From NCBI GenBank assembly GCA_003144015.1, contig QFWS01000002.1, positions 372,001 to 436,000 of the forward strand: a DNA stretch of 64,000 nucleotides. Reading direction: 5' to 3'. Positions 1 to 64,000 of the stretch are shown here, piece by piece. Positions within the stretch are counted from its first letter, which is position 1. Each line of letters starts with the position of its first letter. The notes under the pieces were generated by a model. The model ran no database searches. It saw only the letters and a program-made list of their open reading frames with translations, and had not been told where the DNA came from. Source of the stretch: Flavobacteriaceae bacterium LYZ1037 (lineage in GTDB: Bacteria > Bacteroidota > Bacteroidia > Flavobacteriales > Flavobacteriaceae). The translations under genes were made by a program, and so were the position numbers.

Positions 1-111
1 TCTATGAGTGCTATAGAAAAAAGAAAAAAGCACCTAAAAGAAATATTTATGATTGAAGATGGAAGTGACGAAACTTTGCTTGAAAAAGCTAGAAAAAAAG
101 GCTTTGTATAA
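1..111 (+). CDS. C-terminal fragment of an unidentified protein (cut by window start)
   Basis: An open frame enters from the left edge and stops at TAA (109-111). The last 36 residues are strongly charged, rich in Lys and Glu, and end in ARKKGFV. An ATG lies at position 4, so a 35-residue protein is formally possible. The frame is also open at the first codon, so this is more likely the tail of a longer gene. I do not recognise the family. Confidence 0.45.
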   Translation, partial: SMSAIEKRKKHLKEIFMIEDGSDETLLEKARKKGFV

Positions 112-190
112 AGCCTATACCAACAAAAAGTGTTAAAATTAAAATTTTATAGCTATCTAAAAACCTTATAAACCTTTGTATTCATTGAGT

Positions 191-230
191 ATTACGGTTT
201 TTCCGTAATTAATTTGTGGTTTTACCGTAA
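191..230. promoter_or_regulatory. Twin palindromic operator-like motif (ACGGTTTTTCCGTAA type)
   Basis: Positions 191-209 are a perfect inverted repeat: ATTACGG, a TTTTT spacer, then CCGTAAT. A related copy lies at 216-230 (GTGGTTTTACCGTAA), identical at 12 of 15 positions to 194-208 and 22 bp away centre to centre, which is two helical turns. This spacing suits cooperative binding by a dimeric regulator. The pair lies just upstream of a TAnnTTTG element at 252-259. The regulator is unknown. Confidence 0.4.
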
Positions 231-251
231 CAAAAGTTTAAAAGTTCCATT

Positions 252-259
252 TATATTTG
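252..259 (+). promoter_or_regulatory. Candidate -7 promoter element TATATTTG
   Basis: The element matches the Bacteroidota TAnnTTTG consensus exactly. No TTTG sits at the right distance upstream, so it would be an activator-dependent promoter, perhaps using the palindromes at 191-230. No plus-strand gene follows, only a terminator-like hairpin about 60 bp on. Such octamers occur by chance about once per 1.5 kb in DNA this AT-rich, so the call is tentative. Confidence 0.35.
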
Positions 260-321
260 AAGTATCAACAGCAATTAATTAATCCCTCAAAAGATATTTC
301 GTTGATAATAGCATTTACACT

Positions 322-372
322 AACCTCGTGATTTTTATTTCTTAATAAAAGTCATGAGGTTTCTTCTTTTTA
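322..372 (+). terminator. Long hairpin followed by a T-rich tract
   Basis: Positions 322-339 pair with 344-361 over 18 base pairs, two of them G-T wobbles, around a TCTT loop. On the plus strand the stem is followed by a T-rich run. It could end a short plus-strand transcript starting near 266, or read-through from the fragment ending at 111. On the minus strand it lies just past the DUF456 stop but has no T-tract there. Confidence 0.5.
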
Positions 373-879
373 GAAAGTGAAGATTTCACTTTTATATTCC
401 CATACTTTCATAATAAAAAAACCAAAGTATATTATTGCAACTATAAACTTGATAAATGTTCCTGTTAAAAAACCAAGAAACGATCCGAAGGCTGCTTTTA
501 CTGCTGTTTTAGAGTCGGTTTTATTTAATAATTCTCCAATATAAGCACCTACAAAAGGCCAAACAATAATTCCAAAAACACCTAAAACAGGAAAAAGAAT
601 AGAAACTAATAACCCAAGTGTTGTACCAATAACACCATATTTACTACCTCCAAACTTTTTAGTCCCTAAAGCAGGAATTAAATAGTCTAACGTAAAAACT
701 AATAACGCAATGGCTAGTGTAATACCTAGAAACAACCAGTTGTTTGGAATAGCATCAGTTAAATAAAGTAATAACAAGCCAACCCAACTTAAAGGAGGTC
801 CTGGTAAAACAGGTAAGAAGCTTCCTATTATGCCAACAATCATAAATAGGAAACCCATAAGTGTTAATAAAATATCCAT
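370..879 (-). CDS. DUF456 domain-containing membrane protein
   Basis: This 169-residue inner-membrane protein has about four hydrophobic segments. A glycine/proline-rich stretch (SFLPVLPGPP, near residues 21-30) and the later GAYIGELL segment are typical of DUF456. It covers the usual family length. The biochemical role of the family is unknown. The gene stands alone, with a long hairpin just past its stop codon and the divergent blaI operon upstream. Confidence 0.8.
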   Translation of the reverse strand: MDILLTLMGFLFMIVGIIGSFLPVLPGPPLSWVGLLLLYLTDAIPNNWLFLGITLAIALLVFTLDYLIPALGTKKFGGSKYGVIGTTLGLLVSILFPVLGVFGIIVWPFVGAYIGELLNKTDSKTAVKAAFGSFLGFLTGTFIKFIVAIIYFGFFIMKVWEYKSEIFTF

Positions 880-929
880 AGATTTTTCTTTATAAGACGA
901 AGATATGAAATGATTGTTACAAAATTTTA

Positions 930-991
930 AACTAAAAAATTAGTTCAAACTAAATATTTAGTTATATTTGTATTCAACTAAGTGTTTAGTT
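930..991 (+). promoter_or_regulatory. Three copies of the operator AACTAA-N4-TTAGTT (BlaI-type)
   Basis: Three inverted repeats with the same half-sites AACTAA/TTAGTT and 4-nt centres lie at 930-945 (centre AAAA), 948-963 (ATAT, a perfect 16-bp palindrome) and 976-991 (GTGT). They flank and overlap the -7 element at 963-970, so a bound repressor would block RNA polymerase. BlaI/MecI repressors usually bind dyads upstream of their own gene. The divergent DUF456 gene might be affected too. Confidence 0.75.
963..970 (+). promoter_or_regulatory. Promoter of the first blaI operon (TATATTTG)
   Basis: An exact TAnnTTTG element lies 19 nt after a TTAG (940-943) that could act as a weak -33. It overlaps the end of operator two and precedes operator three. 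The transcript would start near 976, giving a leader of about 95 nt before the ATG at 1072. Confidence 0.6.
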
Positions 992-1010
992 TCAGTTTTA
1001 AAAGTTAAAA

Positions 1011-1038
1011 TGTTACTCTGAGTTTGTTGAAGAGTCTC
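1011..1038. repeat. REP-like palindromic repeat in the blaI leader
   Basis: The sequence TGTTACTCTGAG...TTGAAGAGTCTC can fold by ACTCT/AGAGT pairing. It resembles the short dispersed repeats (roughly GTCATTCTGAG-n-GTCGAAGAATC) that I recall from intergenic regions of Bacteroidota genomes. It lies in the untranslated leader of the blaI operon. A related element seems to sit inside the coding region at 28063-28090. Copy number cannot be judged from this window. Confidence 0.45.
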
Positions 1039-1071
1039 TAAAAAAAAATCAGTGTTTTAAGAAAATATATT

Positions 1072-1431
1072 ATGAAACAACTTACCAAAGCCGAAGAGGA
1101 AATCATGCACGTGTTATGGCAGCTTGAAAAAGCCAATGTCAAACAAATTATAGAGCTTTTACCAACGCCAAAACCAGCTTACAATACCGTTTCAACTATT
1201 GTTCGAATTTTAGAAAGTAAAGGCTTTGTAGATTACGAAAAACAAGGAAAAGGGCATGTTTATTTCCCTTTGGTTAAAAAACAGGATTATAGCAATCAAA
1301 GTTTAAACACTTTGGTGGATAATTACTTTCAAGGATCGTTTAAAAGTATGGTGTCTTTTTTTGTAAAGAAAAACGACATTAGCTTAAACGAGTTGGAATC
1401 AGTTTTAAAAGACATTAATAAAAAGGAGTAA
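1072..1431 (+). CDS. BlaI/MecI/CopY family transcriptional repressor (copy 1)
   Basis: The 119-residue protein has the family's winged-helix N-terminus (LTKAEEEIMHVLWQLEKANV), the segment PAYNTVSTIVRILESKGF that contains the recognition helix, and a C-terminal dimerisation part. In this family the repressor is destroyed when a membrane M56 peptidase is activated. Here the peptidase gene starts 2 nt after the stop. Three dyad operators overlap the promoter, consistent with autorepression. The inducing signal is unknown; many flavobacterial pairs are not linked to a beta-lactamase, and none is seen here. Confidence 0.9.
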   Translation: MKQLTKAEEEIMHVLWQLEKANVKQIIELLPTPKPAYNTVSTIVRILESKGFVDYEKQGKGHVYFPLVKKQDYSNQSLNTLVDNYFQGSFKSMVSFFVKKNDISLNELESVLKDINKKE

Positions 1432-1433
1432 TC

Positions 1434-2855
1434 ATGGCACACTATATTATTCAGGCAATTGCATTTCAGCTTTTCTTTTTAATAGTTTACGATGTATTCT
1501 TAAAAAAAGAAACCTTCTTTAATTGGAACAGAGCCTATCTTTTAATAACAGCAATCTTATCATTTGTCTTGCCGTTTATTAAAATTGAAATGTTTAAAAA
1601 TATTGTACCACAACAATTTATTATCACACTGCCAGACGTTATTATTGGGAAACAGAACCCAATTGTTTTAGACGAAGTTTTTATTGAAGGCGTCAACCAG
1701 GCATCTAGTTTTTCATGGTCTTGGATGTACCTGTTTTATCTGGGCTCAGCCATTGCTTTTTCGATTTTTGCGTATAAACTGATTAAAATTATCCAATTAA
1801 TATATGGTAATCCAAAACAACAGGAATCTAATTTGCAAATCGTGAGTTTAAAAAACAGTCGGGATGCTTTTTCATTTTTCAACTACATTTTTATTGGGAA
1901 GCAATTGGCAAACGAAGAACGAGAAACCATTTTAATGCATGAACTGGTTCATGTAAAACAAAAACACAGTTTCGATATGTTATTTTTCGAAATCCTTCGT
2001 GTGATATTTTGGTTCAATCCATTTATTTATATGTACCAAAATAGAATTTCTGTGGTTCACGAATTTCTTGCAGATGCCGAAGCCGTAAAACACAATAAAG
2101 CACAATATTATCAAAACCTGTTATCGCAAGTTTTTCATGCTGAGCAGGTCTCATTTATCAATCCATTTTTTAAAGAATCATTAATCAAAAAACGAATCGT
2201 TATGTTACAAAAATCAAAATCAAAACAAGTTCAATTATTAAGGTATGCCCTATTAATTCCCATGGTATTTGGGATGTTAATTTATTCGTCGTGTAGTGAT
2301 ACAACGCAAGAAAATGAAGTTACAACCACCAGTTTATCAAAAAATGACTCATCCATATTAGAAAACATTGCCACGTTAAAGGAGTCGATAGCTGCTAATG
2401 GTGAAATGACTACAGAAGAAGAAAAAGCGTTAAAAACATTATTGATGCTCGTATCTGAAAACGGATTAAACGAACCTTTTTTCCAGGACGTGGTAGATCG
2501 CGCTGAAATACCTTTTGGAGTTATCGAGCATGTTCCTGTTTTCCCAGGATGTGAAAATGCTGAAGATTCAAGAAAGTGCTTTGCACAAAGCATATCTAAA
2601 CATGTAGGTGCTAATTTTAATAGTAAACTTGGTGAAGAACTTGGTTTAAAAGGGTTACAAAAAATTTCGGTGTTTTTCAAAATTGATAAGAACGGAAACA
2701 TAACAGATGCCAAAGCTAGAGCCCCACACGAACAATTAGAAATGGAAGCCCTTCGAGTAATAAAAATGTTACCAAAAATGACACCGGGAATGCAAGACGG
2801 CAAAGCTGTAAATGTACCTTATTACTTGCCTATTAAGTTTGAAATTAATGAGTAA
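1434..2855 (+). CDS. M56 (BlaR1/MecR1-like) membrane peptidase with TonB-like C-terminus
   Basis: The protein has 473 residues. N-terminal membrane helices surround a cytoplasmic zinc peptidase with HELVH (169-173) and the downstream HEFLADAE (209-216), whose Glu is the expected third ligand. A further helix at about 270-287 is followed by a periplasmic region. That region ends at about 370-470 in a TonB C-terminal-like fold (VPVFPGCE, FKIDKNGNI, LPIKFEI). It has no penicillin-binding sensor as BlaR1 has, so the signal is probably passed by protein contact. It is translationally close to blaI and overlaps the following TPR gene by 8 nt. Confidence 0.88.
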   Translation: MAHYIIQAIAFQLFFLIVYDVFLKKETFFNWNRAYLLITAILSFVLPFIKIEMFKNIVPQQFIITLPDVIIGKQNPIVLDEVFIEGVNQASSFSWSWMYLFYLGSAIAFSIFAYKLIKIIQLIYGNPKQQESNLQIVSLKNSRDAFSFFNYIFIGKQLANEERETILMHELVHVKQKHSFDMLFFEILRVIFWFNPFIYMYQNRISVVHEFLADAEAVKHNKAQYYQNLLSQVFHAEQVSFINPFFKESLIKKRIVMLQKSKSKQVQLLRYALLIPMVFGMLIYSSCSDTTQENEVTTTSLSKNDSSILENIATLKESIAANGEMTTEEEKALKTLLMLVSENGLNEPFFQDVVDRAEIPFGVIEHVPVFPGCENAEDSRKCFAQSISKHVGANFNSKLGEELGLKGLQKISVFFKIDKNGNITDAKARAPHEQLEMEALRVIKMLPKMTPGMQDGKAVNVPYYLPIKFEINE

Positions 2856-3981
2856 ATATCTTGTCTTATTTATCATAATATCTTTTTTTAAAACCGAAGC
2901 CCAAACTTCGGTTTTAATGCTTGCAGATAGTTTGTATGTCAATGGATACTATTCCAAAGCCATTGAACAATATAAAATTTACGAAAATCCTTCTCAAGTT
3001 TATGAAAAAATAGCCAAATCATACATGGCCATTGGAAATTACAACGAAGCGCTTTTAAATTATCGAGCAAGTATCAAAGCAAATCCAAACAACGCCTTAC
3101 TTAAGTATGAATATGCTAAATTATTATCAAAAACTAACAATTATCAGACAGCTTCTTTAGAATTTGAAGAGTTAATTTCTTTAGATTCCTTGAATCCAAA
3201 TTATCATTTCGAATATGGCACACTATTAGAAAAACAGAATGATTCTTCAGCTCTTGAGGCGTATATAACAGCATTCCAACTAGACCGTTTGCATCAAAAA
3301 GCTATTTATAAAGTCGCAAAATATAAGTTGCAAAAAAGAGAGTTTAATGAGGTTGAAAAACTAGTAGACATTGGCTTAAAATCAAACGAATTTAACTTGG
3401 AGTTGATGAGTTTAAAAGCTCAAAATTATTTTTGGAAACAGGACTATCATGAAGCGATTATTTGGTTTAATAAATTAGTAGAATTGCGAGAGTCGTCACA
3501 GTTTATACATGAAAAATTAAGTATATGTTACGCAAAAACTTATAGACTTCCACAAGCTATAGAACAAGGACTGTTAGCACTAAAATATGAACCAAATAAT
3601 ACAAAAAACCTATTTAATCAAGGACGGCTTTACGAGAAAAACAAAGATTATAAAAAGGCAGAAGTTTATTATGTAAAAGCATTAGAAATTGAAGATGTTC
3701 CTTTAGATAAACAATATATGCAATTAGGAAGAGTGCTTAATTATCAGAAAAACTACGCTGAAGCTATTCAAGTATTAAATAAAGCACGACAAGAAAACTC
3801 TAAAAACGACACAGCCGCATTTTATCTGCTTCAATCACAAAACGCGTATTATGAGGATTTTGATACAAAAATAAATTTGTATGAAATATTTATAAAAGAA
3901 TTTCCTGATAGCATTCTTAATGCTGTAGCTGCAGCGCAATTATCTGTTTTGAAACAAGAAAAGTTTATGAAAACCGATTAA
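2848..3981 (+). CDS. Secreted tetratricopeptide-repeat protein
   Basis: The start at 2848 overlaps the preceding stop and gives a signal peptide (MSKYLVLFIIISFFKTEAQ). The remaining roughly 360 residues are TPR helices, for example YYSKAIEQYKIY, NYNEALLNYRAS and DYKKAEVYYVKALE. An earlier in-frame ATG at 2812 would put twelve unrelated residues before the signal peptide. It is probably a periplasmic scaffold. Its place in the blaI-M56 operon suggests it takes part in sensing or is an output of the repressor, but the partner is unknown. Confidence 0.75.
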   Translation: MSKYLVLFIIISFFKTEAQTSVLMLADSLYVNGYYSKAIEQYKIYENPSQVYEKIAKSYMAIGNYNEALLNYRASIKANPNNALLKYEYAKLLSKTNNYQTASLEFEELISLDSLNPNYHFEYGTLLEKQNDSSALEAYITAFQLDRLHQKAIYKVAKYKLQKREFNEVEKLVDIGLKSNEFNLELMSLKAQNYFWKQDYHEAIIWFNKLVELRESSQFIHEKLSICYAKTYRLPQAIEQGLLALKYEPNNTKNLFNQGRLYEKNKDYKKAEVYYVKALEIEDVPLDKQYMQLGRVLNYQKNYAEAIQVLNKARQENSKNDTAAFYLLQSQNAYYEDFDTKINLYEIFIKEFPDSILNAVAAAQLSVLKQEKFMKTD

Positions 3982-4020
3982 AATCTAAAAATATTGTACT
4001 TTTCGGTTTCAAATCTGTGT

Positions 4021-4497
4021 ATGAAACATTTGTGCCTTTTTCTTGGTTTTTTGTTGCTTGTTTCTTGCAATTATTTTGATGTGAAGAAAACAACGTCGGA
4101 CGCTATTTTAAATGAAGAGTTAAAAACATTTAATTGGAGCGAAGTGGACAATTATCCCTCTTTTGCATCTTGTAACGATGATGATTCAAAAGCAGAAAAG
4201 AAATCCTGTTTTCAAAACACCTTAACAGCCATTATTACCAATAGAATTCAGAGAGACACCATTGTTGTTTCACAAAATATTGATGATACCATATATATCA
4301 AATTTCAAATTTCTGAAAAAGGAAAATTATCATTAATAGAGGCTGAGGTAGATTCTATTACTCGTCATGAAATTCCAAATATAGATGAACTTCTAAGAAA
4401 TAGCCTAGATTCTTTGCCTGAAATTTATCCAGCTATCAAGCGTGGACAACAGGTAAAAACAGCGTTTACTTTGCCTGTTATTATTCAGGTGAATTAA
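4021..4497 (+). CDS. Lipoprotein with TonB-C-terminus-like domain
   Basis: The 158-residue protein starts with a lipoprotein signal ending LLLVSC (Cys 15). I place the start at 4021, because the ATG at 3994 adds nine residues in front of the signal. The body resembles the periplasmic end of the M56 protein two genes upstream: WSEVDNYPSFASC and KSCFQNTL match FPGCE and KCFAQSI, and both end in a strand-rich LPV/LPI segment. It is likely the last gene of the operon, 39 nt after the TPR gene. Its stop overlaps the convergent gene by 4 nt. Confidence 0.65.
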   Translation: MKHLCLFLGFLLLVSCNYFDVKKTTSDAILNEELKTFNWSEVDNYPSFASCNDDDSKAEKKSCFQNTLTAIITNRIQRDTIVVSQNIDDTIYIKFQISEKGKLSLIEAEVDSITRHEIPNIDELLRNSLDSLPEIYPAIKRGQQVKTAFTLPVIIQVN

Positions 4498-5225
4498 AAC
4501 CTAATAGCCAATTTCTTCATCAGTCTTAATATCTCTACATACAACCAAACAAGGGTTACTAAAAGTCCCCAAGTAGCTAGCCATTCTTTGTCTTTTGGAG
4601 ATTTGTTTTTGTGTCTTTCTATATAGTCGAAATCTAAAAGTAAAGCCAATGAAGCAAAAATGGCCGCTAATACATTAAAAATAATGGCTACCCAAGAGGT
4701 TCCTCTAATAAAAGATTTAATTCCAAAAAAGCTTAAAACCCATGATATTAAATAGATAACAAATATGCTAGCACAAGCTGTAATGATAACACTTCGTAGT
4801 TTTTTTGTAACTACAATAATTTGGGTTTGATAGAGAATAAGCATCACAAAAAAAGTAACAATCGTAACGCCAATAGCTTGAAAAGGCAAATTAGGAAATT
4901 TGGCATGTGCGTAGCTACTTATGCCACCAAGAAAGAAACCTTTTGCAATGGCATAAAGTGGAACTAAAAATTTAGCCCATTCTTTTCTAACTGAAATAAC
5001 AATACTTATTACAATGGCAGAAATCATTCCTCCAGTTACAAACCATTTAATATCTGTTCCAGAAACGTATAAATTCCAAACATACACGACTATGCTTGCA
5101 ATTATTAAGATGGAAAACAGTGATTTTAAAATGATGCCACGAACGCTCATTTTTTCTGAAGCACTTTTATCAGTATCCCAAAAATAATCGTTAAAAGCAG
5201 GATTAGAAGTTTTGTCTATGCGCAT
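4494..5225 (-). CDS. Bax inhibitor-1 / YccA family membrane protein
   Basis: The protein has 243 residues and about seven transmembrane helices. A cytosolic N-terminus (SNPAFNDYFWDT) is followed by the hydrophobic core. A late acidic LDFDYIERH segment and the C-terminal WLYVEILRLMKKL helix are conserved in this branch of the family. In bacteria these proteins are linked to membrane ion homeostasis and quality control, without a settled mechanism. The gene ends in a 4-nt overlap with the convergent lipoprotein gene and lies 3 nt after the next minus-strand gene. Confidence 0.88.
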   Translation of the reverse strand: MRIDKTSNPAFNDYFWDTDKSASEKMSVRGIILKSLFSILIIASIVVYVWNLYVSGTDIKWFVTGGMISAIVISIVISVRKEWAKFLVPLYAIAKGFFLGGISSYAHAKFPNLPFQAIGVTIVTFFVMLILYQTQIIVVTKKLRSVIITACASIFVIYLISWVLSFFGIKSFIRGTSWVAIIFNVLAAIFASLALLLDFDYIERHKNKSPKDKEWLATWGLLVTLVWLYVEILRLMKKLAIRF

Positions 5226-5228
5226 GTA

Positions 5229-6116
5229 TTACAAGTTAAATTTAAAACCAACAGCAAAATCTATTGGGAAATTTCCTTGATTTTCAATAAATAAGGCAAA
5301 CAAATTGTTGTAAGCAAGGGTTATATAGCCATTCTTTGTTACTTTAATATCGCTTCCTAATCCAAAAATAAAAGGTGCTTCTAAGTTAGAATCAGAGTTG
5401 TCACTAGTTATAAAAGTACCAGGATTTAGAGGGTCTTCGTATCTTACGGTTTCGTTGTAAAAGGTATAAGTTATAAAAGTTATATTTCCATAAATGCTAA
5501 AATTACTTTTGTTGATAAAACGAAATCTATAGCCTAAACCTAATTGTGTTGATGAGTATTCAAAGTCATCTGCATCCAGAGCTGTCATTATATTAAAGTA
5601 CCCAGCATGACGCTTAAAGCTAGAGTCGCTATAAATTTCAAATTCAGCTCCAAAAAACGGAACAGAAGCATTGTTTAGGTTATTAACAAAGGGCTGATTG
5701 GTTAGGCCTCCAAAAACTCCTAGACGAGATTGTACTCTCGCTCTAGGTTCATAATTAAAACTCAAATCGCTTGTAGAATCGTACATGTTAATGTATTCTT
5801 TTAAGCTAGCAAGTGTTAAATTGACTTTTTCAGCAGATAATCCATACTCCTGAGTTAAAGCATTTAAAGTTGTTTTATATTCTTCTTGGTATTTTTTAGT
5901 GTCTGGATTTTTTGTGTTTTTAAGTTCTTGAATTGAACCATCTTCAGTTCTAACAAAATATCTGTATTGTCCATCAAAAATATTCCAAAGTAAATCTAAA
6001 TTACCTTCTACTTCAGTTTTCAACTGAAGTGTTTCACCATTAATGGTATAAGTATCTTGAGCTTTAAGGGTTGCCAAAGGCAGTAATAGGCACAAAATAA
6101 AAAAGAGCTTTTTCAT
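5229..6116 (-). CDS. Outer-membrane beta-barrel-like protein
   Basis: The 295-residue product begins with a signal peptide (MKKLFFILCLLLPLATLKAQ). I chose the ATG at 6116, since the alternative at 6152 adds twelve residues before the signal. The first 120 residues are mixed and hydrophilic. The rest has alternating beta-strands such as YGNITFITYTFYNETVRY and ends in the aromatic strand FAVGFKFNL, typical of outer-membrane barrels. No specific family is recognised. Confidence 0.6.
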   Translation of the reverse strand: MKKLFFILCLLLPLATLKAQDTYTINGETLQLKTEVEGNLDLLWNIFDGQYRYFVRTEDGSIQELKNTKNPDTKKYQEEYKTTLNALTQEYGLSAEKVNLTLASLKEYINMYDSTSDLSFNYEPRARVQSRLGVFGGLTNQPFVNNLNNASVPFFGAEFEIYSDSSFKRHAGYFNIMTALDADDFEYSSTQLGLGYRFRFINKSNFSIYGNITFITYTFYNETVRYEDPLNPGTFITSDNSDSNLEAPFIFGLGSDIKVTKNGYITLAYNNLFALFIENQGNFPIDFAVGFKFNL

Positions 6117-6170
6117 TAGATTTAGGATTTTCAGTTCCTGTAAATCTAACAAAAATAAATGATTTTTACA

Positions 6171-7295
6171 CTATTTTCTATAGGCTCTGTCTTTCCATTT
6201 ATAGTTTGAAAAAATGGAGAATACAGCAATGGATGTACTGAAAAAAGGATAAATAAAAGCACTTAAAATATAACTGCCGAATATGTTTTTCTGATTAAAA
6301 AATGATGCTGTTTTAATGAGTAATATCAAATCAATTGTAATTTTTAGTAAAAAAACAATGAATAAAAATATGGCGTCCAAATAATCGGTAATTACGAAAA
6401 GTAATAAACTAATTAAGCCTGCATTCATTAAAAGTACAATAAGTCCAGTTAATCTTCCAAAGTTGTTTTTGTAGTGTGTTGTTTTAGATGCCCATCGAAT
6501 GCGTTGCGATTTTAAGCTTGCAATGTTTGGTTGTGGTTTTGTTAAAACAATGGCTTCCTTAGCTTTTAAAAACAATACAGAGTCTTTGTAATTTTCTATG
6601 GCTTTCTGTAATAGAAATACATCGTCTCCACTTGCAATATCTCTATTGCCTTCAAATCCATTCAAGGTTTTAAAGAAGTTTTTTTTGTAAGCCAAATTGG
6701 CACCATTGCACATAAAAGGGAATTGTATTCCAAAACCACCAATAGTGGCTCCAATTAAACTCAAAAAATCGAAGGCTTGGAATCTATCTAAAAAAGTTTT
6801 GAGATTGTAATAAGTCACTGGACCAGAAACCATGTTTGCTTGAGATTTGTTGATATAATCGTTAAAGCAATTTAGCCATAGTTTAGGTAATAAACAGTCA
6901 GCATCTGTAGTGATTATCCAATCGTTTTTAGCAAGATCAATAGCTGCTGAAATAGCATCTTTTTTTGGAGAATTTGATCTTCTTATATTTTGAATAATTT
7001 TGAAGTCTATTTCAGTTTTTTCAAAATGGTTTTTAATAATTTGAACTGACATATCTTCAGAGTAATCATTAACAAAAACAATTTCAAAAGATGAAATTGG
7101 GTATTTCAATTTTGAGATGGAACCTAATAATTCGGAAAGATTTTCAGCTTCATTTCGGAATGGAATTATTATAGAAAAGTTTGTTTTTAATGATGTTTCT
7201 TCAAATTGAAAAATTTTGACTTTATTAAAACCGTATATAAAACTTCCTATTAAAAGGAGATATAAAAAAGTGATACAAAGAATGATTATTATCAT
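6171..7295 (-). CDS. Family 2 glycosyltransferase, membrane-anchored
   Basis: The 374-residue protein has one N-terminal and two to three C-terminal membrane helices around a GT-A catalytic domain. Visible motifs are FSIIIPFRNEAENL, the EIVFVNDYSEDMS acidic motif, TTDADCLLP (the metal-binding DxD region) and the late QRIRWASKT motif of processive-type GT2 enzymes. It is likely to extend a cell-surface lipid or glycan. It overlaps the next upstream gene by 4 nt, so the two are probably co-translated. Confidence 0.85.
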   Translation of the reverse strand: MIIIILCITFLYLLLIGSFIYGFNKVKIFQFEETSLKTNFSIIIPFRNEAENLSELLGSISKLKYPISSFEIVFVNDYSEDMSVQIIKNHFEKTEIDFKIIQNIRRSNSPKKDAISAAIDLAKNDWIITTDADCLLPKLWLNCFNDYINKSQANMVSGPVTYYNLKTFLDRFQAFDFLSLIGATIGGFGIQFPFMCNGANLAYKKNFFKTLNGFEGNRDIASGDDVFLLQKAIENYKDSVLFLKAKEAIVLTKPQPNIASLKSQRIRWASKTTHYKNNFGRLTGLIVLLMNAGLISLLLFVITDYLDAIFLFIVFLLKITIDLILLIKTASFFNQKNIFGSYILSAFIYPFFSTSIAVFSIFSNYKWKDRAYRK

Positions 7296-8263
7296 GACTC
7301 GACACTTTTTGGAAGTTTGAATTTTAAAACAAATACACTACCAAGAAGACTTGGAAATACAAAATTGAGCAACCACATACACGTAACAATGCTCAAGGTT
7401 GTGAGTTCATTGACGCCTACAATAGAAAATAAATAAACAGCTACACTTCCTTTTATAACCACATCGAAAATAAAAATAGAAGGAACTATTGATGCTAATA
7501 AATACATAGAAGTAATAACTATCATTGCATTTTTATAATCTACTTCAACACCAAATAAATGTAATAAAAAGTAAAATTGGAACGAAAAAACTAGATACCT
7601 AAAGATAGATAAAGTGAAACAAAAGACATAATGCTTTAATGGAATGTGCTTAAAAAAGCGTAATACTTTTTCAATAGAAACTCCTTTAATAGTTACTTCT
7701 TTTTTCTTTAACACAAAAAATGAAGCACTTGATATAAATAATAAAATGACTAAAAATTTAAGAGATTTTTGATAATTAATATCGGCTGGGTATTTGCTAA
7801 TAAAAAAATACAATCCAAAAACTCCTAATAATATAGTTGTTAGCATTTGCATGCTATTGCCAAGCAAATTCAACAAGACAATTTTATTTCTAAATTTTGA
7901 AGTAAAAAAAATAGCCTTGGCGCCATATTCTCCAATTCTGTTTGGTGTCAATAATGAAGCTGTTAAAGATCCTAAACTTTGTTTAAGAGCCTCTTTGAAA
8001 CTAATGGTTTTAAAAATCGAGACCAAATTTTGCCATTTCAATATTTCTAAAAACCAATTAAAACTACTTAAAAGAAGTAAAAATATGATGTTTTTTAATG
8101 AAAACACTCTGTTTTTTGTCAAAAACTCACTAAAAACTTCAAAATCTAATTGATTGTTATTCGTGAGTTTTTGATTGATAAAATAAAATGCACCAACTAC
8201 TAAGCTTATTTTTAGAAGTACAAATAAGAATTGATTAGTTTTGTATGGTAAGGCTCTAAGCAT
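7292..8263 (-). CDS. Lysylphosphatidylglycerol synthase TM-region / AglD-like membrane protein
   Basis: The protein has 323 residues and about eight transmembrane helices. It resembles the integral membrane domain shared by MprF flippase and archaeal AglD-type proteins (PF03706-like). The segment LTASLLTPNRIGEYGAKAIFF matches the family's conserved TPGRxGE pattern with Asn in place of Gly. The 4-nt overlap with a GT2 gene suggests a joint role in making or flipping a glycolipid. The soluble lysyltransferase domain of MprF is absent. Confidence 0.7.
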   Translation of the reverse strand: MLRALPYKTNQFLFVLLKISLVVGAFYFINQKLTNNNQLDFEVFSEFLTKNRVFSLKNIIFLLLLSSFNWFLEILKWQNLVSIFKTISFKEALKQSLGSLTASLLTPNRIGEYGAKAIFFTSKFRNKIVLLNLLGNSMQMLTTILLGVFGLYFFISKYPADINYQKSLKFLVILLFISSASFFVLKKKEVTIKGVSIEKVLRFFKHIPLKHYVFCFTLSIFRYLVFSFQFYFLLHLFGVEVDYKNAMIVITSMYLLASIVPSIFIFDVVIKGSVAVYLFSIVGVNELTTLSIVTCMWLLNFVFPSLLGSVFVLKFKLPKSVES

Positions 8264-8310
8264 TTTTCGAATATCAAATTTATTTGCCGCAAATTAAACA
8301 TTATAGTTTT

Positions 8311-8949
8311 ATGAACACATTTTTTGTAAGCTTCAAGCAAACTTCGTTCTCAATTATTTTTTTGTTGATCTCTTTATTTAGTTTTAGTCAAGCTGAAACT
8401 AGCAAATGGAAAGCTCAGATTGCTATTGGGGTTAATAGTCCAAGTTCTAATGGTTTTGTATCAGGATTTGAAGCAAAACCTATTAATTTCCCGACCGTAA
8501 ATTTAGGAATTCAACACATGTTTAAAAGACAGTTTGGAGCAAAACTGGATTTTGGTTATAACCGATTTTCAAGCTCAGACAATTCGACAGAATTTAAAAC
8601 CAATTATACAAGAATAAATGCCCAATTAGTTTACGACCCGACACCAATAATGACCTTTCTGCCACTTGGTTTTGGAGTGGTTGCACATACAGGCCCAGGG
8701 TTTAGCATGATAAAACCTTTAGGGGTTTATGGTGAAAACAAAACATCTTTTTTAAATGTCATGGCTGGTATTGAGTTCCATTACAGTATTACCGATGTGT
8801 TAACGGTTTATTTAGATACTTCATATATCTATGGTTTTGGTAGTGATTTCGATCCAGTGACTGAGGGTTTTGGATCCTTTAACGGAAATTTATTAACAGC
8901 AACAATAGGAGTATCTTATTCTCTAAGTGGTTGCTATTATTGCGATTAA
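8311..8949 (+). CDS. Outer-membrane beta-barrel protein, OmpA/OprF-type N-terminal barrel
   Basis: The 212-residue protein starts with a signal peptide (FSIIFLLISLFSFSQAE). Strands such as FGAKLDFGYNRFS and LTVYLDTSYIYGFGSD suggest a porin-like or OmpW/OmpA-like barrel. It ends in the strand GNLLTATIGVSYSL and a short GCYYCD tail. No peptidoglycan-binding OmpA domain is present. The start at 8311 is preferred over 8284. Its stop shares one base with the ruvC start, so the two genes are coupled. Confidence 0.65.
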   Translation: MNTFFVSFKQTSFSIIFLLISLFSFSQAETSKWKAQIAIGVNSPSSNGFVSGFEAKPINFPTVNLGIQHMFKRQFGAKLDFGYNRFSSSDNSTEFKTNYTRINAQLVYDPTPIMTFLPLGFGVVAHTGPGFSMIKPLGVYGENKTSFLNVMAGIEFHYSITDVLTVYLDTSYIYGFGSDFDPVTEGFGSFNGNLLTATIGVSYSLSGCYYCD

Positions 8950-9500
8950 TGAGCAAAGAAAAAATAATATTAGGTATTGATCCAGGAACAACCATTATGG
9001 GGTTCGGTCTTATAAAAGTGGTTGGAAAAAACATGCAGTTTATACAGTTAAACGAATTGGATTTAAAAAAATACGACGATCATTATTTAAAACTCAAACT
9101 TATTTTTGAGCGTACTATAGAGCTTATTGAAACTCATCATCCAGATGAAATTGCTATAGAAGCCCCATTCTTTGGCAAGAATGTACAAAGTATGCTCAAG
9201 TTAGGTAGGGCTCAAGGCGTTGCTATGGCAGCAGGCTTGAGTAGAGAAGTACCCATTACAGAGTATTCGCCAAAAAAGATAAAAATGGCTATTACTGGAA
9301 GCGGAAATGCCAGTAAAGAACAGGTTGCTAAAATGCTCCAAAGTTTATTAGGTATAAAAACATTGCCTAAAAATTTAGATTCTATGGATGGCTTGGCAGC
9401 TGCTGTTTGTCATTTTTACAATGAAGGTAGAATTGAGATTGGAAAAAGCTATTCTGGATGGAGTGCTTTTGTAAAGCAAAATGAAGATAGAATCAAATAA
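8949..9500 (+). CDS. ruvC: Crossover junction endodeoxyribonuclease RuvC
   Basis: This 183-residue enzyme cuts Holliday junctions during recombination, normally together with RuvAB. Acidic catalytic residues are visible: D11 in GIDPGTTIMGFG, E71 in EAPFFGKN, and D144/D147 in LDSMDGLAAAVCHF. Its length is normal for the family. The start is fixed by TAATG overlap with the preceding gene; an upstream Met would lie inside that gene. ruvA and ruvB are not in this window. Confidence 0.95.
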   Translation: MSKEKIILGIDPGTTIMGFGLIKVVGKNMQFIQLNELDLKKYDDHYLKLKLIFERTIELIETHHPDEIAIEAPFFGKNVQSMLKLGRAQGVAMAAGLSREVPITEYSPKKIKMAITGSGNASKEQVAKMLQSLLGIKTLPKNLDSMDGLAAAVCHFYNEGRIEIGKSYSGWSAFVKQNEDRIK

Positions 9501-9526
9501 CTGTTTGTTGAAAATTTAAAAAATAT

Positions 9527-10651
9527 ATGGCTGGAATTTATATTCACATCCCATTTTGTAAGCAAGCTTGCTTTTATTGCGACTTTCATTTTTCTACGTC
9601 ATTAAAGAAAAAAGACGAGTTAATTCAGGCTTTAGCAAAAGAATTATTTTTACGAAAAAACGAATTTAAAAATCAAACGGTTGAAACCATCTATTTTGGA
9701 GGAGGAACACCTTCCTTGTTAACCCATCAAGAATTACAATTTTTAATTGATGAAGTCTATAAACATTACAAAGTAATTTCATTTCCTGAAATTACTTTAG
9801 AAGCAAATCCAGACGATTTAACAAATAATCGCATCATAGAGCTTTCTATAAGTCCCATTAATCGATTGAGTATTGGTATTCAATCTTTTTTTGAAGACGA
9901 TTTAAAGTCTATGAATCGAGCACATTCTTCAGCAGAAGCAAAAGAATGTTTGTCGGAAGTAACACGCTATTTCGATAATATTACTATCGATTTAATCTAC
10001 GGCATTCCAAACATGAACTTGGAAAAATGGCATAAAAATTTGCAAATAGCATTCGGTTTTGGCGTGAATCATATTTCTAGTTATGCTTTAACCGTAGAAC
10101 CAAAAACAGCTTTGGATATGTTTATTAAAAACGGGAAGTATCCACCAATGGATGATGCGTTAGTAGAAAACCATTTTAGTCATTTAATTTCAGAAACCAA
10201 TAAACAGGGTTTTGTGCATTATGAAATTTCAAATTTTGGAAAACCAAATTACTTCTCGAAGCATAACACCAGTTACTGGCAAGGTAAACCTTATATTGGA
10301 ATAGGACCTTCAGCACATTCATTTCATGGGAAAACACGAAGTTGGAATGTATCTAACAATACCAAGTACATTAAGAGGATTAATGAAAACAACTTGCCTA
10401 GTATCCAAGAAACCTTAACCATTCAAGAACAGTATAACGAATATGTCATGACAGGTTTAAGAACCATTTGGGGAGTTTCATTAGAAAAGATTGAACAGGA
10501 TTTTAGTGTCGAGTATAAAAAGTATCTTTTAGAGCAAGCACAGAAATATATAAATCAGCAATTGTTGTATATAGATCAAGACAAATTGTTAATCACTAAA
10601 AAAGGGAAATTTTTAAGCGATGGAATTGCTTCAGAATTATTTATGATTTGA
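9527..10651 (+). CDS. hemW: Radical SAM heme chaperone HemW
   Basis: The 374-residue protein starts with the HemW signature IYIHIPFCKQACFYCDF. Cys 11, 15 and 18 form the CxxxCxxC site for the 4Fe-4S cluster. FGGGTPSLL and EANPDDLT follow, and the C-terminal HemN-like domain ends the protein. HemW inserts heme into target proteins. It was long annotated as oxygen-independent coproporphyrinogen oxidase, but the motif is that of HemW. It follows ruvC by 26 nt. Confidence 0.92.
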   Translation: MAGIYIHIPFCKQACFYCDFHFSTSLKKKDELIQALAKELFLRKNEFKNQTVETIYFGGGTPSLLTHQELQFLIDEVYKHYKVISFPEITLEANPDDLTNNRIIELSISPINRLSIGIQSFFEDDLKSMNRAHSSAEAKECLSEVTRYFDNITIDLIYGIPNMNLEKWHKNLQIAFGFGVNHISSYALTVEPKTALDMFIKNGKYPPMDDALVENHFSHLISETNKQGFVHYEISNFGKPNYFSKHNTSYWQGKPYIGIGPSAHSFHGKTRSWNVSNNTKYIKRINENNLPSIQETLTIQEQYNEYVMTGLRTIWGVSLEKIEQDFSVEYKKYLLEQAQKYINQQLLYIDQDKLLITKKGKFLSDGIASELFMI

Positions 10652-10663
10652 TTATATTTGAAG

Positions 10664-11419
10664 ATGATTGCAACCATAAAATACAATTCAAAAAAACTTC
10701 AAATAGATTTAACGAAACCTTTGGATATTTCTATTCCATTAAGGGCATCAAAAAGTAATGTTAATGCCTGGTATCTTGAGCAACCAAAAATAGAACCTGT
10801 TAGTGATGGCGAATGGATAGCAAGTGTGGCAGAAGGTGCCGATTTTAATTTTAATAATATTTGGTTTAACCCTCATGCACATGGTACACATACAGAGTGC
10901 GTTGGGCATATTACAAAAAAAGTACATTCAATTAATCAGAATTTAAAGCAGTTTTTCTTTTTAGCTGAAGTCATTACAGTTGCTCCGGAAAATAAAGGGG
11001 ATGACTTTGTGATTTCAAAAAAACAACTTCAGTTTGCTTTAGGAAACAAAAAACGAGATGCCGTAGTTATAAGAACCATTCCAAATACCAACGAAAAATT
11101 ATCGCATCAATATTCGCACACTAACCCTGCATTTTTATTGTCTGAAGCAGCTATTTATTTACGCGAAAAGGGTGTGAAACACTTGCTAATAGACTTGCCT
11201 AGTGTAGATAAAGAACAGGACGATGGGCAATTGAAAGCTCACAACGCCTTTTGGAATACTGCTGGAAGAATGAGAATGGATGCAACCATTACAGAGTTTA
11301 TTTTTGTGCCTAATACCGTTTTAGATGGCACGTACTTTTTAAATTTACAAATTGCCCCCTTTGAAAATGATGCCACACCTAGTAAGCCTGTTTTATATAA
11401 AATAATGGAAAAGCCATGA
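10664..11419 (+). CDS. Cyclase family protein (kynurenine-formamidase-like hydrolase)
   Basis: The 251-residue protein carries the family's metal-binding motif HAHGTHTECVGH, plus DISIPL near the N-terminus. The fold is shared by bacterial kynurenine formamidases and isatin hydrolases, which hydrolyse amides with a divalent metal. The substrate cannot be read from the sequence. The ATG at 10664 is used; a TTG two codons earlier is possible. The end overlaps the next gene by 4 nt. Confidence 0.8.
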   Translation: MIATIKYNSKKLQIDLTKPLDISIPLRASKSNVNAWYLEQPKIEPVSDGEWIASVAEGADFNFNNIWFNPHAHGTHTECVGHITKKVHSINQNLKQFFFLAEVITVAPENKGDDFVISKKQLQFALGNKKRDAVVIRTIPNTNEKLSHQYSHTNPAFLLSEAAIYLREKGVKHLLIDLPSVDKEQDDGQLKAHNAFWNTAGRMRMDATITEFIFVPNTVLDGTYFLNLQIAPFENDATPSKPVLYKIMEKP

Positions 11420-11760
11420 GAAACAGCTTAAAACTAGAGGAGGTATTAATGTTTGTTTTTGGCGTTCTCGCGTTTAATCAACTTGATTTTGCTTGGTGGT
11501 GGTTTTTGGTGCTTATTCTTCTGCCAGATGTTGGTATGTTAGGATACCTTATTAATTTAAAAATTGGTGCTTTTACTTATAATGTATTTCATCATAAAGG
11601 CGTTGCAATAGGCGTCTATTTGTTAGGAGTTTATTTTCAAAATGAGATGCTCCAATTAATAGGAATCATATTATTTACACATGCTTCTATGGATAGGGTA
11701 TTTGGTTACGGAATGAAATTTACGGATGGTTTTAAACACACCCATTTAGGTAAATTATAA
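11416..11760 (+). CDS. DUF4260 family membrane protein
   Basis: The 114-residue protein has about four hydrophobic helices. Its signature segments are LILLPDVGMLGYL, TYNVFHHKG and HASMDRVFGYGMK near the end, which match DUF4260. Function is unknown. The ATGA overlap with the cyclase gene indicates co-translation in a run of small genes from 10664 to 12525. Confidence 0.8.
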   Translation: MRNSLKLEEVLMFVFGVLAFNQLDFAWWWFLVLILLPDVGMLGYLINLKIGAFTYNVFHHKGVAIGVYLLGVYFQNEMLQLIGIILFTHASMDRVFGYGMKFTDGFKHTHLGKL

Positions 11761-11764
11761 TATT

Positions 11765-12166
11765 TTGATAGAAATTTCGACAGATAAAAACAGGTTACAG
11801 TTGGAAATGATTCATCAGTTTTTAACAACAGCCTATTGGGCAAAAGGTCGAACACTAAATGAGGTAAAAAAAACGATTGATTATAGTTTCTGTTTTGGCG
11901 GTTATCTAAAAGATAAACAAGTTGGTTTTGCAAGAGTAGTAACAGATTATACGGTTTTTGCTTATGTCATGGATGTGTTTATTTTGCCTGAATATCGAGG
12001 AAAAGGGTATGCTAAGAAATTAATGGATGCTATAAATAAAGAACCAGAATTGCAGTCTTGTAAGGTTTGGTTGCTTAAAACTAGTGATGCACATGAGTTA
12101 TACAAACAGTTTGGTTATTCCAACTTAAAGCATTCAGAAAAAGTTATGGAAAGAATACTAAAATGA
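11765..12166 (+). CDS. GNAT family N-acetyltransferase, TTG start
   Basis: This is a 133-residue GCN5-type acetyltransferase. The acetyl-CoA binding motif is VFILPEYRGKGYAKKLMDAI. The N-terminal LTTAYWAKGRTLNEVKK is typical of the small YjgM/ElaA-like group. No ATG lies near the expected start. TTG at 11765 gives the conserved N-terminus, and the next ATG would remove part of it. The substrate is unknown. It overlaps the following gene by 4 nt. Confidence 0.85.
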   Translation: MIEISTDKNRLQLEMIHQFLTTAYWAKGRTLNEVKKTIDYSFCFGGYLKDKQVGFARVVTDYTVFAYVMDVFILPEYRGKGYAKKLMDAINKEPELQSCKVWLLKTSDAHELYKQFGYSNLKHSEKVMERILK

Positions 12167-12525
12167 ATATAGAACAACTTCACAATTATTGCTTAAATAA
12201 AAAAGGCGTTACAGAAGATTTTCCTTTTGATGAAGATACTTTAGTATTTAAAGTGCTAGGTAAGATGTACGCTTTAATTGGACTCAAAAAATGGGAAGCT
12301 GGAGAACAAGCCATAAATTTAAAATGCGATCCTGATTATGCCGAAGAACTTCGAGCAGAATACAGCAGTATTCGGGCTGGTTACCACATGAGTAAAAAAC
12401 ATTGGAACACACTTTATATTCACGAAGGAGGACTGTCTACAAAATTAATCTGCGAACTTATAGATCATTCGTATAATATGGTTGTAAATGGCATGACTAA
12501 AAAAATGCGAGATTCTCTTCAATAA
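12163..12525 (+). CDS. MmcQ/YjbR family protein
   Basis: The 120-residue protein has the family's TEDFPFDEDTLVFKVLGKMYALIGL region and the C-terminal LICELIDHSYNMVVNGM helix. The fold resembles a DNA-binding domain (CyaY-like), but its cellular role is not established. It is coupled by ATGA overlap to the acetyltransferase gene and is the last gene of this small run. Confidence 0.85.
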   Translation: MNIEQLHNYCLNKKGVTEDFPFDEDTLVFKVLGKMYALIGLKKWEAGEQAINLKCDPDYAEELRAEYSSIRAGYHMSKKHWNTLYIHEGGLSTKLICELIDHSYNMVVNGMTKKMRDSLQ

Positions 12526-12530
12526 AATAG

Positions 12531-12538
12531 TATGTTTG
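12531..12538 (+). promoter_or_regulatory. Candidate -7 element TATGTTTG
   Basis: An exact TAnnTTTG match lies 31 nt upstream of the ATG at 12570, a usual distance for Bacteroidota. No clear TTTG stands at the -33 position. It would start a separate transcript for the PhnA-like gene. Confidence 0.45.
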
Positions 12539-12569
12539 CACAATCAATAAATCTTAAATTTTAATCTTC

Positions 12570-13148
12570 ATGAGCGTTTTACAAACATTACAAGAGAGAA
12601 GCCAGAATACTTGCGAATTATGCACTTCAACCAATGGTTTAACACAATATACTTTACCACCTTCTTTAAATGAAAATGTAGATAATAGTGTATTGGTTTG
12701 CAAAGATTGTTTAGATCAAATTGAAGAGAATGTAGATATGGATATCAATCATTGGCGCTGTTTAAACGATAGCATGTGGAATGAGCATGTAGCAGTACAA
12801 ATTCTGTCATGGAGGATGTTACAAAGACTGCGTAACGAAGGTTGGCCAAAAGACTTACTAGATATGATGTATTTAGACGAAGAAGCTTTAGCATTGGCAA
12901 GAGCTACTGGAGAACATGAAGATGAGGCTAATAAAATAATTCACAGAGACTCAAATGGTGTTATATTAGATAATGGCGACTCAGTGGTATTGATAAAAGA
13001 TTTAAAAGTAAAGGGTTCAAGCATGGTTGCAAAGCAAGGAACGGCAGTACGAAATATTCGATTAGATCATGAAAATGCCGAATATATTGAAGGTAGAGTA
13101 GATGGTCAGAATATTGTTATTATTACCAAGTATGTTAAGAAAACATAA
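12570..13148 (+). CDS. PhnA domain protein with zinc ribbon
   Basis: The 192-residue protein has an N-terminal zinc-ribbon-like part (CELCTS near residues 15-20 and CKDCLDQIEE). A middle helical region (VAVQILSWRMLQRLRNEGW) follows. The C-terminus is a PhnA-type SH3-like domain (DSNGVILDNGDSVVLIKDLKVKG). PhnA was first linked to alkylphosphonate use, but most homologues are not proven to act there. No phosphonate genes are nearby, so the metabolic role is open. Confidence 0.8.
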   Translation: MSVLQTLQERSQNTCELCTSTNGLTQYTLPPSLNENVDNSVLVCKDCLDQIEENVDMDINHWRCLNDSMWNEHVAVQILSWRMLQRLRNEGWPKDLLDMMYLDEEALALARATGEHEDEANKIIHRDSNGVILDNGDSVVLIKDLKVKGSSMVAKQGTAVRNIRLDHENAEYIEGRVDGQNIVIITKYVKKT

Positions 13149-13355
13149 ACTGCAATTGTGTTGATTTACAGTTAATTAAAATCTAATGGATTAAATTTAG
13201 GTAGTTAGTCGAGTAAAAAAACACCAATTTTTCATTTATCTAATTCTTAGGGTTTTTATCGATTTTTTTATTTGTAAATCGCTATTCAATATATATTTAC
13301 ACCATCGAACCTGATTAATAGCATAACCAGATTGACTAATTTAATTTATGTTATT

Positions 13356-13634
13356 ATGAACCTTACAATTACACATTACAATAATTTTTTTAAAGTTACA
13401 GGTATTTTAAACAGACATTCAGTTGGAATATTTCAAAAAGAATTTCAAGATGTTTTTGAAAAACTTCAGTCTGTAACAATTAGTATCGAGGGACTTCAAA
13501 GTATCGATAAAGATGGTGTAAATGCTTTAGCAAAATTACATAATGAATCACTTACCTTAAATAAGCAATTATCTATAATTGGTTTTGGTTGTAAAGATTT
13601 ATACGATCATTTTAAATCTAATGATGCAGCATAA
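13356..13634 (+). CDS. STAS-like domain protein (anti-sigma-factor-antagonist fold)
   Basis: The 92-residue product has the alternating strand-helix order of STAS domains: VTGILNRHSVGIFQKEFQDVF, SVTISIEGLQSIDKDGVNALAKLH, KQLSIIGFG. The SIDKDGVNAL stretch lies where anti-anti-sigma factors carry a phosphorylatable Ser (usually D-S-S/T-G). Here that Ser seems replaced, so a phospho-switch is doubtful. The start at 13356 matches the fold better than 13332. It converges with the next gene, 0 nt apart. Confidence 0.6.
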   Translation: MNLTITHYNNFFKVTGILNRHSVGIFQKEFQDVFEKLQSVTISIEGLQSIDKDGVNALAKLHNESLTLNKQLSIIGFGCKDLYDHFKSNDAA

Positions 13635-14075
13635 TTAGCAAGACATATCTGCTATTATTTTCCATTCGCCATCAATTTTTTTAAAGATTATAATAAATAC
13701 GCCATTGGCATTACCTACATCTCTAGTTAAATGGTATTCTCCCATGACCCAATAATTATTGGCTTCTATTTGAGATACGTCGTTAATTACAAATTTTAAA
13801 GTGCCACTTTGAGCCTTTGTTGGATAGCCTTTTTTGTAGTTGGCTAAGGTGTTTTTCCACCCTAAAGTGAGACCATTTCCACCATAAAATTTTAATGAGT
13901 CACTTTTCCAGTAACCTTGCATGAATCCTTCTAAGTCATGATTGTTCCATGCTTTTTCTTGAGTACTCATTACTTTTAAAATGGCCGTTTTATCCTCATC
14001 GGGACTAGTAGGGTTTTCTAGTTTAGAATTACAAGAAAACACGAGAAATACAAGCAGAAAATAGATGGGTTTCAT
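13635..14075 (-). CDS. SnoaL-like/DUF4440 (NTF2-fold) lipoprotein
   Basis: The 146-residue protein begins with a lipoprotein signal ending LVFSC (Cys 15). The rest has an NTF2 fold: ILKVMSTQEKAWNNHDLEGFMQGYW, then GWKNTLANYKKGYP, and at the end IIIFKKIDGEWKIIADMSC. Family members are small pocket proteins with varied or no known catalysis. It probably faces the periplasm or the outer membrane. Confidence 0.8.
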   Translation of the reverse strand: MKPIYFLLVFLVFSCNSKLENPTSPDEDKTAILKVMSTQEKAWNNHDLEGFMQGYWKSDSLKFYGGNGLTLGWKNTLANYKKGYPTKAQSGTLKFVINDVSQIEANNYWVMGEYHLTRDVGNANGVFIIIFKKIDGEWKIIADMSC

Positions 14076-14163
14076 AGTTATATATTTATGGTAAGCTTAA
14101 ATATAGTTAGAAAATTGAAAATGTTTATGCAGAACAAATTATTTAATAACTTTTTGTTGCTTT

Positions 14164-15240
14164 CTAAAAAAGGCGTCTGCTTGTAATTGCATGAGTTCTC
14201 TTGCTTTTGCGTTTGTAGTTATAGAGTTCTTCTTCGTCGGCTATATCATTATAAATCTTATTATTAAGCGTTATATCTGTTTGTAATATGGTGTTTCTTT
14301 CTTTTACATTACGCTCAACCCAAGTGTTTAAAGCGCTTTCAGCATCTTCTATTTTAAAATCGTATTCACTTTTTGGAGAAAGTATTTTTGCAAAAATGGG
14401 AGATGTTTCAATAGCTAAGAATAACAGAAAAATAAAGAATGAAGGTAGCCAAGGCAATGAGTTTAAGGCATTTACTCGTGCCATCAAACCATCAAAACTA
14501 TCTATAATTGGTTGGGTTGTTTCAATTTTAGAATTAAAATTGGTTCCTAAATTTGCAATTTGAGTTTCAAGACTTGCAATTTTAGATTTAGTGTCTTTTT
14601 TTAATTGTTCTAACTCAGCTAATGAGGCATCATGTTTATCTCTTTTTTCTTGATAAACGGGACCTTTTCCTAATAATTTGGTTCCAGCTGTGCCTTCGGC
14701 TTCAGAAATATATGTGTCGTAAAGTGCATTTACTTCAGTTTCTTTTGTAATGATTTGTTGTTCTAATGCAGTAATTTCATTTTTAATATTTGAAATGGTT
14801 GGATCAAATTGTTTTGCAATTTGCTCCTTATTTGCTAAGGTTAAGTCGTTTTTTTGTTCTAATAGAACTTGATTGATTTCTTTCTCAAAAATTTTCAATT
14901 CTAAAGGTTTAGAAATGACTATGGCAATAATTACAGCTAGAATTAGTCTTGGGAATGCTTGAATAAATTCATCTAAAAACTGATTGCGTTTTTTTATAGT
15001 TGAAACAATATAACGATCTAAATTAAAAATGAGCAAACCCCAAATAAGACCGAAACTTATAGCAATAAAAGGATTATCGAAAACAGTATAAAGTGCATAA
15101 CTGGAAGCTATAAATGCCATAACAGCAGTAAAAAATACAGTGGCTCCAATACCTGCATATTTGTTTTGTTCGCCATTGGAACAGGTATCTAAAATATCTG
15201 AATCTGATCCAGAACAAAGGATGAAGAATTTCTTTAGCAT
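14164..15240 (-). CDS. DUF4407 domain-containing membrane protein
   Basis: The 358-residue protein starts MLKKFFILCSGSDSDILDTC, the usual beginning of this family. An upstream Met at 15279 is less likely. Two or three membrane helices come next (FTAVMAFIASSYALYTVF, then FGLIWGLLIFNLDRYIVSTI). A long coiled-coil region of about residues 125-235 follows, and then another helix near LPSFFIFLLFLAIETSPIF. Function is unknown. It stands alone between the NTF2-like gene and the second M56 operon. Confidence 0.85.
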   Translation of the reverse strand: MLKKFFILCSGSDSDILDTCSNGEQNKYAGIGATVFFTAVMAFIASSYALYTVFDNPFIAISFGLIWGLLIFNLDRYIVSTIKKRNQFLDEFIQAFPRLILAVIIAIVISKPLELKIFEKEINQVLLEQKNDLTLANKEQIAKQFDPTISNIKNEITALEQQIITKETEVNALYDTYISEAEGTAGTKLLGKGPVYQEKRDKHDASLAELEQLKKDTKSKIASLETQIANLGTNFNSKIETTQPIIDSFDGLMARVNALNSLPWLPSFFIFLLFLAIETSPIFAKILSPKSEYDFKIEDAESALNTWVERNVKERNTILQTDITLNNKIYNDIADEEELYNYKRKSKRTHAITSRRLF

Positions 15241-15297
15241 GATGTGATTGATTTTGATTGATAAACTATTAGAACGCAATTCTTAATGATTTGTTAC

Positions 15298-15325
15298 AAA
15301 AAAAGCCTCGAAATTTCGAGGCTTT
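15298..15325 (-). terminator. Rho-independent terminator of the second M56 gene
   Basis: Positions 15302-15325 form a perfect 24-nt palindrome, AAAGCCTCGAAA followed by its complement. Reading the minus strand, it is followed by seven T (15304-15298). It lies 27 nt past the M56 stop codon and ends that transcript. Confidence 0.85.
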
Positions 15326-15351
15326 AATATCAATTCTATTGAATGATACTA

Positions 15352-16800
15352 TTAATCTATTGTTATTGGTTCTTTGCTTAAGTAAACTTTTGGGTTCTTG
15401 GAAGACGAGTTTTTAGCTGAAATATTCATAGACTTATCTTCTTTTAAAATGTTTATAGCTTGATCTGAAGATATTTGTTTACCCTCAAAATAGAAAGTAG
15501 CCTCTTTTTTAGCCATATCAATAACAAAATCTAAGGGGGATTTTGGAGGAGGAGGTGGTGGAGGAATGTTTGATTCTTCACCTTTCTTAACCATATTTGA
15601 ACGCATCTCATAGTATTTATCTATAGTCTTTTGATATTTTACTTTTTCCTCAGGTGTAGCATCAGTAGGAATTGGAGGAGGTGGAGGTAAGTCAGCCATT
15701 TTCAATTCTGGAGCATTTGGAGGTGGAGGTGGACATTTTGGGAATGGTTCTGAATTAGCTTTTTGTTCTTCACTCATTTTCTTAAAAATATATTCCATTC
15801 GCTCTAAATCATTAAATTTAACTAAACGTTTATTTTCAGGTTGTGAGTTATAGTATTTAGCCAATTTGTTATATTCTGCAAGTTCTTCTAAACTTGCTTT
15901 TTGTTGTGTTTCATTAACAATTTCACTATAAGGTTCTGTCTCTTTCTGAATAACTTTCTTAGTACTAAAGCTGTAAGTTAAAACTGCTAGTATTGGAAGA
16001 AGTACAATGCTTCTCAACCAAATACCTGTTTTTGATGTTTGTGTTTTCATAACTGTAAATCGTTTTTTGATGGATGAATAATTCATGGCTGTTGCCAATT
16101 GTGGTTCTAAAGCATTAGATGAGAATGCCAATAAAATTTGTTGATATTTTGAAAGTGTTACACCTTTCTCTATCACTTCTAGGTCTGCTAAAAACTCATG
16201 ATTTAATTTAATGGCTTTTTTGTGTAAATAAATAAGCGGATTAAACCAGAATACAATTTGAAATAATTCAATAAATAAAATGTCTAACGAATGTTTCTGG
16301 ATAACATGTGCTTCTTCATGAATCAATACTTCTTCTGGGATTTGCTGTGTTTCAAAATGTGTTTTATTTAGAAATATGTAGCTTAAAAAGGTGTGTGGCA
16401 CTATCAGTTCTTCTAATAAAACATGAATTGATTTTTGAGTTTTCAAATTCGGATTTCGTTTTATTTTTTTCGATATATTATATAAATTGAATATGAATTT
16501 TAGACTAAAAATTAAAACTCCTACAAGATAGATGCTCCATAGAATTAAATGAAGATAATTGACAGATTCTTCTTGGATTGTTATTGGATTTGTTGTCTTA
16601 TTTATTGCTAAATCATTGAGTTTAATGGGAATATCAACAAATTGTGTGAAAGTGATAAAAGGAATAATAATGGAAATCAATATTGATGTCAATAAGTAAA
16701 ACCGTTTAAAAACATGCATGTTTTCCTTCTCTAAAAACAATTTATAGAAAAGCAAAAAAATTGCAAGACAAGCAGTGGATTTTATAAGAATACCTATCAT
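15352..16800 (-). CDS. M56 (BlaR1/MecR1-like) membrane peptidase with proline-rich tail (copy 2)
   Basis: The protein has 482 residues. Membrane helices lie near 1-55 and 82-106. The zinc peptidase has HEEAH (161-165) and HEFLAD (201-206). Another helix lies near 265-285 before the periplasmic part. That part is not TonB-like: it holds three polyproline runs (CPPPPP, LPPPPPIP, IPPPPPPP) and ends in a short strand-rich domain. It follows the repressor gene by 2 nt. The sensor mechanism is unknown, and the different tail implies a different signal from copy 1. Confidence 0.85.
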   Translation of the reverse strand: MIGILIKSTACLAIFLLFYKLFLEKENMHVFKRFYLLTSILISIIIPFITFTQFVDIPIKLNDLAINKTTNPITIQEESVNYLHLILWSIYLVGVLIFSLKFIFNLYNISKKIKRNPNLKTQKSIHVLLEELIVPHTFLSYIFLNKTHFETQQIPEEVLIHEEAHVIQKHSLDILFIELFQIVFWFNPLIYLHKKAIKLNHEFLADLEVIEKGVTLSKYQQILLAFSSNALEPQLATAMNYSSIKKRFTVMKTQTSKTGIWLRSIVLLPILAVLTYSFSTKKVIQKETEPYSEIVNETQQKASLEELAEYNKLAKYYNSQPENKRLVKFNDLERMEYIFKKMSEEQKANSEPFPKCPPPPPNAPELKMADLPPPPPIPTDATPEEKVKYQKTIDKYYEMRSNMVKKGEESNIPPPPPPPKSPLDFVIDMAKKEATFYFEGKQISSDQAINILKEDKSMNISAKNSSSKNPKVYLSKEPITID

Positions 16801-16802
16801 GG

Positions 16803-17171
16803 TTATTTGTTTTTAATTTCGTTGTCAATGAGATTCTTTAGATCTTCTAGTTCTTCTTTAGTAAGGTTGGTTTCTTTTGTAAAAAAAGATGCAAATTGAG
16901 AAGCACTATCATTAAAAAAGTTCTTTATCAACCCATTAACATGCTTGGAAAAATAATCTTTCTTTTTTACCAGTGGAAAATACTCTCTAGATTTACCATA
17001 TAGTTTATAGTCTATAAAACCTTTGTCTGTCATTCTTTTTAATAACGTAGCTACTGTTGTGGTAGCAGGTTTTGGGTTAGGATATGCTTCTAGAAGGTCT
17101 TTCATAAATGCTTTTTCTAGCTTCCATAAGTGGTTCATTAAATCTTCTTCAGTTTTAGATAAGCTTTGCAT
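16803..17171 (-). CDS. BlaI/MecI/CopY family transcriptional repressor (copy 2)
   Basis: The 122-residue winged-helix protein has LSKTEEDLMNHLWKLEKAFM, the segment PATTTVATLLKRMTDKGFIDY that contains the recognition helix, and the C-terminal FFNDSASQFASFF dimer region. It resembles copy 1 in layout, but the recognition region differs (PATTTVATLLKRM versus PAYNTVSTIVRIL). This agrees with the different operator found upstream (17175-17208). It probably represses its own operon and is released by cleavage through the linked M56 peptidase. Confidence 0.9.
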   Translation of the reverse strand: MQSLSKTEEDLMNHLWKLEKAFMKDLLEAYPNPKPATTTVATLLKRMTDKGFIDYKLYGKSREYFPLVKKKDYFSKHVNGLIKNFFNDSASQFASFFTKETNLTKEELEDLKNLIDNEIKNK

Positions 17172-17174
17172 TGT

Positions 17175-17208
17175 TCTACGAGTTTAGAATATATTCTACA
17201 AATGTAGA
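17175..17208 (-). promoter_or_regulatory. Two operator copies for the second BlaI (TCTAC-N4-GTAGA type)
   Basis: Positions 17195-17208 are a dyad with half-sites TCTAC/GTAGA, containing the TACA-N2-TGTA core known from BlaI/MecI operators. A second, weaker copy lies at 17175-17188 (TCTA-N6-TAGA), 20 bp away. The strong dyad overlaps the minus-strand -7 element at 17199-17206. The half-sites differ from those of the first blaI operon. Confidence 0.75.
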
Positions 17209-17228
17209 GTAAAAATTTATAAATCAAA
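17199..17228 (-). promoter_or_regulatory. Promoter of the second blaI operon (TTTG-N18-TACATTTG)
   Basis: On the minus strand a TTTG (17228-17225) is followed after 18 nt by TACATTTG (17206-17199), a full match to the Bacteroidota promoter. The leader to the ATG at 17171 is short, about 20-25 nt. The -7 lies inside the strong operator, so binding would shut it off. Confidence 0.7.
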
Positions 17229-17258
17229 ATATTTTGATGATTATTTTTTATAATAACA

Positions 17259-17266
17259 TATATTTG
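17259..17266 (+). promoter_or_regulatory. Promoter -7 element of the M28 peptidase gene (TATATTTG)
   Basis: An exact TAnnTTTG lies 27 nt before the ATG at 17294. A TTTG at 17233-17236 is 22 nt upstream, slightly too far. The divergent second blaI promoter starts only about 60 bp away, so the repressor could influence both sides. Confidence 0.55.
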
Positions 17267-17293
17267 CGCATATAAATAAGATGTAATATTAAT

Positions 17294-18667
17294 ATGAAAA
17301 AACTGATTATCAGTTCGTTAAGCGTGTTTTTGATTTCTTTTTCAGTAATTGGACAATCTGTTCAAGAATTAATTGATAAGGTAGATGTTAATAGATTGGA
17401 ATTAACCGTTAGTGAGTTTAGTGGTGAACAAACTACTATTGTCAACGGAAATGAAGTAACTATTATCAATAGGCAACATGTTAATAACGATTTGGCAGCT
17501 CAATATTTAAAAGAAAAGCTTCAATTATTAGATAATCTAACGGTTGTAGAACAAGACTTTAATACTTATGGTAAAAACATTATTGCAACACAAGTAGGTA
17601 AAACAAATCCAGATAACATTTATTTAGTGTGCGCACATTATGACGCTGTTGCTGATTATTGCGCAGATGATAATGCCACTGGAGCTGCTGCCGTACTAGA
17701 AATTGCTAGAATTCTATCTACACAATGCTTAGATAACACAATTGTATATGCACTTTGGGATGAAGAAGAAATTGGGCTAAGAGGTTCTAATTATTATGCA
17801 AACTATGCCCAATCAAACAATCTAAATATTCAAGGTGTTATTAATATGGATATGATGGGTTATGATGGTGATGAACCTGGTGAATCTGGAGATAATGTTT
17901 TTGATATTGATGTGAGAGACTTACATGGGTCTTTAGTTATTAAAGACAATTTGCTTACTATTTTGGATGATTATACTTTTAACTTGGATCCAAGAGTGGT
18001 TAACCCAGGTACAACTGCAAGTGATCATGCATCATTTTGGAACAAGGGTTTTCCTGCTGTTTTGGTTGGTGAATCATGGGAAACAGATGACGAATCTATT
18101 TATTATCATTCTTCTGCCGATAGATTAAGTACTTTAGATCTACCATACTTTCATGAGTTAACAAAATTTGTAGCAGCTTATATGGTTACTAAAGGTGGGT
18201 TGTTTTCAGTTGATAATACGGTTAGCTCTTCAACTACAATGTTGACAGCAAACCAAAACGCTGCTAGTTATCAGTGGATTAATTGTGAGACTAACACTCC
18301 AATACCTGGAGAAACAAATCAAACTTTTTATCCTATAATTAATGGTGATTATGCCGTTAAAGTTACTATGGGTTCTTGTACAGAAATGAGCGATTGTATT
18401 TCAATTGCAACACTCTCTATTGAAGAGTCTGTTTCAGATTATTTTAAAATCTCACCAAACCCTGTAACAGCCACTTTAACAATAGAATCTTCATTAAAAA
18501 CTCCCATTTTTATTTATTTATATAATGTTTCTGGACAATTAGTATTGGAAACGACTTCAAATAAGAAGAAGTCAAAAATGGATGTGTCTTCTTTTGATTC
18601 AGGCATCTATTATTTAAAAATAAAAGCAAATCAAAAATCTAGCACTTTTAAAGTTATTAAAGAATAA
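17294..18667 (+). CDS. Secreted M28 zinc aminopeptidase with T9SS sorting domain
   Basis: The 457-residue protein has a signal peptide (LIISSLSVFLISFSVIGQ). The M28 peptidase domain spans about residues 60-305. Metal ligands are visible in CAHYDAVADY, DDNATGAAAVLEIAR, WDEEEIGLRGS, NMDMMGYD and SDHASFW. An Ig/PKD-like segment with paired Cys follows. A C-terminal type A sorting domain (ISPNPVTATLTI ... SGIYYLKIKA ... FKVIKE) sends it out through the type IX secretion system. It likely digests extracellular peptides. Confidence 0.88.
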   Translation: MKKLIISSLSVFLISFSVIGQSVQELIDKVDVNRLELTVSEFSGEQTTIVNGNEVTIINRQHVNNDLAAQYLKEKLQLLDNLTVVEQDFNTYGKNIIATQVGKTNPDNIYLVCAHYDAVADYCADDNATGAAAVLEIARILSTQCLDNTIVYALWDEEEIGLRGSNYYANYAQSNNLNIQGVINMDMMGYDGDEPGESGDNVFDIDVRDLHGSLVIKDNLLTILDDYTFNLDPRVVNPGTTASDHASFWNKGFPAVLVGESWETDDESIYYHSSADRLSTLDLPYFHELTKFVAAYMVTKGGLFSVDNTVSSSTTMLTANQNAASYQWINCETNTPIPGETNQTFYPIINGDYAVKVTMGSCTEMSDCISIATLSIEESVSDYFKISPNPVTATLTIESSLKTPIFIYLYNVSGQLVLETTSNKKKSKMDVSSFDSGIYYLKIKANQKSSTFKVIKE

Positions 18668-18684
18668 GATTATTTATAACATAT

Positions 18685-18719
18685 AAAAAATCCGTTCAGA
18701 TTTTGAACGGATTTTTTTT
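18685..18719. terminator. Bidirectional terminator between convergent peptidase genes
   Basis: TCCGTTCA (18691-18698) pairs with TGAACGGA (18704-18711), with A-runs before and T-runs after. The stem therefore works in both directions. It ends the M28 gene (stop 18667) and the minus-strand M20 gene (stop 18727). Confidence 0.85.
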
Positions 18720-18726
18720 AATTTGA

Positions 18727-20115
18727 TTATTTGCTTAACTCAGTAAAATATTTATAAAATAACGGAATTGTTTCAATTCCTTTAAAATAATTAAATAAAC
18801 CAAAATGCTCATTAGGCGAATGAATTGCATCACTATCTAAGCCGAATCCCATTAGAATCGTTTTACTTTTTAATTCTTGTTCGAATAAGGAAACAATAGG
18901 GATACTTCCACCACTACGTTGTGGAATAGGTGTTTTTCCAAAAGAATCGAAATAAGCTTTACTTGCTGCTTGGTAACCAATACTATCAATAGGAGTGACA
19001 TAACCTTGCCCTCCATGGTGAGGTTTTACTAGTACTGTAACGCCTTTAGGAGCAATACTCTCAAAATGGGTTTTAAATAATTGGGTGATTTCTTCCCATT
19101 TTTGATGAGGTACTAATCTCATAGATATTTTCGCAAATGCTTTGCTAGCTATAACAGTTTTAGCGCCTTCTCCAGTATATCCTCCCCAAATTCCATTAAC
19201 ATCTAAGGTTGGACGAATGGAGTTTCGTTCATTGGTAGAGTATCCTGCTTCTCCATATACGGCTTCAATATCTAACGATTTTTTATAAGCTTCAAGCGAA
19301 AAAGGTGCTTTGGCCATTTCTGCACGTTCTTCTTTTGAAAGTTCTTCTACTTTATCATAAAAACCTGGAATGGTGATATGATTGTTCTCATCGTGTAGCG
19401 AAGCAATCATTTTTGTCAAAACATTGATTGGGTTTGCTACGGCTCCACCATATAATCCAGAGTGTAAATCTCTATTCGGACCAGTTACTTCAACTTCCAC
19501 ATAACTCAAGCCACGCAATCCTGTAGTAATAGACGGGACATCTTTAGCAATCATTCCCGTGTCTGAAATTAAAATCACGTCGTTTTTTAATTTCTCCTGA
19601 TTGTTTTTAACAAAAACTGCTAGATTGGAACTGCCAACTTCTTCTTCTCCTTCAATCATAAATTTGACATTACAAGGCAACTGGTTTGTTTTAGTCATAA
19701 ATTCCATAGCCTTTACATGCATGTACATTTGTCCTTTATCATCGCAAGCTCCACGAGCAAAAATAGCTCCTTCCGGGTGTAAATCTGTGTTTTTAATAAC
19801 AGGTTCAAAAGGAGGTGAGTTCCATAGATTTAATGGATCTGGTGGTTGTACATCGTAATGCCCATAAACTAAAATAGTTGGTAAATTTTTGTCAATTATT
19901 TTTTCGCCATAAACAATTGGATATCCATCTGTTTCACAAATTTCAACATGGTCGCATCCAGCTTCTTCTAATCTTTTTTTTACAACTTCAGCTGTTTGTA
20001 AAACATCTTTTTTATATGCTGAATCGGCACTAATAGATGGAATTTTAAGTAAATCGATAAGCTCGTTTAAGAAACGATCTTTATGTTCTTTGACGTAAGT
20101 TGTTATATTTTCCAT
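18727..20115 (-). CDS. M20 family dipeptidase (metallopeptidase)
   Basis: The 462-residue enzyme has the M20 motifs VYGHYDVQPPDP (first metal His and Asp), ARGACDDKGQMYMHVKAME (bridging Asp), EGEEEVGSSN (catalytic Glu) and the late DSDAIHSPNEHFGL. The usual insert domain for dimerisation lies in the middle. No signal peptide is seen, so it is probably a cytoplasmic enzyme hydrolysing dipeptides such as those released by the neighbouring secreted M28 peptidase; that link is inference. Confidence 0.9.
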   Translation of the reverse strand: MENITTYVKEHKDRFLNELIDLLKIPSISADSAYKKDVLQTAEVVKKRLEEAGCDHVEICETDGYPIVYGEKIIDKNLPTILVYGHYDVQPPDPLNLWNSPPFEPVIKNTDLHPEGAIFARGACDDKGQMYMHVKAMEFMTKTNQLPCNVKFMIEGEEEVGSSNLAVFVKNNQEKLKNDVILISDTGMIAKDVPSITTGLRGLSYVEVEVTGPNRDLHSGLYGGAVANPINVLTKMIASLHDENNHITIPGFYDKVEELSKEERAEMAKAPFSLEAYKKSLDIEAVYGEAGYSTNERNSIRPTLDVNGIWGGYTGEGAKTVIASKAFAKISMRLVPHQKWEEITQLFKTHFESIAPKGVTVLVKPHHGGQGYVTPIDSIGYQAASKAYFDSFGKTPIPQRSGGSIPIVSLFEQELKSKTILMGFGLDSDAIHSPNEHFGLFNYFKGIETIPLFYKYFTELSK

Positions 20116-20122
20116 AAGAATA

Positions 20123-20143
20123 TTTTGATTTTTATCAAAAATA
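20123..20143 (-). promoter_or_regulatory. Promoter -7 element and palindrome upstream of the M20 gene
   Basis: On the minus strand TATTTTTG (20143-20136) fits TAnnTTTG and lies about 20 nt before the ATG at 20115. It overlaps a perfect dyad, TTTTGAT-TTTT-ATCAAAA (20123-20140), which could be an operator. No good -33 is visible. AT-rich dyads arise easily by chance. Confidence 0.35.
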
Positions 20144-20177
20144 CAAAATCACAAAGAACTTTTTATTAAAAGATACG

Positions 20178-20207
20178 ATTGTATATTAAAACAAATTTTT
20201 ATATTTG
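20178..20207 (+). promoter_or_regulatory. Promoter of tRNA-Leu (ATTG-N18-TATATTTG)
   Basis: TATATTTG (20200-20207) is an exact -7 element, and an ATTG (20178-20181) stands 18 nt upstream as the -33. The -7 ends 11 nt before the tRNA, so the 5' leader would be only a few nucleotides. Confidence 0.65.
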
Positions 20208-20218
20208 CACTCCTTATT

Positions 20219-20300
20219 GCGGGTGTGGTGGAATTGGTAGACACGCCAGACTTAGGATCTGGTGCCGCGAGGTGTGGGAGTTCGAGTCTCCCCACCCGCA
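20219..20300 (+). tRNA. tRNA-Leu, anticodon TAG
   Basis: The 82-nt gene forms a complete class II tRNA. The acceptor GCGGGTG pairs with CACCCGC followed by A. The anticodon stem CCAGA/TCTGG holds the loop CTTAGGA with anticodon TAG, reading CUA and other CUN leucine codons. A long variable arm follows (TGCCGCGAGGTGT region). The T-arm is GGGAG-TTCGAGT-CTCCC. The 3' CCA is not encoded. It is a single gene with its own promoter and terminator. Confidence 0.97.
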
Positions 20301-20310
20301 CAGAATAAGC

Positions 20311-20343
20311 AAAAAGCTTCAACATGATGTTGAAGCTTTTTTT
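20311..20343. terminator. Bidirectional terminator after tRNA-Leu
   Basis: AAAAGCTTCAAC (20312-20323) pairs with GTTGAAGCTTTT (20329-20340) around a 5-nt loop, followed by further T residues. It ends the tRNA transcript. In the other direction it ends the kelch gene, whose stop is at 20356. Confidence 0.88.
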
Positions 20344-20355
20344 ATTCCTTTTGTT

Positions 20356-21939
20356 TTAAAGTTTGATTAATTTGTTTGTCTGCTTTTGCCCTATTTTATT
20401 TTCAACTGTAACAAAATACATACTTTGTGGTAGGTTGGAAACATCATAGTTCGTTCCTTTATTGAAATTACCAATAAACTCTGTCATTAGTTTTCCAGTA
20501 ATATCGAAAACCTGTACTTTGTTTAATGCTTTATTTATTGAGAAAGATGTTTTTGTTGGGTTTGGATATAATTTAATATTGTCTAAACTGTTTTCAACCG
20601 AATTGATATTTAAAGTGCTATCTAAATCTCCTTCTAGTGAAATATTAAACGAATTACTATTATTGTATGTAACAGTTACTAAACCGTTGTTTTCAGGAAG
20701 CGTTGTGTTGCTTAGAGTTACTTCGAAAACTAAATCTGAATTTGCGCCTAAAAAGATATCATTATAGGTTTGTGACAGACTGTAATTAGCTCCAGTTAAC
20801 TCAATAGAGTCTATAAAAGTACCAGTTGTTCCTAAGCTATTAGAAAGTGTAATTTGTAAAACAACAGTTCCATCAGTTTCAGAATAAATAAAAGATTTTA
20901 CATATTCATCGGCAGAAAAGGTACTTGCTATATTTGGACTACCAGTTGGAGCATCTAGGTTGTAATATTCCATATCCTTTAAAGGTCCACTTCCACCAGC
21001 TCCAGCCGTAATAAAAATGCCGTTTCCAGAAGTAATAGCCTGAGTCCCATCTCTTAAATTGTTGATTGGGTTTTTAGTAGTCCACGAATTAGTAATTGGG
21101 CTGTAAGCTTCAACAATATCAAAAGCATTAACAATCTCTCCAGCGATAACATAAATTTCATCATTATAAATTGTAACAGCTGCAGCTGACCTTGGTGTAG
21201 GGAGATTTTTTGAAGCGTCTAAAGTGCTCCATGTTTGAGTTGTAAAATTGAAAATATCTATTTCTGGAACGGTCGGTAATCTTGAACCACCAGGTCCACC
21301 AGATTGTCTTCCTCCTATAAGGTATAATTCATCGTTGTACAATGCTGCCTGAAAATGATCTCTTTGATGTGGTGCATCTGTTAATTGAGTCCATGTTCCT
21401 GTCAATGGGTCGTATTCGTCAAACCAAGATTGATAGTTACCATTGTGCCCACCTTCATTTCCACCAACAAAATAAAACTTATTGTTATACATGACTAAGC
21501 CACCAGCGCCACGTCTTCTTGTGGAGGGGATTTCAACTCCTTGAATCCATTGATCACTTGCTGAATTATACATATAAACATATTCAGCAGGTGCTTCACT
21601 TGGGTCGTTATTATCTATTAAAGCACCTATAGCCCATACTAAACCTCCATATTCAACAGCCTGAAAATGGTGTAATAAAATTGGAGATGAAGCCCCTTGA
21701 GTCCAAGTATTATTTGCGTAATCATAAATGTCTACAACTTGAGATTCTCTACCTCCTAAAAGTAAAAATTTATCACCAACCTGTATAAAACTACATTCAT
21801 GTCTTGCAGTATAATTTTCATTTTCATTCTTATTTGTCCAAGTCTGACTCAATACGGAGTTTCCAAACGGAATGAAGGACAAAAAGAGAAACAAATTAAG
21901 GGAGAGTTTCTTAGTAATTAAACTCTTGAAATTTTTCAT
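20356..21939 (-). CDS. Secreted kelch-repeat protein with T9SS sorting domain
   Basis: The 527-residue protein has a long signal region (LFLFLSFIPFGNSVLSQ). About five to six kelch repeats follow at roughly residues 45-325, with the GG and aromatic pattern: FLLLGGRES, WAIGALID, FYFVGGNEGG, LYLIGGRQSGG, IYVIAGEI. A beta-sandwich region of about 110 residues comes next. The end is a type A sorting domain (LYPNPTKTSFSI ... MYFVTVENK ... LIKL). The beta-propeller probably binds a ligand or protein at the cell surface; no catalytic site is evident. Confidence 0.85.
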   Translation of the reverse strand: MKNFKSLITKKLSLNLFLFLSFIPFGNSVLSQTWTNKNENENYTARHECSFIQVGDKFLLLGGRESQVVDIYDYANNTWTQGASSPILLHHFQAVEYGGLVWAIGALIDNNDPSEAPAEYVYMYNSASDQWIQGVEIPSTRRRGAGGLVMYNNKFYFVGGNEGGHNGNYQSWFDEYDPLTGTWTQLTDAPHQRDHFQAALYNDELYLIGGRQSGGPGGSRLPTVPEIDIFNFTTQTWSTLDASKNLPTPRSAAAVTIYNDEIYVIAGEIVNAFDIVEAYSPITNSWTTKNPINNLRDGTQAITSGNGIFITAGAGGSGPLKDMEYYNLDAPTGSPNIASTFSADEYVKSFIYSETDGTVVLQITLSNSLGTTGTFIDSIELTGANYSLSQTYNDIFLGANSDLVFEVTLSNTTLPENNGLVTVTYNNSNSFNISLEGDLDSTLNINSVENSLDNIKLYPNPTKTSFSINKALNKVQVFDITGKLMTEFIGNFNKGTNYDVSNLPQSMYFVTVENKIGQKQTNKLIKL

Positions 21940-22213
21940 AAAGCGATATGAGTAATTGATTTTGAATAATAGCTAACTGAAAAGATATTCATTTTTAAAA
22001 AGAAATAGAAAAATTGGTGAATTAATTCGTTAAAGTTACTTTTTTATTCGATTATCAATGGTCAATGTCAGAGTGGAATTATTAAATTAGTATAATTTAT
22101 GTGTTGTTAAAAGATTAATATTTACGTGATGTAAGGAATTGAATTGCTTGTCGACTTAATATGAAGCTTGAAAGGCATAATAATATAATTAAATAAAAGA
22201 AAGGACATTACTT

Positions 22214-22672
22214 ATGCTAACTTGGAAAGACGTTATTAATTTCAGTGTGAGAGGGAATCTAAAACCTGACAGACGTATTGAAAAATCAGAATCAGAATGG
22301 CGAGCGCAATTAACTCCAGAACAATTTAGAATTACTAGACAAAAGGGTACAGAAAGACCACATAGCGGAGCTCTATGTAGCTCATATGATGAAGGTCAGT
22401 ACAACTGTGTTTGTTGCGATTCACCGTTGTTCGATTCGTCAATTAAATTTGGATCAGGTTCAGGTTGGCCTAGTTTTACTCAACCCATTAAAGACAACGC
22501 TATTAAGTATGAGAAAGATGGGACTTTAGGAATGGTTCGTGTAGAAGTGATGTGTAATACATGCGATGGGCATTTAGGACATGTATTTCCGGACGGTCCA
22601 GAACCAAGTGGTTTAAGATATTGCGTCAATTCGGAATCAATAGTGTTAGAAAGGAATACAAATGACACTTAA
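22214..22672 (+). CDS. msrB: Peptide-methionine (R)-S-oxide reductase MsrB
   Basis: The 152-residue enzyme reduces the R-sulfoxide of methionine in damaged proteins. Zinc-binding CxxC pairs are at 65-68 and 114-117. The catalytic Cys is at 137 in GLRYCVNSES. SGSGWPSF and DGHLGHVFPDGP are standard. No signal peptide is seen, so it acts in the cytoplasm. It overlaps msrA by 11 nt and is co-translated with it. Confidence 0.95.
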   Translation: MLTWKDVINFSVRGNLKPDRRIEKSESEWRAQLTPEQFRITRQKGTERPHSGALCSSYDEGQYNCVCCDSPLFDSSIKFGSGSGWPSFTQPIKDNAIKYEKDGTLGMVRVEVMCNTCDGHLGHVFPDGPEPSGLRYCVNSESIVLERNTNDT

Positions 22673-23207
22673 AAAAATGCAACAAGCTACACTTGGAGGT
22701 GGTTGTTTCTGGTGTACAGAAGCTGTTTTTCTAGAAATAAAAGGTGTTGAAAAAGTTGTTTCTGGTTATACCGGTGGAAATGTTCCAGGAAGACCAACAT
22801 ATAGAGAAATTTGTTCTGGATTAACTGGTCATGCCGAAGTTGTTCAAGTAACTTTTGATGCAAGCATAATTACTTATGAAGATATTTTAATTATCTTCAT
22901 GACAACTCACGATCCAACGTCCTTAAACCGTCAAGGTGCAGATAGAGGGACTCAATATCGTTCGGTTGTTTTTTATCATAACAAAGAGCAACAAGAAGTT
23001 GCAGAAGTTGTTATTAAAGAAATGGCTGTTTATTATGAAAATAAAATTGTGACCGAAATAAGTAAATTAGGAGTTTTTTATAAAGCAGAAGAAGCACATC
23101 AAAATTATTATAAAAATAACCGAGAACAAGGATATTGTAGCTTTGTTATTACACCTAAATTAGCAAAACTTCGTGAGTTACATGCTGATAAATTGAAATC
23201 AATTTGA
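22662..23207 (+). CDS. msrA: Peptide-methionine (S)-S-oxide reductase MsrA
   Basis: The 181-residue protein carries the catalytic motif GGGCFWCTEAVF (Cys 15, with Cys 18 as a nearby thiol). All family motifs follow: GYTGG, TGHAEVVQVTF and the segment from HDPTSLNRQ to GTQYRS. It repairs the S-epimer of methionine sulfoxide and so complements MsrB, whose gene it overlaps by 11 nt. The protein has the usual length. Confidence 0.95.
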   Translation: MTLKKMQQATLGGGCFWCTEAVFLEIKGVEKVVSGYTGGNVPGRPTYREICSGLTGHAEVVQVTFDASIITYEDILIIFMTTHDPTSLNRQGADRGTQYRSVVFYHNKEQQEVAEVVIKEMAVYYENKIVTEISKLGVFYKAEEAHQNYYKNNREQGYCSFVITPKLAKLRELHADKLKSI

Positions 23208-23305
23208 AAGGGCAATTGTAACATAACACTTTCATCAGTTTTTAAAATAAAGTCGCTTAAAACGCTATTATGAGTCATTTAATTCAGGGTTAAAAACACA
23301 TTAAT

Positions 23306-23347
23306 GTAGTAATATACTACTAAGCTTTAGTTTCTAATATGGAAACT
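23306..23347. promoter_or_regulatory. Two inverted repeats upstream of the divergent msrA paralogue
   Basis: GTAGTA-ATA-TACTAC (23306-23320) is a perfect dyad. A second inverted repeat, AGTTTC-7nt-GAAACT (329-334 and 342-347 in the 23 kb line), lies just before the ATG at 23365. The first looks like a protein-binding operator, and the second could form a hairpin in the leader and affect translation. No clear TAnnTTTG promoter is seen in this 157-nt gap. Confidence 0.35.
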
Positions 23348-23364
23348 GATTAAGAAATTGAAAA

Positions 23365-23916
23365 ATGATTAAGAAAGAATTTTCAAAAATAGCATTAGGA
23401 GGTGGTTGTCATTGGTGTACGGAGGCTGTATTTCAATTTTTAAAAGGGGTTAAAAACGTAGAGCAAGGTTATGTGGCTTCAATTGATGCGAATAGTAGTT
23501 TTTCAGAAGCTGTGATTGTACATTTTAACTCGGAAGAAATCTCTTTTAAAACACTTGTGGAAATTCATTTGTATACTCATAAAAGTACTTCAAATCACAG
23601 TATGCGAAATAAATACCGTTCGGCAATTTATACGTTTTCTAAAACCCAACAACGCGAAGCCATAAAGCATATTGAAAGTTTTCAGGAAGATTTTGATCAA
23701 AGATTAATAACACAGGTTTTTCCTTTTTCAGAATTCAAAGCATCTCGAGAAGCCATACAGAATTATTATCAAAAGAACCCAGAAAAGCCATTTTGTAAAA
23801 CCTTTATTAACCCAAAATTAAACTTGTTGCTAAAGCAATTTTCTACTTATACCAAACAAGATAAATTAATTCAATTAGAAACATATGAAAAGCACGAAAC
23901 TCAATATTCAGAATAA
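23365..23916 (+). CDS. Divergent MsrA-like protein
   Basis: The 183-residue protein keeps the start [13 protein letters not shown], with both Cys 15 and Cys 18, and the C-terminal Met-sulfoxide-reductase fold ([15 protein letters not shown]). The middle is altered. The GYTGG loop is GYVAS. The TGHAE motif is replaced by [20 protein letters not shown] reads [15 protein letters not shown] is reduced to KYRS. Phe of GCFW is His. It may have a different substrate or partner. It overlaps the next gene by 32 nt and lies 157 nt after msrA. Confidence 0.75.
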
Positions 23917-25102
23917 TAAAGGTCATAAATTACAAGCCTATTTAGAATTGCCTGCCAATCAAAAACCTAATTATTATGCCGTATTTGCTCATTGTTTTAC
24001 CTGTTCAAGTACCTTAAGCGCCGTAAAAAATATTAGTCGTGCATTAACAAATCATGGTTTTGGAGTCGTTCGATTTGATTTTACTGGTTTAGGTAGAAGC
24101 GAAGGCGAATTTGCAGAGAGTTATTTCTCAGCTAATGTTGCAGATTTAATAGCAGTTAGCAATTATTTAGAAAACAACTATCAGGCACCTAGTTTACTAA
24201 TAGGTCATTCGCTTGGTGGTGCAGCAGTTATTGTTGCTGCATCTAAATTAGATAACATAAAAGCTATAGCCACCATTGGAGCTCCAGCAACGGTTGATCA
24301 TGTTACACATTTGTTTTCTCATGGTATTGATGAGGTAAAGGAAAAAGGAGAAGTTGAAATTAATATTGGTGGCAGACCGTTTAAAATTAACCAAGAATTT
24401 GTTGAAGATTTTGGTAAAACCAATTTGCCAGAAATTACTAAAAACTTACGAAAACCTTTACTAATTATGCATGCTCCTTTTGATACTGTTGTTGGTATCG
24501 AGAATGCTCATAAACTATATCATAATGCACATCATCCAAAAAGTTTTGTAAGCTTGGATCAAGCAGATCATTTACTGTCTAAAGGGCGTGACAGTAAATA
24601 TGCAGGAAATATGATTGGGGCTTGGGTGCAACGTTATTTTGAACCTAAAGATAACGACATGCTAAGTACAGAAGGCGAACAATTAGTTGGGCATTTAAAC
24701 CTGCTAGAAGACAATTTTACAACGTCTATTCAAACTAAAAAGCATAATTTTATTGCTGATGAACCAGAGAGTGTTGGTGGTGATGATTTTGGGCCTTCTC
24801 CCTACGATTACTTAAGCGCTGGATTAGCGGCTTGTACAGTAATGACATTAAAACTTTATGCTGAACGTAAAAAATGGGATTTACAAGAAGTGTATGCATA
24901 CATTACATATTCTAAAAAGCATAGTGATGATTTGATGCTAGATATTGAAAAACCAACACGAATGGATCATCTTCAAAAACGATTAAAATTTGTAGGAAAT
25001 TTAGACGATTCACAAAAACAACGTTTAAAAGAAATTGCATCAAAATGTCCCGTTCATAAAACGTTGCAGAAAGAAGTTATTATAGACACAGAATTAGTAT
25101 AG
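23885..25102 (+). CDS. Alpha/beta hydrolase fused to OsmC-like protein
   Basis: The 405-residue protein joins two domains. Residues 1-255 are an alpha/beta hydrolase with nucleophile motif [11 protein letters not shown] and late acid/His ([15 protein letters not shown]). Residues 270-405 are an OsmC/Ohr fold with [25 protein letters not shown] (Cys) and CPVHKTL (second Cys). OsmC proteins reduce hydroperoxides using two thiols. The fusion is known as bifunctional in Bacteroidota annotations, but the joint substrate is not established. It is tightly coupled to an Msr paralogue, fitting oxidative damage repair. Confidence 0.85.
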
Positions 25103-25179
25103 ATAGCTTTTAAAAAGACTTGAAACTAAATTAAGTAGGAATTTAGTTAAACAACTGTAATGGCATTGTTGTACAATAA

Positions 25180-25989
25180 TTATTCAATATTTAATGTATA
25201 AATTTGTCCTCCAATAAACCCAATGCGTTCATCGGTAATATAAACCGTTTGCTTGTCTTTAAAACAAACGCCTTCTTTTTGAGTTAGATGGTTAAAGTCA
25301 ATAGATTCTATGGTTCCATTAAAAAAATCATCTTTTTTAAAGTTCGATATTTTCCATAATTTATCGTTGTTTAATAATATGATGGTTTTACCATCTTCGC
25401 TTATATCGGCCGATGTAATTTTATTCTTCTTTCCTTTTAGGTTAAATTCTGTAACTAGTTCAGCTTCCTGTCCTCCAATTTCATTTAAAACTTTAAACAT
25501 TTTCCCCTTTTTATTTGCTTTATTGAAAATGTAAAAATGATGGTTGTAAATAAAAAAAGCCTCAAAGTTTTCAGGTTTCATTTTGTCTGGAAGTTGAAAT
25601 GTAATTTTTTCAGCAGTGGTGTTATGGGTGTTTTTATTTGGCTTTTTTACTTTATAAATTGTATAAGTTTTTTGCTTTTTTTTATTGTTCCCAAAATCTC
25701 CAATGTAAATATTTCCAAAAGAATCACTAGTTAAATCTTCCCAGTCATTATTTACTGCGTTAGTAATATGCAATTCTTTAACAACTTCTCCAGATTCGTT
25801 TACACCAAATAACGTGTTTTTGTTTCTTGAATCTTCAATAACCCAAATAAGAGTTGAAAAAGGCGTTTTTTCAGCAGCAGAAACTTCTGTTAAAGACAAA
25901 GGAAAACTTCCAATAATATTTAAATGATCAGATTTACAGGATATTAATAGTAGTATTAATGTTATTAGGCTTAAAGGTTGAAGCTTCAT
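25180..25989 (-). CDS. Beta-propeller-like lipoprotein
   Basis: The 269-residue protein starts with a lipoprotein signal (LITLILLLISC, Cys 18). I use the ATG at 25989; an earlier one at 26010 adds seven residues. Repeated strand motifs such as GNIYIGDFGNNKK and KTIILLNNDKLWKIS suggest a propeller of the SdiA-regulated or SMP-30-like type. A specific enzyme cannot be named. It has its own minus-strand transcript. Confidence 0.6.
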   Translation of the reverse strand: MKLQPLSLITLILLLISCKSDHLNIIGSFPLSLTEVSAAEKTPFSTLIWVIEDSRNKNTLFGVNESGEVVKELHITNAVNNDWEDLTSDSFGNIYIGDFGNNKKKQKTYTIYKVKKPNKNTHNTTAEKITFQLPDKMKPENFEAFFIYNHHFYIFNKANKKGKMFKVLNEIGGQEAELVTEFNLKGKKNKITSADISEDGKTIILLNNDKLWKISNFKKDDFFNGTIESIDFNHLTQKEGVCFKDKQTVYITDERIGFIGGQIYTLNIE

Positions 25990-26093
25990 GTTTTTATCGA
26001 AATAAGGCATCTTTCAAAACTAATTATAAAAAATATACAAACCCAAAAATGATTTTAATAGTTTTGATAAATTAAAGCTTAGAATTTTATTTT

Positions 26094-26960
26094 ATGACAT
26101 CAGTTACTAACCTATTAGACTTATTAGTATTAGAAAAAATAACCCAGACCGAATATGTAGGTACAAGCAAACCAGTTGGTAGCCCAAATGTGTTTGGTGG
26201 CCAGGTTTTGGCTCAAGCAATTAATGCAGCTAGCAGAACGATTACTAATCAAAGAGTATTACATTCCATGCACTCATATTTTCTTGAAGCTGGAAAATTA
26301 GAGTTGCCTATTACTTATCATGTTAGTATAGTAAGAGATGGTGGAAGTTTTTCTGTTCGTAGAGTTACTGCACAACAAAACGAAACTACTATTTTTATTT
26401 TATCAGCGTCATTTCATAAAAAAGAGACGGGATATAGTCATCAAATCCCCTTGGAAAAAAAGGTTAAAAAACCAGAAGAACTATTAAGTTGGACAGACAT
26501 TTACAATCAATTTGGAGATTTTCTACCTAAACATGTGAAATCATTTCTGGAAATTGAACGTCCAGTAGAATTTAAACCAACTGAGACTGTAAATCCATTA
26601 GATAGAAAAGATTTACCTCCATACAGTAATGTCTGGTTTAAATTAAAAGGAGATGTAAGTGCTCTGGATTTAGCAACTAAGCAACAAATATTAACATATA
26701 TTTCAGATTATAATATCTTGGTTTCTGCACTAAATCCTCATGCTAGTGTAGCACATTGGGGAAATACGCAAACAGCAAGTTTAGACCATTCTATGTGGTA
26801 TTTTAGAGATTTTGATCTGGACGATTGGTTATTGTTTTCTATGGAATCACCCAATGCATCGAATGCTAGAGGATTTGCTAGAGGGAATATTTATACAAGA
26901 GAAGGAATACTAGTTGCTTCAGTAGCCCAAGAAGGGTTAATGAGACCTAAAGATCAATGA
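26094..26960 (+). CDS. tesB: Acyl-CoA thioesterase II (TesB-like)
   Basis: The 288-residue protein is a double hot-dog thioesterase. It shows VFGGQVLAQAINAASRTI, HSMHSYFLEAG, SDYNILVSAL (active-site Asp), LDHSMWYF and the C-terminal VASVAQEGLMR (active-site Gln). It hydrolyses acyl-CoA to fatty acid and CoA. It overlaps the phosphodiesterase gene by 4 nt and heads a run of tightly packed genes up to the mevalonate genes. Confidence 0.9.
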   Translation: MTSVTNLLDLLVLEKITQTEYVGTSKPVGSPNVFGGQVLAQAINAASRTITNQRVLHSMHSYFLEAGKLELPITYHVSIVRDGGSFSVRRVTAQQNETTIFILSASFHKKETGYSHQIPLEKKVKKPEELLSWTDIYNQFGDFLPKHVKSFLEIERPVEFKPTETVNPLDRKDLPPYSNVWFKLKGDVSALDLATKQQILTYISDYNILVSALNPHASVAHWGNTQTASLDHSMWYFRDFDLDDWLLFSMESPNASNARGFARGNIYTREGILVASVAQEGLMRPKDQ

Positions 26961-27643
26961 GTACAATACTAAAAATAGGACATCGAGGAGCTAAGGGGTA
27001 TGTTGCAGAAAACACAATAGAATCCATTCAAAAAGCATTAAATTTTGGTGTAGATGGCATAGAAATAGATGTGCATGTCTGTGCTTCTGGAGAATTAGTA
27101 GTTTTTCATGATTTTACTTTAGATAGAATGACTAATGGAACTGGAGAAATTAGTAAAATGTCATTACAAGAATTAAAGAAACTGAAGGTAAATGAGCAAT
27201 TTTCAATTCCAACTTTAGAAGAAGTTTTAGATATTATAGATAAAAAATGTCTTTTAAATATTGAATTAAAAGGAAAACATACAGCATCAAAAACTTGTGA
27301 TGTTATTTCGAAGTATATTAAAAAGAGAGACTGGAGCTATAACAACTTTATTATCTCAAGTTTTCAGCATCACGAATTGGAAGATGTGTTTCAATTAGAT
27401 AAAAATATTCCCTTAGGTGTTTTAACCAAAGCCAATGTTGCAGAAGCTATTGAGTTTGCGAAAACTATAAATGCTCAAGCTATTCATCCAAATTTTGCGT
27501 TGTTGACTTCAGAAAATGTAAAACTAGCTCAAGTAAAAGGCTATAAAGTGTACACTTGGACGGTTAATGATAAGCAAACTATTAATAGAATGAAAAGTTA
27601 TCAAGTAGACGGAATAATCTCAGATGTTCCAGATAGATTATGA
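26957..27643 (+). CDS. Glycerophosphodiester phosphodiesterase
   Basis: The 228-residue protein has the GDPD motifs GHRGAKGYVAENTI, GIEIDVHVCASGELVVFHDF and DRMTNGTG, which hold the catalytic His pair and metal-binding Glu/Asp. It lacks a signal peptide, so it likely acts on cytoplasmic glycerophosphodiesters, giving glycerol-3-phosphate and an alcohol. Its end overlaps the next gene by 4 nt. Confidence 0.9.
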   Translation: MSTILKIGHRGAKGYVAENTIESIQKALNFGVDGIEIDVHVCASGELVVFHDFTLDRMTNGTGEISKMSLQELKKLKVNEQFSIPTLEEVLDIIDKKCLLNIELKGKHTASKTCDVISKYIKKRDWSYNNFIISSFQHHELEDVFQLDKNIPLGVLTKANVAEAIEFAKTINAQAIHPNFALLTSENVKLAQVKGYKVYTWTVNDKQTINRMKSYQVDGIISDVPDRL

Positions 27644-28869
27644 TTAAAAAAGATGTTATAATAATTGGAGGTGGAGCAGCAGGTTTTTTTGCAGCTATTA
27701 ATATTGCCGAACAAAACCCCACACTAAAAGTCGCTATTTTAGAACGAGGTAAAGAGGGTTTACAAAAGGTGAAAGTTTCTGGTGGTGGACGTTGTAACGT
27801 TACGCATGCCGAATTCATTCCACAAGAATTAGTGCTAAATTATCCACGTGGTGAAAAAGAATTATTGGGTCCTTTTCATCAATTTATGACAGGAGATACC
27901 ATCGAATGGTTTGAAAAGCGTGGTGTTGAATTGAAAATTGAAGAGGATGGTAGAATGTTTCCTGTGTCAAATTCGTCTCAAACAATTATTGACTGCTTCC
28001 TTGACGAAGCAAAAAAACTCCATGTAGAAGTTTTATATAATCAATCAGTAAAAAACATTTTTGTGTCACCTCGAACACAGTCGAGAGGTTTAAATTTTGA
28101 AATCAGCACAAATCAAGACGAGTTTTCATCAGAAAAATTAGTAATAGCCACAGGAAGCAACCCAAAAATTTGGAAATTACTGGAAGGTTTAGGCCATGCA
28201 ATCTCACAACCTGTTCCATCGCTATTTACGTTTAATATAAAAGACGAACGTATAAAAGATATTCCTGGAGTAGTCGCTTTAAATGTTGAGGTGAAGGTTC
28301 TTGGAACCGATTTGTCGAGCGAAGGGCCTTTATTAATTACACATGTTGGTATGAGTGCTCCAGCCATTTTAAAACTTTCTGCATTTGGAGCCATTGAATT
28401 GGCTGAACGCCATTATAAATTTGAAATTGAAATTAATTTTATCAAGCAATCTTTTGAAGATTGTATGGAACAATTAAAAGAACTAAAACAGCAATTAGCA
28501 AAGAAAACAGTTTTTAAATCTACTCAATTCGATTTGCCAAAACGTCTATGGCACAAATTAGTTTTGGCGTCAAGTTTGGACCAAGATAGTCGTTGGGCAG
28601 ATTTAAACAAACAGCAATTAGAAGATTTTGCGAAACAACTAACACAAGCTATTTTTAAAGTAGATGGAAAAAGCACCTTTAAAGAAGAGTTTGTTACTGC
28701 TGGAGGCTTAGATTTAAAAGAAATTAATTTTAAAACCTTTGAAAGTAAACTTCATAAAAACTTATATTTTGCTGGCGAAGTTATTAATGTGGATGCCATT
28801 ACTGGAGGTTTTAATTTTCAGAATGCATGGACAGGAGCTTTTATTGTGGCTAAATCAATTTCAGGATGA
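27640..28869 (+). CDS. HI0933/YhiN-like (BaiN) flavoprotein
   Basis: The 409-residue protein has an FAD-binding start (IIIGGGAAGFFAAINIAE), the motif KVSGGGRCNVTH, and the C-terminal FAGEVINVDAITGGFNFQNAW of this family. It is presumed to be an NAD(P)H-dependent oxidoreductase of unknown substrate. Near residue 145 (VSPRTQSRGLNF) the DNA carries a REP-like palindromic insert of about 28 nt that stays in frame. The gene overlaps both neighbours by 4 nt. Confidence 0.85.
   Translation: MIKKDVIIIGGGAAGFFAAINIAEQNPTLKVAILERGKEGLQKVKVSGGGRCNVTHAEFIPQELVLNYPRGEKELLGPFHQFMTGDTIEWFEKRGVELKIEEDGRMFPVSNSSQTIIDCFLDEAKKLHVEVLYNQSVKNIFVSPRTQSRGLNFEISTNQDEFSSEKLVIATGSNPKIWKLLEGLGHAISQPVPSLFTFNIKDERIKDIPGVVALNVEVKVLGTDLSSEGPLLITHVGMSAPAILKLSAFGAIELAERHYKFEIEINFIKQSFEDCMEQLKELKQQLAKKTVFKSTQFDLPKRLWHKLVLASSLDQDSRWADLNKQQLEDFAKQLTQAIFKVDGKSTFKEEFVTAGGLDLKEINFKTFESKLHKNLYFAGEVINVDAITGGFNFQNAWTGAFIVAKSISG
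28063..28090. repeat. REP-like palindromic element inside a coding region
   Basis: The sequence begins TGTCACCTCGA, continues with ACACAG, and then TCGAGAGGTTT, so ACCTCGA pairs with TCGAGAGGT allowing a 2-nt bulge. It resembles dispersed repeats of flavobacterial intergenic regions and shares the TGT-AC...GA..GAG layout with 1011-1038. It codes for VSPRTQSRGL within the flavoprotein. The reading frame is kept and no stop is made. Confidence 0.5.
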
Positions 28870-29396
28870 ACACTCATATTGTACTTTTAAAAGGAATTAA
28901 TGTTGGTGGACATAAAAAAGTTCCCATGGCAGAGTTACGTGAATTACTTACAAAATCTGGTTTCGAGAATGTGAAAACTTACATTCAAAGTGGGAATGTT
29001 ATTTTGAAGTCTTCAGAAAAATCAAAAATGATTGAAAATAATATTCAAACAGCAATTATGGCTCATTTTGGATTCGAAGTATCTGTTCTAGCAAAAACAA
29101 GGCAAGAATTGGAACAAATTTTTAATGATAACCCATTTTTAGAAGAAAAAAAGAAAGCTAGTTATTTTCTGATGTTGCACGATACGCCTTTAGAAGAGTT
29201 GGTATCAGTTGCTTCAGAAAAAGTGTATGAAGGGGAAGAGTACGAAATCATCAACAATTGCATTTATTTTTACTGTAAGAAAGGGATGGGTCAAGCAAAA
29301 TTTAATGCAAATTTTTTCGAGAGAAAGCTAAAGACATTTGGAACAGCTAGAAACTATAATACAATGGTAAAGTTATTATCTTTGTCTTCTGAATAA
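28866..29396 (+). CDS. DUF1697 domain-containing protein
   Basis: The 176-residue protein has the family signature at the start (LLKGINVGGHKKVPMAELRELL), YIQSGNVIL and the end NYNTMVKLL. Structure predictions of the family show a ferredoxin-like fold; the function is unknown. It overlaps the preceding gene by 4 nt and the mevalonate decarboxylase by 1 nt (TAATG). Confidence 0.88.
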   Translation: MNTHIVLLKGINVGGHKKVPMAELRELLTKSGFENVKTYIQSGNVILKSSEKSKMIENNIQTAIMAHFGFEVSVLAKTRQELEQIFNDNPFLEEKKKASYFLMLHDTPLEELVSVASEKVYEGEEYEIINNCIYFYCKKGMGQAKFNANFFERKLKTFGTARNYNTMVKLLSLSSE

Positions 29397-30487
29397 TGAC
29401 TATGACAGAACAACACTTTATCCCGAAAGAATATAAAATTTCAAAAGAAAAAGGGCAAGTAACTTGGGAATCGCCTAGTAATATTGCATTGGTAAAATAT
29501 TGGGGAAAAAAGAAACATCAAATTCCTGAAAACCCATCCATTAGCTTTACGTTGAATAATTGTAAAACTATTACAACGTTGAGTTATTCAAAAAAAGAGT
29601 CCGGTAATGATTTTTCATTTGAAGTATTTTTAGATGGAGAGAAAAAGGACGATTTTAAGCCAAAAATTAAAACCTTTTTTGAAAGAGTTGAAGCGTATTT
29701 GCCTTTTTTAAAGGATTTTCATTTTAAAATTGAAACCTCAAATACTTTTCCACATAGTTCAGGTATTGCTTCTTCTGCTTCAGGCATGAGCGCCATGGCA
29801 TTATGTCTATTGAGTTTAGAGAAACTGAATAATCCAGAAATAACAGACTTGTACTTCTACCAGAAAGCTTCATTTTTAGCACGATTAGGATCTGGATCTG
29901 CTTGTAGAAGTATTGAAGGCGATTTGATTGTTTGGGGAGAAACAAAGGCAGTTAATGGAAGCAGTGATTTGTTTGGTGTAAAATATCCTTATCAAGTTCA
30001 CGAGATCTTTAAGGAATATCAAGACACTATTTTATTAGTTGATAAAGGTGAAAAGCAAGTAAGTAGCACTGTTGGGCACAATTTAATGTATGAGCATCCT
30101 TATGCTGAAAATAGGTTTAAACAGGCACACGAAAACTTGGAAAAATTAAAACCCATTCTAGAATCTGGAGATTTAGATCAATTTATTGCTTTAGTTGAAA
30201 GTGAAGCTTTAACACTGCATGCTATGATGATGACAAGTATGCCGTATTTTATTTTAATGAAACCAAATACACTTGAGATTATCAATAAAATCTGGAATTT
30301 TAGAAAAAATACAGGGTTGCATATAGGTTTTACACTAGATGCTGGAGCAAACGTACATATACTATATCCAAAGAATGAAGCCAAAGTGATACTAGAATTC
30401 ATTAAGAATGAATTAGTTGTATATTGTCAGAACGAACAATATATTTGCGATCAAATTGGCTTTGGTGCAAACCAAATAAAAGAATAA
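29396..30487 (+). CDS. mvaD: Diphosphomevalonate decarboxylase
   Basis: The 363-residue GHMP enzyme converts mevalonate diphosphate to isopentenyl diphosphate with ATP. Visible are SPSNIALVKYWGK, SSGIASSASGMSAMAL (phosphate loop) and the late FTLDAGANVHIL, where the catalytic Asp lies. Length is somewhat longer than eukaryotic-type N-terminal cores but usual for Bacteroidota. A second Met lies two codons in. It precedes the mevalonate-kinase-like gene and shows that this organism makes isoprenoids by the mevalonate route. Confidence 0.88.
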   Translation: MTMTEQHFIPKEYKISKEKGQVTWESPSNIALVKYWGKKKHQIPENPSISFTLNNCKTITTLSYSKKESGNDFSFEVFLDGEKKDDFKPKIKTFFERVEAYLPFLKDFHFKIETSNTFPHSSGIASSASGMSAMALCLLSLEKLNNPEITDLYFYQKASFLARLGSGSACRSIEGDLIVWGETKAVNGSSDLFGVKYPYQVHEIFKEYQDTILLVDKGEKQVSSTVGHNLMYEHPYAENRFKQAHENLEKLKPILESGDLDQFIALVESEALTLHAMMMTSMPYFILMKPNTLEIINKIWNFRKNTGLHIGFTLDAGANVHILYPKNEAKVILEFIKNELVVYCQNEQYICDQIGFGANQIKE

Positions 30488-30491
30488 TACG

Positions 30492-30499
30492 TATATTTG
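30492..30499 (+). promoter_or_regulatory. Candidate internal -7 element TATATTTG
   Basis: An exact TAnnTTTG lies 24 nt before the ATG at 30523 in the short gap after mvaD. No TTTG is found at the right spacing. It could start a second transcript for the kinase, prenyltransferase and later genes, apart from read-through of the operon. Confidence 0.4.
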
Positions 30500-30522
30500 T
30501 TTAGTAATTGCTCTATAAATAC

Positions 30523-31452
30523 ATGAAAGGACCTCTGTTTTACTCAAAAATCTTACTCTTTGGTGAGTATGGAATTATTAAAGATTCTAAAGGATTGTCG
30601 ATTCCTTATAATTTTTATAATGGTGCTTTAAAGATGGATAATGATGCGTCTGAAACAGCATTGAAATCTAATGAAAGCTTAAAGCGCTTTGAGGAATACC
30701 TTCATACAATTAACGCGAATTTAGTAACATTCGATTTTGAAAAATTTCAACTAGATGTAGATGCAGGAATGTATTTCGATTCATCAATTCCTCAAGGATA
30801 TGGTGTAGGAAGTAGTGGTGCATTGGTTGCAGCTATTTATGATAAATACGCGTTCGATAAAATTACGGTTTTAGAGAATTTAACTAGAGAAAAATTATTA
30901 AAATTAAAAGCTGTTTTCTCAGCAATGGAATCTTTTTTTCATGGTAAATCTTCAGGACTAGATCCCTTAAATAGTTATTTAAGTATTCCAATTCTTATCA
31001 ATTCTAAAGACAATATTGAAGCAACAGGTATTCCTTCTCAAAACACCAATGGTAAAAATGCGGTATTTTTATTGGATAGTGGAATTATTGGAGAAACGGC
31101 ACCCATGGTAAGTATTTTTATGGAAAACATGAAACAGGAAGGTTTTAGAAAAATGCTTAAAACACAATTTATAAAGCATACAGATGCATGTGTGGACGAT
31201 TTCTTGAAAGGAGATATTAAATCTTTATTCGGAAACACTAAGAAGCTTTCAAAAGTGGTATTAAATCATTTTAAACCTATGATTCCACAACAGTTTCATG
31301 AACTTTGGAAGAAAGGTATAGAAACTAACGAATACTACTTAAAACTTTGTGGTTCTGGTGGTGGTGGATATATTTTAGGCTTTACCGAAGATATAGACAA
31401 AGCTAAAAAATCTCTTAAAGATTATAACTTAGAAGTTGTTTATAACTTCTAA
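30523..31452 (+). CDS. GHMP kinase, mevalonate-kinase-like
   Basis: The 309-residue protein starts FYSKILLFGEYGII, like mevalonate kinases, and has the ATP-loop PQGYGVGSSGALVAAIYDKY and the late LCGSGGGGYILGF. It probably phosphorylates mevalonate; phosphomevalonate kinase is a possible alternative, since this gene lies next to the decarboxylase and the paralogue is not visible here. I use the start at 30523, since the five residues before it are outside the fold. Confidence 0.8.
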   Translation: MKGPLFYSKILLFGEYGIIKDSKGLSIPYNFYNGALKMDNDASETALKSNESLKRFEEYLHTINANLVTFDFEKFQLDVDAGMYFDSSIPQGYGVGSSGALVAAIYDKYAFDKITVLENLTREKLLKLKAVFSAMESFFHGKSSGLDPLNSYLSIPILINSKDNIEATGIPSQNTNGKNAVFLLDSGIIGETAPMVSIFMENMKQEGFRKMLKTQFIKHTDACVDDFLKGDIKSLFGNTKKLSKVVLNHFKPMIPQQFHELWKKGIETNEYYLKLCGSGGGGYILGFTEDIDKAKKSLKDYNLEVVYNF

Positions 31453-31463
31453 ATTTTCAAACG

Positions 31464-32366
31464 ATGCTTTCTCGAAAACACAAACACATTTTACTAAAGT
31501 TTTTTAGTATGTTTTCTGTGGTTAGAGGTTACAACATTCTTATTGTTGTAATAGCACAATATTTAACGTCTGTTTACATTCTTGCTCACGATTTACCTTT
31601 ACGGGAAGTTGTTTTAGATGTCAATCTTTTAATGTTAGTTTTAGCATCTTCAGCAACCATTGCTGGAGGTTATATTATTAATAACTTTTACGACTCTGAA
31701 AAGGATCTAATAAACCGACCTAATAAATCCAAATTAGATCGATTAGTAAGTCAGAACACCAAGCTGTCGTTGTATTTTGTATTGAATTTTATGGCAGTTG
31801 TTATGTCAAGTTATGTGTCTTTTCGAGCTGTTATTTTCTTTTCGTTATATATTTTTTGTATTTGGTTTTATTCGCATAAATTAAAGAAAATGCCATTTAT
31901 TGGTAATTTAACATCTGCCATATTAACCATTACGCCTTTTTTCGCCATTTTTATGTATTACAAAAACTACGAGCATGTCATTTTTGTTCATGCAGCTTTT
32001 TTGTTTTTAATTATTTCTATGAGGGAATTGACAAAAGACCTAGAGAACATAAGAGGTGATTTGGTTTTAAATTATCATACTATTCCTGTTGTTTACGGTG
32101 AAAATGTATCGAAAATAATGCTTACTACTTTAGCTCTGTTAACAGCTGTTCCAACCTATTTTTTGGTGTGTCATTTTCATGTTGGTCAAATGGTATACTT
32201 CTTTTATTTAAGTGTTTTTTTATTACTTATTTTCATGGTTTTACTTTGGGCTTCAAAATCTAAAACACATTACTTAATTTTACATAATATCTTGAAATTT
32301 ATAATTGTAGCTGGTGTTTTTAGTATTATGCTAATAAATATTCATTTACTGCTTAATAGAATTTAA
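31464..32366 (+). CDS. UbiA family prenyltransferase (geranylgeranylglycerol-phosphate geranylgeranyltransferase-like)
   Basis: The 300-residue integral membrane protein has about eight helices. The first Asp-rich motif is NNFYDSEKDLINRP (N-x-x-x-D-x-x-x-D), and the second lies near RELTKDLENIRGD. Such proteins join a prenyl diphosphate to an acceptor at the membrane. In Bacteroidota this branch is annotated as geranylgeranylglycerol-phosphate geranylgeranyltransferase, as in archaeal lipids, but the substrate here is not proven. The context of mevalonate genes fits. Confidence 0.78.
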   Translation: MLSRKHKHILLKFFSMFSVVRGYNILIVVIAQYLTSVYILAHDLPLREVVLDVNLLMLVLASSATIAGGYIINNFYDSEKDLINRPNKSKLDRLVSQNTKLSLYFVLNFMAVVMSSYVSFRAVIFFSLYIFCIWFYSHKLKKMPFIGNLTSAILTITPFFAIFMYYKNYEHVIFVHAAFLFLIISMRELTKDLENIRGDLVLNYHTIPVVYGENVSKIMLTTLALLTAVPTYFLVCHFHVGQMVYFFYLSVFLLLIFMVLLWASKSKTHYLILHNILKFIIVAGVFSIMLINIHLLLNRI

Positions 32367-32384
32367 TAATTATTATTTAGTTGC

Positions 32385-32414
32385 TTGAAAGCAATTGGTC
32401 TTTCTGTATCTTTG
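32385..32414 (+). promoter_or_regulatory. Promoter of the pseudouridine-synthase-like gene (TTG-N19-TATCTTTG)
   Basis: TTG (32385-32387) is followed after 19 nt by TATCTTTG (32407-32414), an excellent match to the Bacteroidota promoter. The ATG at 32432 lies 17 nt downstream. It gives the gene its own transcript and supports the start at 32432 over the earlier in-frame Met at 32381. Confidence 0.75.
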
Positions 32415-32431
32415 CAAAAAAATTAGGAATC

Positions 32432-33307
32432 ATGAGCAGACATCAAGGTAGCAGTAGTAAAGGGAAATCTTCAGGAAGAGGGCAGCAAAAAGAAAGAGCT
32501 AACCAATCGAGTCGTGGTAGTAGTTCACCACAAAGTAAAAGTTATGCTCGAGGAAATTCGCCTATAAAGAAAAAAGCGCAATCCAAGACCACATCTCATC
32601 CAGATGAGATTCGTTTAAACAAATATATTGCTAATTCTGGTATCTGTTCACGTAGAGAGGCAGACGCTCATATTGCTATAGGATTAGTGTCTGTAAACGG
32701 ACAAATAGTAACTGAAATGGGTTACAAAGTAAAACTAGAAGATGAGGTTCGTTATGATGGTCAGCGTATCAACCCAGAAAAGAAAGCATATGTATTACTT
32801 AACAAACCCAAAGGTTTTGCAACAACTACTGCCGAAGGAAAAGGCAGAACGGTTATGGATTTAGTAGCTAATGCAACAACCTCAAGAATTAAACCTATTG
32901 GACGTTTAGGAAGAAACTCTAAAGGACTTTTGTTATTTACTAATGATGAAACAATTGTAAAAAAATTCACCAATTCTAAAAATGGTGTTCCACGTTTGTT
33001 TCAAGTAGAATTAGATAAAAATTTAAAGATTGAAGACCTTAAAAAAATAAGAGAAGGTTTTAAAGTCGATGGAAAATTGATTGCTGTAGAAGAAATAAGC
33101 TATATTGATGGAGCTTCTAAAAAAGAGATTGGCCTTAAAATAAAAAACACAGGAAATACAATATTAAGAACTATTTTCGATGAGCTTAAATACGATATTA
33201 TTAGCCTAGACTGTGTTGCAATTGGTCATCTTACTAAAAAAGATATTCCTAGAGGACATTGGAAACATTTAACAGAGCAAGAGGTAAACACCTTGAAAAT
33301 GCTATAA
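32432..33307 (+). CDS. RsuA/RluB-family pseudouridine synthase homologue lacking the catalytic Asp
   Basis: The 291-residue protein has a basic, Ser/Gly/Gln-rich N-terminal tail of about 55 residues, an S4 RNA-binding domain (EIRLNKYIANSGICSRREAD) and a pseudouridine-synthase fold. The motif that is normally GRLD-x-x-T-x-GLLL reads GRLGRNSKGLLLFT: residue 160 is Gly, codon 32909-32911. The usual NRIVRR segment near the C-terminus reads NTILRT. It keeps the fold and RNA-binding region but is likely inactive as a pseudouridine synthase. A promoter of its own is present. Confidence 0.85.
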   Translation: MSRHQGSSSKGKSSGRGQQKERANQSSRGSSSPQSKSYARGNSPIKKKAQSKTTSHPDEIRLNKYIANSGICSRREADAHIAIGLVSVNGQIVTEMGYKVKLEDEVRYDGQRINPEKKAYVLLNKPKGFATTTAEGKGRTVMDLVANATTSRIKPIGRLGRNSKGLLLFTNDETIVKKFTNSKNGVPRLFQVELDKNLKIEDLKKIREGFKVDGKLIAVEEISYIDGASKKEIGLKIKNTGNTILRTIFDELKYDIISLDCVAIGHLTKKDIPRGHWKHLTEQEVNTLKML

Positions 33308-33330
33308 TTTTTTACAGGTTCAACCCTTCA

Positions 33331-34878
33331 TTATTCAAATATTCTTTTCTCAAACAAAAGTTTCATAGTCTCGAAGTTTTGTTTAGGTTTTTTACAGATG
33401 TAAATTTTCTGATAAAGCTCTTCTTCGTTGTCTGCATATGGATTGTAAATTGTTTTGACTAAAGTTACCTCTTCAAAGTAGTCTATGAAAAAATCACCAA
33501 CCTGATAACTCAATGCTATAACTGTATGAGGCATATTGCCATTAGGCGACCAACTGTAAAAACTTCCGTGATAAGAGAATGCCTTTGGAAGATGATATAA
33601 TTCTCCAAACAAGTTTACAGCTCCAGCTTGGCTATAATGTTTACCCCAAATTAAACAATCTTGTTTCTCTAACTTTGGAAGACTATCATACACTTTTGCT
33701 AATTCAATCATGGTGTTTTTCCATTTTTCTTGTGTGTAGTATTCATCATATTTTACTCCAAATTCACCTCCTTCTACATCCTTTTTTTCAAAAGGATAAA
33801 CCTTTTCAAGATATCTATTAAAACTATAAACAGGCATGCCAAAAGGAATAAGAATAGCACCAAAAAGCATTAGTACTGAAATAGGATATATGATCCACTT
33901 TTTACTTTTAAGAAAGAGTTGTTCCCAAAAGACAGCTCCAAATGGAATAAGTGTCAAAATAATAGGATAGAAATAGTAGCCTTTCCCATTTTTGTATAAG
34001 AGTAATAAAGCAGACAATCCAATTCCAATGGATACAATATGAACTACGCTTGCTCTCTTGGAATTTAGAAGGAATAAAATAGCAGGAATTACCAATAATA
34101 ACGATGTCATTGGGTTTATGGCAATTAGTAAATTAATCAGGTTTTCAACTCTGCTAATTTTATCTAGTTGGGTTTCGTAAAGTCTGTTGACCATTTGTAA
34201 TAAAGGGAAATCATTCAGGTATTGCCAAATAATGTTTGGTGTAATACATAAAAGAAACACAAAAACATTCATCCAAAATTTATGTTTTATTAAAGCCTTT
34301 CTAGTGCTTTTAAAGAGAACTAAGGTAGTAAGTCCAAAAAGAAAAAAGAAGCTGTCGTATTTGGTTAAAAAACCTAGAATGCAAAAGAGGGTAAGGTTCC
34401 ATAAGGATTTTTTGTCAAGATATTTTACAAATCGTAAGAGCTGGTAGAACCCTAAAACCCAAAATAACTGACTAAAAACCACAGGCTGAAATAGTTGTTG
34501 AGAACGTCCAAAACCTGGTGCAATAATAATAGCCAAGAGCACTAAAAATATAGCTTTGCTTTTTCCTCCCAATTCAAATGTTGTTTTAGCGGTATAAATA
34601 AGGATAAGAATAGAGGCGAAATGAGAAAAAAGATGATGAATATATACGGAATTAGATTGAAATATATTTTGGATAAAAGCTAAGAGAGCAATTAATGGCG
34701 GAAATTCCATAAAGCCAAAAGCAAGATGCTTGCCAGTTTCTATATGTAATAACTCATCTCCCTGAAACCCTGAATGACAGTCTGCTAATACATGTAAAGT
34801 TAATTTAATAACACAAAAAAATAATACGATCAATTTGGACTGCCTATTCATTCGGTTTACTTTTTGTAAGTTTCTCAT
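33331..34878 (-). CDS. ArnT/PMT-like membrane glycosyltransferase (GT39/GT83 type)
   Basis: The 515-residue protein has about 11-12 membrane helices. Near the start, GFQGDELLHIETGKHLAFGFMEFPPL holds the acidic pair typical of GT-C enzymes using polyprenyl-phosphate sugars. The ~150-residue C-terminal periplasmic part ends the protein. It likely transfers a sugar to lipid or protein at the outer face of the inner membrane. It converges with the previous gene and has a long non-coding region behind it. Confidence 0.78.
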   Translation of the reverse strand: MRNLQKVNRMNRQSKLIVLFFCVIKLTLHVLADCHSGFQGDELLHIETGKHLAFGFMEFPPLIALLAFIQNIFQSNSVYIHHLFSHFASILILIYTAKTTFELGGKSKAIFLVLLAIIIAPGFGRSQQLFQPVVFSQLFWVLGFYQLLRFVKYLDKKSLWNLTLFCILGFLTKYDSFFFLFGLTTLVLFKSTRKALIKHKFWMNVFVFLLCITPNIIWQYLNDFPLLQMVNRLYETQLDKISRVENLINLLIAINPMTSLLLVIPAILFLLNSKRASVVHIVSIGIGLSALLLLYKNGKGYYFYPIILTLIPFGAVFWEQLFLKSKKWIIYPISVLMLFGAILIPFGMPVYSFNRYLEKVYPFEKKDVEGGEFGVKYDEYYTQEKWKNTMIELAKVYDSLPKLEKQDCLIWGKHYSQAGAVNLFGELYHLPKAFSYHGSFYSWSPNGNMPHTVIALSYQVGDFFIDYFEEVTLVKTIYNPYADNEEELYQKIYICKKPKQNFETMKLLFEKRIFE

Positions 34879-35240
34879 TTGCGAAATAGATTACTATTGA
34901 GACAAACAAGTTTAGAATGGTGTTAATTGGATTTATATGCGTTTAATTTGCCCTTAAATTTAAAGTTATTAATCGAAATTTTTAGCTCATGACTTTTCTT
35001 TTTAATAATTAACTTTATTTAACCTACTTGGTATAAAGTTTATAAAAATTCTCCTCAATATATTTATGCAGTTCTAATATATACTCATCGTAAATCAAGG
35101 TGATGAATTTCGCGTGATTCTAATAAGTGAAATCTGATATTTATGTCACAATTTTAAGGTGTTGAAAGACGTAATTAATATCCAAAAAAAATATATAAAA
35201 AAAGTTAGTTTTATAAAAAAAAGTATTTCATTTGTACTCG
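34879..35240. other. AT-rich non-coding region
   Basis: This is the first 362 nt of the 620-nt gap between the membrane glycosyltransferase (minus) and the arginine decarboxylase (plus). I see no open frame of note, no tRNA and no convincing hairpin with a T-tract. It must hold the promoter of the minus-strand gene; I could not place it. The rest of the gap (35241-35498) holds the RNA-like structure described next, then about 150 nt with no recognised element. Confidence 0.6.
35205..35234 (+). promoter_or_regulatory. Candidate promoter upstream of the speA leader (TTAG-N18-TTCATTTG)
   Basis: TTCATTTG (35227-35234) matches TAnnTTTG except for the second base, and TTAG (35205-35208) stands 18 nt upstream. 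The transcript would start near 35241, exactly where the foldable region begins. The leader to the speA ATG would be about 255 nt. Confidence 0.35.
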
Positions 35241-35351
35241 AATTAGCTGAACAAATTGAACGATGTTTTTATGTTCGGGCTTTTGAAAATTAGGAAGTCA
35301 TATTCAAAAGCTGCTTACAGATTAAGTAACCGAATTTTAGAGCTAACTTCC
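35241..35351 (+). ncRNA. Candidate structured leader RNA upstream of arginine decarboxylase
   Basis: Nested pairings are visible by eye: 35243-35248 with 35341-35346 (TTAGCT/AGCTAA); 35274-35278 with 35330-35334 (TTCGG/CCGAA); 35279-35287 with 35303-35311 (GCTTTTGAA/TTCAAAAGC, 9 bp); and 35314-35317 with 35323-35326 (CTTA/TAAG). This makes a three-way junction. The loop GGAAG (35293-35297) can pair with CTTCC (35347-35351) as a pseudoknot. No known riboswitch consensus is recognised. It may be a riboswitch-like leader or a free small RNA; the folding was not computed. Confidence 0.3.
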
Positions 35352-35498
35352 GTTTACTACATTTTAATGAGCCAACATTTGTTTGGGTTCATACCTACAA
35401 CTCATCCTCAAATACAAATTTGATATGTAATCATTATTGTTTACTTTTAAACTTTAAGTTTCAAATAGAATAAAATATTTACATTTTAAAAGCATTAA

Positions 35499-36899
35499 AT
35501 GAATACAAAATATATAGACTTGGTTAATCAAACTTTTGATTTTCCACAGGATGAATTTAAATTAGAAAATAAAACACTTGAGTTTCACGATGTCAATCTA
35601 ATGGAATTGATAGAACAGTATGGAACACCATTGAAATTTACATATTTGCCACAAATATCTAATAATATTGGTCGTGCTAAACAATGGTTTTCAAAAGCTA
35701 TCAAAAATCATAAATATAAAGGGAAGTATCACTATTGCTATTGTACAAAAAGCTCTCACTTTAAACATGTGCTAAACGAAGCTTTAAAAAACGATATTCA
35801 TATAGAAACGTCTTCAGCTTTCGATATTGATATTGTTGAAAATTTAAAAGCTGAAGGAAAAATTACAGATGACACTTATGTTATTAGTAACGGTTTTAAA
35901 CGTGCCCAATATGTAACTAATATCGCCAGGTTAATTAATAATGGACAAAAGAATTGTATTCCAATTATTGATAATTATGAAGAAATAGACCTGCTCTCAC
36001 AAGAAATTAAAGGAAAATACAATATTGGAATTCGTATAGCTTCAGAAGAAGAGCCTAAATTTGAATTTTACACGTCTCGTTTAGGAATTGGTTATAAAAA
36101 CATTGTTCCTTTTTATAACAGACAGATTAAAGATAATAAAAAGGTAAAGCTTAAAATGCTTCATTTCTTTATCAATACAGGAATTCGAGATACAGCTTAT
36201 TATTGGAATGAACTCTCTAAATGTTTAAAGGTTTATACAAGCTTAAAACAAATATGCCCTTCTTTAGATAGTTTAAATATTGGAGGCGGCTTTCCAATTA
36301 AAAATTCTTTAGCTTTCGATTTTGATTATGAATATATGGTTGATGAAATTATCAATCAAATTAAATTATTTTGTGAGCAAGAAGAAGTTCCTGTACCAAA
36401 TATATTTACCGAATTTGGTAGTTTTACCGTAGGGGAAAGTGGTGGAGCTATTTACGAAGTACTTTACCAAAAACAACAAAACGATCGTGAAAAATGGAAC
36501 ATGATTAATTCGTCTTTCATAACAACATTGCCAGATACCTGGGCAATTAATAAACGTTTTATTATGTTGCCAATTAATAGATGGCACGAAAGTTATGAAC
36601 GCGTACTCTTAGGTGGTTTAACTTGCGACAGCGACGATTACTACAATAGCGAGCAACACATGAACGCTATTTATTTACCAAAATACAACAAAGAAAAACC
36701 TTTATACCTTGGCTTCTTTAACACAGGAGCGTACCAAGAAACCATTGGTGGATTTGGGGGGCTGCAACACTGCTTAATCCCTTCACCAAAACATATTTTA
36801 ATAGACAAGGATAAAGATGGAAACATCAATACAAACTTATTTAGTGAACAACAAAAAAGTGAAGACTTACTTAAAATTTTAGGTTACGATGGACAATAA
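35499..36899 (+). CDS. speA: Arginine decarboxylase (PLP-dependent, biosynthetic)
   Basis: The 466-residue protein is a fold-III PLP decarboxylase. The PLP lysine is K84 in YCTKSSHF; IETSSAFDI, LNIGGGFP (phosphate binding), FTEFGSF and GLTCDSDDYY (C-terminal active-site Cys-Asp) follow. It converts arginine to agmatine. It is shorter than the E. coli enzyme and typical of Bacteroidota. It overlaps agmatinase by 11 nt and starts a polyamine operon. Confidence 0.88.
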   Translation: MNTKYIDLVNQTFDFPQDEFKLENKTLEFHDVNLMELIEQYGTPLKFTYLPQISNNIGRAKQWFSKAIKNHKYKGKYHYCYCTKSSHFKHVLNEALKNDIHIETSSAFDIDIVENLKAEGKITDDTYVISNGFKRAQYVTNIARLINNGQKNCIPIIDNYEEIDLLSQEIKGKYNIGIRIASEEEPKFEFYTSRLGIGYKNIVPFYNRQIKDNKKVKLKMLHFFINTGIRDTAYYWNELSKCLKVYTSLKQICPSLDSLNIGGGFPIKNSLAFDFDYEYMVDEIINQIKLFCEQEEVPVPNIFTEFGSFTVGESGGAIYEVLYQKQQNDREKWNMINSSFITTLPDTWAINKRFIMLPINRWHESYERVLLGGLTCDSDDYYNSEQHMNAIYLPKYNKEKPLYLGFFNTGAYQETIGGFGGLQHCLIPSPKHILIDKDKDGNINTNLFSEQQKSEDLLKILGYDGQ

Positions 36900-37830
36900 A
36901 ACGTATGCTGGAATAGCAGAAGAATATTCAAAATTAGACAGTTCAAAAATTGTTTTAATACCTGTACCTTACGATGGAACAAGTACTTGGCAAAAAGGAG
37001 CCGATAAAGGTCCGGAAGCTTTTTTAAATGCTTCGGAAAACATGGAGCTTTACGATATTGAAACTGGTACAGAAGTATATCAGCAAGGTGTATATTTAGC
37101 CGATGCTATAACAGAAAATTCTTCACCAGAAGCCATGGTTGATGCGGTTCATCAAGCCACTAAAAAATATATAAAAAGAAATAAATTTGTAACTGCCTTT
37201 GGTGGGGAGCACTCTGTTTCTATTGGAACTATTAGAGCTTTTAACGAGTGTTTCGACAATCTAACCGTTGTACAACTTGATGCACATGCCGATTTACGAG
37301 AAGAGTACCATGGTTCAAAATGTAATCATGCATGCGCATTATACGAGGCAAGCCAGAATACAAACCTGCTTCAAATTGGAATTCGATCTATGGATGTTAT
37401 GGAAACAACCGTTATGGATACAGAAAAAACCTATTTTGCACATGATATGGCTGTGGATGATACTTGGATAGATTCTGCTATTGATCAAATGACGGAGAAT
37501 GTGTTTATTACTATTGATCTTGATGCGTTTGATCCTTCCATCATGCCAAGTACGGGAACGCCAGAACCTGGTGGGCTTTTATGGTACGAGACCTTAGAGT
37601 TTTTAAAACAAATTTTTACAGAAAAGAACGTTGTTGGATTCGATATTGTAGAGTTATGCCCTAATGAAACTGAAAAATCTTCAGATTTCTTAGCTGCAAA
37701 ATTGTATTATAAGATGTTAAGTTATAAATTTCAAAATGAAAGTGTGGAGGATGATTATGATAACTCTTTCGATAATACAAACATAAATAAAAATAATAAT
37801 TCAAAATTTAATGAAGACGATGAGTACTAA
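36889..37830 (+). CDS. speB: Agmatinase / ureohydrolase family
   Basis: The 313-residue enzyme hydrolyses agmatine to putrescine and urea. Manganese ligands are visible: FGGEHS (His 108), DAHAD (131-135) and DLDAFDPS (Asp 210, Asp 212). A C-terminal tail of about 30 residues rich in Asn and Asp (from NESVEDDYDN to the end) extends past the family fold and overlaps the next gene start. The gene order decarboxylase-agmatinase gives a complete route from arginine to putrescine. Confidence 0.92.
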   Translation: MDNKTYAGIAEEYSKLDSSKIVLIPVPYDGTSTWQKGADKGPEAFLNASENMELYDIETGTEVYQQGVYLADAITENSSPEAMVDAVHQATKKYIKRNKFVTAFGGEHSVSIGTIRAFNECFDNLTVVQLDAHADLREEYHGSKCNHACALYEASQNTNLLQIGIRSMDVMETTVMDTEKTYFAHDMAVDDTWIDSAIDQMTENVFITIDLDAFDPSIMPSTGTPEPGGLLWYETLEFLKQIFTEKNVVGFDIVELCPNETEKSSDFLAAKLYYKMLSYKFQNESVEDDYDNSFDNTNINKNNNSKFNEDDEY

Positions 37831-38794
37831 AGGAGCTATTTCAAATTTTATAGAAAAATATTATTTACATTTTAATGCAGCAGCTTTAGTCGATGCAGCA
37901 AAAGGATATGAAGAGCAATTAAATTCAGGAGCTAAAATGTTAGTCTCTCTTGCAGGAGCTATGAGTACAGCTGAGCTTGGAAAGATTTTTGCAGAAATGA
38001 TACGTCAAGATAAAGTACAAATCATCTCTTGTACTGGAGCGAATTTAGAAGAAGATATCATGAATTTGGTTGCTCATTCACATTACAAAAGGGTGCCAAA
38101 CTATAGAGATTTAACGCCTCAAGACGAGTGGGCTTTATTAGAAAAAGGACTTAATAGAGTTACAGATACCTGTATTCCAGAAGAAGAAGCTTTTAGACGC
38201 TTGCAAAAACACATTGTAAAAATATGGAAAGATGCTGAAGCTAAAGGAGAACGTTATTTGCCACATGAATATATGTACAAATTATTGCTTTCTGGAGTGC
38301 TTGAAGAATACTATGAAATAGATTTAAAAGATTCATGGATGTATGCAGCAGCAGAGAAAAATTTACCAATTATTTGTCCAGGTTGGGAAGACAGTACTAT
38401 GGGGAATATTTTTGCAAGCTATGTTCTTAAAGGAGAATTAAAAGCGAGCACGATGAAATCTGGAATTGAATACATGACGTTTCTAGCCGATTGGTATACA
38501 GAGAATTCAGAAAATGGTATAGGTTTCTTCCAAATAGGAGGAGGTATTGCAGGAGATTTTCCAATTTGTGTCGTGCCAATGCTGTATCAAGATATGGAAA
38601 GACCAGAAACACCATTCTGGAGCTACTTTTGTCAAATTAGTGATTCTACAACCAGTTATGGATCTTATTCGGGCGCAGTCCCAAACGAAAAAATAACATG
38701 GGGGAAACTAGATATCGATACGCCTAAATTTATAATTGAAAGCGACGCAACCATTGTTGCACCATTAATATTTGCTTATTTATTAGACATGTAA
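37820..38794 (+). CDS. Deoxyhypusine synthase-like protein
   Basis: The 324-residue protein belongs to the deoxyhypusine synthase family. It has the NAD-binding region (LVSLAGAMSTAELGK, IISCTGANLEEDI), GGGIAGDFP, SDSTTSYGSYSGAVPNEKITWGK (catalytic Lys about 296) and a C-terminal SDATIVAPLIFAYL. Archaea and eukaryotes use it to modify eIF5A, which bacteria lack. Its place after speA and speB suggests it makes homospermidine or a related polyamine from putrescine; this is inference. I start at ATG 37820; 37811 is possible. Confidence 0.85.
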   Translation: MSTKGAISNFIEKYYLHFNAAALVDAAKGYEEQLNSGAKMLVSLAGAMSTAELGKIFAEMIRQDKVQIISCTGANLEEDIMNLVAHSHYKRVPNYRDLTPQDEWALLEKGLNRVTDTCIPEEEAFRRLQKHIVKIWKDAEAKGERYLPHEYMYKLLLSGVLEEYYEIDLKDSWMYAAAEKNLPIICPGWEDSTMGNIFASYVLKGELKASTMKSGIEYMTFLADWYTENSENGIGFFQIGGGIAGDFPICVVPMLYQDMERPETPFWSYFCQISDSTTSYGSYSGAVPNEKITWGKLDIDTPKFIIESDATIVAPLIFAYLLDM

Positions 38795-38805
38795 CCTATT
38801 TTAAA

Positions 38806-39156
38806 ATGAAAAGAGTAATAGTAGACTACCAAAAATTAAATGAAGATATTTTAGATCTTCTTGTTGAAAAATTCCCTGATGGTTATGATGATGAAGATAT
38901 CATTTCTTTCAGAAACATTAAAAATGAAATTGTTGAAGCTGTTGAAGTGAAAACTGAAGATACCATCTACTTAGTTAAAGTAGGTGTGAGATTGGTTCAA
39001 GCTATGGAAGATCATGATGAAGATGATCATGATGACGATGATGAAGATGTTGTTGAAGAAGTTGCTGCAAAAGATTTGGATTTTGAAGATAATGATGATG
39101 ATTTAGATGATGTTGAAGACGTAGCCGATGAAGATGTTGATGAAGATGAAGATTAA
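38806..39156 (+). CDS. Small acidic protein with polyanionic tail
   Basis: The 116-residue protein has a folded-looking N-terminus of about 67 residues (MKRVIVDYQKLNEDILDLL, then KVGVRLVQAMED). A tail of about 50 residues follows that is more than half Asp/Glu (EDHDEDDHDDDDEDVVEE ...). Polyanionic tails bind basic partners or metals, or imitate nucleic acid. It follows the DHS-like gene by 11 nt, so it probably shares the transcript. I do not recognise the family. Confidence 0.7.
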   Translation: MKRVIVDYQKLNEDILDLLVEKFPDGYDDEDIISFRNIKNEIVEAVEVKTEDTIYLVKVGVRLVQAMEDHDEDDHDDDDEDVVEEVAAKDLDFEDNDDDLDDVEDVADEDVDEDED

Positions 39157-39168
39157 AACTATTATGAG

Positions 39169-39399
39169 ATGAGAGAAGCAGAATTTTTATCTTATAACGA
39201 TGGTTTTTACACCTTCATGTTTGAAAATGGTGAAGAATTGATTTTCGACGAAATTCATCCTAGAGTTTTAAAGCAGTTCGATTTAAAAAATGATGAAACG
39301 TTTATTAATAAATCTTTTAAAATAACTTTTATTGAAGTTTCTCAAAATAATGATGAAGATTTTGTAATTTACAGAGTAGAAAGTTTAAAACCTCTTTAA
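39169..39399 (+). CDS. Small hypothetical protein
   Basis: The 76-residue protein is rich in Glu, Asp and Phe, with strand-like segments (EFLSYNDGFYTFMFENGEELIF). I cannot assign a family. It starts 12 nt after the acidic protein and reads like an SH3/OB-like small domain, but that is a guess. The frame is kept with no overlaps, and the codon use resembles its neighbours, so it is likely real. Confidence 0.6.
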   Translation: MREAEFLSYNDGFYTFMFENGEELIFDEIHPRVLKQFDLKNDETFINKSFKITFIEVSQNNDEDFVIYRVESLKPL

Positions 39400-39410
39400 A
39401 TTGTAAATTT

Positions 39411-39824
39411 ATGAACACGTCATTTCACATGTCTTTACCATGTTTAAGTGTAAAAGAAACAAAAGTATTTTACACAAACAGTATTGGCGCAACCCTTGGC
39501 AGACATACCCAAAATTGGGTAGATATAAATTTATTTGGACACCAATTAACGTTTATAAAAGCCGAAAAATTTCATTTTAATAGTCCTAATTATGTGTTTG
39601 AAGGTAAGATTTTGCCTTCCTTTCATTTTGGAGTTATTGTAGATCAGAACACATGGAACGACATCTATTCGAAACTAAAAAAATTAGATTTAGAAGTTGT
39701 TGAAAAAACTACGTTTTTAGAAAATAAAGCTGGAGAACACAACTCTTTTTTTATAAAAGACCCAAACGATTATATGCTGGAGTTTAAATGTTTTACAGAT
39801 TCAAAAAGTGTCTTTAAAGCCTAA
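39411..39824 (+). CDS. VOC family protein (glyoxalase/bleomycin-resistance-like)
   Basis: The 137-residue protein has the paired beta-alpha-beta-beta-beta modules of VOC proteins: MSLPCLSVKETKVFYTNSIGA, WVDINLFGHQLTF, FHFGVIVDQNTWNDIYSKL and FFIKDPNDYMLEFKCF, the last Glu being a usual metal ligand. It may act on an oxidised or halogenated metabolite; the substrate is unknown. It is 11 nt after the previous gene and could still belong to the same transcript. Confidence 0.8.
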   Translation: MNTSFHMSLPCLSVKETKVFYTNSIGATLGRHTQNWVDINLFGHQLTFIKAEKFHFNSPNYVFEGKILPSFHFGVIVDQNTWNDIYSKLKKLDLEVVEKTTFLENKAGEHNSFFIKDPNDYMLEFKCFTDSKSVFKA

Positions 39825-39913
39825 TCTAAAGTTATTGGTTTGAAATAGTAAAAATTTCAAATTGAAAACAACTTAGAATAACAACCTTTTTTTAAGCAAA
39901 ATGACTTAAAGTT

Positions 39914-40126
39914 ATGAATTTTAAAACCATAATTGCCATCATCCTTATCTTGTTAATTGTAACTTTTACCATACAAAATACTGAGGTTGTTACCATTAAA
40001 TTCCTTGCCTTCGATATTTCTATGTCAAGAGTATTAGTCATTCTCGGTTGTTTTTTGCTAGGTTTACTATCTGGGGTACTTCTGTCTTATAGAAGGAATA
40101 TTAAAAAGGGTAAAGATCAAGTTTAA
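39914..40126 (+). CDS. LapA/DUF1049 family membrane protein
   Basis: The 70-residue protein has two helices, IIAIILILLIVTFTIQNTE and VLVILGCFLLGLLSGVLLSY, with a short basic tail (RRNIKKGK). It matches the small DUF1049 (LapA) family, whose E. coli member helps control lipopolysaccharide synthesis. Its stop overlaps the convergent hydrolase gene by 4 nt. Confidence 0.75.
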   Translation: MNFKTIIAIILILLIVTFTIQNTEVVTIKFLAFDISMSRVLVILGCFLLGLLSGVLLSYRRNIKKGKDQV

Positions 40127-40944
40127 AGTACTTTTTTAAGATCTTGGTAATATTGTCTGGTTATATGTAATCCATTATGTCCGGCATCTTCAATTGGGAA
40201 AATAGTGATGTTATTTGGTTGTAAGACTTGCAGTTTTTTGGCATTTGTATCTGGGTGAATTAAAAAATCTCGCGTGCCATAAAATATTTTTATTGGACAA
40301 GTTACTTTCTTTAAAAATTGATATGTTGGGATGTTGTATTTAATAATGAATTCTGGAATTGGAGGTGCAATTTCGTCAGCAATTAAAGTTTTCCAGGAAT
40401 AATAAGGCGCATTAAGAATCAACATTTTTGGATGGTTTTTAGATGCTAAATAACTTGCTAAACCAGAACCTAATGAAAAGCCTAAAACAACTATGTTGTC
40501 TTCGTTATATCGTGTTTTGGTAAAATTATAAACCTTTTGCATGTCGCTAAACAACTCTTTGGTATTACAATATGTGCCATCACTTTTCCCATAACCTCTA
40601 TAGTCTACAAACAGAATATCATAATTATTTTCTAAATATAACGTAGCGCGTTTCCCCCAGTCGTGTATAGCTCCTGCATTGCCATGCAAGTATAAAATAA
40701 CGCCTTTTGGGTTTTCAGTTTTAAATAATACAGCATTCAGATTTGTGTTTTCTGCAACCGGAATATTAAGCTCTTCAAAATTTTCTTTGAATTCATATTG
40801 GTAATCTTTGGCTAATAATTTCGGGTTGAAAAAAAAGCGTTCTTGATTAAAATATACAAAAACTAACGAAAGGATATAAAGTAGTAAAAGCGATACCACA
40901 ATTCTTGTTATGCGTCGAAGTATTTTAGGAAAATTTATTTTCAA
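40123..40944 (-). CDS. Alpha/beta hydrolase (BAAT/dienelactone-hydrolase-like)
   Basis: The 273-residue protein has a signal-anchor helix (VVSLLLLYILSLVFVYF), the oxyanion segment LYLHGNAGAIHDW, the nucleophile VVLGFSLGSGLAS and the late IEDAGHNGLHI (His). It is a serine hydrolase of the YqiA/FrsA-like membrane-anchored type; the substrate is unknown. It overlaps the next minus-strand gene by 20 nt. Confidence 0.8.
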   Translation of the reverse strand: MKINFPKILRRITRIVVSLLLLYILSLVFVYFNQERFFFNPKLLAKDYQYEFKENFEELNIPVAENTNLNAVLFKTENPKGVILYLHGNAGAIHDWGKRATLYLENNYDILFVDYRGYGKSDGTYCNTKELFSDMQKVYNFTKTRYNEDNIVVLGFSLGSGLASYLASKNHPKMLILNAPYYSWKTLIADEIAPPIPEFIIKYNIPTYQFLKKVTCPIKIFYGTRDFLIHPDTNAKKLQVLQPNNITIFPIEDAGHNGLHITRQYYQDLKKVL

Positions 40945-42274
40945 TAGGTTTCTTTCTTAGAATTTCATACAAAAATACACTATAAACTATGATATATTCT
41001 AAACCAATAATCCATAAATTTTCGGAGTTGTTTACATTGTTATATGCCAAATAGCTTAAAATGATTACTAAGCTCCAAACCATAGGGAATTTATAGTTGG
41101 TAAAAATGCTTAAAATTAAAAGTGTCGCAATGTACCATGGATGAACAGTTGTTGCCGTAAAATAATAAAAGGATAAAACGAAAATCATAGCTGTTATGAG
41201 CTGTAGCAATGTGTTGTTTTTTCTGAAAAAACTAAGTAAAATCACAAAAACAAAGACCATGATGGCAGAAAATGTTCCAATTATGGCAATTTGATTATAA
41301 CCAGAAATTACAAATCCAATTTCTCTAGCTATATAATATAAACTGGCATTAAATTCAAAATTTTGAAACCATAAACCGACTGTTTCAGAGTAGTTAGTAA
41401 TAAATTGTTGCGAGTAAAAAGGGATGAAAAACAACACCGTAACCATTCCAACAAGGACATAAAATAACAAACTTTTTTTCCAACCTAATTTATTGAAAAG
41501 TAGCGGTAGGAATATAAGTGGTATTAGTTTAATGGAAACAGAACAGGCAAATGCAACAGCTGCTAATTTCCATTTATTTAGGAACAACAAATACATGCTC
41601 CAAACTAGAAAGAAAATCATGACACCTTCAAAATGAAGATTGCCTGTAAGTTCTATAATAATAAACGGATTTAAAAGATACCAAAAAATATGATAAGTAG
41701 GAAGCTGTAATTTTTCAAGCAATTTTTTTCCAAAGTAAAGAGTTCCAAAATCGGCTGCAATAATTATAAGCCGGAGACCAATTACGGAACTTAAAATAGA
41801 TTGCCATGGAAATAGATTGGCAAGAACAAAACACAATTGATTTAATGGTGGGTAATTGGTATAGTGTCCTGCACTCAAACTACCCATGCCTTTATATAAT
41901 TCTTGAGCTTGATTTATTGGAATTTCTCCTTTTAAAATAAAAGATTCCGGAGTAAATAGATACGGATTCATGCCTTCAAGAATCATGCGTCCATCCCAAA
42001 TAAAACGATAAAAATCTTGCGACAGATTGGGGATAGCAAAAATAAAAACAGCTCGAAAGATAAAAGCTATGGCTGTTAGAAATTTTAAATTGCTTTTGTT
42101 GGTTTGTACCAGTTTATAAAACAAATAAAATAACGCCACATACAAAGTTATAAGCTTAATGGAGTCTGTTCTTTGTAAATTATAAGCAAAACTAAAATAG
42201 AATAGCATACTAGATATTGAAAATAGTATGGGGATTTTATAAAGTTTTAAAAATGTGGTATTAATAAACATCAT
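40925..42274 (-). CDS. Polytopic GT-C glycosyltransferase (mannosyltransferase-like)
   Basis: The 449-residue protein has about ten or eleven membrane helices. The segment SQDFYRFIWDGRMILEGMNPYLF carries the acidic residues of GT-C enzymes, and PPLNQL resembles GT87/DUF2029-type proteins. It probably uses a polyprenyl-phosphate sugar at the outer face of the inner membrane. It overlaps the hydrolase gene by 20 nt. Confidence 0.75.
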   Translation of the reverse strand: MMFINTTFLKLYKIPILFSISSMLFYFSFAYNLQRTDSIKLITLYVALFYLFYKLVQTNKSNLKFLTAIAFIFRAVFIFAIPNLSQDFYRFIWDGRMILEGMNPYLFTPESFILKGEIPINQAQELYKGMGSLSAGHYTNYPPLNQLCFVLANLFPWQSILSSVIGLRLIIIAADFGTLYFGKKLLEKLQLPTYHIFWYLLNPFIIIELTGNLHFEGVMIFFLVWSMYLLFLNKWKLAAVAFACSVSIKLIPLIFLPLLFNKLGWKKSLLFYVLVGMVTVLFFIPFYSQQFITNYSETVGLWFQNFEFNASLYYIAREIGFVISGYNQIAIIGTFSAIMVFVFVILLSFFRKNNTLLQLITAMIFVLSFYYFTATTVHPWYIATLLILSIFTNYKFPMVWSLVIILSYLAYNNVNNSENLWIIGLEYIIVYSVFLYEILRKKPIENKFS

Positions 42275-42410
42275 CCAAAGATAGATATATTTAAATTTTA
42301 GATTTATAAAAGTAGAAACCTATTTATTAAATAAAATAGATGTTTTTTTATAGTGAAATCCTTTTTTGGTACTATCTTACAAGCTGTTTTAAAATGACTT
42401 ATTCTATCTT

Positions 42411-43640
42411 ATGAAAACTTGGAAAAAAATTGGATTAATACTTTTAGGTATACTTGTCATATTTAGTATTTGGTTTTATCCAAAATACAAAAGGCTAAAC
42501 CTAGCAATGCATCTATTTGATGAAGATCAAATTGTGCATAATTTTAGATCGTTTGATGCTGTATGGCCGGTTTCAATTTTAGAAGCACCATTAAACAAGC
42601 ACCCTTATCCAAAAGGAAATACAATGAAATTACCTGAAAAATTTCAATATGAAGACAAAGAATTTAATACCAAAAAATTTCTTGAAGACTCATGGACCAC
42701 AGGGTTTCTTGTGATTCAAAACGATAGCTTGGTTTACGAAAACTATTATTTAGGAAATACCGAAACTACAAGAAATATTTCTTGGTCTATGGCCAAATCG
42801 GTTATATCTGCATTAATTGGAGTTGCTGTTGAAGAAGGTCATATAAAAAGTATTGAGGAGCCTGTTGAAACATACACACCAGAATTAAAAGGCTCTGCCT
42901 ATGAAGGTGTAAGAATAAAGGATGTACTTCAAATGTCTACAGGAGTTAAATTTAACGAAGATTATGGCGATTTTTTTAGCGATATTAACCGTTGGGGAAG
43001 AGGTTTTGCCATGGGAACTTCTCAAGATGTATTTGCTACAACCCTAGAACGCGAATTGGAACCAGGAACCGTCAATCATTATGTGAGTATAAATACCCAT
43101 GTTTTAGGAATGGTTCTTAAAAGAGCTACGGGTAAAACTATCACAGACTATATGCAAGAAAAATTATATAATCCGTTAGGAATGGAATTTGATGGTTATT
43201 GGCTTTTAGATGGTGATAAAATGGAAATGGTGCTTGGTGGTTTAAACTTAACTTTAAGAGATTATGCCAAAGTAGGATCATTATTTTTAAATGAAGGTGC
43301 TTTTAAAGGAGAACAAATCGTGCCTAAAAATTGGGTTCAAGCGTCTACAACACCAGATGCTCCACATGTACAGCCAGGTGAAAGCTTTGGTTATGGGTAT
43401 CAATGGTGGATTCCTAAAAGTGAACAAGGTGAATACATGGCCATGGGAGTTTACGGACAGTATATTTATATCAATCCTGCCACCAAAACAGTGATTGTTA
43501 AACTGTCTGCCAATCCTAAATATAACGACGACGATTATTTGCCTAGTAACGATCTACTGAATGTTGAATTATTTAGAGCTATAGCTTCATCATTAAAACC
43601 GGCTGAGCAATCGGTAGATATAGAAAATACTATTGATTAA
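42411..43640 (+). CDS. Serine hydrolase, class C beta-lactamase fold
   Basis: The 409-residue protein has an N-terminal membrane anchor (IGLILLGILVIFSIWFYP). The class C motifs are visible: SxxK as ISWSMAKSVISALIG, the Tyr motif NHYVSINTHVLG, and the GYGYQWW segment before the third motif. Such enzymes are peptidases, esterases or D-aminopeptidases at the periplasm. No beta-lactam resistance is implied. It precedes the amidohydrolase by 16 nt. Confidence 0.85.
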   Translation: MKTWKKIGLILLGILVIFSIWFYPKYKRLNLAMHLFDEDQIVHNFRSFDAVWPVSILEAPLNKHPYPKGNTMKLPEKFQYEDKEFNTKKFLEDSWTTGFLVIQNDSLVYENYYLGNTETTRNISWSMAKSVISALIGVAVEEGHIKSIEEPVETYTPELKGSAYEGVRIKDVLQMSTGVKFNEDYGDFFSDINRWGRGFAMGTSQDVFATTLERELEPGTVNHYVSINTHVLGMVLKRATGKTITDYMQEKLYNPLGMEFDGYWLLDGDKMEMVLGGLNLTLRDYAKVGSLFLNEGAFKGEQIVPKNWVQASTTPDAPHVQPGESFGYGYQWWIPKSEQGEYMAMGVYGQYIYINPATKTVIVKLSANPKYNDDDYLPSNDLLNVELFRAIASSLKPAEQSVDIENTID

Positions 43641-43656
43641 TTAAAAAAAAGTAGAT

Positions 43657-44466
43657 ATGATTATTGATGTGCACACACACATAAACAATTACCACGAAGA
43701 TCGCGTAGTCTCTCTTAACGATTGTTTAAACCAGCTCACAGATACCATGTTAGAAAACAAGGTAGATTATTCTTTAGTCTTGTCCTCTTATAAAGTTAAC
43801 AAACATAGACCAAGTACAAAACAAGTGGTTGAAGCTATTAAAGGGAGAGATAATCTAGGCGTGGTTTCAGGTATTAGCTATCTTAATTATAATTATAGAG
43901 ACATTATTGAAATTAGCGAATATTTGGAGAAAGGCCTGATAAAAGGTTTAAAATTTTACCCTGGATATGAGCCTTTTTATCCAAACGATATAAGATTAAA
44001 AGTATGGTATGAAATGGCTATCGAATATGATGTGCCTGTCATGTTTCATTCAGGAGACACGTATGCTCCAACTGGGAAAGTGAAATATTCGCACCCACTT
44101 CATATAGACGATTTAGCAGTGGATTATCCCAATTTAAAAATTGTCATTTGTCACGTAGGGAATCCTTGGATTAAAGATTGTATGGAAGTCGTGTATAAAA
44201 ATAAAAACGTTTATGCCGACATTTCAGGATTGGTTCTGGGAGATTTTTCAGAAAAGTTTGAACGTTATATGAAAAAAGAAATTGAAGAAATGATTACTTA
44301 TGCTGGAGATCCAAACTACTTATTATATGGCACAGATTGGCCTATTTCTAATATGAAATCTTATTTAAAATTTATGGATCAATTAGAGCTCGCAGATGAA
44401 AAGAAGGAATTAATTCTTTGGAAAAATGCTGCAGAACTTTTTAAAATTGATGTTACCAAATTTTAA
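43657..44466 (+). CDS. Amidohydrolase-2 family metal-dependent hydrolase
   Basis: The 269-residue protein begins with IDVHTHINNYH (first metal His pair), then VMFHSGDTYAP, HVGNPW and the late LYGTDWP (Asp), as in the decarboxylase/lactonase group (PF04909). The specific substrate is unknown. It is close to the serine hydrolase gene, possibly the same transcript, and ends in a 4-nt overlap with the convergent gene. Confidence 0.85.
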   Translation: MIIDVHTHINNYHEDRVVSLNDCLNQLTDTMLENKVDYSLVLSSYKVNKHRPSTKQVVEAIKGRDNLGVVSGISYLNYNYRDIIEISEYLEKGLIKGLKFYPGYEPFYPNDIRLKVWYEMAIEYDVPVMFHSGDTYAPTGKVKYSHPLHIDDLAVDYPNLKIVICHVGNPWIKDCMEVVYKNKNVYADISGLVLGDFSEKFERYMKKEIEEMITYAGDPNYLLYGTDWPISNMKSYLKFMDQLELADEKKELILWKNAAELFKIDVTKF

Positions 44467-45953
44467 ACTCTAGAAGTAATAGATTTAAAGAACACAAAAC
44501 CAAAACCAAGAAACAACATCAGGTGAAAAGGGAAGAGTCCAAAATCGCCCCCTTGATTTCCGACTACAAAAGCTAAATACATTCCAAATCCAAAATAGAG
44601 GGTTAGTAAGCCTTCAAAATATACATATATAGATATGTTTTTATTGAGGTATTTGTTGTTTTTCCAGTGGTCGTTAAAAGCCCCAATATTAAATTTGGGT
44701 GTTCTTACAAAGTCGCTACGTTTTCCCATATGTCCTTCTATAACTGCCATAGAATTGTGTAATGAAAAACCCATTGCAATGGAGAAAAATGTAAAAAACA
44801 TAACGATATATTGTATAAAATCTTTAAGACTGCTTCCATATATTTTCTTATACATAAACCAGTAACAAACAAAGAAAATAAGGGAGCTGATTACAAAGAA
44901 ACTCATCACATAGAAATACGGTTTTAAATGCGCATATTCATTTTTAATATACAACATTGGAATACTTAATATGGCTACAATTAAAACGTTTAAAAACATG
45001 GTTGAGTTTAATAAATGTAAGAGTCCATGAACTTTTGTTTTAGCTGAAATATCTTTATTGGAAATTACTTTCCATGCCATTTTTTTGAAATTTTCGGCAC
45101 CACCTTTATTCCATCTAAACTGTTGCGATCTTGCTGCACTAATAACCATAGGGAGTTCGGCAGGTGTTTCTACATCTTCAAGATATTTAAATTCCCAATT
45201 TTTTAGTTGTGCTCTATAGCTTAAATCTAAGTCCTCTGTAAGTGTATCTCCTTCCCAATTCCCAGCATCAAGGATACAGGCTTTTCGCCATACGCCAGCT
45301 GTTCCATTAAAGTTAATAAAATGTCCTTTGCTATTCCTGCCTACTTGTTCTAAAGTAAAATGCGCATCAAGTGCAAAAGCTTGGATTCTTGTTAAAATGG
45401 AATACTCTCTGTTTAAATGACTCCAACGTGTTTGCACGACACCAATTTGTTCATTTTTAAAGTAAGGGATGGTTTTTTTTAACCAGTTTTTCTTAGGAAG
45501 GAAATCGGCATCAAAAATAGCTATAAATTCCCCTTTTGCAACTTTTAAACCTTCTTTGAGAGCTCCAGCTTTAAAACCAGTTCTATCTGTTCTGCAAATA
45601 TGAACAATATCCAGGCCTGTTTTTTTTAGTTTATCTATGAGTATTGTGGTTGTTTCTAAGCTTTCATCTGTAGAATCATCCAGAACTTGTATCTCCAATT
45701 TACTTTTTGGGTACTCAATTTTCGAGATATTTTCCAGCAAACGATCCATAACATACATTTCGTTATAAACCGGGAGTTGTATTGTAACTAAAGGAATTTC
45801 ATCTGGATTTGAAAAGTTATATTTAGCTTCTTTGGAGGTGTTTTTCTGAACAGATAAGTAGTTTGAAAGTAAGTTAAGTTGTGACAAAGCATAAAAAAAA
45901 ATAAACACAAGTGCTATCGAGTAAACAACTATAATACTATATATTAAAATCAT
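44463..45953 (-). CDS. Family 2 glycosyltransferase, cellulose-synthase-like
   Basis: The 496-residue protein has an N-terminal anchor, a GT-A domain with PLVTIQLPVYNE, LDDSTDES, FDADFLP, and the processive motif QQFRWNKGGAENF, and then about four C-terminal membrane helices. The QxxRW-like motif (QQFRW) marks it as a processive beta-glycosyltransferase like cellulose/mannan or glucosylceramide synthases. Polymer or lipid acceptor is unknown. It overlaps the next gene by 4 nt. Confidence 0.85.
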   Translation of the reverse strand: MILIYSIIVVYSIALVFIFFYALSQLNLLSNYLSVQKNTSKEAKYNFSNPDEIPLVTIQLPVYNEMYVMDRLLENISKIEYPKSKLEIQVLDDSTDESLETTTILIDKLKKTGLDIVHICRTDRTGFKAGALKEGLKVAKGEFIAIFDADFLPKKNWLKKTIPYFKNEQIGVVQTRWSHLNREYSILTRIQAFALDAHFTLEQVGRNSKGHFINFNGTAGVWRKACILDAGNWEGDTLTEDLDLSYRAQLKNWEFKYLEDVETPAELPMVISAARSQQFRWNKGGAENFKKMAWKVISNKDISAKTKVHGLLHLLNSTMFLNVLIVAILSIPMLYIKNEYAHLKPYFYVMSFFVISSLIFFVCYWFMYKKIYGSSLKDFIQYIVMFFTFFSIAMGFSLHNSMAVIEGHMGKRSDFVRTPKFNIGAFNDHWKNNKYLNKNISIYVYFEGLLTLYFGFGMYLAFVVGNQGGDFGLFPFHLMLFLGFGFVFFKSITSRV

Positions 45954-46642
45954 GATTTAAAACTGTATTTAAAAATCCATCCTAATATCTTAACACCTGC
46001 CATAATAGCGCCATTTATAGTACCTGATACTTTAGATACTCCTATTCGGTTTCTGTAATTGACAGGAATTTCAATATATGTCATTTTTTGTTTTAATACT
46101 TTTAATTGCATTTCTACTGTCCATCCATAAGTTTTGTCTTCCATATTAAGAGCCAGTAGCTTTTCATATTTAATTGCTCTAAAAGGGCCTAAATCTGTAA
46201 AGGTTGATTTAAAAAAGAGTTTCATTAAAAATGTAGCTAACCAATTTCCAAAAATTTGAGGTTTGGTCATAGAGCCACTTTCTCTAAGTCGTTTTACACG
46301 TGCACCAATTACAAAATCATTATCGTATTCTACAATGGGTTGAATAATTTTGGTTAATTCTTCTGGATAATCGCTGTAATCGCCATCAAGAAACACAATA
46401 ATATCTGGTTTTATTTCTTGCCTAGAAACATAATCCATCCCTTTTAAGCAGGCATAACCATAACCTTTATTGGTTTCTGTTAATACGGTTGCTCCAGCTT
46501 GTTTGGCATTTGCTTCTGTTTTGTCTGTGGAATTATTGCTAACAACAATAATTTCATCAACAACTTCTGGAATGTCATTTATAACATTTGCAATGGAATC
46601 GGCTTCGTTAAAAGCAGGAATAATAACTTTTATTAGGTTCAT
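45950..46642 (-). CDS. Family 2 glycosyltransferase, DPM1-like
   Basis: The 230-residue protein has VIIPAFNEADSIANVI, VVSNNSTDKTE, FLDGDYSDYPEEL (DxD) and the C-terminal VNYRNRIGVSKVSG, typical of polyprenyl-phosphate sugar synthases and related GT2 enzymes. It has no long membrane tail. With the overlapping cellulose-synthase-like gene it probably builds a surface glycan. Confidence 0.85.
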   Translation of the reverse strand: MNLIKVIIPAFNEADSIANVINDIPEVVDEIIVVSNNSTDKTEANAKQAGATVLTETNKGYGYACLKGMDYVSRQEIKPDIIVFLDGDYSDYPEELTKIIQPIVEYDNDFVIGARVKRLRESGSMTKPQIFGNWLATFLMKLFFKSTFTDLGPFRAIKYEKLLALNMEDKTYGWTVEMQLKVLKQKMTYIEIPVNYRNRIGVSKVSGTINGAIMAGVKILGWIFKYSFKS

Positions 46643-46684
46643 AGAGTGTTTAAAAGGCTTTGCAAAAATACAATTGTTTTATTG

Positions 46685-48265
46685 TTATTTCTGTTTTAAA
46701 AAATCCAATAAATCAACATCATTACCTAAAAGGATTTCAGTAGGATTGATTCTCCCGTCTTCTGGGCCATTTTCTAGTTTTAGAACCCCTCTAGGGCAAA
46801 CAGCTGCACAAATACCACAACCAACACAACTAGAACGAATAATGTTTTCACCTTTTTGCGCATAAGCTCTTACATCAATTCCCATTTCACAGTAGGTGGA
46901 GCAGTTTCCACAAGAAATACATTGTCCGCCATTGGTAGTAATTCTAAAACGTGACTTGAAACGTTGCACAATACCTAAGTATGCAGCTAAAGGGCAGCCA
47001 AACCTGCACCAAACACGATTTCCGAAAATAGGGTAAAAGCCTGTGCCAATAACACCAGCGAAAATAGCACCAATTAAAAAGCCATATATGTCTTGAATGG
47101 TTTGTGTTTTTATACCTAATACAGCTTCGGCACCTTGAAAATAGGTGTATAGTGTAAAACCTGTCATTACCAATGCAAAGACTAAAACACCATGAACGAT
47201 CCAACGTTCAAACTTCCAAGCAAATAATGATTTGTCTGAGAGTTGTCTGTAAGGGTCTCCTAATGTTTCAGCCAAACCTCCACAACCACAAACCCAAGAA
47301 CAATACCAGCGTTTCCCAAAGAAATAAACCATAACCGGTACAATAACGAGTGTGAGTACAATTCCCCAAACTAAAATAAATATGCCTAAACCACCACTAG
47401 CTATAAGTTGATCTAAATTCCAACTAAAAAAGAAATCGTAATCAAGTGGAAAGGCATTTTTAAAATCGTACCAAGGCTTTTCAAAACGCACTAATATTTC
47501 AGGAATTAAAAAGGCGAAAACTATTTGAAAAAACAATACAGAAGTGGTTCGTAGTATTTGATATTTATTATGACGATATTTAATATACATTCTCACTGCC
47601 ATCACAGTCATAACTGTACAGTATAGAAAGCCATATAAAAACCACTGGCTAGCCAAATTACCACTTAAACTTTCACTTATTGGATCTACAATGTATGTCC
47701 AATTGACAATGTAATCTGGCCTAAAATAAAGCAATATATAAAACCCAACTAAAAAGACAAAGGCAAACCAGCCAATCCAACCTCTGTTGGTGGCTGCATG
47801 AAGCCAAATTCCATTATTTTTTATACCTGGAGGACCTAAAGTAATGACATTTGGAATAATATAAAGTAATGCTCCAAGGATACCAAGCCCAAAGGTTAGC
47901 CACCAAAAAAGCCCTTTATGTTCTTTAATAATGCCTGTTCCTGATTTCTTGGCTATTTCGTATGAAAAACTATGAGGTTTGTCCCAAATCACTTTTCCCC
48001 ATTCACTATTTTGTTTGTGAGTTTCGTTTGCAATTTCTAATGCTGAGGTGATTTCTGAAGAAAATAAAAACGGATTAGAAAACTCCTTGCCAACAACATT
48101 TGTCTTTAAATCATTAATTAAATGTTCGCTTTTGATGCTTTTGTTGGAAATAATTTCATCTAGAACTTGAGGTGTTACTTCGTATTTTCCCAAAAAAATT
48201 AATGATGTAAATATGGTAAGACCAATTAAAAATAAACCGAGACCTAAATTTTGTATATTTTTCAT
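46685..48265 (-). CDS. NapH/NosR-like membrane 4Fe-4S protein
   Basis: The 526-residue protein has about eight membrane helices, with two membrane Cys motifs (WVCGCGG and RFGCPLA) and a C-terminal cytoplasmic domain with two 4Fe-4S sites, CISCGNCSTYC and CVGCGICAAVCP. This layout is shared by NapH, NosR and CcoG-type electron carriers. No nitrate, nitrous oxide or cytochrome oxidase genes stand beside it. Its partner is likely the flavoprotein gene 8 nt upstream. Confidence 0.78.
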   Translation of the reverse strand: MKNIQNLGLGLFLIGLTIFTSLIFLGKYEVTPQVLDEIISNKSIKSEHLINDLKTNVVGKEFSNPFLFSSEITSALEIANETHKQNSEWGKVIWDKPHSFSYEIAKKSGTGIIKEHKGLFWWLTFGLGILGALLYIIPNVITLGPPGIKNNGIWLHAATNRGWIGWFAFVFLVGFYILLYFRPDYIVNWTYIVDPISESLSGNLASQWFLYGFLYCTVMTVMAVRMYIKYRHNKYQILRTTSVLFFQIVFAFLIPEILVRFEKPWYDFKNAFPLDYDFFFSWNLDQLIASGGLGIFILVWGIVLTLVIVPVMVYFFGKRWYCSWVCGCGGLAETLGDPYRQLSDKSLFAWKFERWIVHGVLVFALVMTGFTLYTYFQGAEAVLGIKTQTIQDIYGFLIGAIFAGVIGTGFYPIFGNRVWCRFGCPLAAYLGIVQRFKSRFRITTNGGQCISCGNCSTYCEMGIDVRAYAQKGENIIRSSCVGCGICAAVCPRGVLKLENGPEDGRINPTEILLGNDVDLLDFLKQK

Positions 48266-48272
48266 TTGACTA

Positions 48273-49616
48273 TTATGACGTTTGGAAAATGCGCTTCCAA
48301 CTTTTCTTTCTTAATTGGATGTTTGTATTGTTTTCTAGGTTGAATTTTGCTACAATCTCTTTTTCATGAAGTTTGTAAAATTCAGGATCAAAATTAGCAT
48401 CTGCCAAGTGTTCTAAGACATAAGTGACAGTTTGTTTTTCGTTGAGCATTTTATCAAAAAATTCATGACGCATGCGTATTCCGAAATTATTGATCCCAAT
48501 TAACTCTTTGGTGTTTTTATCGTAATTCAAATGGATGCATTTTTTACCACTTTTATGTTCCCAATAAAAACGTGCTTCATTTTCTTTGGGTTGGGCCCAA
48601 ACCCATCCATAGGTTTGATATTCGATATCAAAAAACTTTGCCGAATTAAACCAGTGACCTGGATTATATGCCATTTTATTACCACAAATAGTTTGAGCAA
48701 CAGTTTCTCCCATCATGCGTCCTGTGTACCAGACAGCTTCAATAGGATTCCGGTTTCCAATGGCCTCATGTTGTTCGGCGCAATCGCCAATGGCATAAAT
48801 ATCAGGAATATTAGTCTCTAAAAAACGATTGACTTTAATACCTCTACCAGTTTCGATAGTCGAAGTTTTTGTAATATCGATATTTGGTGATACACCTGCA
48901 GTTAAGCCAACAAGATTACAAGGAATTTCTTCTCCAGTTTCTTCAATAATTATAGATTTAGCCTGTCCGTTTTCATCAGAAATAATTTCTTTTAAATTGG
49001 AAGATAAACGCAAATCAATACCATTTCTTAATATTTCTTTGTTTATCATGTCGCTTTCTTCTTTGGGTAAAACGCCATCCCAGAAACTAGTTTCGCGTAC
49101 TAAAAACGTTACTGGAATATGTCGAGAATGAAGCATTTCTGCTAATTCAATGCCTATTAAACCACCACCAACAATAACAGCATGTTTACAAACTTGATTG
49201 TTTGGAGCGTACACCTCAAGATTTTCTAGATCTTGTTTGCTGTATAATCCTTGAACGCCTTTTAAGTCTTGCCCAGGCCATCCAAATTTGTTAGGCTTGC
49301 TTCCTGTAGCAATAATAAGTTTGTCGTAAGAAAGAGAGTCGTCTTCAGCAAAAAGAAGTAACTTATTCTCAGAGTCTATTTTTTTAACAAAACCTTTTTT
49401 TAGTTCAATACGATTTTTTTTCCAAAACCAATTTTCATAAGGTTGCGTATGCTTAAATTTCATATGTCCCATGTACACATACATTAATGCTGTACGAGAA
49501 AAGAAATAGTCAGATTCTGCAGAAACGATGGTAATTTTTTTATCGGAAAGTTTTCTAATATGTCTGGCAGCAGTCACACCAGAAATTCCGTTTCCAATTA
49601 TTACAATATGCTCCAT
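48273..49616 (-). CDS. NAD(P)H/FAD-dependent oxidoreductase (rubredoxin-reductase/NirB-like)
   Basis: The 447-residue protein has the FAD start IVIIGNGISGVTAARHI, TGSKPNKF, a second dinucleotide motif VIVGGGLIGIELAEML, and IYAIGDCAEQ at the FAD closing motif. The C-terminal ~110 residues differ from standard rubredoxin reductases. It lies 8 nt before the membrane Fe-S gene, so it probably feeds or takes electrons from it. Confidence 0.85.
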   Translation of the reverse strand: MEHIVIIGNGISGVTAARHIRKLSDKKITIVSAESDYFFSRTALMYVYMGHMKFKHTQPYENWFWKKNRIELKKGFVKKIDSENKLLLFAEDDSLSYDKLIIATGSKPNKFGWPGQDLKGVQGLYSKQDLENLEVYAPNNQVCKHAVIVGGGLIGIELAEMLHSRHIPVTFLVRETSFWDGVLPKEESDMINKEILRNGIDLRLSSNLKEIISDENGQAKSIIIEETGEEIPCNLVGLTAGVSPNIDITKTSTIETGRGIKVNRFLETNIPDIYAIGDCAEQHEAIGNRNPIEAVWYTGRMMGETVAQTICGNKMAYNPGHWFNSAKFFDIEYQTYGWVWAQPKENEARFYWEHKSGKKCIHLNYDKNTKELIGINNFGIRMRHEFFDKMLNEKQTVTYVLEHLADANFDPEFYKLHEKEIVAKFNLENNTNIQLRKKSWKRIFQTS

Positions 49617-49710
49617 GAATTTGGTTTAATTGTTTGTTTTGTCGAAAGGTATGTTAAAACCTTAACCGAATAATTTCAGTTTGTTTAAATTTAGAAATTA
49701 ATTAACACTT

Positions 49711-50715
49711 ATGAGGATAGTTTTTGGGCTTTGTTTGATATTTGTTTTGAACTCTTGTAGTTTAATCACTAATAAATCTTCAAAAATAAATGGAGTAAGT
49801 TTAGTCGCTTCAAAAGATTCCATATCAGAAACACATATAAAACCTATTTTAAATATAAATGCCAATTTTGCTGCAGTGATGCCATTTGGATTCATTAAGA
49901 ATTTAAAACATCCGGAAATTGTGTTTAATTCTCATGGACAATGGTTTGGTGAAACAGAAAGAGGAACAAAACAAAATATTCAAGCTTTAAGAGCAACTGG
50001 CATTAAAACAATGATGAAACCTCAAATTTGGGTCTGGAATGGTGAATATACTGGTTTAATTGAAATGGATTCTGAAGAGAATTGGAAGATGTTAGAAACG
50101 ACTTACTCCAAATTTATTTTAAAATTTGCTCAGGTTGCCCAGGAGACACATACTGAAATTTTATGTATAGGTACAGAACTGGAGTTGTTTGTTGAAAATA
50201 GACCAGAATTTTGGATAGACTTAATTATTGAAATTAGAAAGGTATATAAAGGAAAATTGACCTATGCTGCTAATTGGGATGAATTTAAACGAACACCTTT
50301 CTGGAATCAAATAGATTATATTGGTGTAGACGCTTATTTCCCTGTAAGTGATTCTAAAACGCCTACCATTGAAGAGTGCTTAGAGGGTTGGTTAGTACAT
50401 AAAGCAACTTTAAAAGAGGTTTCAGATAAATTTAATAAGCCTGTATTATTTACTGAATATGGTTACAGAAACGTCGATTTTTCTGGAAAAGAACCTTGGG
50501 TCAGTGATAGAAATATGGAATCAATAAATTTTGAAGCACAAAATAATACCACGCAAGCTTTGTTAGAAACCTTTTGGGAAGAAGATTGGTTTGCAGGTGG
50601 TTTTATTTGGAAATGGTTTCATAATCATGAAAAAAGTGGAGGAGAAGATAACAATCAGTTTACACCTCAAAACAAACCAGTAGAATCTATTATTAAAGCC
50701 CATTACGGACTTTAA
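49711..50715 (+). CDS. GH113-like TIM-barrel lipoprotein
   Basis: The 334-residue protein has a lipoprotein signal (IFVLNSC, Cys 16). The rest resembles the GH113/GTA TIM-barrel group: WVWNGEYTGLIEM, LCIGTELELF (Glu, possible acid/base), YAANWDEF, YIGVDAYFPVS, LFTEYGYR (second Glu) and GGFIWKWF. Enzymes of this type act on mannan or related glycans. It sits at the cell envelope and converges with pyruvate carboxylase. Confidence 0.78.
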   Translation: MRIVFGLCLIFVLNSCSLITNKSSKINGVSLVASKDSISETHIKPILNINANFAAVMPFGFIKNLKHPEIVFNSHGQWFGETERGTKQNIQALRATGIKTMMKPQIWVWNGEYTGLIEMDSEENWKMLETTYSKFILKFAQVAQETHTEILCIGTELELFVENRPEFWIDLIIEIRKVYKGKLTYAANWDEFKRTPFWNQIDYIGVDAYFPVSDSKTPTIEECLEGWLVHKATLKEVSDKFNKPVLFTEYGYRNVDFSGKEPWVSDRNMESINFEAQNNTTQALLETFWEEDWFAGGFIWKWFHNHEKSGGEDNNQFTPQNKPVESIIKAHYGL

Positions 50716-50737
50716 TAATAGATTTTTTATGATTCAT

Positions 50738-53700
50738 CTAATCTAATATAATCACTAAATCTTCAGAATTCACCATAACTCCTGGCTTTAAAGCCAATTG
50801 TTTTACAGTAGTTTCTTCAGTTGCAGTAATGGTTGTTTCCATTTTCATGGCTTCGATAATAAATAATGGTTGGTTTTTAGTCACTTTGTCACCTTTCTTA
50901 ACCAAAATAGTAGAAAGTAACCCTTGTAAAGGCGCTCCAATTTCTTTCGAATTGGCTTTATCGGCTTTTACATGTTCTACTTTATCAATTTTAATTGTTG
51001 CATCCTTTATTTGTACAGATCGACCTTGACCATTAACTTTGAAATAGACAGTAACCATACCATCTTCGTTTGATTTTCCAACCGAATCCAAAGTAATTAG
51101 AAGTGTTTTTCCTTTGTCTAATTCAACAATAATTTCTTCCCCAATGTCCATTCCATAAAAGAAATTCTTAGTTGGTAGATTCATTAGATTGTCATATTTT
51201 AAATGCTTATTATATGAATCTGTAAATACTTTAGGGTAGAGTTTGTAAGATAAAAAGTCAGTGATAGTAATAGGTCTGCTTAAATCTTTTTCAAATATTT
51301 TTTTAAAATCTTTATATTCTGACTCAAAATCAATAGGTTCTAAATGTGCATTTGGTCTATCTGTATAAGGTTTTTCATCTTTTAAAATTAATTTCTGAAG
51401 ATCTTTAGGGAAGCCTCCGACGGGTTGGCCTAAATCTCCTTTAAAGAAACTCACAACAGATTGTGGGAACGAAATAGTATCACCTCTTTCAAGGACGTCT
51501 TGAACGGTTAGGTTATTGCTCACTAAATATTGAGCCATATCTCCAACCACCTTTGAGCTTGGTGTTACTTTGACTATGTCGCCAAAAAGAAGATTCACAT
51601 CACCATACATTTTAGTGATTTCATGAAACCTATCTTCAAGACCTAATGCTTGGGCTTGAGGTTTTAAATTGGAATATTGTCCTCCTGGAATTTCATGTTT
51701 AAAAACTTCGCCTGAACCAGCTTTTAAGCCAGACTCAAACGGGTAATAATAATCTCTTACAGTTTCCCAGTAATTAGAATATTCGTTTAAGGAATCAATG
51801 TTTAATTGACTTTCTCTATCATTAAATTTCAACATTTCTACAACCGAATTAAAATTTGGTTGAGATGTTAAACCAGATAAGCCTCCTAAAGCCACATCTA
51901 CCACATCAACACCAGCTTCAATGGCTTTTAAATAGGTTGCAGACTGAATGGAAGACGTATCATGTGTATGTAAATGAACCGGGATATTGATTTCTTGTTT
52001 TAAAGCCGAAATCAATTCGAAAGCAGCATATGGTTTTAGCAAACCTGCCATATCTTTAATTGCTAAAATATGTGCTCCAGCATTTTCAATATCTTTTGCA
52101 AGTGTGGTGTAATATTTTAGATTGTATTTGGTGTTTTTTGGATTTAGAATATCTCCTGTATAACAAATAGAACCTTCTGCTAAACCTTGTGTTCTGTTTC
52201 TAACATGTTCAATACAAGGAGCAATAGATTTCATCCAGTTTAGAGAATCAAAAATTCTAAAAATGTCCACACCATTTTCCCAAGATTGTTCTACAAATTT
52301 TTCAATTAAATTATCAGGATAAGCTGTGTAACCAACACCGTTGGATCCTCTAATTAACATTTGGAGCAATACATTGGGCATGGCTTTACGTAATAATTGT
52401 AGGCGTTCCCATGGGTTTTCTTGTAAAAAACGAAAACACACATCGAAAGTTGCTCCACCCCAAACTTCCATACTAAAAATGTCAGGATTGTTTTTAGCAT
52501 AACCTTCTGCCACTTTAAGCATATCAAATGTTCGCATTCTAGTTGCTAATAGACTTTGATGCGCATCACGCATGGTTGTATCTGTAAAATGAATCTTCTT
52601 CTCATTTTTTAACCATTGAGAAAATTTATCTGGTCCTAATTTTGTCAATAAATCTTTTGTGCCTTCAGGAAAAGCTGCTTGAGCATCAAACTTAGGAACG
52701 GTTGGTTTTACAAACGTTTTAGAAGTATCTATTTTTTTAACATCAGGATTCCCATTAACAATCACATCTCCTAAATAAGTGACTAATTTAGTCGCTCTGT
52801 TTCTTGGCGCCTTAAAAACAAATAAATCAGGATTTTGTTTTATAAAGTTTACCGTTACATCTCCTTTTCTAAAAGTTTCATGTTTTAATATGTTGTCTAA
52901 AAAGAGCATGTTTGTTTTAACGCCTCTAATTCTAAATTCTGCTAAAGCACGACGTACTTTTCTACATGCGCCATCTAAAGTTCTACTGTTTGCAGTTACT
53001 TTTACAAGCATGGAATCGAAAAAAGGAGAGACAATAGCACCTTGGTACACCGACCCTGCATCTAGACGAATTCCAAAACCAGAAGCACTTCTATAGGTTG
53101 TAATTTCTCCATAGTCTGGTTTGAATTCGTTCTGTGGATCTTCGGTTGTAATTCGACATTGTAAAGCATACCCAGTAACTTTAATGGCTTCCTGATTAGG
53201 TATTTTTATTTGTTGATCGGAAAGCTTGTAACCACCAGCAATAAATAATTGTGTTTTTACCAAATCGATATTCGTTACCACCTCAGTTACTGTATGTTCT
53301 ACTTGAATTCTAGGATTTACTTCTATAAAATAGATGGAATCATCGTCGTCTACTAAAAACTCAACGGTTCCAATATTATTATAATCAACAGCTTTACAAA
53401 TTTTAATGGCATATTGGTAAAGTGCCACTTTTGTTTCTTGTTTTAAATCGTAAGAAGGAGCAAACTCAATTACTTTTTGGTAGCGACGTTGTACAGAACA
53501 ATCCCTTTCGAATAAATGAACAGTATTTCCAAAATTATCAGCAACTATTTGAATTTCTATATGTTTAGGGTTTTCAACAAATTTTTCTAAAAAAACAGTG
53601 TCATCGCCAAAAGCATTTAAGGCTTCACGCTTGCTTTCGTTAAATGCGCCTTTTAATTCTTCAGGTTTTCTAATTACTCGCATACCACGACCACCACCAC

Positions 53701-54190
53701 CAGAAGCAGCTTTTAGCATGATTGGATACCCAATAATTTCGGCTTCACTTAAAGCAATATTAATGTCTGTTAAGGATCTTTTGTTACTACGTATTATGGG
53801 AATATTATTAGCTACAGCCACTTCCTTAGCAGTAATTTTATCACCAAGAGACTTTAAAACAGATACTTTTGGACCGACAAATATGATGCCGTTTTCTTCA
53901 CATTTTTTTGCGAACTGGGCATTTTCTGAAAGAAAACCATAGCCAGGATGAATGGCATTTGCTCCACATTTTAAGGCCACTTTAATTATTTCGTCTATGT
54001 CTAAATAGGGCTTTAATGGATCGTTATCTTCACCAATTTGATAAGACTCGTCGGCTTTATACCTGTGTAAAGAATACCTATCTTCAAAGGTGTAAACACC
54101 AACTGTTTTGACATTAATTTCTGTACAGGCTCTAAAAATCCTAATGGCTATTTCTCCTCTGTTGGCTACAAGTACTTTTCCGATTTTCAT
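50738..54190 (-). CDS. pyc: Pyruvate carboxylase
   Basis: The 1150-residue enzyme makes oxaloacetate from pyruvate and bicarbonate. Order: biotin carboxylase (about 1-450: KVLVANRGEIAIRIFRACTE, GGGGRGMRVI, EVNPRIQVEHTVTE), carboxyltransferase (about 530-1000: FTDTTMRDAHQSLLATR, metal and pyruvate site), and biotin carrier (about 1080-1150) with EAMKMETT, biotin on Lys 1116. Length is normal for single-chain enzymes. It is transcribed alone from the minus strand; a palindrome at 54216-54231 sits at its start. Confidence 0.97.
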   Translation of the reverse strand: MKIGKVLVANRGEIAIRIFRACTEINVKTVGVYTFEDRYSLHRYKADESYQIGEDNDPLKPYLDIDEIIKVALKCGANAIHPGYGFLSENAQFAKKCEENGIIFVGPKVSVLKSLGDKITAKEVAVANNIPIIRSNKRSLTDINIALSEAEIIGYPIMLKAASGGGGRGMRVIRKPEELKGAFNESKREALNAFGDDTVFLEKFVENPKHIEIQIVADNFGNTVHLFERDCSVQRRYQKVIEFAPSYDLKQETKVALYQYAIKICKAVDYNNIGTVEFLVDDDDSIYFIEVNPRIQVEHTVTEVVTNIDLVKTQLFIAGGYKLSDQQIKIPNQEAIKVTGYALQCRITTEDPQNEFKPDYGEITTYRSASGFGIRLDAGSVYQGAIVSPFFDSMLVKVTANSRTLDGACRKVRRALAEFRIRGVKTNMLFLDNILKHETFRKGDVTVNFIKQNPDLFVFKAPRNRATKLVTYLGDVIVNGNPDVKKIDTSKTFVKPTVPKFDAQAAFPEGTKDLLTKLGPDKFSQWLKNEKKIHFTDTTMRDAHQSLLATRMRTFDMLKVAEGYAKNNPDIFSMEVWGGATFDVCFRFLQENPWERLQLLRKAMPNVLLQMLIRGSNGVGYTAYPDNLIEKFVEQSWENGVDIFRIFDSLNWMKSIAPCIEHVRNRTQGLAEGSICYTGDILNPKNTKYNLKYYTTLAKDIENAGAHILAIKDMAGLLKPYAAFELISALKQEINIPVHLHTHDTSSIQSATYLKAIEAGVDVVDVALGGLSGLTSQPNFNSVVEMLKFNDRESQLNIDSLNEYSNYWETVRDYYYPFESGLKAGSGEVFKHEIPGGQYSNLKPQAQALGLEDRFHEITKMYGDVNLLFGDIVKVTPSSKVVGDMAQYLVSNNLTVQDVLERGDTISFPQSVVSFFKGDLGQPVGGFPKDLQKLILKDEKPYTDRPNAHLEPIDFESEYKDFKKIFEKDLSRPITITDFLSYKLYPKVFTDSYNKHLKYDNLMNLPTKNFFYGMDIGEEIIVELDKGKTLLITLDSVGKSNEDGMVTVYFKVNGQGRSVQIKDATIKIDKVEHVKADKANSKEIGAPLQGLLSTILVKKGDKVTKNQPLFIIEAMKMETTITATEETTVKQLALKPGVMVNSEDLVIILD

Positions 54191-54215
54191 ATTTAGTTGT
54201 GTGTTTATTGAAAAT

Positions 54216-54231
54216 TTAGCGAATGTTCGCT
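54216..54231 (-). promoter_or_regulatory. Operator-like palindrome at the pyc promoter (TAGCGAA-TG-TTCGCTA)
   Basis: A perfect dyad with 7-bp arms and a 2-nt centre. Its GC content stands out in an AT-rich gap. It lies immediately downstream of the minus-strand -7 element (54239-54232), thus at the transcript start, a position that suits a repressor. The regulator is unknown. Confidence 0.5.
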
Positions 54232-54239
54232 ACAAAAGT
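54232..54239 (-). promoter_or_regulatory. Promoter -7 element of pyc (TACTTTTG)
   Basis: On the minus strand TACTTTTG matches TAnnTTTG. It lies 41 nt before the ATG at 54190 and abuts the dyad at 54216-54231. A weak ATTG at -33 (54264-54261) is 21 nt upstream, slightly too far. Confidence 0.5.
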
Positions 54240-54302
54240 AACAAACGCAAATTAATTTATCAATAAATTTTCAATCAGAAAGTTACAGATTATTAACAAG
54301 TT

Positions 54303-55025
54303 TTAAGCAATATACTTTAGATAATAATTGTGAAGTTCTTCTGCTGAAGCACCAAACCATTTTTTAACATAGATGGCCCAAAAATGATATTGTAATGTCC
54401 AAATACCATGGGTTTCATAACGTCTGGCTGAGGTTATTAGTTTTTTATTAATAACTTTAAATTGCTTACGTTTATAAAGTTCGTTGATAAGAATGTTGTC
54501 TTCATAGATTGCGTAGTTTTCATCAAAGCCACCAATTTCATCAAATAATTTTTTTGTTATAAACTGACTTTGATCGCCACCTCTACAGGCTCTCCAATGA
54601 AACTGGGTTAACCAACTGGCTAAACGTAACCACCAGTGATTGTGACTGAATTGTAATCTGAAGCAACCGGCTAAATGGCCTTTCTCAACTTCATTAATAA
54701 TGTATTGATCAAAGTTTTTAGGAGGGAATGAATCTGCATGTAGAAAGTATAATATAGTTCCTGTAGCTATTTCAGAACCAGTATTCATTTGTAAAGCTCT
54801 ACCTTTTGAACATTCTATGAAACAAAATTTTTGTTGAAAAGATAAATTAGAGTTTTTTTGAAAAAAAGATCTCACAATCTTTTGTGAACCATCAATACTT
54901 CCTCCATCTACAATAATAAGTTCGGCTATGGTTTTTTTTGAAGCATTTTCTAAAACATGATTGAGCAGATGCTCTATGGTTTCTGCTTCATTTAAAATAG
55001 GAATAATGATGGAGATTTTATTCAT
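54303..55025 (-). CDS. Arsenosugar-type GT2 glycosyltransferase (TIGR04283-like)
   Basis: The 240-residue protein has KISIIIPILNEAETI, VDGGSIDGS (acidic motif), CSKGRALQMNTGS, YFLHADSFPP and CRGGDQSQFI ... YEDN, a pattern I associate with the TIGR04283 family that occurs in arsenosugar clusters. It probably adds a sugar or sugar-derived group in late steps. It is the last gene of the minus-strand cluster and overlaps DUF547 by 8 nt. Confidence 0.82.
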   Translation of the reverse strand: MNKISIIIPILNEAETIEHLLNHVLENASKKTIAELIIVDGGSIDGSQKIVRSFFQKNSNLSFQQKFCFIECSKGRALQMNTGSEIATGTILYFLHADSFPPKNFDQYIINEVEKGHLAGCFRLQFSHNHWWLRLASWLTQFHWRACRGGDQSQFITKKLFDEIGGFDENYAIYEDNILINELYKRKQFKVINKKLITSARRYETHGIWTLQYHFWAIYVKKWFGASAEELHNYYLKYIA

Positions 55026-55731
55026 TTAAAGCCCAATTGTAATCTTTAAATCGCTTTTTGGCATTTGGAGAAATTTGGATGTCTGAATATTGATTTAAGA
55101 ATTCAAATAAAGTACCATTTTCGGTAAAGTCTTTTGAAAACCAATCAAATATTTTAGAAATTTCTATATCGTTTTCTGAGATATTATTTCTGTTTTTATC
55201 TGCTAAAAATTCTTTGGTGGCTGTTGTTAATTGAGAATCTAAATTTTTAGCAGTAAAGGCTTTGTTTTGTAATTTAGGACATGAAAATGAAGCACAAACA
55301 ATGGCAAAATGGATGCGAGGTTCATTCATTTTTCTTAAGATTTCATGTTCAATTTCATTTAATGACATAGGAACTTTGCCAATTGAAATAAATTCTTGAT
55401 CCCAAGGTTTTTTAATGTCTTTTATGCTTTTAACAGGGTAATTATTGATAATGAGTTTTATTGTAAACGCATTGTAGGCATTAATCCAATAAGCAAGAGT
55501 TTCGTTTTTAGTCCAAGTATGATCTGGTTTATTTTTTGAAAACTCGTCTAAAATAGTTTGCAACAATTGTTTGTCAGATGTTATGGCTTTGTAGTTAACT
55601 TCTCCATTACTATTGACATGTTTTTGAAGAAAACTATCCCAAGAATTATAATTTACTGTTTGTGCTTTAGCTAATTGTAAAACAGTTGATAAAGTAAATA
55701 TAATAAGTGTCAATAGAGTTCTAGTCTTCAT
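55018..55731 (-). CDS. Secreted DUF547 protein in the arsenosugar cluster
   Basis: The 237-residue protein has a signal peptide (LTLIIFTLSTVLQLAKAQ). DUF547 motifs are visible: LAYWINAYNAFTIKLI, SIKDI, RIHFAIVCASFSCPKL (conserved Cys). The family is common in marine bacteria and resembles papain-like/NlpC-type folds in some predictions, without a proven activity. It is coupled by 11-nt overlap to the desaturase-like gene, pointing to a periplasmic step of the same pathway. Confidence 0.8.
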   Translation of the reverse strand: MKTRTLLTLIIFTLSTVLQLAKAQTVNYNSWDSFLQKHVNSNGEVNYKAITSDKQLLQTILDEFSKNKPDHTWTKNETLAYWINAYNAFTIKLIINNYPVKSIKDIKKPWDQEFISIGKVPMSLNEIEHEILRKMNEPRIHFAIVCASFSCPKLQNKAFTAKNLDSQLTTATKEFLADKNRNNISENDIEISKIFDWFSKDFTENGTLFEFLNQYSDIQISPNAKKRFKDYNWALNE

Positions 55732-56620
55732 TTTTACGTTTAAATTTAATTGGATATAATTCCTGACTTACAAAATCTTTAGGAAAAGATTCATCTCCAG
55801 AAAAGCCCAACTCAATGTCGCGACCATTAGCTGGAATGTAATTTGTTTTGAACAGATAGTCCCAAATACTTAGAGTTAGTCCATAATTTACACCATACCT
55901 TACATGTTTTGGTAGTTCTTTGGCATGATGCCAGATATGCATTTTAGGATTATTAAAAATGTATTTTAATTTTCCATAATCCCAACCCAAGTTTGCATGA
56001 TTTAAATGACCAATAGTAATGTTAAAAAAATGAACAATGGCCACATCTTGAGCTTCAAAACCTCCAATTATTGCCAAGGGAATATACAAGATTGATTTGT
56101 AGACCACAGGTTCCATCCAATGATAACGTAAGTGAGCAGCAAAGCCCATTTCTTTTACAGAATGGTGTACTTTGTGAAAATTCCAAAGTATTGGCACACG
56201 ATGTAAAAGCCTATGTGTGTTCCATTGCACAAAATCTGCCACAATAAAAAAGATAAATAAACCTAAAGGTTTTGGTAGATTATTGACTTCAAATAATTGA
56301 AAGTTGGAAAGCGATAAACCTATAAGTCCTAGAATATCGTTAAAAAACTCGGCTACAGTATTTGAAAGCGCAATTAAAATAATTAGGTTTAATAAAAAAA
56401 AGTTGAAGAACATGTAGAAGGTGTCTAACCAGAAATCTTTTCTAAAAATAGACTGCTCTTCTCTCCATGGAAAAGCAATTTCAAGAATCCACACAAGTAA
56501 TGAAATTATTATTAATCCATAAAAATAATTATCCCAATGATTCACTGTAATTATTTCATTTTTTAAATAATTCCAATAGCCAGAATAAGAATTTAGTATT
56601 ATTTCCAGGTACTTTTCCAT
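55721..56620 (-). CDS. Sterol desaturase / fatty acid hydroxylase family membrane protein
   Basis: The 299-residue protein has four to five membrane helices and the di-iron His clusters HRLLH, HKVHH and WHH (as HRLLHRVPILWNFHKVHH and MHIWHHAKE). Such enzymes hydroxylate or desaturate lipids or sterols with oxygen. Placed between ArsM and DUF547, it may modify a lipid or arsenolipid; that is inference. It overlaps DUF547 by 11 nt. Confidence 0.85.
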   Translation of the reverse strand: MEKYLEIILNSYSGYWNYLKNEIITVNHWDNYFYGLIIISLLVWILEIAFPWREEQSIFRKDFWLDTFYMFFNFFLLNLIILIALSNTVAEFFNDILGLIGLSLSNFQLFEVNNLPKPLGLFIFFIVADFVQWNTHRLLHRVPILWNFHKVHHSVKEMGFAAHLRYHWMEPVVYKSILYIPLAIIGGFEAQDVAIVHFFNITIGHLNHANLGWDYGKLKYIFNNPKMHIWHHAKELPKHVRYGVNYGLTLSIWDYLFKTNYIPANGRDIELGFSGDESFPKDFVSQELYPIKFKRKNED

Positions 56621-56653
56621 GGAGTGTTTTTTAAATATTAAGTTGGTTATAAT

Positions 56654-57622
56654 TTAACAGCATCCACCACCATCATAATGGTACGTAGATTCGCTGAAAT
56701 AAATATCATCTCTACCTAGAGATTTTAGTGCGCTTGCAGTTTTATCACAAATAGCAAGAGGTTGATTTTTTAATAATATATGACCTGCCTGATCATCAAA
56801 ATAATCTTCATCTCCATAATAAATAGCCGCTTTCCCTGTAAACACACATGGTCCATCTTCCGGCATTGGGTCTTTAATGGCTGCGACTTCTATAGATTCA
56901 ATATAGATTAGCTCGTCTGTTGGGTAATTTTTAGGATCTAAAATTCTGTATGGTTTTCTTGCTCTAATTTCAATGGTTCCAAATCCTGCATCTGTTAATG
57001 CTTTTACGTATTCGGCAATTGGTAAACTGCCACTTAAACACAAAGCTCTTAAGCGTTCGTCGTTACGAAGTTCATCATTCATAGGTTGTTCGCAGGTTGG
57101 ATCGCTCATAACCAGTCGGCCATGAGGTTTTAATACACGATACATTTCTGCAATGGCTTGTTTTAAATCATCAGCCTTAAAGATATTGAATAAGCAATTT
57201 TGAGCCGCTACATCAATGCTATTATCTTCAACAGGCAGATGCATTGCATCTCCTTTTTTTAGTTCAACAAAATCAGATTTAAACCACTCGTTTTGAGCTT
57301 CAGCTTCTAAGAAGTTTTTCCGAGAAGCTTCAAGCATTTCATCAACAACATCAATGCCAATAACACCTCCCTTTTGCCTATTAAAATAGGAGAATTGTAA
57401 AAGTTCCATACCACCACCAACACCAACATATAGCATTTTTGGGCTATTGGTTAAATCACGAGCATGTACAGTACTGCCACAGCCGTAATTCATTTCCTGC
57501 ATGATTCTTGGAATTTTTAAACCTGGTAATTCCCAAATAGGATTGGTAGTGCAACACAAACCAACATCTGGTGTTAATGCTGCTTCTTTGTATACATTAT
57601 GTGTGGTGTCTAAGTAGCTCAT
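56654..57622 (-). CDS. arsM: Arsenite S-adenosylmethionine methyltransferase, arsenosugar type
   Basis: The 322-residue protein is a SAM methyltransferase. It starts with a Cys pair (GLCCTT), has the SAM motif YVGVGGGMELLQF and VIGIDVVDEML, DNSIDVAAQNCLFNIF, and a late Cys pair at the very end (GGGCC). ArsM enzymes methylate As(III) to methyl- and dimethylarsenic, the first step of arsenosugar synthesis. The terminal Cys pair is shared by the arsenosugar branch I recall. It lies 3 nt after the phosphorylase gene in the cluster. Confidence 0.85.
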   Translation of the reverse strand: MSYLDTTHNVYKEAALTPDVGLCCTTNPIWELPGLKIPRIMQEMNYGCGSTVHARDLTNSPKMLYVGVGGGMELLQFSYFNRQKGGVIGIDVVDEMLEASRKNFLEAEAQNEWFKSDFVELKKGDAMHLPVEDNSIDVAAQNCLFNIFKADDLKQAIAEMYRVLKPHGRLVMSDPTCEQPMNDELRNDERLRALCLSGSLPIAEYVKALTDAGFGTIEIRARKPYRILDPKNYPTDELIYIESIEVAAIKDPMPEDGPCVFTGKAAIYYGDEDYFDDQAGHILLKNQPLAICDKTASALKSLGRDDIYFSESTYHYDGGGCC

Positions 57623-57625
57623 AAA

Positions 57626-58438
57626 TTATAATGTTTTAATCAACTCTTTAAATAATGTTATCATTTCAGGTTCTGCTTTTCCTGCCATTGCTATAATTTC
57701 ATTAATATTAACAGGTTTTAAATTGTCAGGATCGCATTCGTCAGTTAATACTGATACAGCAGCTGTTTTAAGGTTTAAATGATTGGCTACAATAATTTCG
57801 GGTACCGTACTCATGCCAACTGCATCTGCACCAATAAGTTTAAGCATTCTGTATTCTGCTCTGGTTTCAAGTTGTGGTCCTACTACACTAGCATAAACGC
57901 CTTCGTGTAATGTAATGTTATTAGACTTTGCAATTTGTTTAAAAGCTTGATTTAAACTTTTATTATAAGGTTCACTCATGTCTGTAAAACGTTCGCCTAA
58001 AAGTTCGACGCCTTTAAATGCTAATGGAGAACTTCCTTGTAGATTGATATGGTCTTCAATTAACATAAGTTCCCCTTTTTTGAAACTTTTGTTAATGGCG
58101 CCAGACGCATTAGAAACTAAAAGCGTTTTAATACCTAACTTTTCCATAACACGAACTGGGTAAGTGACATCTTGTAACGTGTAGCCTTCGTAAAGATGAA
58201 AACGCCCTTGCATGACTACTACTTTTTTGCCTTCCAGGTTTCCGTAATAGAGTTTTCCTTTATGAAACTCAACTGTTGCTGTTGGAAAATAAGGAATGTG
58301 ATTGTAACTAACTTCAGCTATAATTTCTATGTCGTTAATTAGTTTTTCTAATCCTGTGCCAAGAATAATGCCGATTTCAGGGTTGATAAATCCTTTCTCT
58401 TCTAAGTATTCTGCTGTTTCTTTAATAAATTTTATCAT
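57626..58438 (-). CDS. Purine nucleoside phosphorylase
   Basis: The 270-residue protein has ILGTGLEKLI, MQGRFHLYEGY, SNASGAINK (phosphate loop), VVGPQLETRAEYRML and DAVGMSTVPEIIVA, typical of the trimeric PNP family. PNP cleaves purine nucleosides with phosphate. In the arsenosugar pathway a dimethylarsinoyl-adenosine intermediate must lose adenine, so this enzyme is a good candidate; the usual salvage role also remains possible. It overlaps the glycosyltransferase gene by 17 nt. Confidence 0.87.
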   Translation of the reverse strand: MIKFIKETAEYLEEKGFINPEIGIILGTGLEKLINDIEIIAEVSYNHIPYFPTATVEFHKGKLYYGNLEGKKVVVMQGRFHLYEGYTLQDVTYPVRVMEKLGIKTLLVSNASGAINKSFKKGELMLIEDHINLQGSSPLAFKGVELLGERFTDMSEPYNKSLNQAFKQIAKSNNITLHEGVYASVVGPQLETRAEYRMLKLIGADAVGMSTVPEIIVANHLNLKTAAVSVLTDECDPDNLKPVNINEIIAMAGKAEPEMITLFKELIKTL

Positions 58439-59105
58439 TGATAATTAGGTCTTTAAGAGTTTTGTTATTGTTAAGATCTTCAAAGGTATCGATATCATTT
58501 AATTCTTCTAAATGATAGACGCTTTCCTGTTGCAAATCTGTTAAAGTGTCTTTTAAAACGGTTGCTGTTCCCCAGGCTTTATTTTCAAAAATATGTGGTT
58601 GAAGCTGTTTCATTCCTAGTAAATAATAACCTCCATCTAAAGCTGGGCCAATTACAACATTGTTTGTTTCTAATTTAAGAAAAGATTCAGAAATATGTTC
58701 TGTTGTTAAGTCTAAAATATCACTTCCAACGATGATAATTTTTTCATAACCTGATTCGAAAAGTTCAATAAAAGCATTTTTCATTTTAATCCCTAAATCT
58801 GAACCTTGTTGTAATTTTTTTATAAAAATGGAGTCACTCCAAATATCATTTTTATGAATGTGTTTCGAGTAAAACACGAACTTATCAGCTGAAATTTTCT
58901 CAGTGATTTTTGCTGTATGTTGTAATAAATACTTGTAGATTTTTAAAGCAGACTCATCTCCAATAGTTTTTGCTAAACGGGTTTTACATTTTCCTAATTC
59001 AGGATTTCTAGCAAAGATAATTATGGCCTTTTTTGACGTTGTAAAATGAAAGTCGAAAGCCATTTCATTATCGCTATTAGTGTCTTTTGTACTTAATACT
59101 CCCAT
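58422..59105 (-). CDS. Arsenosugar-type glycosyltransferase (TIGR04282/DUF2064-like)
   Basis: The 227-residue protein has IFARNPELGKCKTRLAKTIGDE, VGSDILDLT and PALDGGYYLLGM, as in the TIGR04282 (DUF2064) group of nucleotidyl- or glycosyltransferases. It often occurs with TIGR04283 proteins. It could prepare or transfer the sugar unit. It overlaps PNP by 17 nt and follows the rhodanese gene by 12 nt. Confidence 0.82.
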   Translation of the reverse strand: MGVLSTKDTNSDNEMAFDFHFTTSKKAIIIFARNPELGKCKTRLAKTIGDESALKIYKYLLQHTAKITEKISADKFVFYSKHIHKNDIWSDSIFIKKLQQGSDLGIKMKNAFIELFESGYEKIIIVGSDILDLTTEHISESFLKLETNNVVIGPALDGGYYLLGMKQLQPHIFENKAWGTATVLKDTLTDLQQESVYHLEELNDIDTFEDLNNNKTLKDLIINDKIY

Positions 59106-59117
59106 GCTTAAAAATAG

Positions 59118-59612
59118 TTAATTATAGACTTTCTGTCCAGATGTAAGCCATTTATCCCATTGTGGTAAAAAGACATGAATTTTTTCAGTTTTTGTTTCGT
59201 AGAAGTCGTATACGTCAAAACCTTTGTTTTTCCATTCAAAAATACCTCCATATAAATTATAGACGTTTGTATATCCAGATTTTTTTAATTTTTCAGCAAT
59301 TTTATCTGAACGAATTCCTAAAGTACAATACACAACTATTTGTTGCTGTTTGTTGTTTAGTTGAGATGCTGTTTGTTGTAAATTAAATTCATTATAGCCT
59401 ACAGGAATGGCATCTTTAATATGACTTACCTGATACTCTTCAAATTCGCGAGCATCTAAAATAATGGCTTGTGTTTTAGGCATGGCTAATTCTTCTACTG
59501 AGATATAAGGGATATGATGATTGTTATGTGACTTTAATAATTCCGAAAGTGATTCCTGGGAGAAACTAATACATGGGATTAAAATAAGTATGGTTAAAAA
59601 TAATTGTTTCAT
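59118..59612 (-). CDS. Secreted rhodanese-like protein
   Basis: The 164-residue protein starts with a signal peptide (LFLTILILIPCISFSQ); I use ATG 59612, since the ATG at 59684 overlaps the upstream arsS by 71 nt. The rhodanese domain has ILDAREFEEYQVSHIKDAIP and the active-site loop VVYCTLGIRSDKIA with catalytic Cys, then NVYNLYGGIFEWKNKG. It transfers sulfur or binds arsenate-like anions; its presence fits thiol-arsenic chemistry, which is inference. Confidence 0.82.
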   Translation of the reverse strand: MKQLFLTILILIPCISFSQESLSELLKSHNNHHIPYISVEELAMPKTQAIILDAREFEEYQVSHIKDAIPVGYNEFNLQQTASQLNNKQQQIVVYCTLGIRSDKIAEKLKKSGYTNVYNLYGGIFEWKNKGFDVYDFYETKTEKIHVFLPQWDKWLTSGQKVYN

Positions 59613-59613
59613 A

Positions 59614-60669
59614 TTAAATAATATTTCCTTGACAGCTACTTCCTGCTCCAGCTGTACAGCCATAACAATGTTGTGAAATAACAATATCTCGTCCTTCTAA
59701 TAATTCTTCATTATACTCAGAGATATGTTTTGATTTGCTATTTACAGGTAATTCAAGCATCTGGTTAAAATCGCAGTCAAACAAATAGCCGTCCCAACTA
59801 ATGGATAAGGTGTTTGTGCACATAACATTAGAAACAGCAGCAGGATTATAAGCTTCAACCAGAGAGTACATATAATCTTCGTAATTTTCTGATGCTATTA
59901 AATAGTCTAAAAATCGTGCAATAGGTAAATTTGTTATGGCGAATAAATTATGAAATTGAATGCCAAAATCTTCAAGTAATGCTTTTTTAAAGTCTTTTTC
60001 TAATGCAGTTTGATCTCCTGGTAAAAAGGCTCCTGAAGGATTGTAGACCAAGTCTAATTTTAAGTTATTTCCTGGCATACCATAGCCAATAGCATTTAAA
60101 TCCTGTAAGGCTTTAATTGATTTGTCAAAAACACCATCACCTCTTTGTTTGTCTGTTTTTCCTTTAGTCCAGTGTGGCATGGAGGAAATCACATGAACCT
60201 TGTGTTTTTCAAAAAACTCTGGTAAATCGTGATACTTTTTATTGGCTCTGATAATGGTTAAGTTAGATCGAACTATAAAATCTTTAATACCAACTTTAGC
60301 AGCTTCTTCGACAAACCATCTAAAATCTGGATTCATTTCAGGAGCGCCACCTGTTAAATCTAAAGTATGTGCACCAGATTTTTTAATAACCTCAAGACAT
60401 TGTTTCATGGTGTCTCTGGTCATAATTTCTTTTCTGTCTGGACCAGCATCTACATGGCAATGATCGCAAACTTGATTACACATATAACCAACATTGATTT
60501 GTAATATTTCTAATTTTTTTGCTTTAAGAGGAAATTGATTTGTTTTTGAAATTTTGTCTTTAAACGTAGGTAGTTCACCATTTTTAAAAATACCGTTTGA
60601 GAGGATTTCTAATTGCCTATTGCTTTGCGCTAAATCGCTTCCTAGTTTTTTTAAGGACTTTGTTGCCAT
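59614..60669 (-). CDS. arsS: Arsenosugar radical SAM protein ArsS
   Basis: The 351-residue protein has the radical SAM motif MCNQVCDHCHVDAGP with Cys 64, 68 and 71 and a C-terminal Cys-rich end (HCYGCTAGAGSSCQG), which may bind a second cluster. Work in cyanobacteria identified ArsS as the enzyme joining dimethylarsinous acid to a 5'-deoxyadenosyl group, after ArsM. It leads the operon after the AhpD-like gene, with a 58-nt gap. Confidence 0.9.
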   Translation of the reverse strand: MATKSLKKLGSDLAQSNRQLEILSNGIFKNGELPTFKDKISKTNQFPLKAKKLEILQINVGYMCNQVCDHCHVDAGPDRKEIMTRDTMKQCLEVIKKSGAHTLDLTGGAPEMNPDFRWFVEEAAKVGIKDFIVRSNLTIIRANKKYHDLPEFFEKHKVHVISSMPHWTKGKTDKQRGDGVFDKSIKALQDLNAIGYGMPGNNLKLDLVYNPSGAFLPGDQTALEKDFKKALLEDFGIQFHNLFAITNLPIARFLDYLIASENYEDYMYSLVEAYNPAAVSNVMCTNTLSISWDGYLFDCDFNQMLELPVNSKSKHISEYNEELLEGRDIVISQHCYGCTAGAGSSCQGNII

Positions 60670-60727
60670 TATTTATGGGGTCTTATTTAATATGCTTACG
60701 AAATTAATGAAGAAAAGGTTTTAAGTT

Positions 60728-61063
60728 TTAACCGTCTAATTTATTAACTTTATTCATCATTTGTACACCATGCACTAAAGATGCACCACCACGTATGGCA
60801 GCCGCTACATGTAGAGCTTCTATCATTTCTTCTTTAGTTATGCCACGTTGTAATCCATCACCAGTATAAGCATCTATACAATATGGGCATTGAATGGTGT
60901 GTGCTACTGCTAACGCTATTAACGATTTTTCGCGTTCAGAAAGTTTTCCTTCCTTAAAAACAGAGTTGTAATAGTCGAAGAATTTAGAACCAAGTTCTTC
61001 GTTCCATTCTGATATTTTACCAAATTTTTTAAGATCTGCTGGATCGTAATATGTTTTTTGCAT
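60728..61063 (-). CDS. AhpD/CMD-like arsenosugar-associated peroxidase-like protein
   Basis: The 111-residue protein has the carboxymuconolactone-decarboxylase fold with the redox motif CPYCIDAYTGDGLQRG (CxxC) and HVAAAIRGGASLVHG. It corresponds to the arsenosugar-associated peroxidase-like family I recall. It could reduce an arsenic or peroxide intermediate. It is the first gene of the minus-strand cluster; a near-match -7 (TATATTTC, 61099-61092) lies upstream. Confidence 0.85.
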   Translation of the reverse strand: MQKTYYDPADLKKFGKISEWNEELGSKFFDYYNSVFKEGKLSEREKSLIALAVAHTIQCPYCIDAYTGDGLQRGITKEEMIEALHVAAAIRGGASLVHGVQMMNKVNKLDG

Positions 61064-61206
61064 AATATGTTTGAATTCAGTTTGAAAAAATGAAATATAC
61101 TGTATTAAGTCGAAGTTATATATTAAAGATTACATAAAATTATGAGGTTTTTCAACTCTTGAAAAATTCGAAAAATAGTATATTGCATGAGAAATAAAAT
61201 ATATTC

Positions 61207-62457
61207 ATGGATTACTTTAATATTATTGCTATTCTAATAGTTATGTCGGCTATTTTTGGATATGTTAATGTGCGCTTTTTAAAGCTTCCAAATACGATTG
61301 GTTTAATGATGATAACCATCGTTTTTACCTTAGTCGTATTTGTTTTAAATTATTTTGGCTCACCAGCATTGCTAGAAGCCGAAAAGTTAATCATCACACA
61401 AATAGATTTCAAGGAAGTACTTTTAGATGTTATGTTGAGTTTTATGCTATTTGCTGGTGCTTTGCATACTAATTTCGAACAATTACGAGTTCAACGTTGG
61501 CCAGTATTAGTATTCGCAACATTAGGTGTTTTAGCTTCAACTTTTTTAGTTGGTTTTGGTATTTATTTCATTCTACCTCTGTTAGGTTTGAATGTTGAAT
61601 TAATTTATTGTCTGTTATTTGGTGCACTTATTTCGCCAACTGATCCGATAGCTGTTTTGGGTATCTTGAAAAATGTTGGAGCACCTAAGCAATTAGAGGC
61701 CAAAATTGTTGGAGAATCCTTATTTAATGACGGTGTTGGTGTTGTCGTGTTTTTAACCATTTTTAAAATTGCACAAATAGGGACTGGTGACATTGAAGTT
61801 TCTGCCATTTTTGAGCTTTTTGCCGTTGAGGTTATTGGAGGTATTGTTCTAGGTCTCGTTATTGGTTGGATTACGTATCGCTTAATGAAATCTATTGATG
61901 ATTATGATATTGAAGTTATTATTACTTTAGCAGCAGTTATGGGAGGAACCGTTATTGCACAAACGTATCATTTATCAGCACCTTTAGCAATGGTTACTGC
62001 AGGCTTACTTATAGGAAATGATACCATTAGAAATTCTTCTATGTCTCATATAACTGAAAGTTATGTCGATAAATTTTGGGAACTCTTAGACATATTATTA
62101 AATACTATTTTGTTTGTGCTTATAGGGATGGAAATTTTGGTATTGACGTTTGAAGCAAATTATATGTTTGCTGGTATCGTTGCAATACCTTTAGTGTTGT
62201 TATGTCGTTATTTGTCATTATTAATACCAGTAAAGTTTTTTGAAAAACGATTGGATTTTGCGCCAAAAACAAATTTGATTATGACCTGGGGAGGCTTGCG
62301 TGGAGGCATATCTATAGCGTTAGCCTTGGGGTTAACTATGGACATGGAACGCGATTTGTTTTTGGTAATTACCTATTTTATTGTTGTTTTCTCTATTGTA
62401 GTTCAAGGATTGTCACTTGGTAAATTGGTGAAACGTTATGCTCCAACTCCAAATTAG
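61207..62457 (+). CDS. Na+/H+ antiporter (CPA1/NhaP-type)
   Basis: The 416-residue protein has about twelve membrane helices and the family's hallmarks LLFGALISPTDPIAVLGIL (the Asp in TDP), VGESLFNDGVGVVVFL (the Asp of ND), TWGGLRGGISIALALG and an early FAGALH. It exchanges Na+ or K+ for H+. No large cytosolic tail is present, as usual in bacteria. It diverges from the arsenosugar cluster. Confidence 0.92.
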   Translation: MDYFNIIAILIVMSAIFGYVNVRFLKLPNTIGLMMITIVFTLVVFVLNYFGSPALLEAEKLIITQIDFKEVLLDVMLSFMLFAGALHTNFEQLRVQRWPVLVFATLGVLASTFLVGFGIYFILPLLGLNVELIYCLLFGALISPTDPIAVLGILKNVGAPKQLEAKIVGESLFNDGVGVVVFLTIFKIAQIGTGDIEVSAIFELFAVEVIGGIVLGLVIGWITYRLMKSIDDYDIEVIITLAAVMGGTVIAQTYHLSAPLAMVTAGLLIGNDTIRNSSMSHITESYVDKFWELLDILLNTILFVLIGMEILVLTFEANYMFAGIVAIPLVLLCRYLSLLIPVKFFEKRLDFAPKTNLIMTWGGLRGGISIALALGLTMDMERDLFLVITYFIVVFSIVVQGLSLGKLVKRYAPTPN

Positions 62458-62541
62458 CTGTGATAAATCATTTTTTTATTTAATTCCATTTTGAATGTAA
62501 GGTTTTAAATTGAAGGGTGACCAATTTGAAAACTTGAAATC

Positions 62542-63150
62542 ATGATCAAAAAACTATTATTTATATGCACAATTTTTGGGATTACACATGCAACTAAAGC
62601 CCAATCTCAAATACCTAATAAGGCTGAAGACATAAGCCCTTTACTTATTGGAGAACGTATTCCAAACGCAAACCTACTTGATGTTGAAGGTCATGAAATT
62701 CAATTAAAGGATATTATAAAAGTAAAACCAACTGTCCTTGTATTTTATCGTGGAGGTTGGTGTCCATACTGTAATACTCAATTATCAAGCTTAGCAGAAT
62801 CTGAAAACGAAATCATTGAACTAGGTTACCAAATAGTCGCAATAAGTCCAGATCATTATGAGAATTTAAAATCGACTATGGAAGCAGATAAAGTTACTTA
62901 CAACTTGTATGCAGATCCTGAAGCTATATTAATTCAAGATATGGGCATTGGTTTTAAAACTCCAAGTATGGCAAAAATGTATATTGCAAACAAAACAAAA
63001 ATGGATGCTACAGATATTCTTCCTGTTCCAACGGTTATGATATTAAATACTTTTGGAGATATTTTGTTTGAATATATTAATCCTAATTATAAAGTGCGGT
63101 TAAGCTCAGAATTATTACTAGCCAGTTTGAAAGTCTTGAAAGCAGAATAA
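62542..63150 (+). CDS. Exported peroxiredoxin-like (AhpC/TSA) protein
   Basis: The 202-residue protein has a signal peptide (LLFICTIFGITHATKAQ) and an AhpC/TSA fold with the redox pair GGWCPYC. The motif replaces the usual TFVCP peroxidatic loop with CPYC, a thioredoxin-like form found in the redoxin/alkyl hydroperoxide reductase-like group. It may be a periplasmic thiol-disulfide protein or peroxidase. It has its own 84-nt upstream gap. Confidence 0.82.
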   Translation: MIKKLLFICTIFGITHATKAQSQIPNKAEDISPLLIGERIPNANLLDVEGHEIQLKDIIKVKPTVLVFYRGGWCPYCNTQLSSLAESENEIIELGYQIVAISPDHYENLKSTMEADKVTYNLYADPEAILIQDMGIGFKTPSMAKMYIANKTKMDATDILPVPTVMILNTFGDILFEYINPNYKVRLSSELLLASLKVLKAE

Positions 63151-63273
63151 TAAAAAGCAGCTATATTTAATGAGACAAATTGAACATGTCTGTTTTTTAA
63201 TATGTTAAACTTTGTAAGTAATAATGTATTTGACGACATAATTTATATATAAATCTCTTTAAATCTTTAAGTT

Positions 63274-64000
63274 ATTAAACAGATACTACTATTATTTTTA
63301 GCAATTACTTTTCTAAATTGTTCGTCAGATGATTCCAATAAAGGTGATACTTCAAATGGAGATTGGTTAGTAAATTCATCAGATATTTCTGGTGCTTTCA
63401 ATTTATTTCCTTTGTCTTTAAATCCAGAATTTACAACAGTTTCAGAAACTAGTTTAAGCGATGGTAGCTTAGTAGGTGTTGTATCAATTGGTTCGGCAGT
63501 TTTGGTTTTTCCTAATGATTTTGTATATCAATTTGAGATTATTAATACAAGTTACAATGGTTTTGACTATGCCTTTAGTTATTGCCCTATAACCAAAAGC
63601 TCTATTGCATTTAAAAGAGATCAAATATTTAGAGCATCTGGATATTTGTATAAAGAAAATATGACGCCTTGGGATGAAAACACAGAAACAATTTGGTCTC
63701 AAATGTTAGGAAAAGCAATAAATGGAGATAATCCTAATAGAAGATTAGAAAAAATCCCAGTACTTAAAACCTCTTGGAGAACGGTAAAAGATTACTATCC
63801 TAATGCTCTGGTTATAAAACAATATAATAGACCAGAATTAGCTAAGGTACCACAATTGCCTAGTGATGAAGATGATGATATAGAAATGCCTTCTGATGCT
63901 GAATTAACCTATGGGATAGTTGAAAATAATTTACATAATGTCCACACATTTAGATATGCTGACTTTAGAGACTCTAAGCGAAAGGACGTTATTATACAGG
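63274..64000 (+). CDS. DUF3179 lipoprotein, cut at window end; no ATG start
   Basis: An open frame from a stop at 63268-63270 to the window end codes for a lipoprotein signal (KQILLLFLAITFLNC then SS) followed by a DUF3179-like domain (FDYAFSYCPITKSSIAF, ASGYLYKENMTPWDENTETIWSQ, KTSWRTVKDYYPNAL). The position where ATG is expected reads ATT (63274-63276), just before the Lys-rich start. No other start fits the signal. Either ATT is used, or the start is mutated. About 242 codons are inside the window; DUF3179 has no known function. Confidence 0.75.
   Translation, partial: MKQILLLFLAITFLNCSSDDSNKGDTSNGDWLVNSSDISGAFNLFPLSLNPEFTTVSETSLSDGSLVGVVSIGSAVLVFPNDFVYQFEIINTSYNGFDYAFSYCPITKSSIAFKRDQIFRASGYLYKENMTPWDENTETIWSQMLGKAINGDNPNRRLEKIPVLKTSWRTVKDYYPNALVIKQYNRPELAKVPQLPSDEDDDIEMPSDAELTYGIVENNLHNVHTFRYADFRDSKRKDVIIQ

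What the first reader, a model, noticed from the sequence alone, without database searches (positions are those of the whole stretch)
54303..61063. Nine-gene arsenosugar cluster with lipid-type and periplasmic extras
ArsM, ArsS, nucleoside phosphorylase, two glycosyltransferases and an AhpD-like protein form the recognisable core, overlapping or within 60 nt of one another. Interleaved are a di-iron sterol-desaturase-type enzyme, a secreted DUF547 protein and a secreted rhodanese. This points to a pathway that goes past soluble arsenosugars to a membrane-associated or exported arsenolipid.
Basis: partly seen in the sequence, partly recalled or inferred. Interest (0 to 1): 0.75.

Follow-up and report, generated by a model that had tools for sequence, protein, structure and literature searches.

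The report
Flavobacterial arsenic-sugar operon with membrane enzymes
This is a nine-gene bacterial operon for building sugar molecules that carry arsenic; a membrane oxygenase and exported proteins are regular members of it in many related marine bacteria, but nothing yet shows that the end product is an arsenic-containing fat.

Summary
Nine genes lie on one strand (61063 down to 54303) with gaps of at most 58 nt or small overlaps. Curated models name ArsM, ArsS, both glycosyltransferase-type proteins and the AhpD-like protein as arsenosugar genes. The sterol-desaturase-type enzyme (FAH) and DUF547 protein have no such label, yet they belong: among 80 named loci with a close FAH, ArsS was found in all 79 that could be checked; FAH adjoins DUF547 in 72 of 80 and DUF547 adjoins TIGR04283 in 72 of 80. 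In 99 genomes FAH tracks ArsS (38 both, 2 and 6 alone, 53 neither), also when unlinked. The arsenolipid is not shown: no lipid-assembly gene is in the operon, and unlinked FAH relatives often lie near sulfite-dehydrogenase-like genes. Unexpectedly, some relatives carry a SusC/SusD/symporter/phosphatase block with the operon; 15 of 21 of those lack any ArsM found, against 2 of 59 without the block. This suggests import of ready-methylated arsenic. New variant of a known kind.

The parts
60728..61063 (-). AhpD/CMD-family protein, TIGR04169 arsenosugar biosynthesis-associated peroxidase-like protein; first gene of the operon
   Evidence: 190.6 bits, cut-off 120; PF02627; present in 39 of 40 ArsS-centred loci
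59614..60669 (-). ArsS, radical SAM enzyme (TIGR04167; C-x3-C-x2-C visible in the sequence)
   Evidence: 443.2 bits, cut-off 300; over cut-off in 40 of 99 genomes searched, this one included
59118..59612 (-). exported rhodanese (signal peptide by eye), NF045521, active-site loop CTLGIRS
   Evidence: 200.1 bits, cut-off 145; the loop C-[ST]-[LIV]-G-[IV]-R-S is found in 26 of 27 orthologues
58422..59105 (-). TIGR04282 CofC-like protein (DUF2064), probable sugar-1-phosphate nucleotidyltransferase or glycosyltransferase
   Evidence: 211.2 bits, cut-off 134; PF09837, weaker CofC match; PDB 3cgx
57626..58438 (-). purine-nucleoside phosphorylase (PNP)
   Evidence: NF006054 339.3 bits, cut-off 218
56654..57622 (-). 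ArsM, arsenosugar-type arsenite methyltransferase (NF038099)
   Evidence: 573.5 bits, cut-off 400
55721..56620 (-). FAH: membrane di-iron hydroxylase of the fatty-acid hydroxylase/sterol desaturase superfamily; the only homologue in this genome at E<=1e-10
   Evidence: PF04116 94.3 bits; invariant H136, H140, H149, H152, H153, H167, H205, H208, H228, H231, H232 over 35 sequences; one match in the genome
55018..55731 (-). exported DUF547 protein (signal peptide by eye); the only DUF547 found in this genome
   Evidence: PF04784 106.8 bits; one match in the genome at E<=0.001; lipobox in 11 of 28 homologues by a simple pattern, not in this one; C146, C151, H141 invariant over 27 sequences
54303..55025 (-). 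TIGR04283 family-2 glycosyltransferase; last gene of the operon
   Evidence: 229.9 bits, cut-off 182; next to DUF547 in 72 of 80 FAH-centred loci

Best explanation
A conserved Flavobacteriaceae arsenoriboside (arsenosugar) biosynthesis operon with a built-in membrane and envelope stage. Shown by sequence: nine co-directional genes of named families, recurrent as a unit. Established for homologues (recalled; partly in review passages and reference titles): ArsM methylates arsenite to dimethylarsenic, and the radical SAM enzyme ArsS adenosylates it. Inferred: PNP swaps adenine for phosphate to give dimethylarsinoyl-ribose-1-phosphate. The CofC-like TIGR04282 protein activates that to a nucleotide sugar. 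TIGR04283 transfers the arsenoribose to an acceptor at the inner face of the membrane. FAH, a membrane di-iron oxygenase, oxidises the acceptor or the glycoside in the bilayer. DUF547, exported or lipid-anchored, and the exported rhodanese act on the product in the periplasm. The AhpD-like protein probably protects or reduces trivalent-arsenic intermediates. I put a membrane or envelope stage at about 0.55 and a true arsenolipid end product at about 0.3.
For: Curated family hits over cut-off for 7 of 9 genes and Pfam for the other two. All nine genes are seen in 37 of 80 FAH-centred loci although these are cut at 10 kb or at contig ends. Close FAH occurs with ArsS in 79 of 79 checkable cases of 80. 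In 99 genomes FAH of at least 50% identity tracks ArsS: 38 both, 2 ArsS only, 6 FAH only, 53 neither; leaving out genomes with the close FAH it is 18/2/6/53. TIGR04283 genomes all have a DUF547 (35 of 35). FAH has 11 invariant histidines, and its model best matches Scs7p, a sphingolipid fatty-acid hydroxylase (function recalled; Z 5.9, rmsd 5.3, 174 aligned; next unrelated row Z 2.8). Arsenic specificity: 9 of the 13 ArsS+ genomes without the operon-type ArsM carry canonical ArsM elsewhere, against 2 of 27 with it and 3 of 59 without ArsS. In-operon FAH forms essentially one branch, needing 2 label changes against 17.1 in shuffles.
Against: No chemistry. No acyl-, phosphatidyl- or CDP-alcohol transferase lies in the operon, so a lipid acceptor is a guess. 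Of 20 unlinked FAH loci, 11 hold a SorA-like gene, 10 a small CxxCH protein and 5 an MBL-rhodanese gene. G008 (listed as 100% complete), G025 (only ArsS fragments, one with a stop) and G044 keep part of the downstream module without ArsS over cut-off or ArsM. G058, G072 and G082 have FAH and DUF547 without ArsS. Four ArsS+ genomes of 40 (G007, G051, G052, G056) have neither type of ArsM. Co-occurrence counts are not corrected for phylogeny. Foldseek gave no confident hit for FAH or DUF547, and Z 5.9 is a middling score by the tool's own note.
Confidence: 0.6

Rival explanations
1. One reading: FAH and DUF547 build or export an arsenic-bearing lipid, for instance an arsenosugar phospholipid or a hydroxylated arsenoribose lipid.
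For: FAH is of a membrane di-iron hydroxylase superfamily; the one curated model it matches is the lipid hydroxylase OlsE (90.7 bits, far below the cut-off of 475), and the best structural match is Scs7p. DUF547 has a signal peptide by eye and a lipobox in 11 of 28 homologues. Arsenosugar phospholipids are reported from a cyanobacterium (passage).
Against: No lipid-assembly gene in the operon; OlsE membership not met; FAH relatives also lie in sulfur-gene contexts; FAH is absent from 2 of 40 ArsS+ genomes.
Confidence: 0.3
2. Only water-soluble arsenosugars are made. FAH, rhodanese and DUF547 serve a co-regulated neighbouring function, such as sulfur or oxygen-stress handling or envelope repair, needed in the same growth conditions.
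For: Unlinked FAH relatives lie near SorA-like, CxxCH and MBL-rhodanese genes; rhodanese is a sulfur-transfer fold; three genomes keep rhodanese-TIGR04282-PNP-(DUF547)-TIGR04283 without ArsS over cut-off.
Against: Close FAH was found in no examined genome without ArsS (79 of 79), and FAH tracks ArsS even when unlinked. FAH-DUF547 and DUF547-TIGR04283 overlap by 11 and 8 nt, which favours one pathway.
Confidence: 0.3
3. The module is a general salvage route for 5'-deoxy-nucleosides made by radical SAM enzymes; arsenic is one substrate among others.
For: PNP, CofC-like and GT2 proteins kept without ArsS over cut-off and without ArsM in G008, G025 and G044.
Against: G025 carries ArsS fragments and G044 is in about 320 contigs, so recent loss or a missing piece is likely there; the exchange of ArsM types points to methylated arsenic as the substrate.
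Confidence: 0.1

Closest known systems
Arsenosugar biosynthesis genes of bacteria as curated in NCBIfam (ArsM NF038099, ArsS TIGR04167, TIGR04282, TIGR04283, TIGR04169)
   Same: All five families over cut-off, in one operon
   Different: FAH and DUF547 carry no arsenosugar label in the two libraries searched, yet are standing operon members in many Flavobacteriaceae
Fatty-acid hydroxylase superfamily (PF04116: sterol desaturase, Scs7p, OlsE)
   Same: Domain over cut-off and 11 invariant histidines, uncertain structural match to Scs7p
   Different: Not OlsE (90.7 of 475 bits); substrate unknown; the in-operon form makes its own branch among flavobacterial relatives
NF045521 rhodanese homology protein ('rhoda_near_glyco')
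   Same: 200.1 bits, cut-off 145; conserved active-site loop
   Different: No difference found; an ordinary member
SusC/SusD nutrient uptake systems of Bacteroidota
   Same: In relatives, a SusC (TIGR04056), SusD (PF12771), sodium:solute symporter (weak PF00474) and metallophosphatase (PF12850) block lies with the operon (one representative of each was scanned)
   Different: Set among arsenic genes; absent from this operon

Membership tests
Arsenosugar biosynthesis cluster | arsenosugar-type ArsM, ArsS and the associated TIGR04282, TIGR04283, TIGR04169 families together | tested here: met
   all over curated cut-off within 6.8 kb
Arsenosugar biosynthesis cluster | arsenoriboside is made | not testable with these tools
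   needs LC-ICP-MS/ESI-MS
Arsenolipid pathway | arsenic in a lipid that depends on these genes | not testable with these tools
   no chemistry; no lipid-assembly gene among the nine
Fatty-acid hydroxylase superfamily PF04116 | domain score over gathering cut-off | tested here: met
   94.3 against 31 bits
Fatty-acid hydroxylase superfamily PF04116 | conserved di-iron histidine clusters (HX3H, HX2HH, HX2HH; motif recalled) | tested here: met
   11 invariant histidines, in those spacings, in 35 sequences
Fatty-acid hydroxylase superfamily PF04116 | Scs7p-like fold | tested here: inconclusive
   4zr0_B Z 5.9, rmsd 5.3, 174 aligned, next unrelated row Z 2.8; nothing confident by Foldseek
Ornithine lipid hydroxylase OlsE (NF052566) | score over cut-off | tested here: not met
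   90.7 against 475 bits
DUF547 (PF04784) | domain score over gathering cut-off | tested here: met
   106.8 against 27 bits
DUF547 (PF04784) | known fold and activity | tested here: inconclusive
   model pLDDT 91.9 without a confident solved match
Rhodanese NF045521 | score over cut-off and catalytic loop | tested here: met
   200.1 against 145 bits; loop in 26 of 27

The most novel reading that the evidence does not exclude
Flavobacteriaceae feed this operon in two interchangeable ways: by methylating arsenic themselves with ArsM, or by importing ready-methylated arsenic compounds (for instance algal dimethylarsenic or arsenosugar phosphates) through a SusC/SusD pair, a sodium symporter and a phosphatase encoded with the operon. 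They then pass the arsenoribose to a membrane stage with FAH, TIGR04283 and DUF547. Marine bacteria would thus be scavengers and remodellers of algal organoarsenic.
Probability: 0.3. Interest if true: 0.75.

Novelty: new variant of a known kind. Interest (0 to 1): 0.5.

Why it matters
How arsenosugars become arsenolipids, and who makes and recycles them in the sea, are to my knowledge open questions. This gives a definite gene set in named, mostly marine bacteria (Xanthomarina, Bizionia, Winogradskyella, Algibacter and others). It names the two unlabelled genes to delete first (FAH, DUF547) and points to an uptake block as a possible alternative to methylation. If the extras prove unrelated to lipid, the same deletions still give a first function to this DUF547 protein and this membrane oxygenase branch.

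Tried and rejected
Sequence search of solved structures with DUF547 and FAH profiles gave only chance matches (best E 0.055 and 0.25). Foldseek with both models gave nothing at E <= 0.001. The DUF547 second look gave a designed nanocage at Z 5.1 and 14-3-3 rows at Z about 4.5, so no fold is claimed. ArsS had no solved relative at E <= 0.001.

PNP specificity: I looked for an adenine-type signature. The cluster PNP reads T-D where human PNP (recalled) has T-N, but the solved bacterial PNPs 4lna, 8swt and 4m1e also read T-D, so it is not diagnostic and I dropped it. A pattern check of TIGR04282 motifs was badly set, mixed in a second, shorter paralogue, and was dropped.

Promoter scan: 38 sites against 35.1 expected; terminator-like sites 6 against 3.3; both uninformative.

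Idea rejected: that loss of the operon-type ArsM in the same genus means the operon is not for arsenic. Five of those six genomes carry canonical ArsM elsewhere; G007 has neither type.

Left out before counting: alignment A1 used 15 of the 18 in-operon FAH found in the 40 loci, and A2 used 27 of 28 DUF547 sequences, two of them of a second type. Unlinked FAH neighbourhoods were fetched for 20 of 24 genomes (G009, G013, G026, G051 not). Only one representative of each neighbour family was scanned.

Literature: (at least 3 of arsenosugar, ArsS, glycosyltransferase, ArsM) found 0 papers; two searches were too broad (45,700 and 13,325; one listed each); one search found 8, 9, 1. One search (DUF547) found 21, of which the 15 listed are nearly all on plants. 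One search (two of arsenosugar, SusD, TonB-dependent, Bacteroidetes) found 723; the 5 listed do not mention arsenosugar. I saw no paper linking FAH, DUF547 or SusCD to arsenosugars in these listings, which cover an open-licence library only. Papers seen: PMC12159101, PMC11009773, PMC8787705 by passages only; PMC6467767 not held.


Full report
What is there. The window holds nine minus-strand genes from 61063 to 54303 with gaps of at most 58 nt and three overlaps. Upstream, a sodium/proton-antiporter-type gene starts divergently at 61207; downstream, a pyruvate-carboxylase-type gene on the same strand starts at 54190 (both named by eye from the translations). NCBIfam names, over curated cut-offs: TIGR04169 (AhpD-like), TIGR04167 (ArsS), NF045521 (rhodanese), TIGR04282, NF006054 (purine-nucleoside phosphorylase), NF038099 (arsenosugar ArsM) and TIGR04283. 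Pfam names the other two: PF04116 FA_hydroxylase (FAH here) and PF04784 DUF547. FAH and DUF547 each gave one match in this genome (E <= 1e-10 and E <= 0.001). The nearest named relatives by FAH include Xanthomarina gelatinilytica, Xanthomarina sp. and Bizionia arctica (88-89%), so the window comes from that corner of Flavobacteriaceae.

Are the extras real members? Of 99 genomes (this one and 98 relatives), 40 have ArsS over cut-off. Around those 40 ArsS genes (window plus 39 regions of 12-20 kb) the regions hold AhpD-like in 39, TIGR04282 38, PNP 33, rhodanese 27, DUF547 26, TIGR04283 23, ArsM 20 and FAH 18; some regions end at a contig end or before the operon does, so these are lower bounds (e.g. 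G043 and G045 have FAH just outside). FAH->DUF547 are neighbours (within 600 nt, same strand) in 72 of 80, DUF547->TIGR04283 (within 300 nt) in 72 of 80, and all nine genes are seen in 37 of 80. ArsS is inside 62 of the 80 loci. Of the other 18, the 8 genomes searched and the 9 searched all have ArsS over cut-off; those 9 lie within about 5 kb outside the locus if the contigs are the same. L138 was not held. That is 79 of 79 checkable.

Does FAH follow ArsS when it is not in the operon? In the 99 genomes, FAH homologues fall into two sets: 20 genomes at 67-100% identity and 24 at 50-62%. FAH of either set against ArsS: 38 both, 2 ArsS only (G027, G042), 6 FAH only (G008, G025, G044, G058, G072, G082), 53 neither. 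Restricted to the family (60 genomes): 37, 2, 4, 17. Leaving out genomes with the close FAH: 18, 2, 6, 53. Fisher values are small (1.3e-18, 2.2e-9, 7.6e-11) but treat related genomes as independent, so I use them as description only. A quick tree of 61 FAH sequences (15 in-operon and 20 unlinked rows of alignment A1, plus 26 obtained from a 1-in-3 sample of 27 of the 80 loci) puts the in-operon ones in essentially one branch (2 label changes, 17.1 in shuffles); one unlinked row (L072, a long branch) falls beside the most divergent in-operon one. I labelled L154 and L166 'operon' although their FAH lies away from ArsS. Reading: one recruitment into the operon, with later relocations.

Evidence that cuts the other way. 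In 20 unlinked FAH loci (20 of 24 such genomes), 11 hold a SorA/SoxC-like molybdoenzyme within a gene or two of FAH, 10 a small protein with a CxxCH motif, and 5 an MBL-rhodanese protein, adjacent to FAH in 3. One representative of each was scanned: the first matches SorA at 224 bits (cut-off 600) with PF00174 and PF03404; the second matches nothing and is called cytochrome-c-like by eye; the third has PF00753 and PF00581, a combination I recall from persulfide dioxygenases. So the ancestral FAH may belong to sulfur metabolism. Also, G008, G025 and G044 keep rhodanese-TIGR04282-PNP-(DUF547)-TIGR04283 with no ArsS over cut-off and no ArsM of either type. G025 has ArsS fragments, one with a stop, and G044 is in about 320 contigs, so only G008 (listed as 100% complete) is a clean case.

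Is the operon really about arsenic? The operon-type ArsM is missing in 13 of the 40 ArsS+ genomes, including six same-genus relatives whose operon is otherwise whole. Of those 13, 9 carry canonical ArsM (NF008823) elsewhere, against 2 of the 27 that have the operon type and 3 of the 59 without ArsS; the other four of the 13 (G007, G051, G052, G056) have neither. Replacement of one methyltransferase type by another argues that methylated arsenic is the true substrate.

An unexpected block. In 6 of 40 ArsS-centred and 18 of 80 FAH-centred loci a SusC, SusD, sodium:solute symporter and metallophosphatase lie with the operon, usually between ArsS (with an extra, shorter TIGR04282-like gene) and the rhodanese. 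Three more of the 80 (L101, L141, L158) have it at a separately fetched ArsS locus, making 21. Of the 80, 50 have ArsM in the locus; the 30 without were searched genome-wide: 6 have operon-type ArsM elsewhere, 7 canonical, 17 none; in the same search all 15 control genomes with ArsM in the locus matched. Fifteen of those 17 are among the 21 with the block; 2 (L108, L121) are among the 59 others (Fisher about 1e-9, same caveat on relatedness). Of the 21, 6 do have an ArsM (L123, L141, L144, L149, L162; canonical in L160). Caveats: absence of the block was judged from loci cut at 10 kb, so a distant block would be missed; a stretch beside ArsS in L118 was not seen; completeness of these named genomes was not told. 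Among the 40, G051 and G056 have the block and no ArsM, but G017, G019, G043 and G045 have both, so the block does not exclude ArsM; and G007, G052, L108 and L121 lack ArsM with no block seen. The natural reading is import of ready-methylated arsenic; the substrate is a guess.

Mechanism. For homologues: ArsM supplies dimethylarsenic (a reference title) and a radical SAM enzyme adenosylates arsenic (review passage); primary papers were not read. Inferred: PNP, TIGR04282 and TIGR04283 act in series as phosphorolysis, activation and transfer. FAH has 11 invariant histidines in the spacing of the di-iron superfamily and an uncertain structural likeness to Scs7p. DUF547 has a signal peptide by eye; a lipobox pattern is found in 11 of 28 homologues, not in this one; C146, C151 and H141 are invariant and could be catalytic. 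Hence I favour a membrane and envelope stage, without claiming a lipid.

Verdict. Most of the operon is already named in public family libraries; what this analysis adds is the standing membership of FAH and DUF547 and the ArsM-or-uptake pattern.

Noticed in passing
L095, L104, L112, L113, L131, L133, L136, L137, L140, L152, L157, L167, L170; L171 9405-16390; L172: SusC-SusD-sodium symporter-metallophosphatase block with the operon of relatives; 15 of 21 block-bearing genomes gave no ArsM, against 2 of 59 others.
   Followed up: partly
L077-L081, L084-L086, L088-L090: FAH relatives outside the operon lie within a gene or two of a SorA/SoxC-like molybdoenzyme, mostly with a small CxxCH protein; others near an MBL-rhodanese protein.
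   Followed up: partly
L179 13867-16970 onward (G008), L180 (G025), L182 (G044): Rhodanese-TIGR04282-PNP-(DUF547)-TIGR04283 kept without ArsS over cut-off or ArsM; G025 has ArsS fragments elsewhere.
   Followed up: partly
L044 164-877, L050 29-742 and others: A second, distinct DUF547 gene on the opposite strand lies a few kb beyond the operon in many relatives.
   Followed up: no
L062 11682-12392; same family in L035, L038, L045, L056: A protein with a DM13 domain and a Por secretion tail (scanned in L062 only) lies after TIGR04282 in some relatives.
   Followed up: no
L171 8512-9192: A second, shorter TIGR04282-like gene stands directly after ArsS in most loci where the SusC/SusD block follows, and sometimes without it (L096, L106); by eye it lacks the G-K-x-K-T-R-L stretch.
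   Followed up: no
G000-G007 (same genus): Within one genus the operon-type ArsM is kept in 2 of 8 genomes, canonical ArsM is found instead in 5, and G007 has neither.
   Followed up: yes
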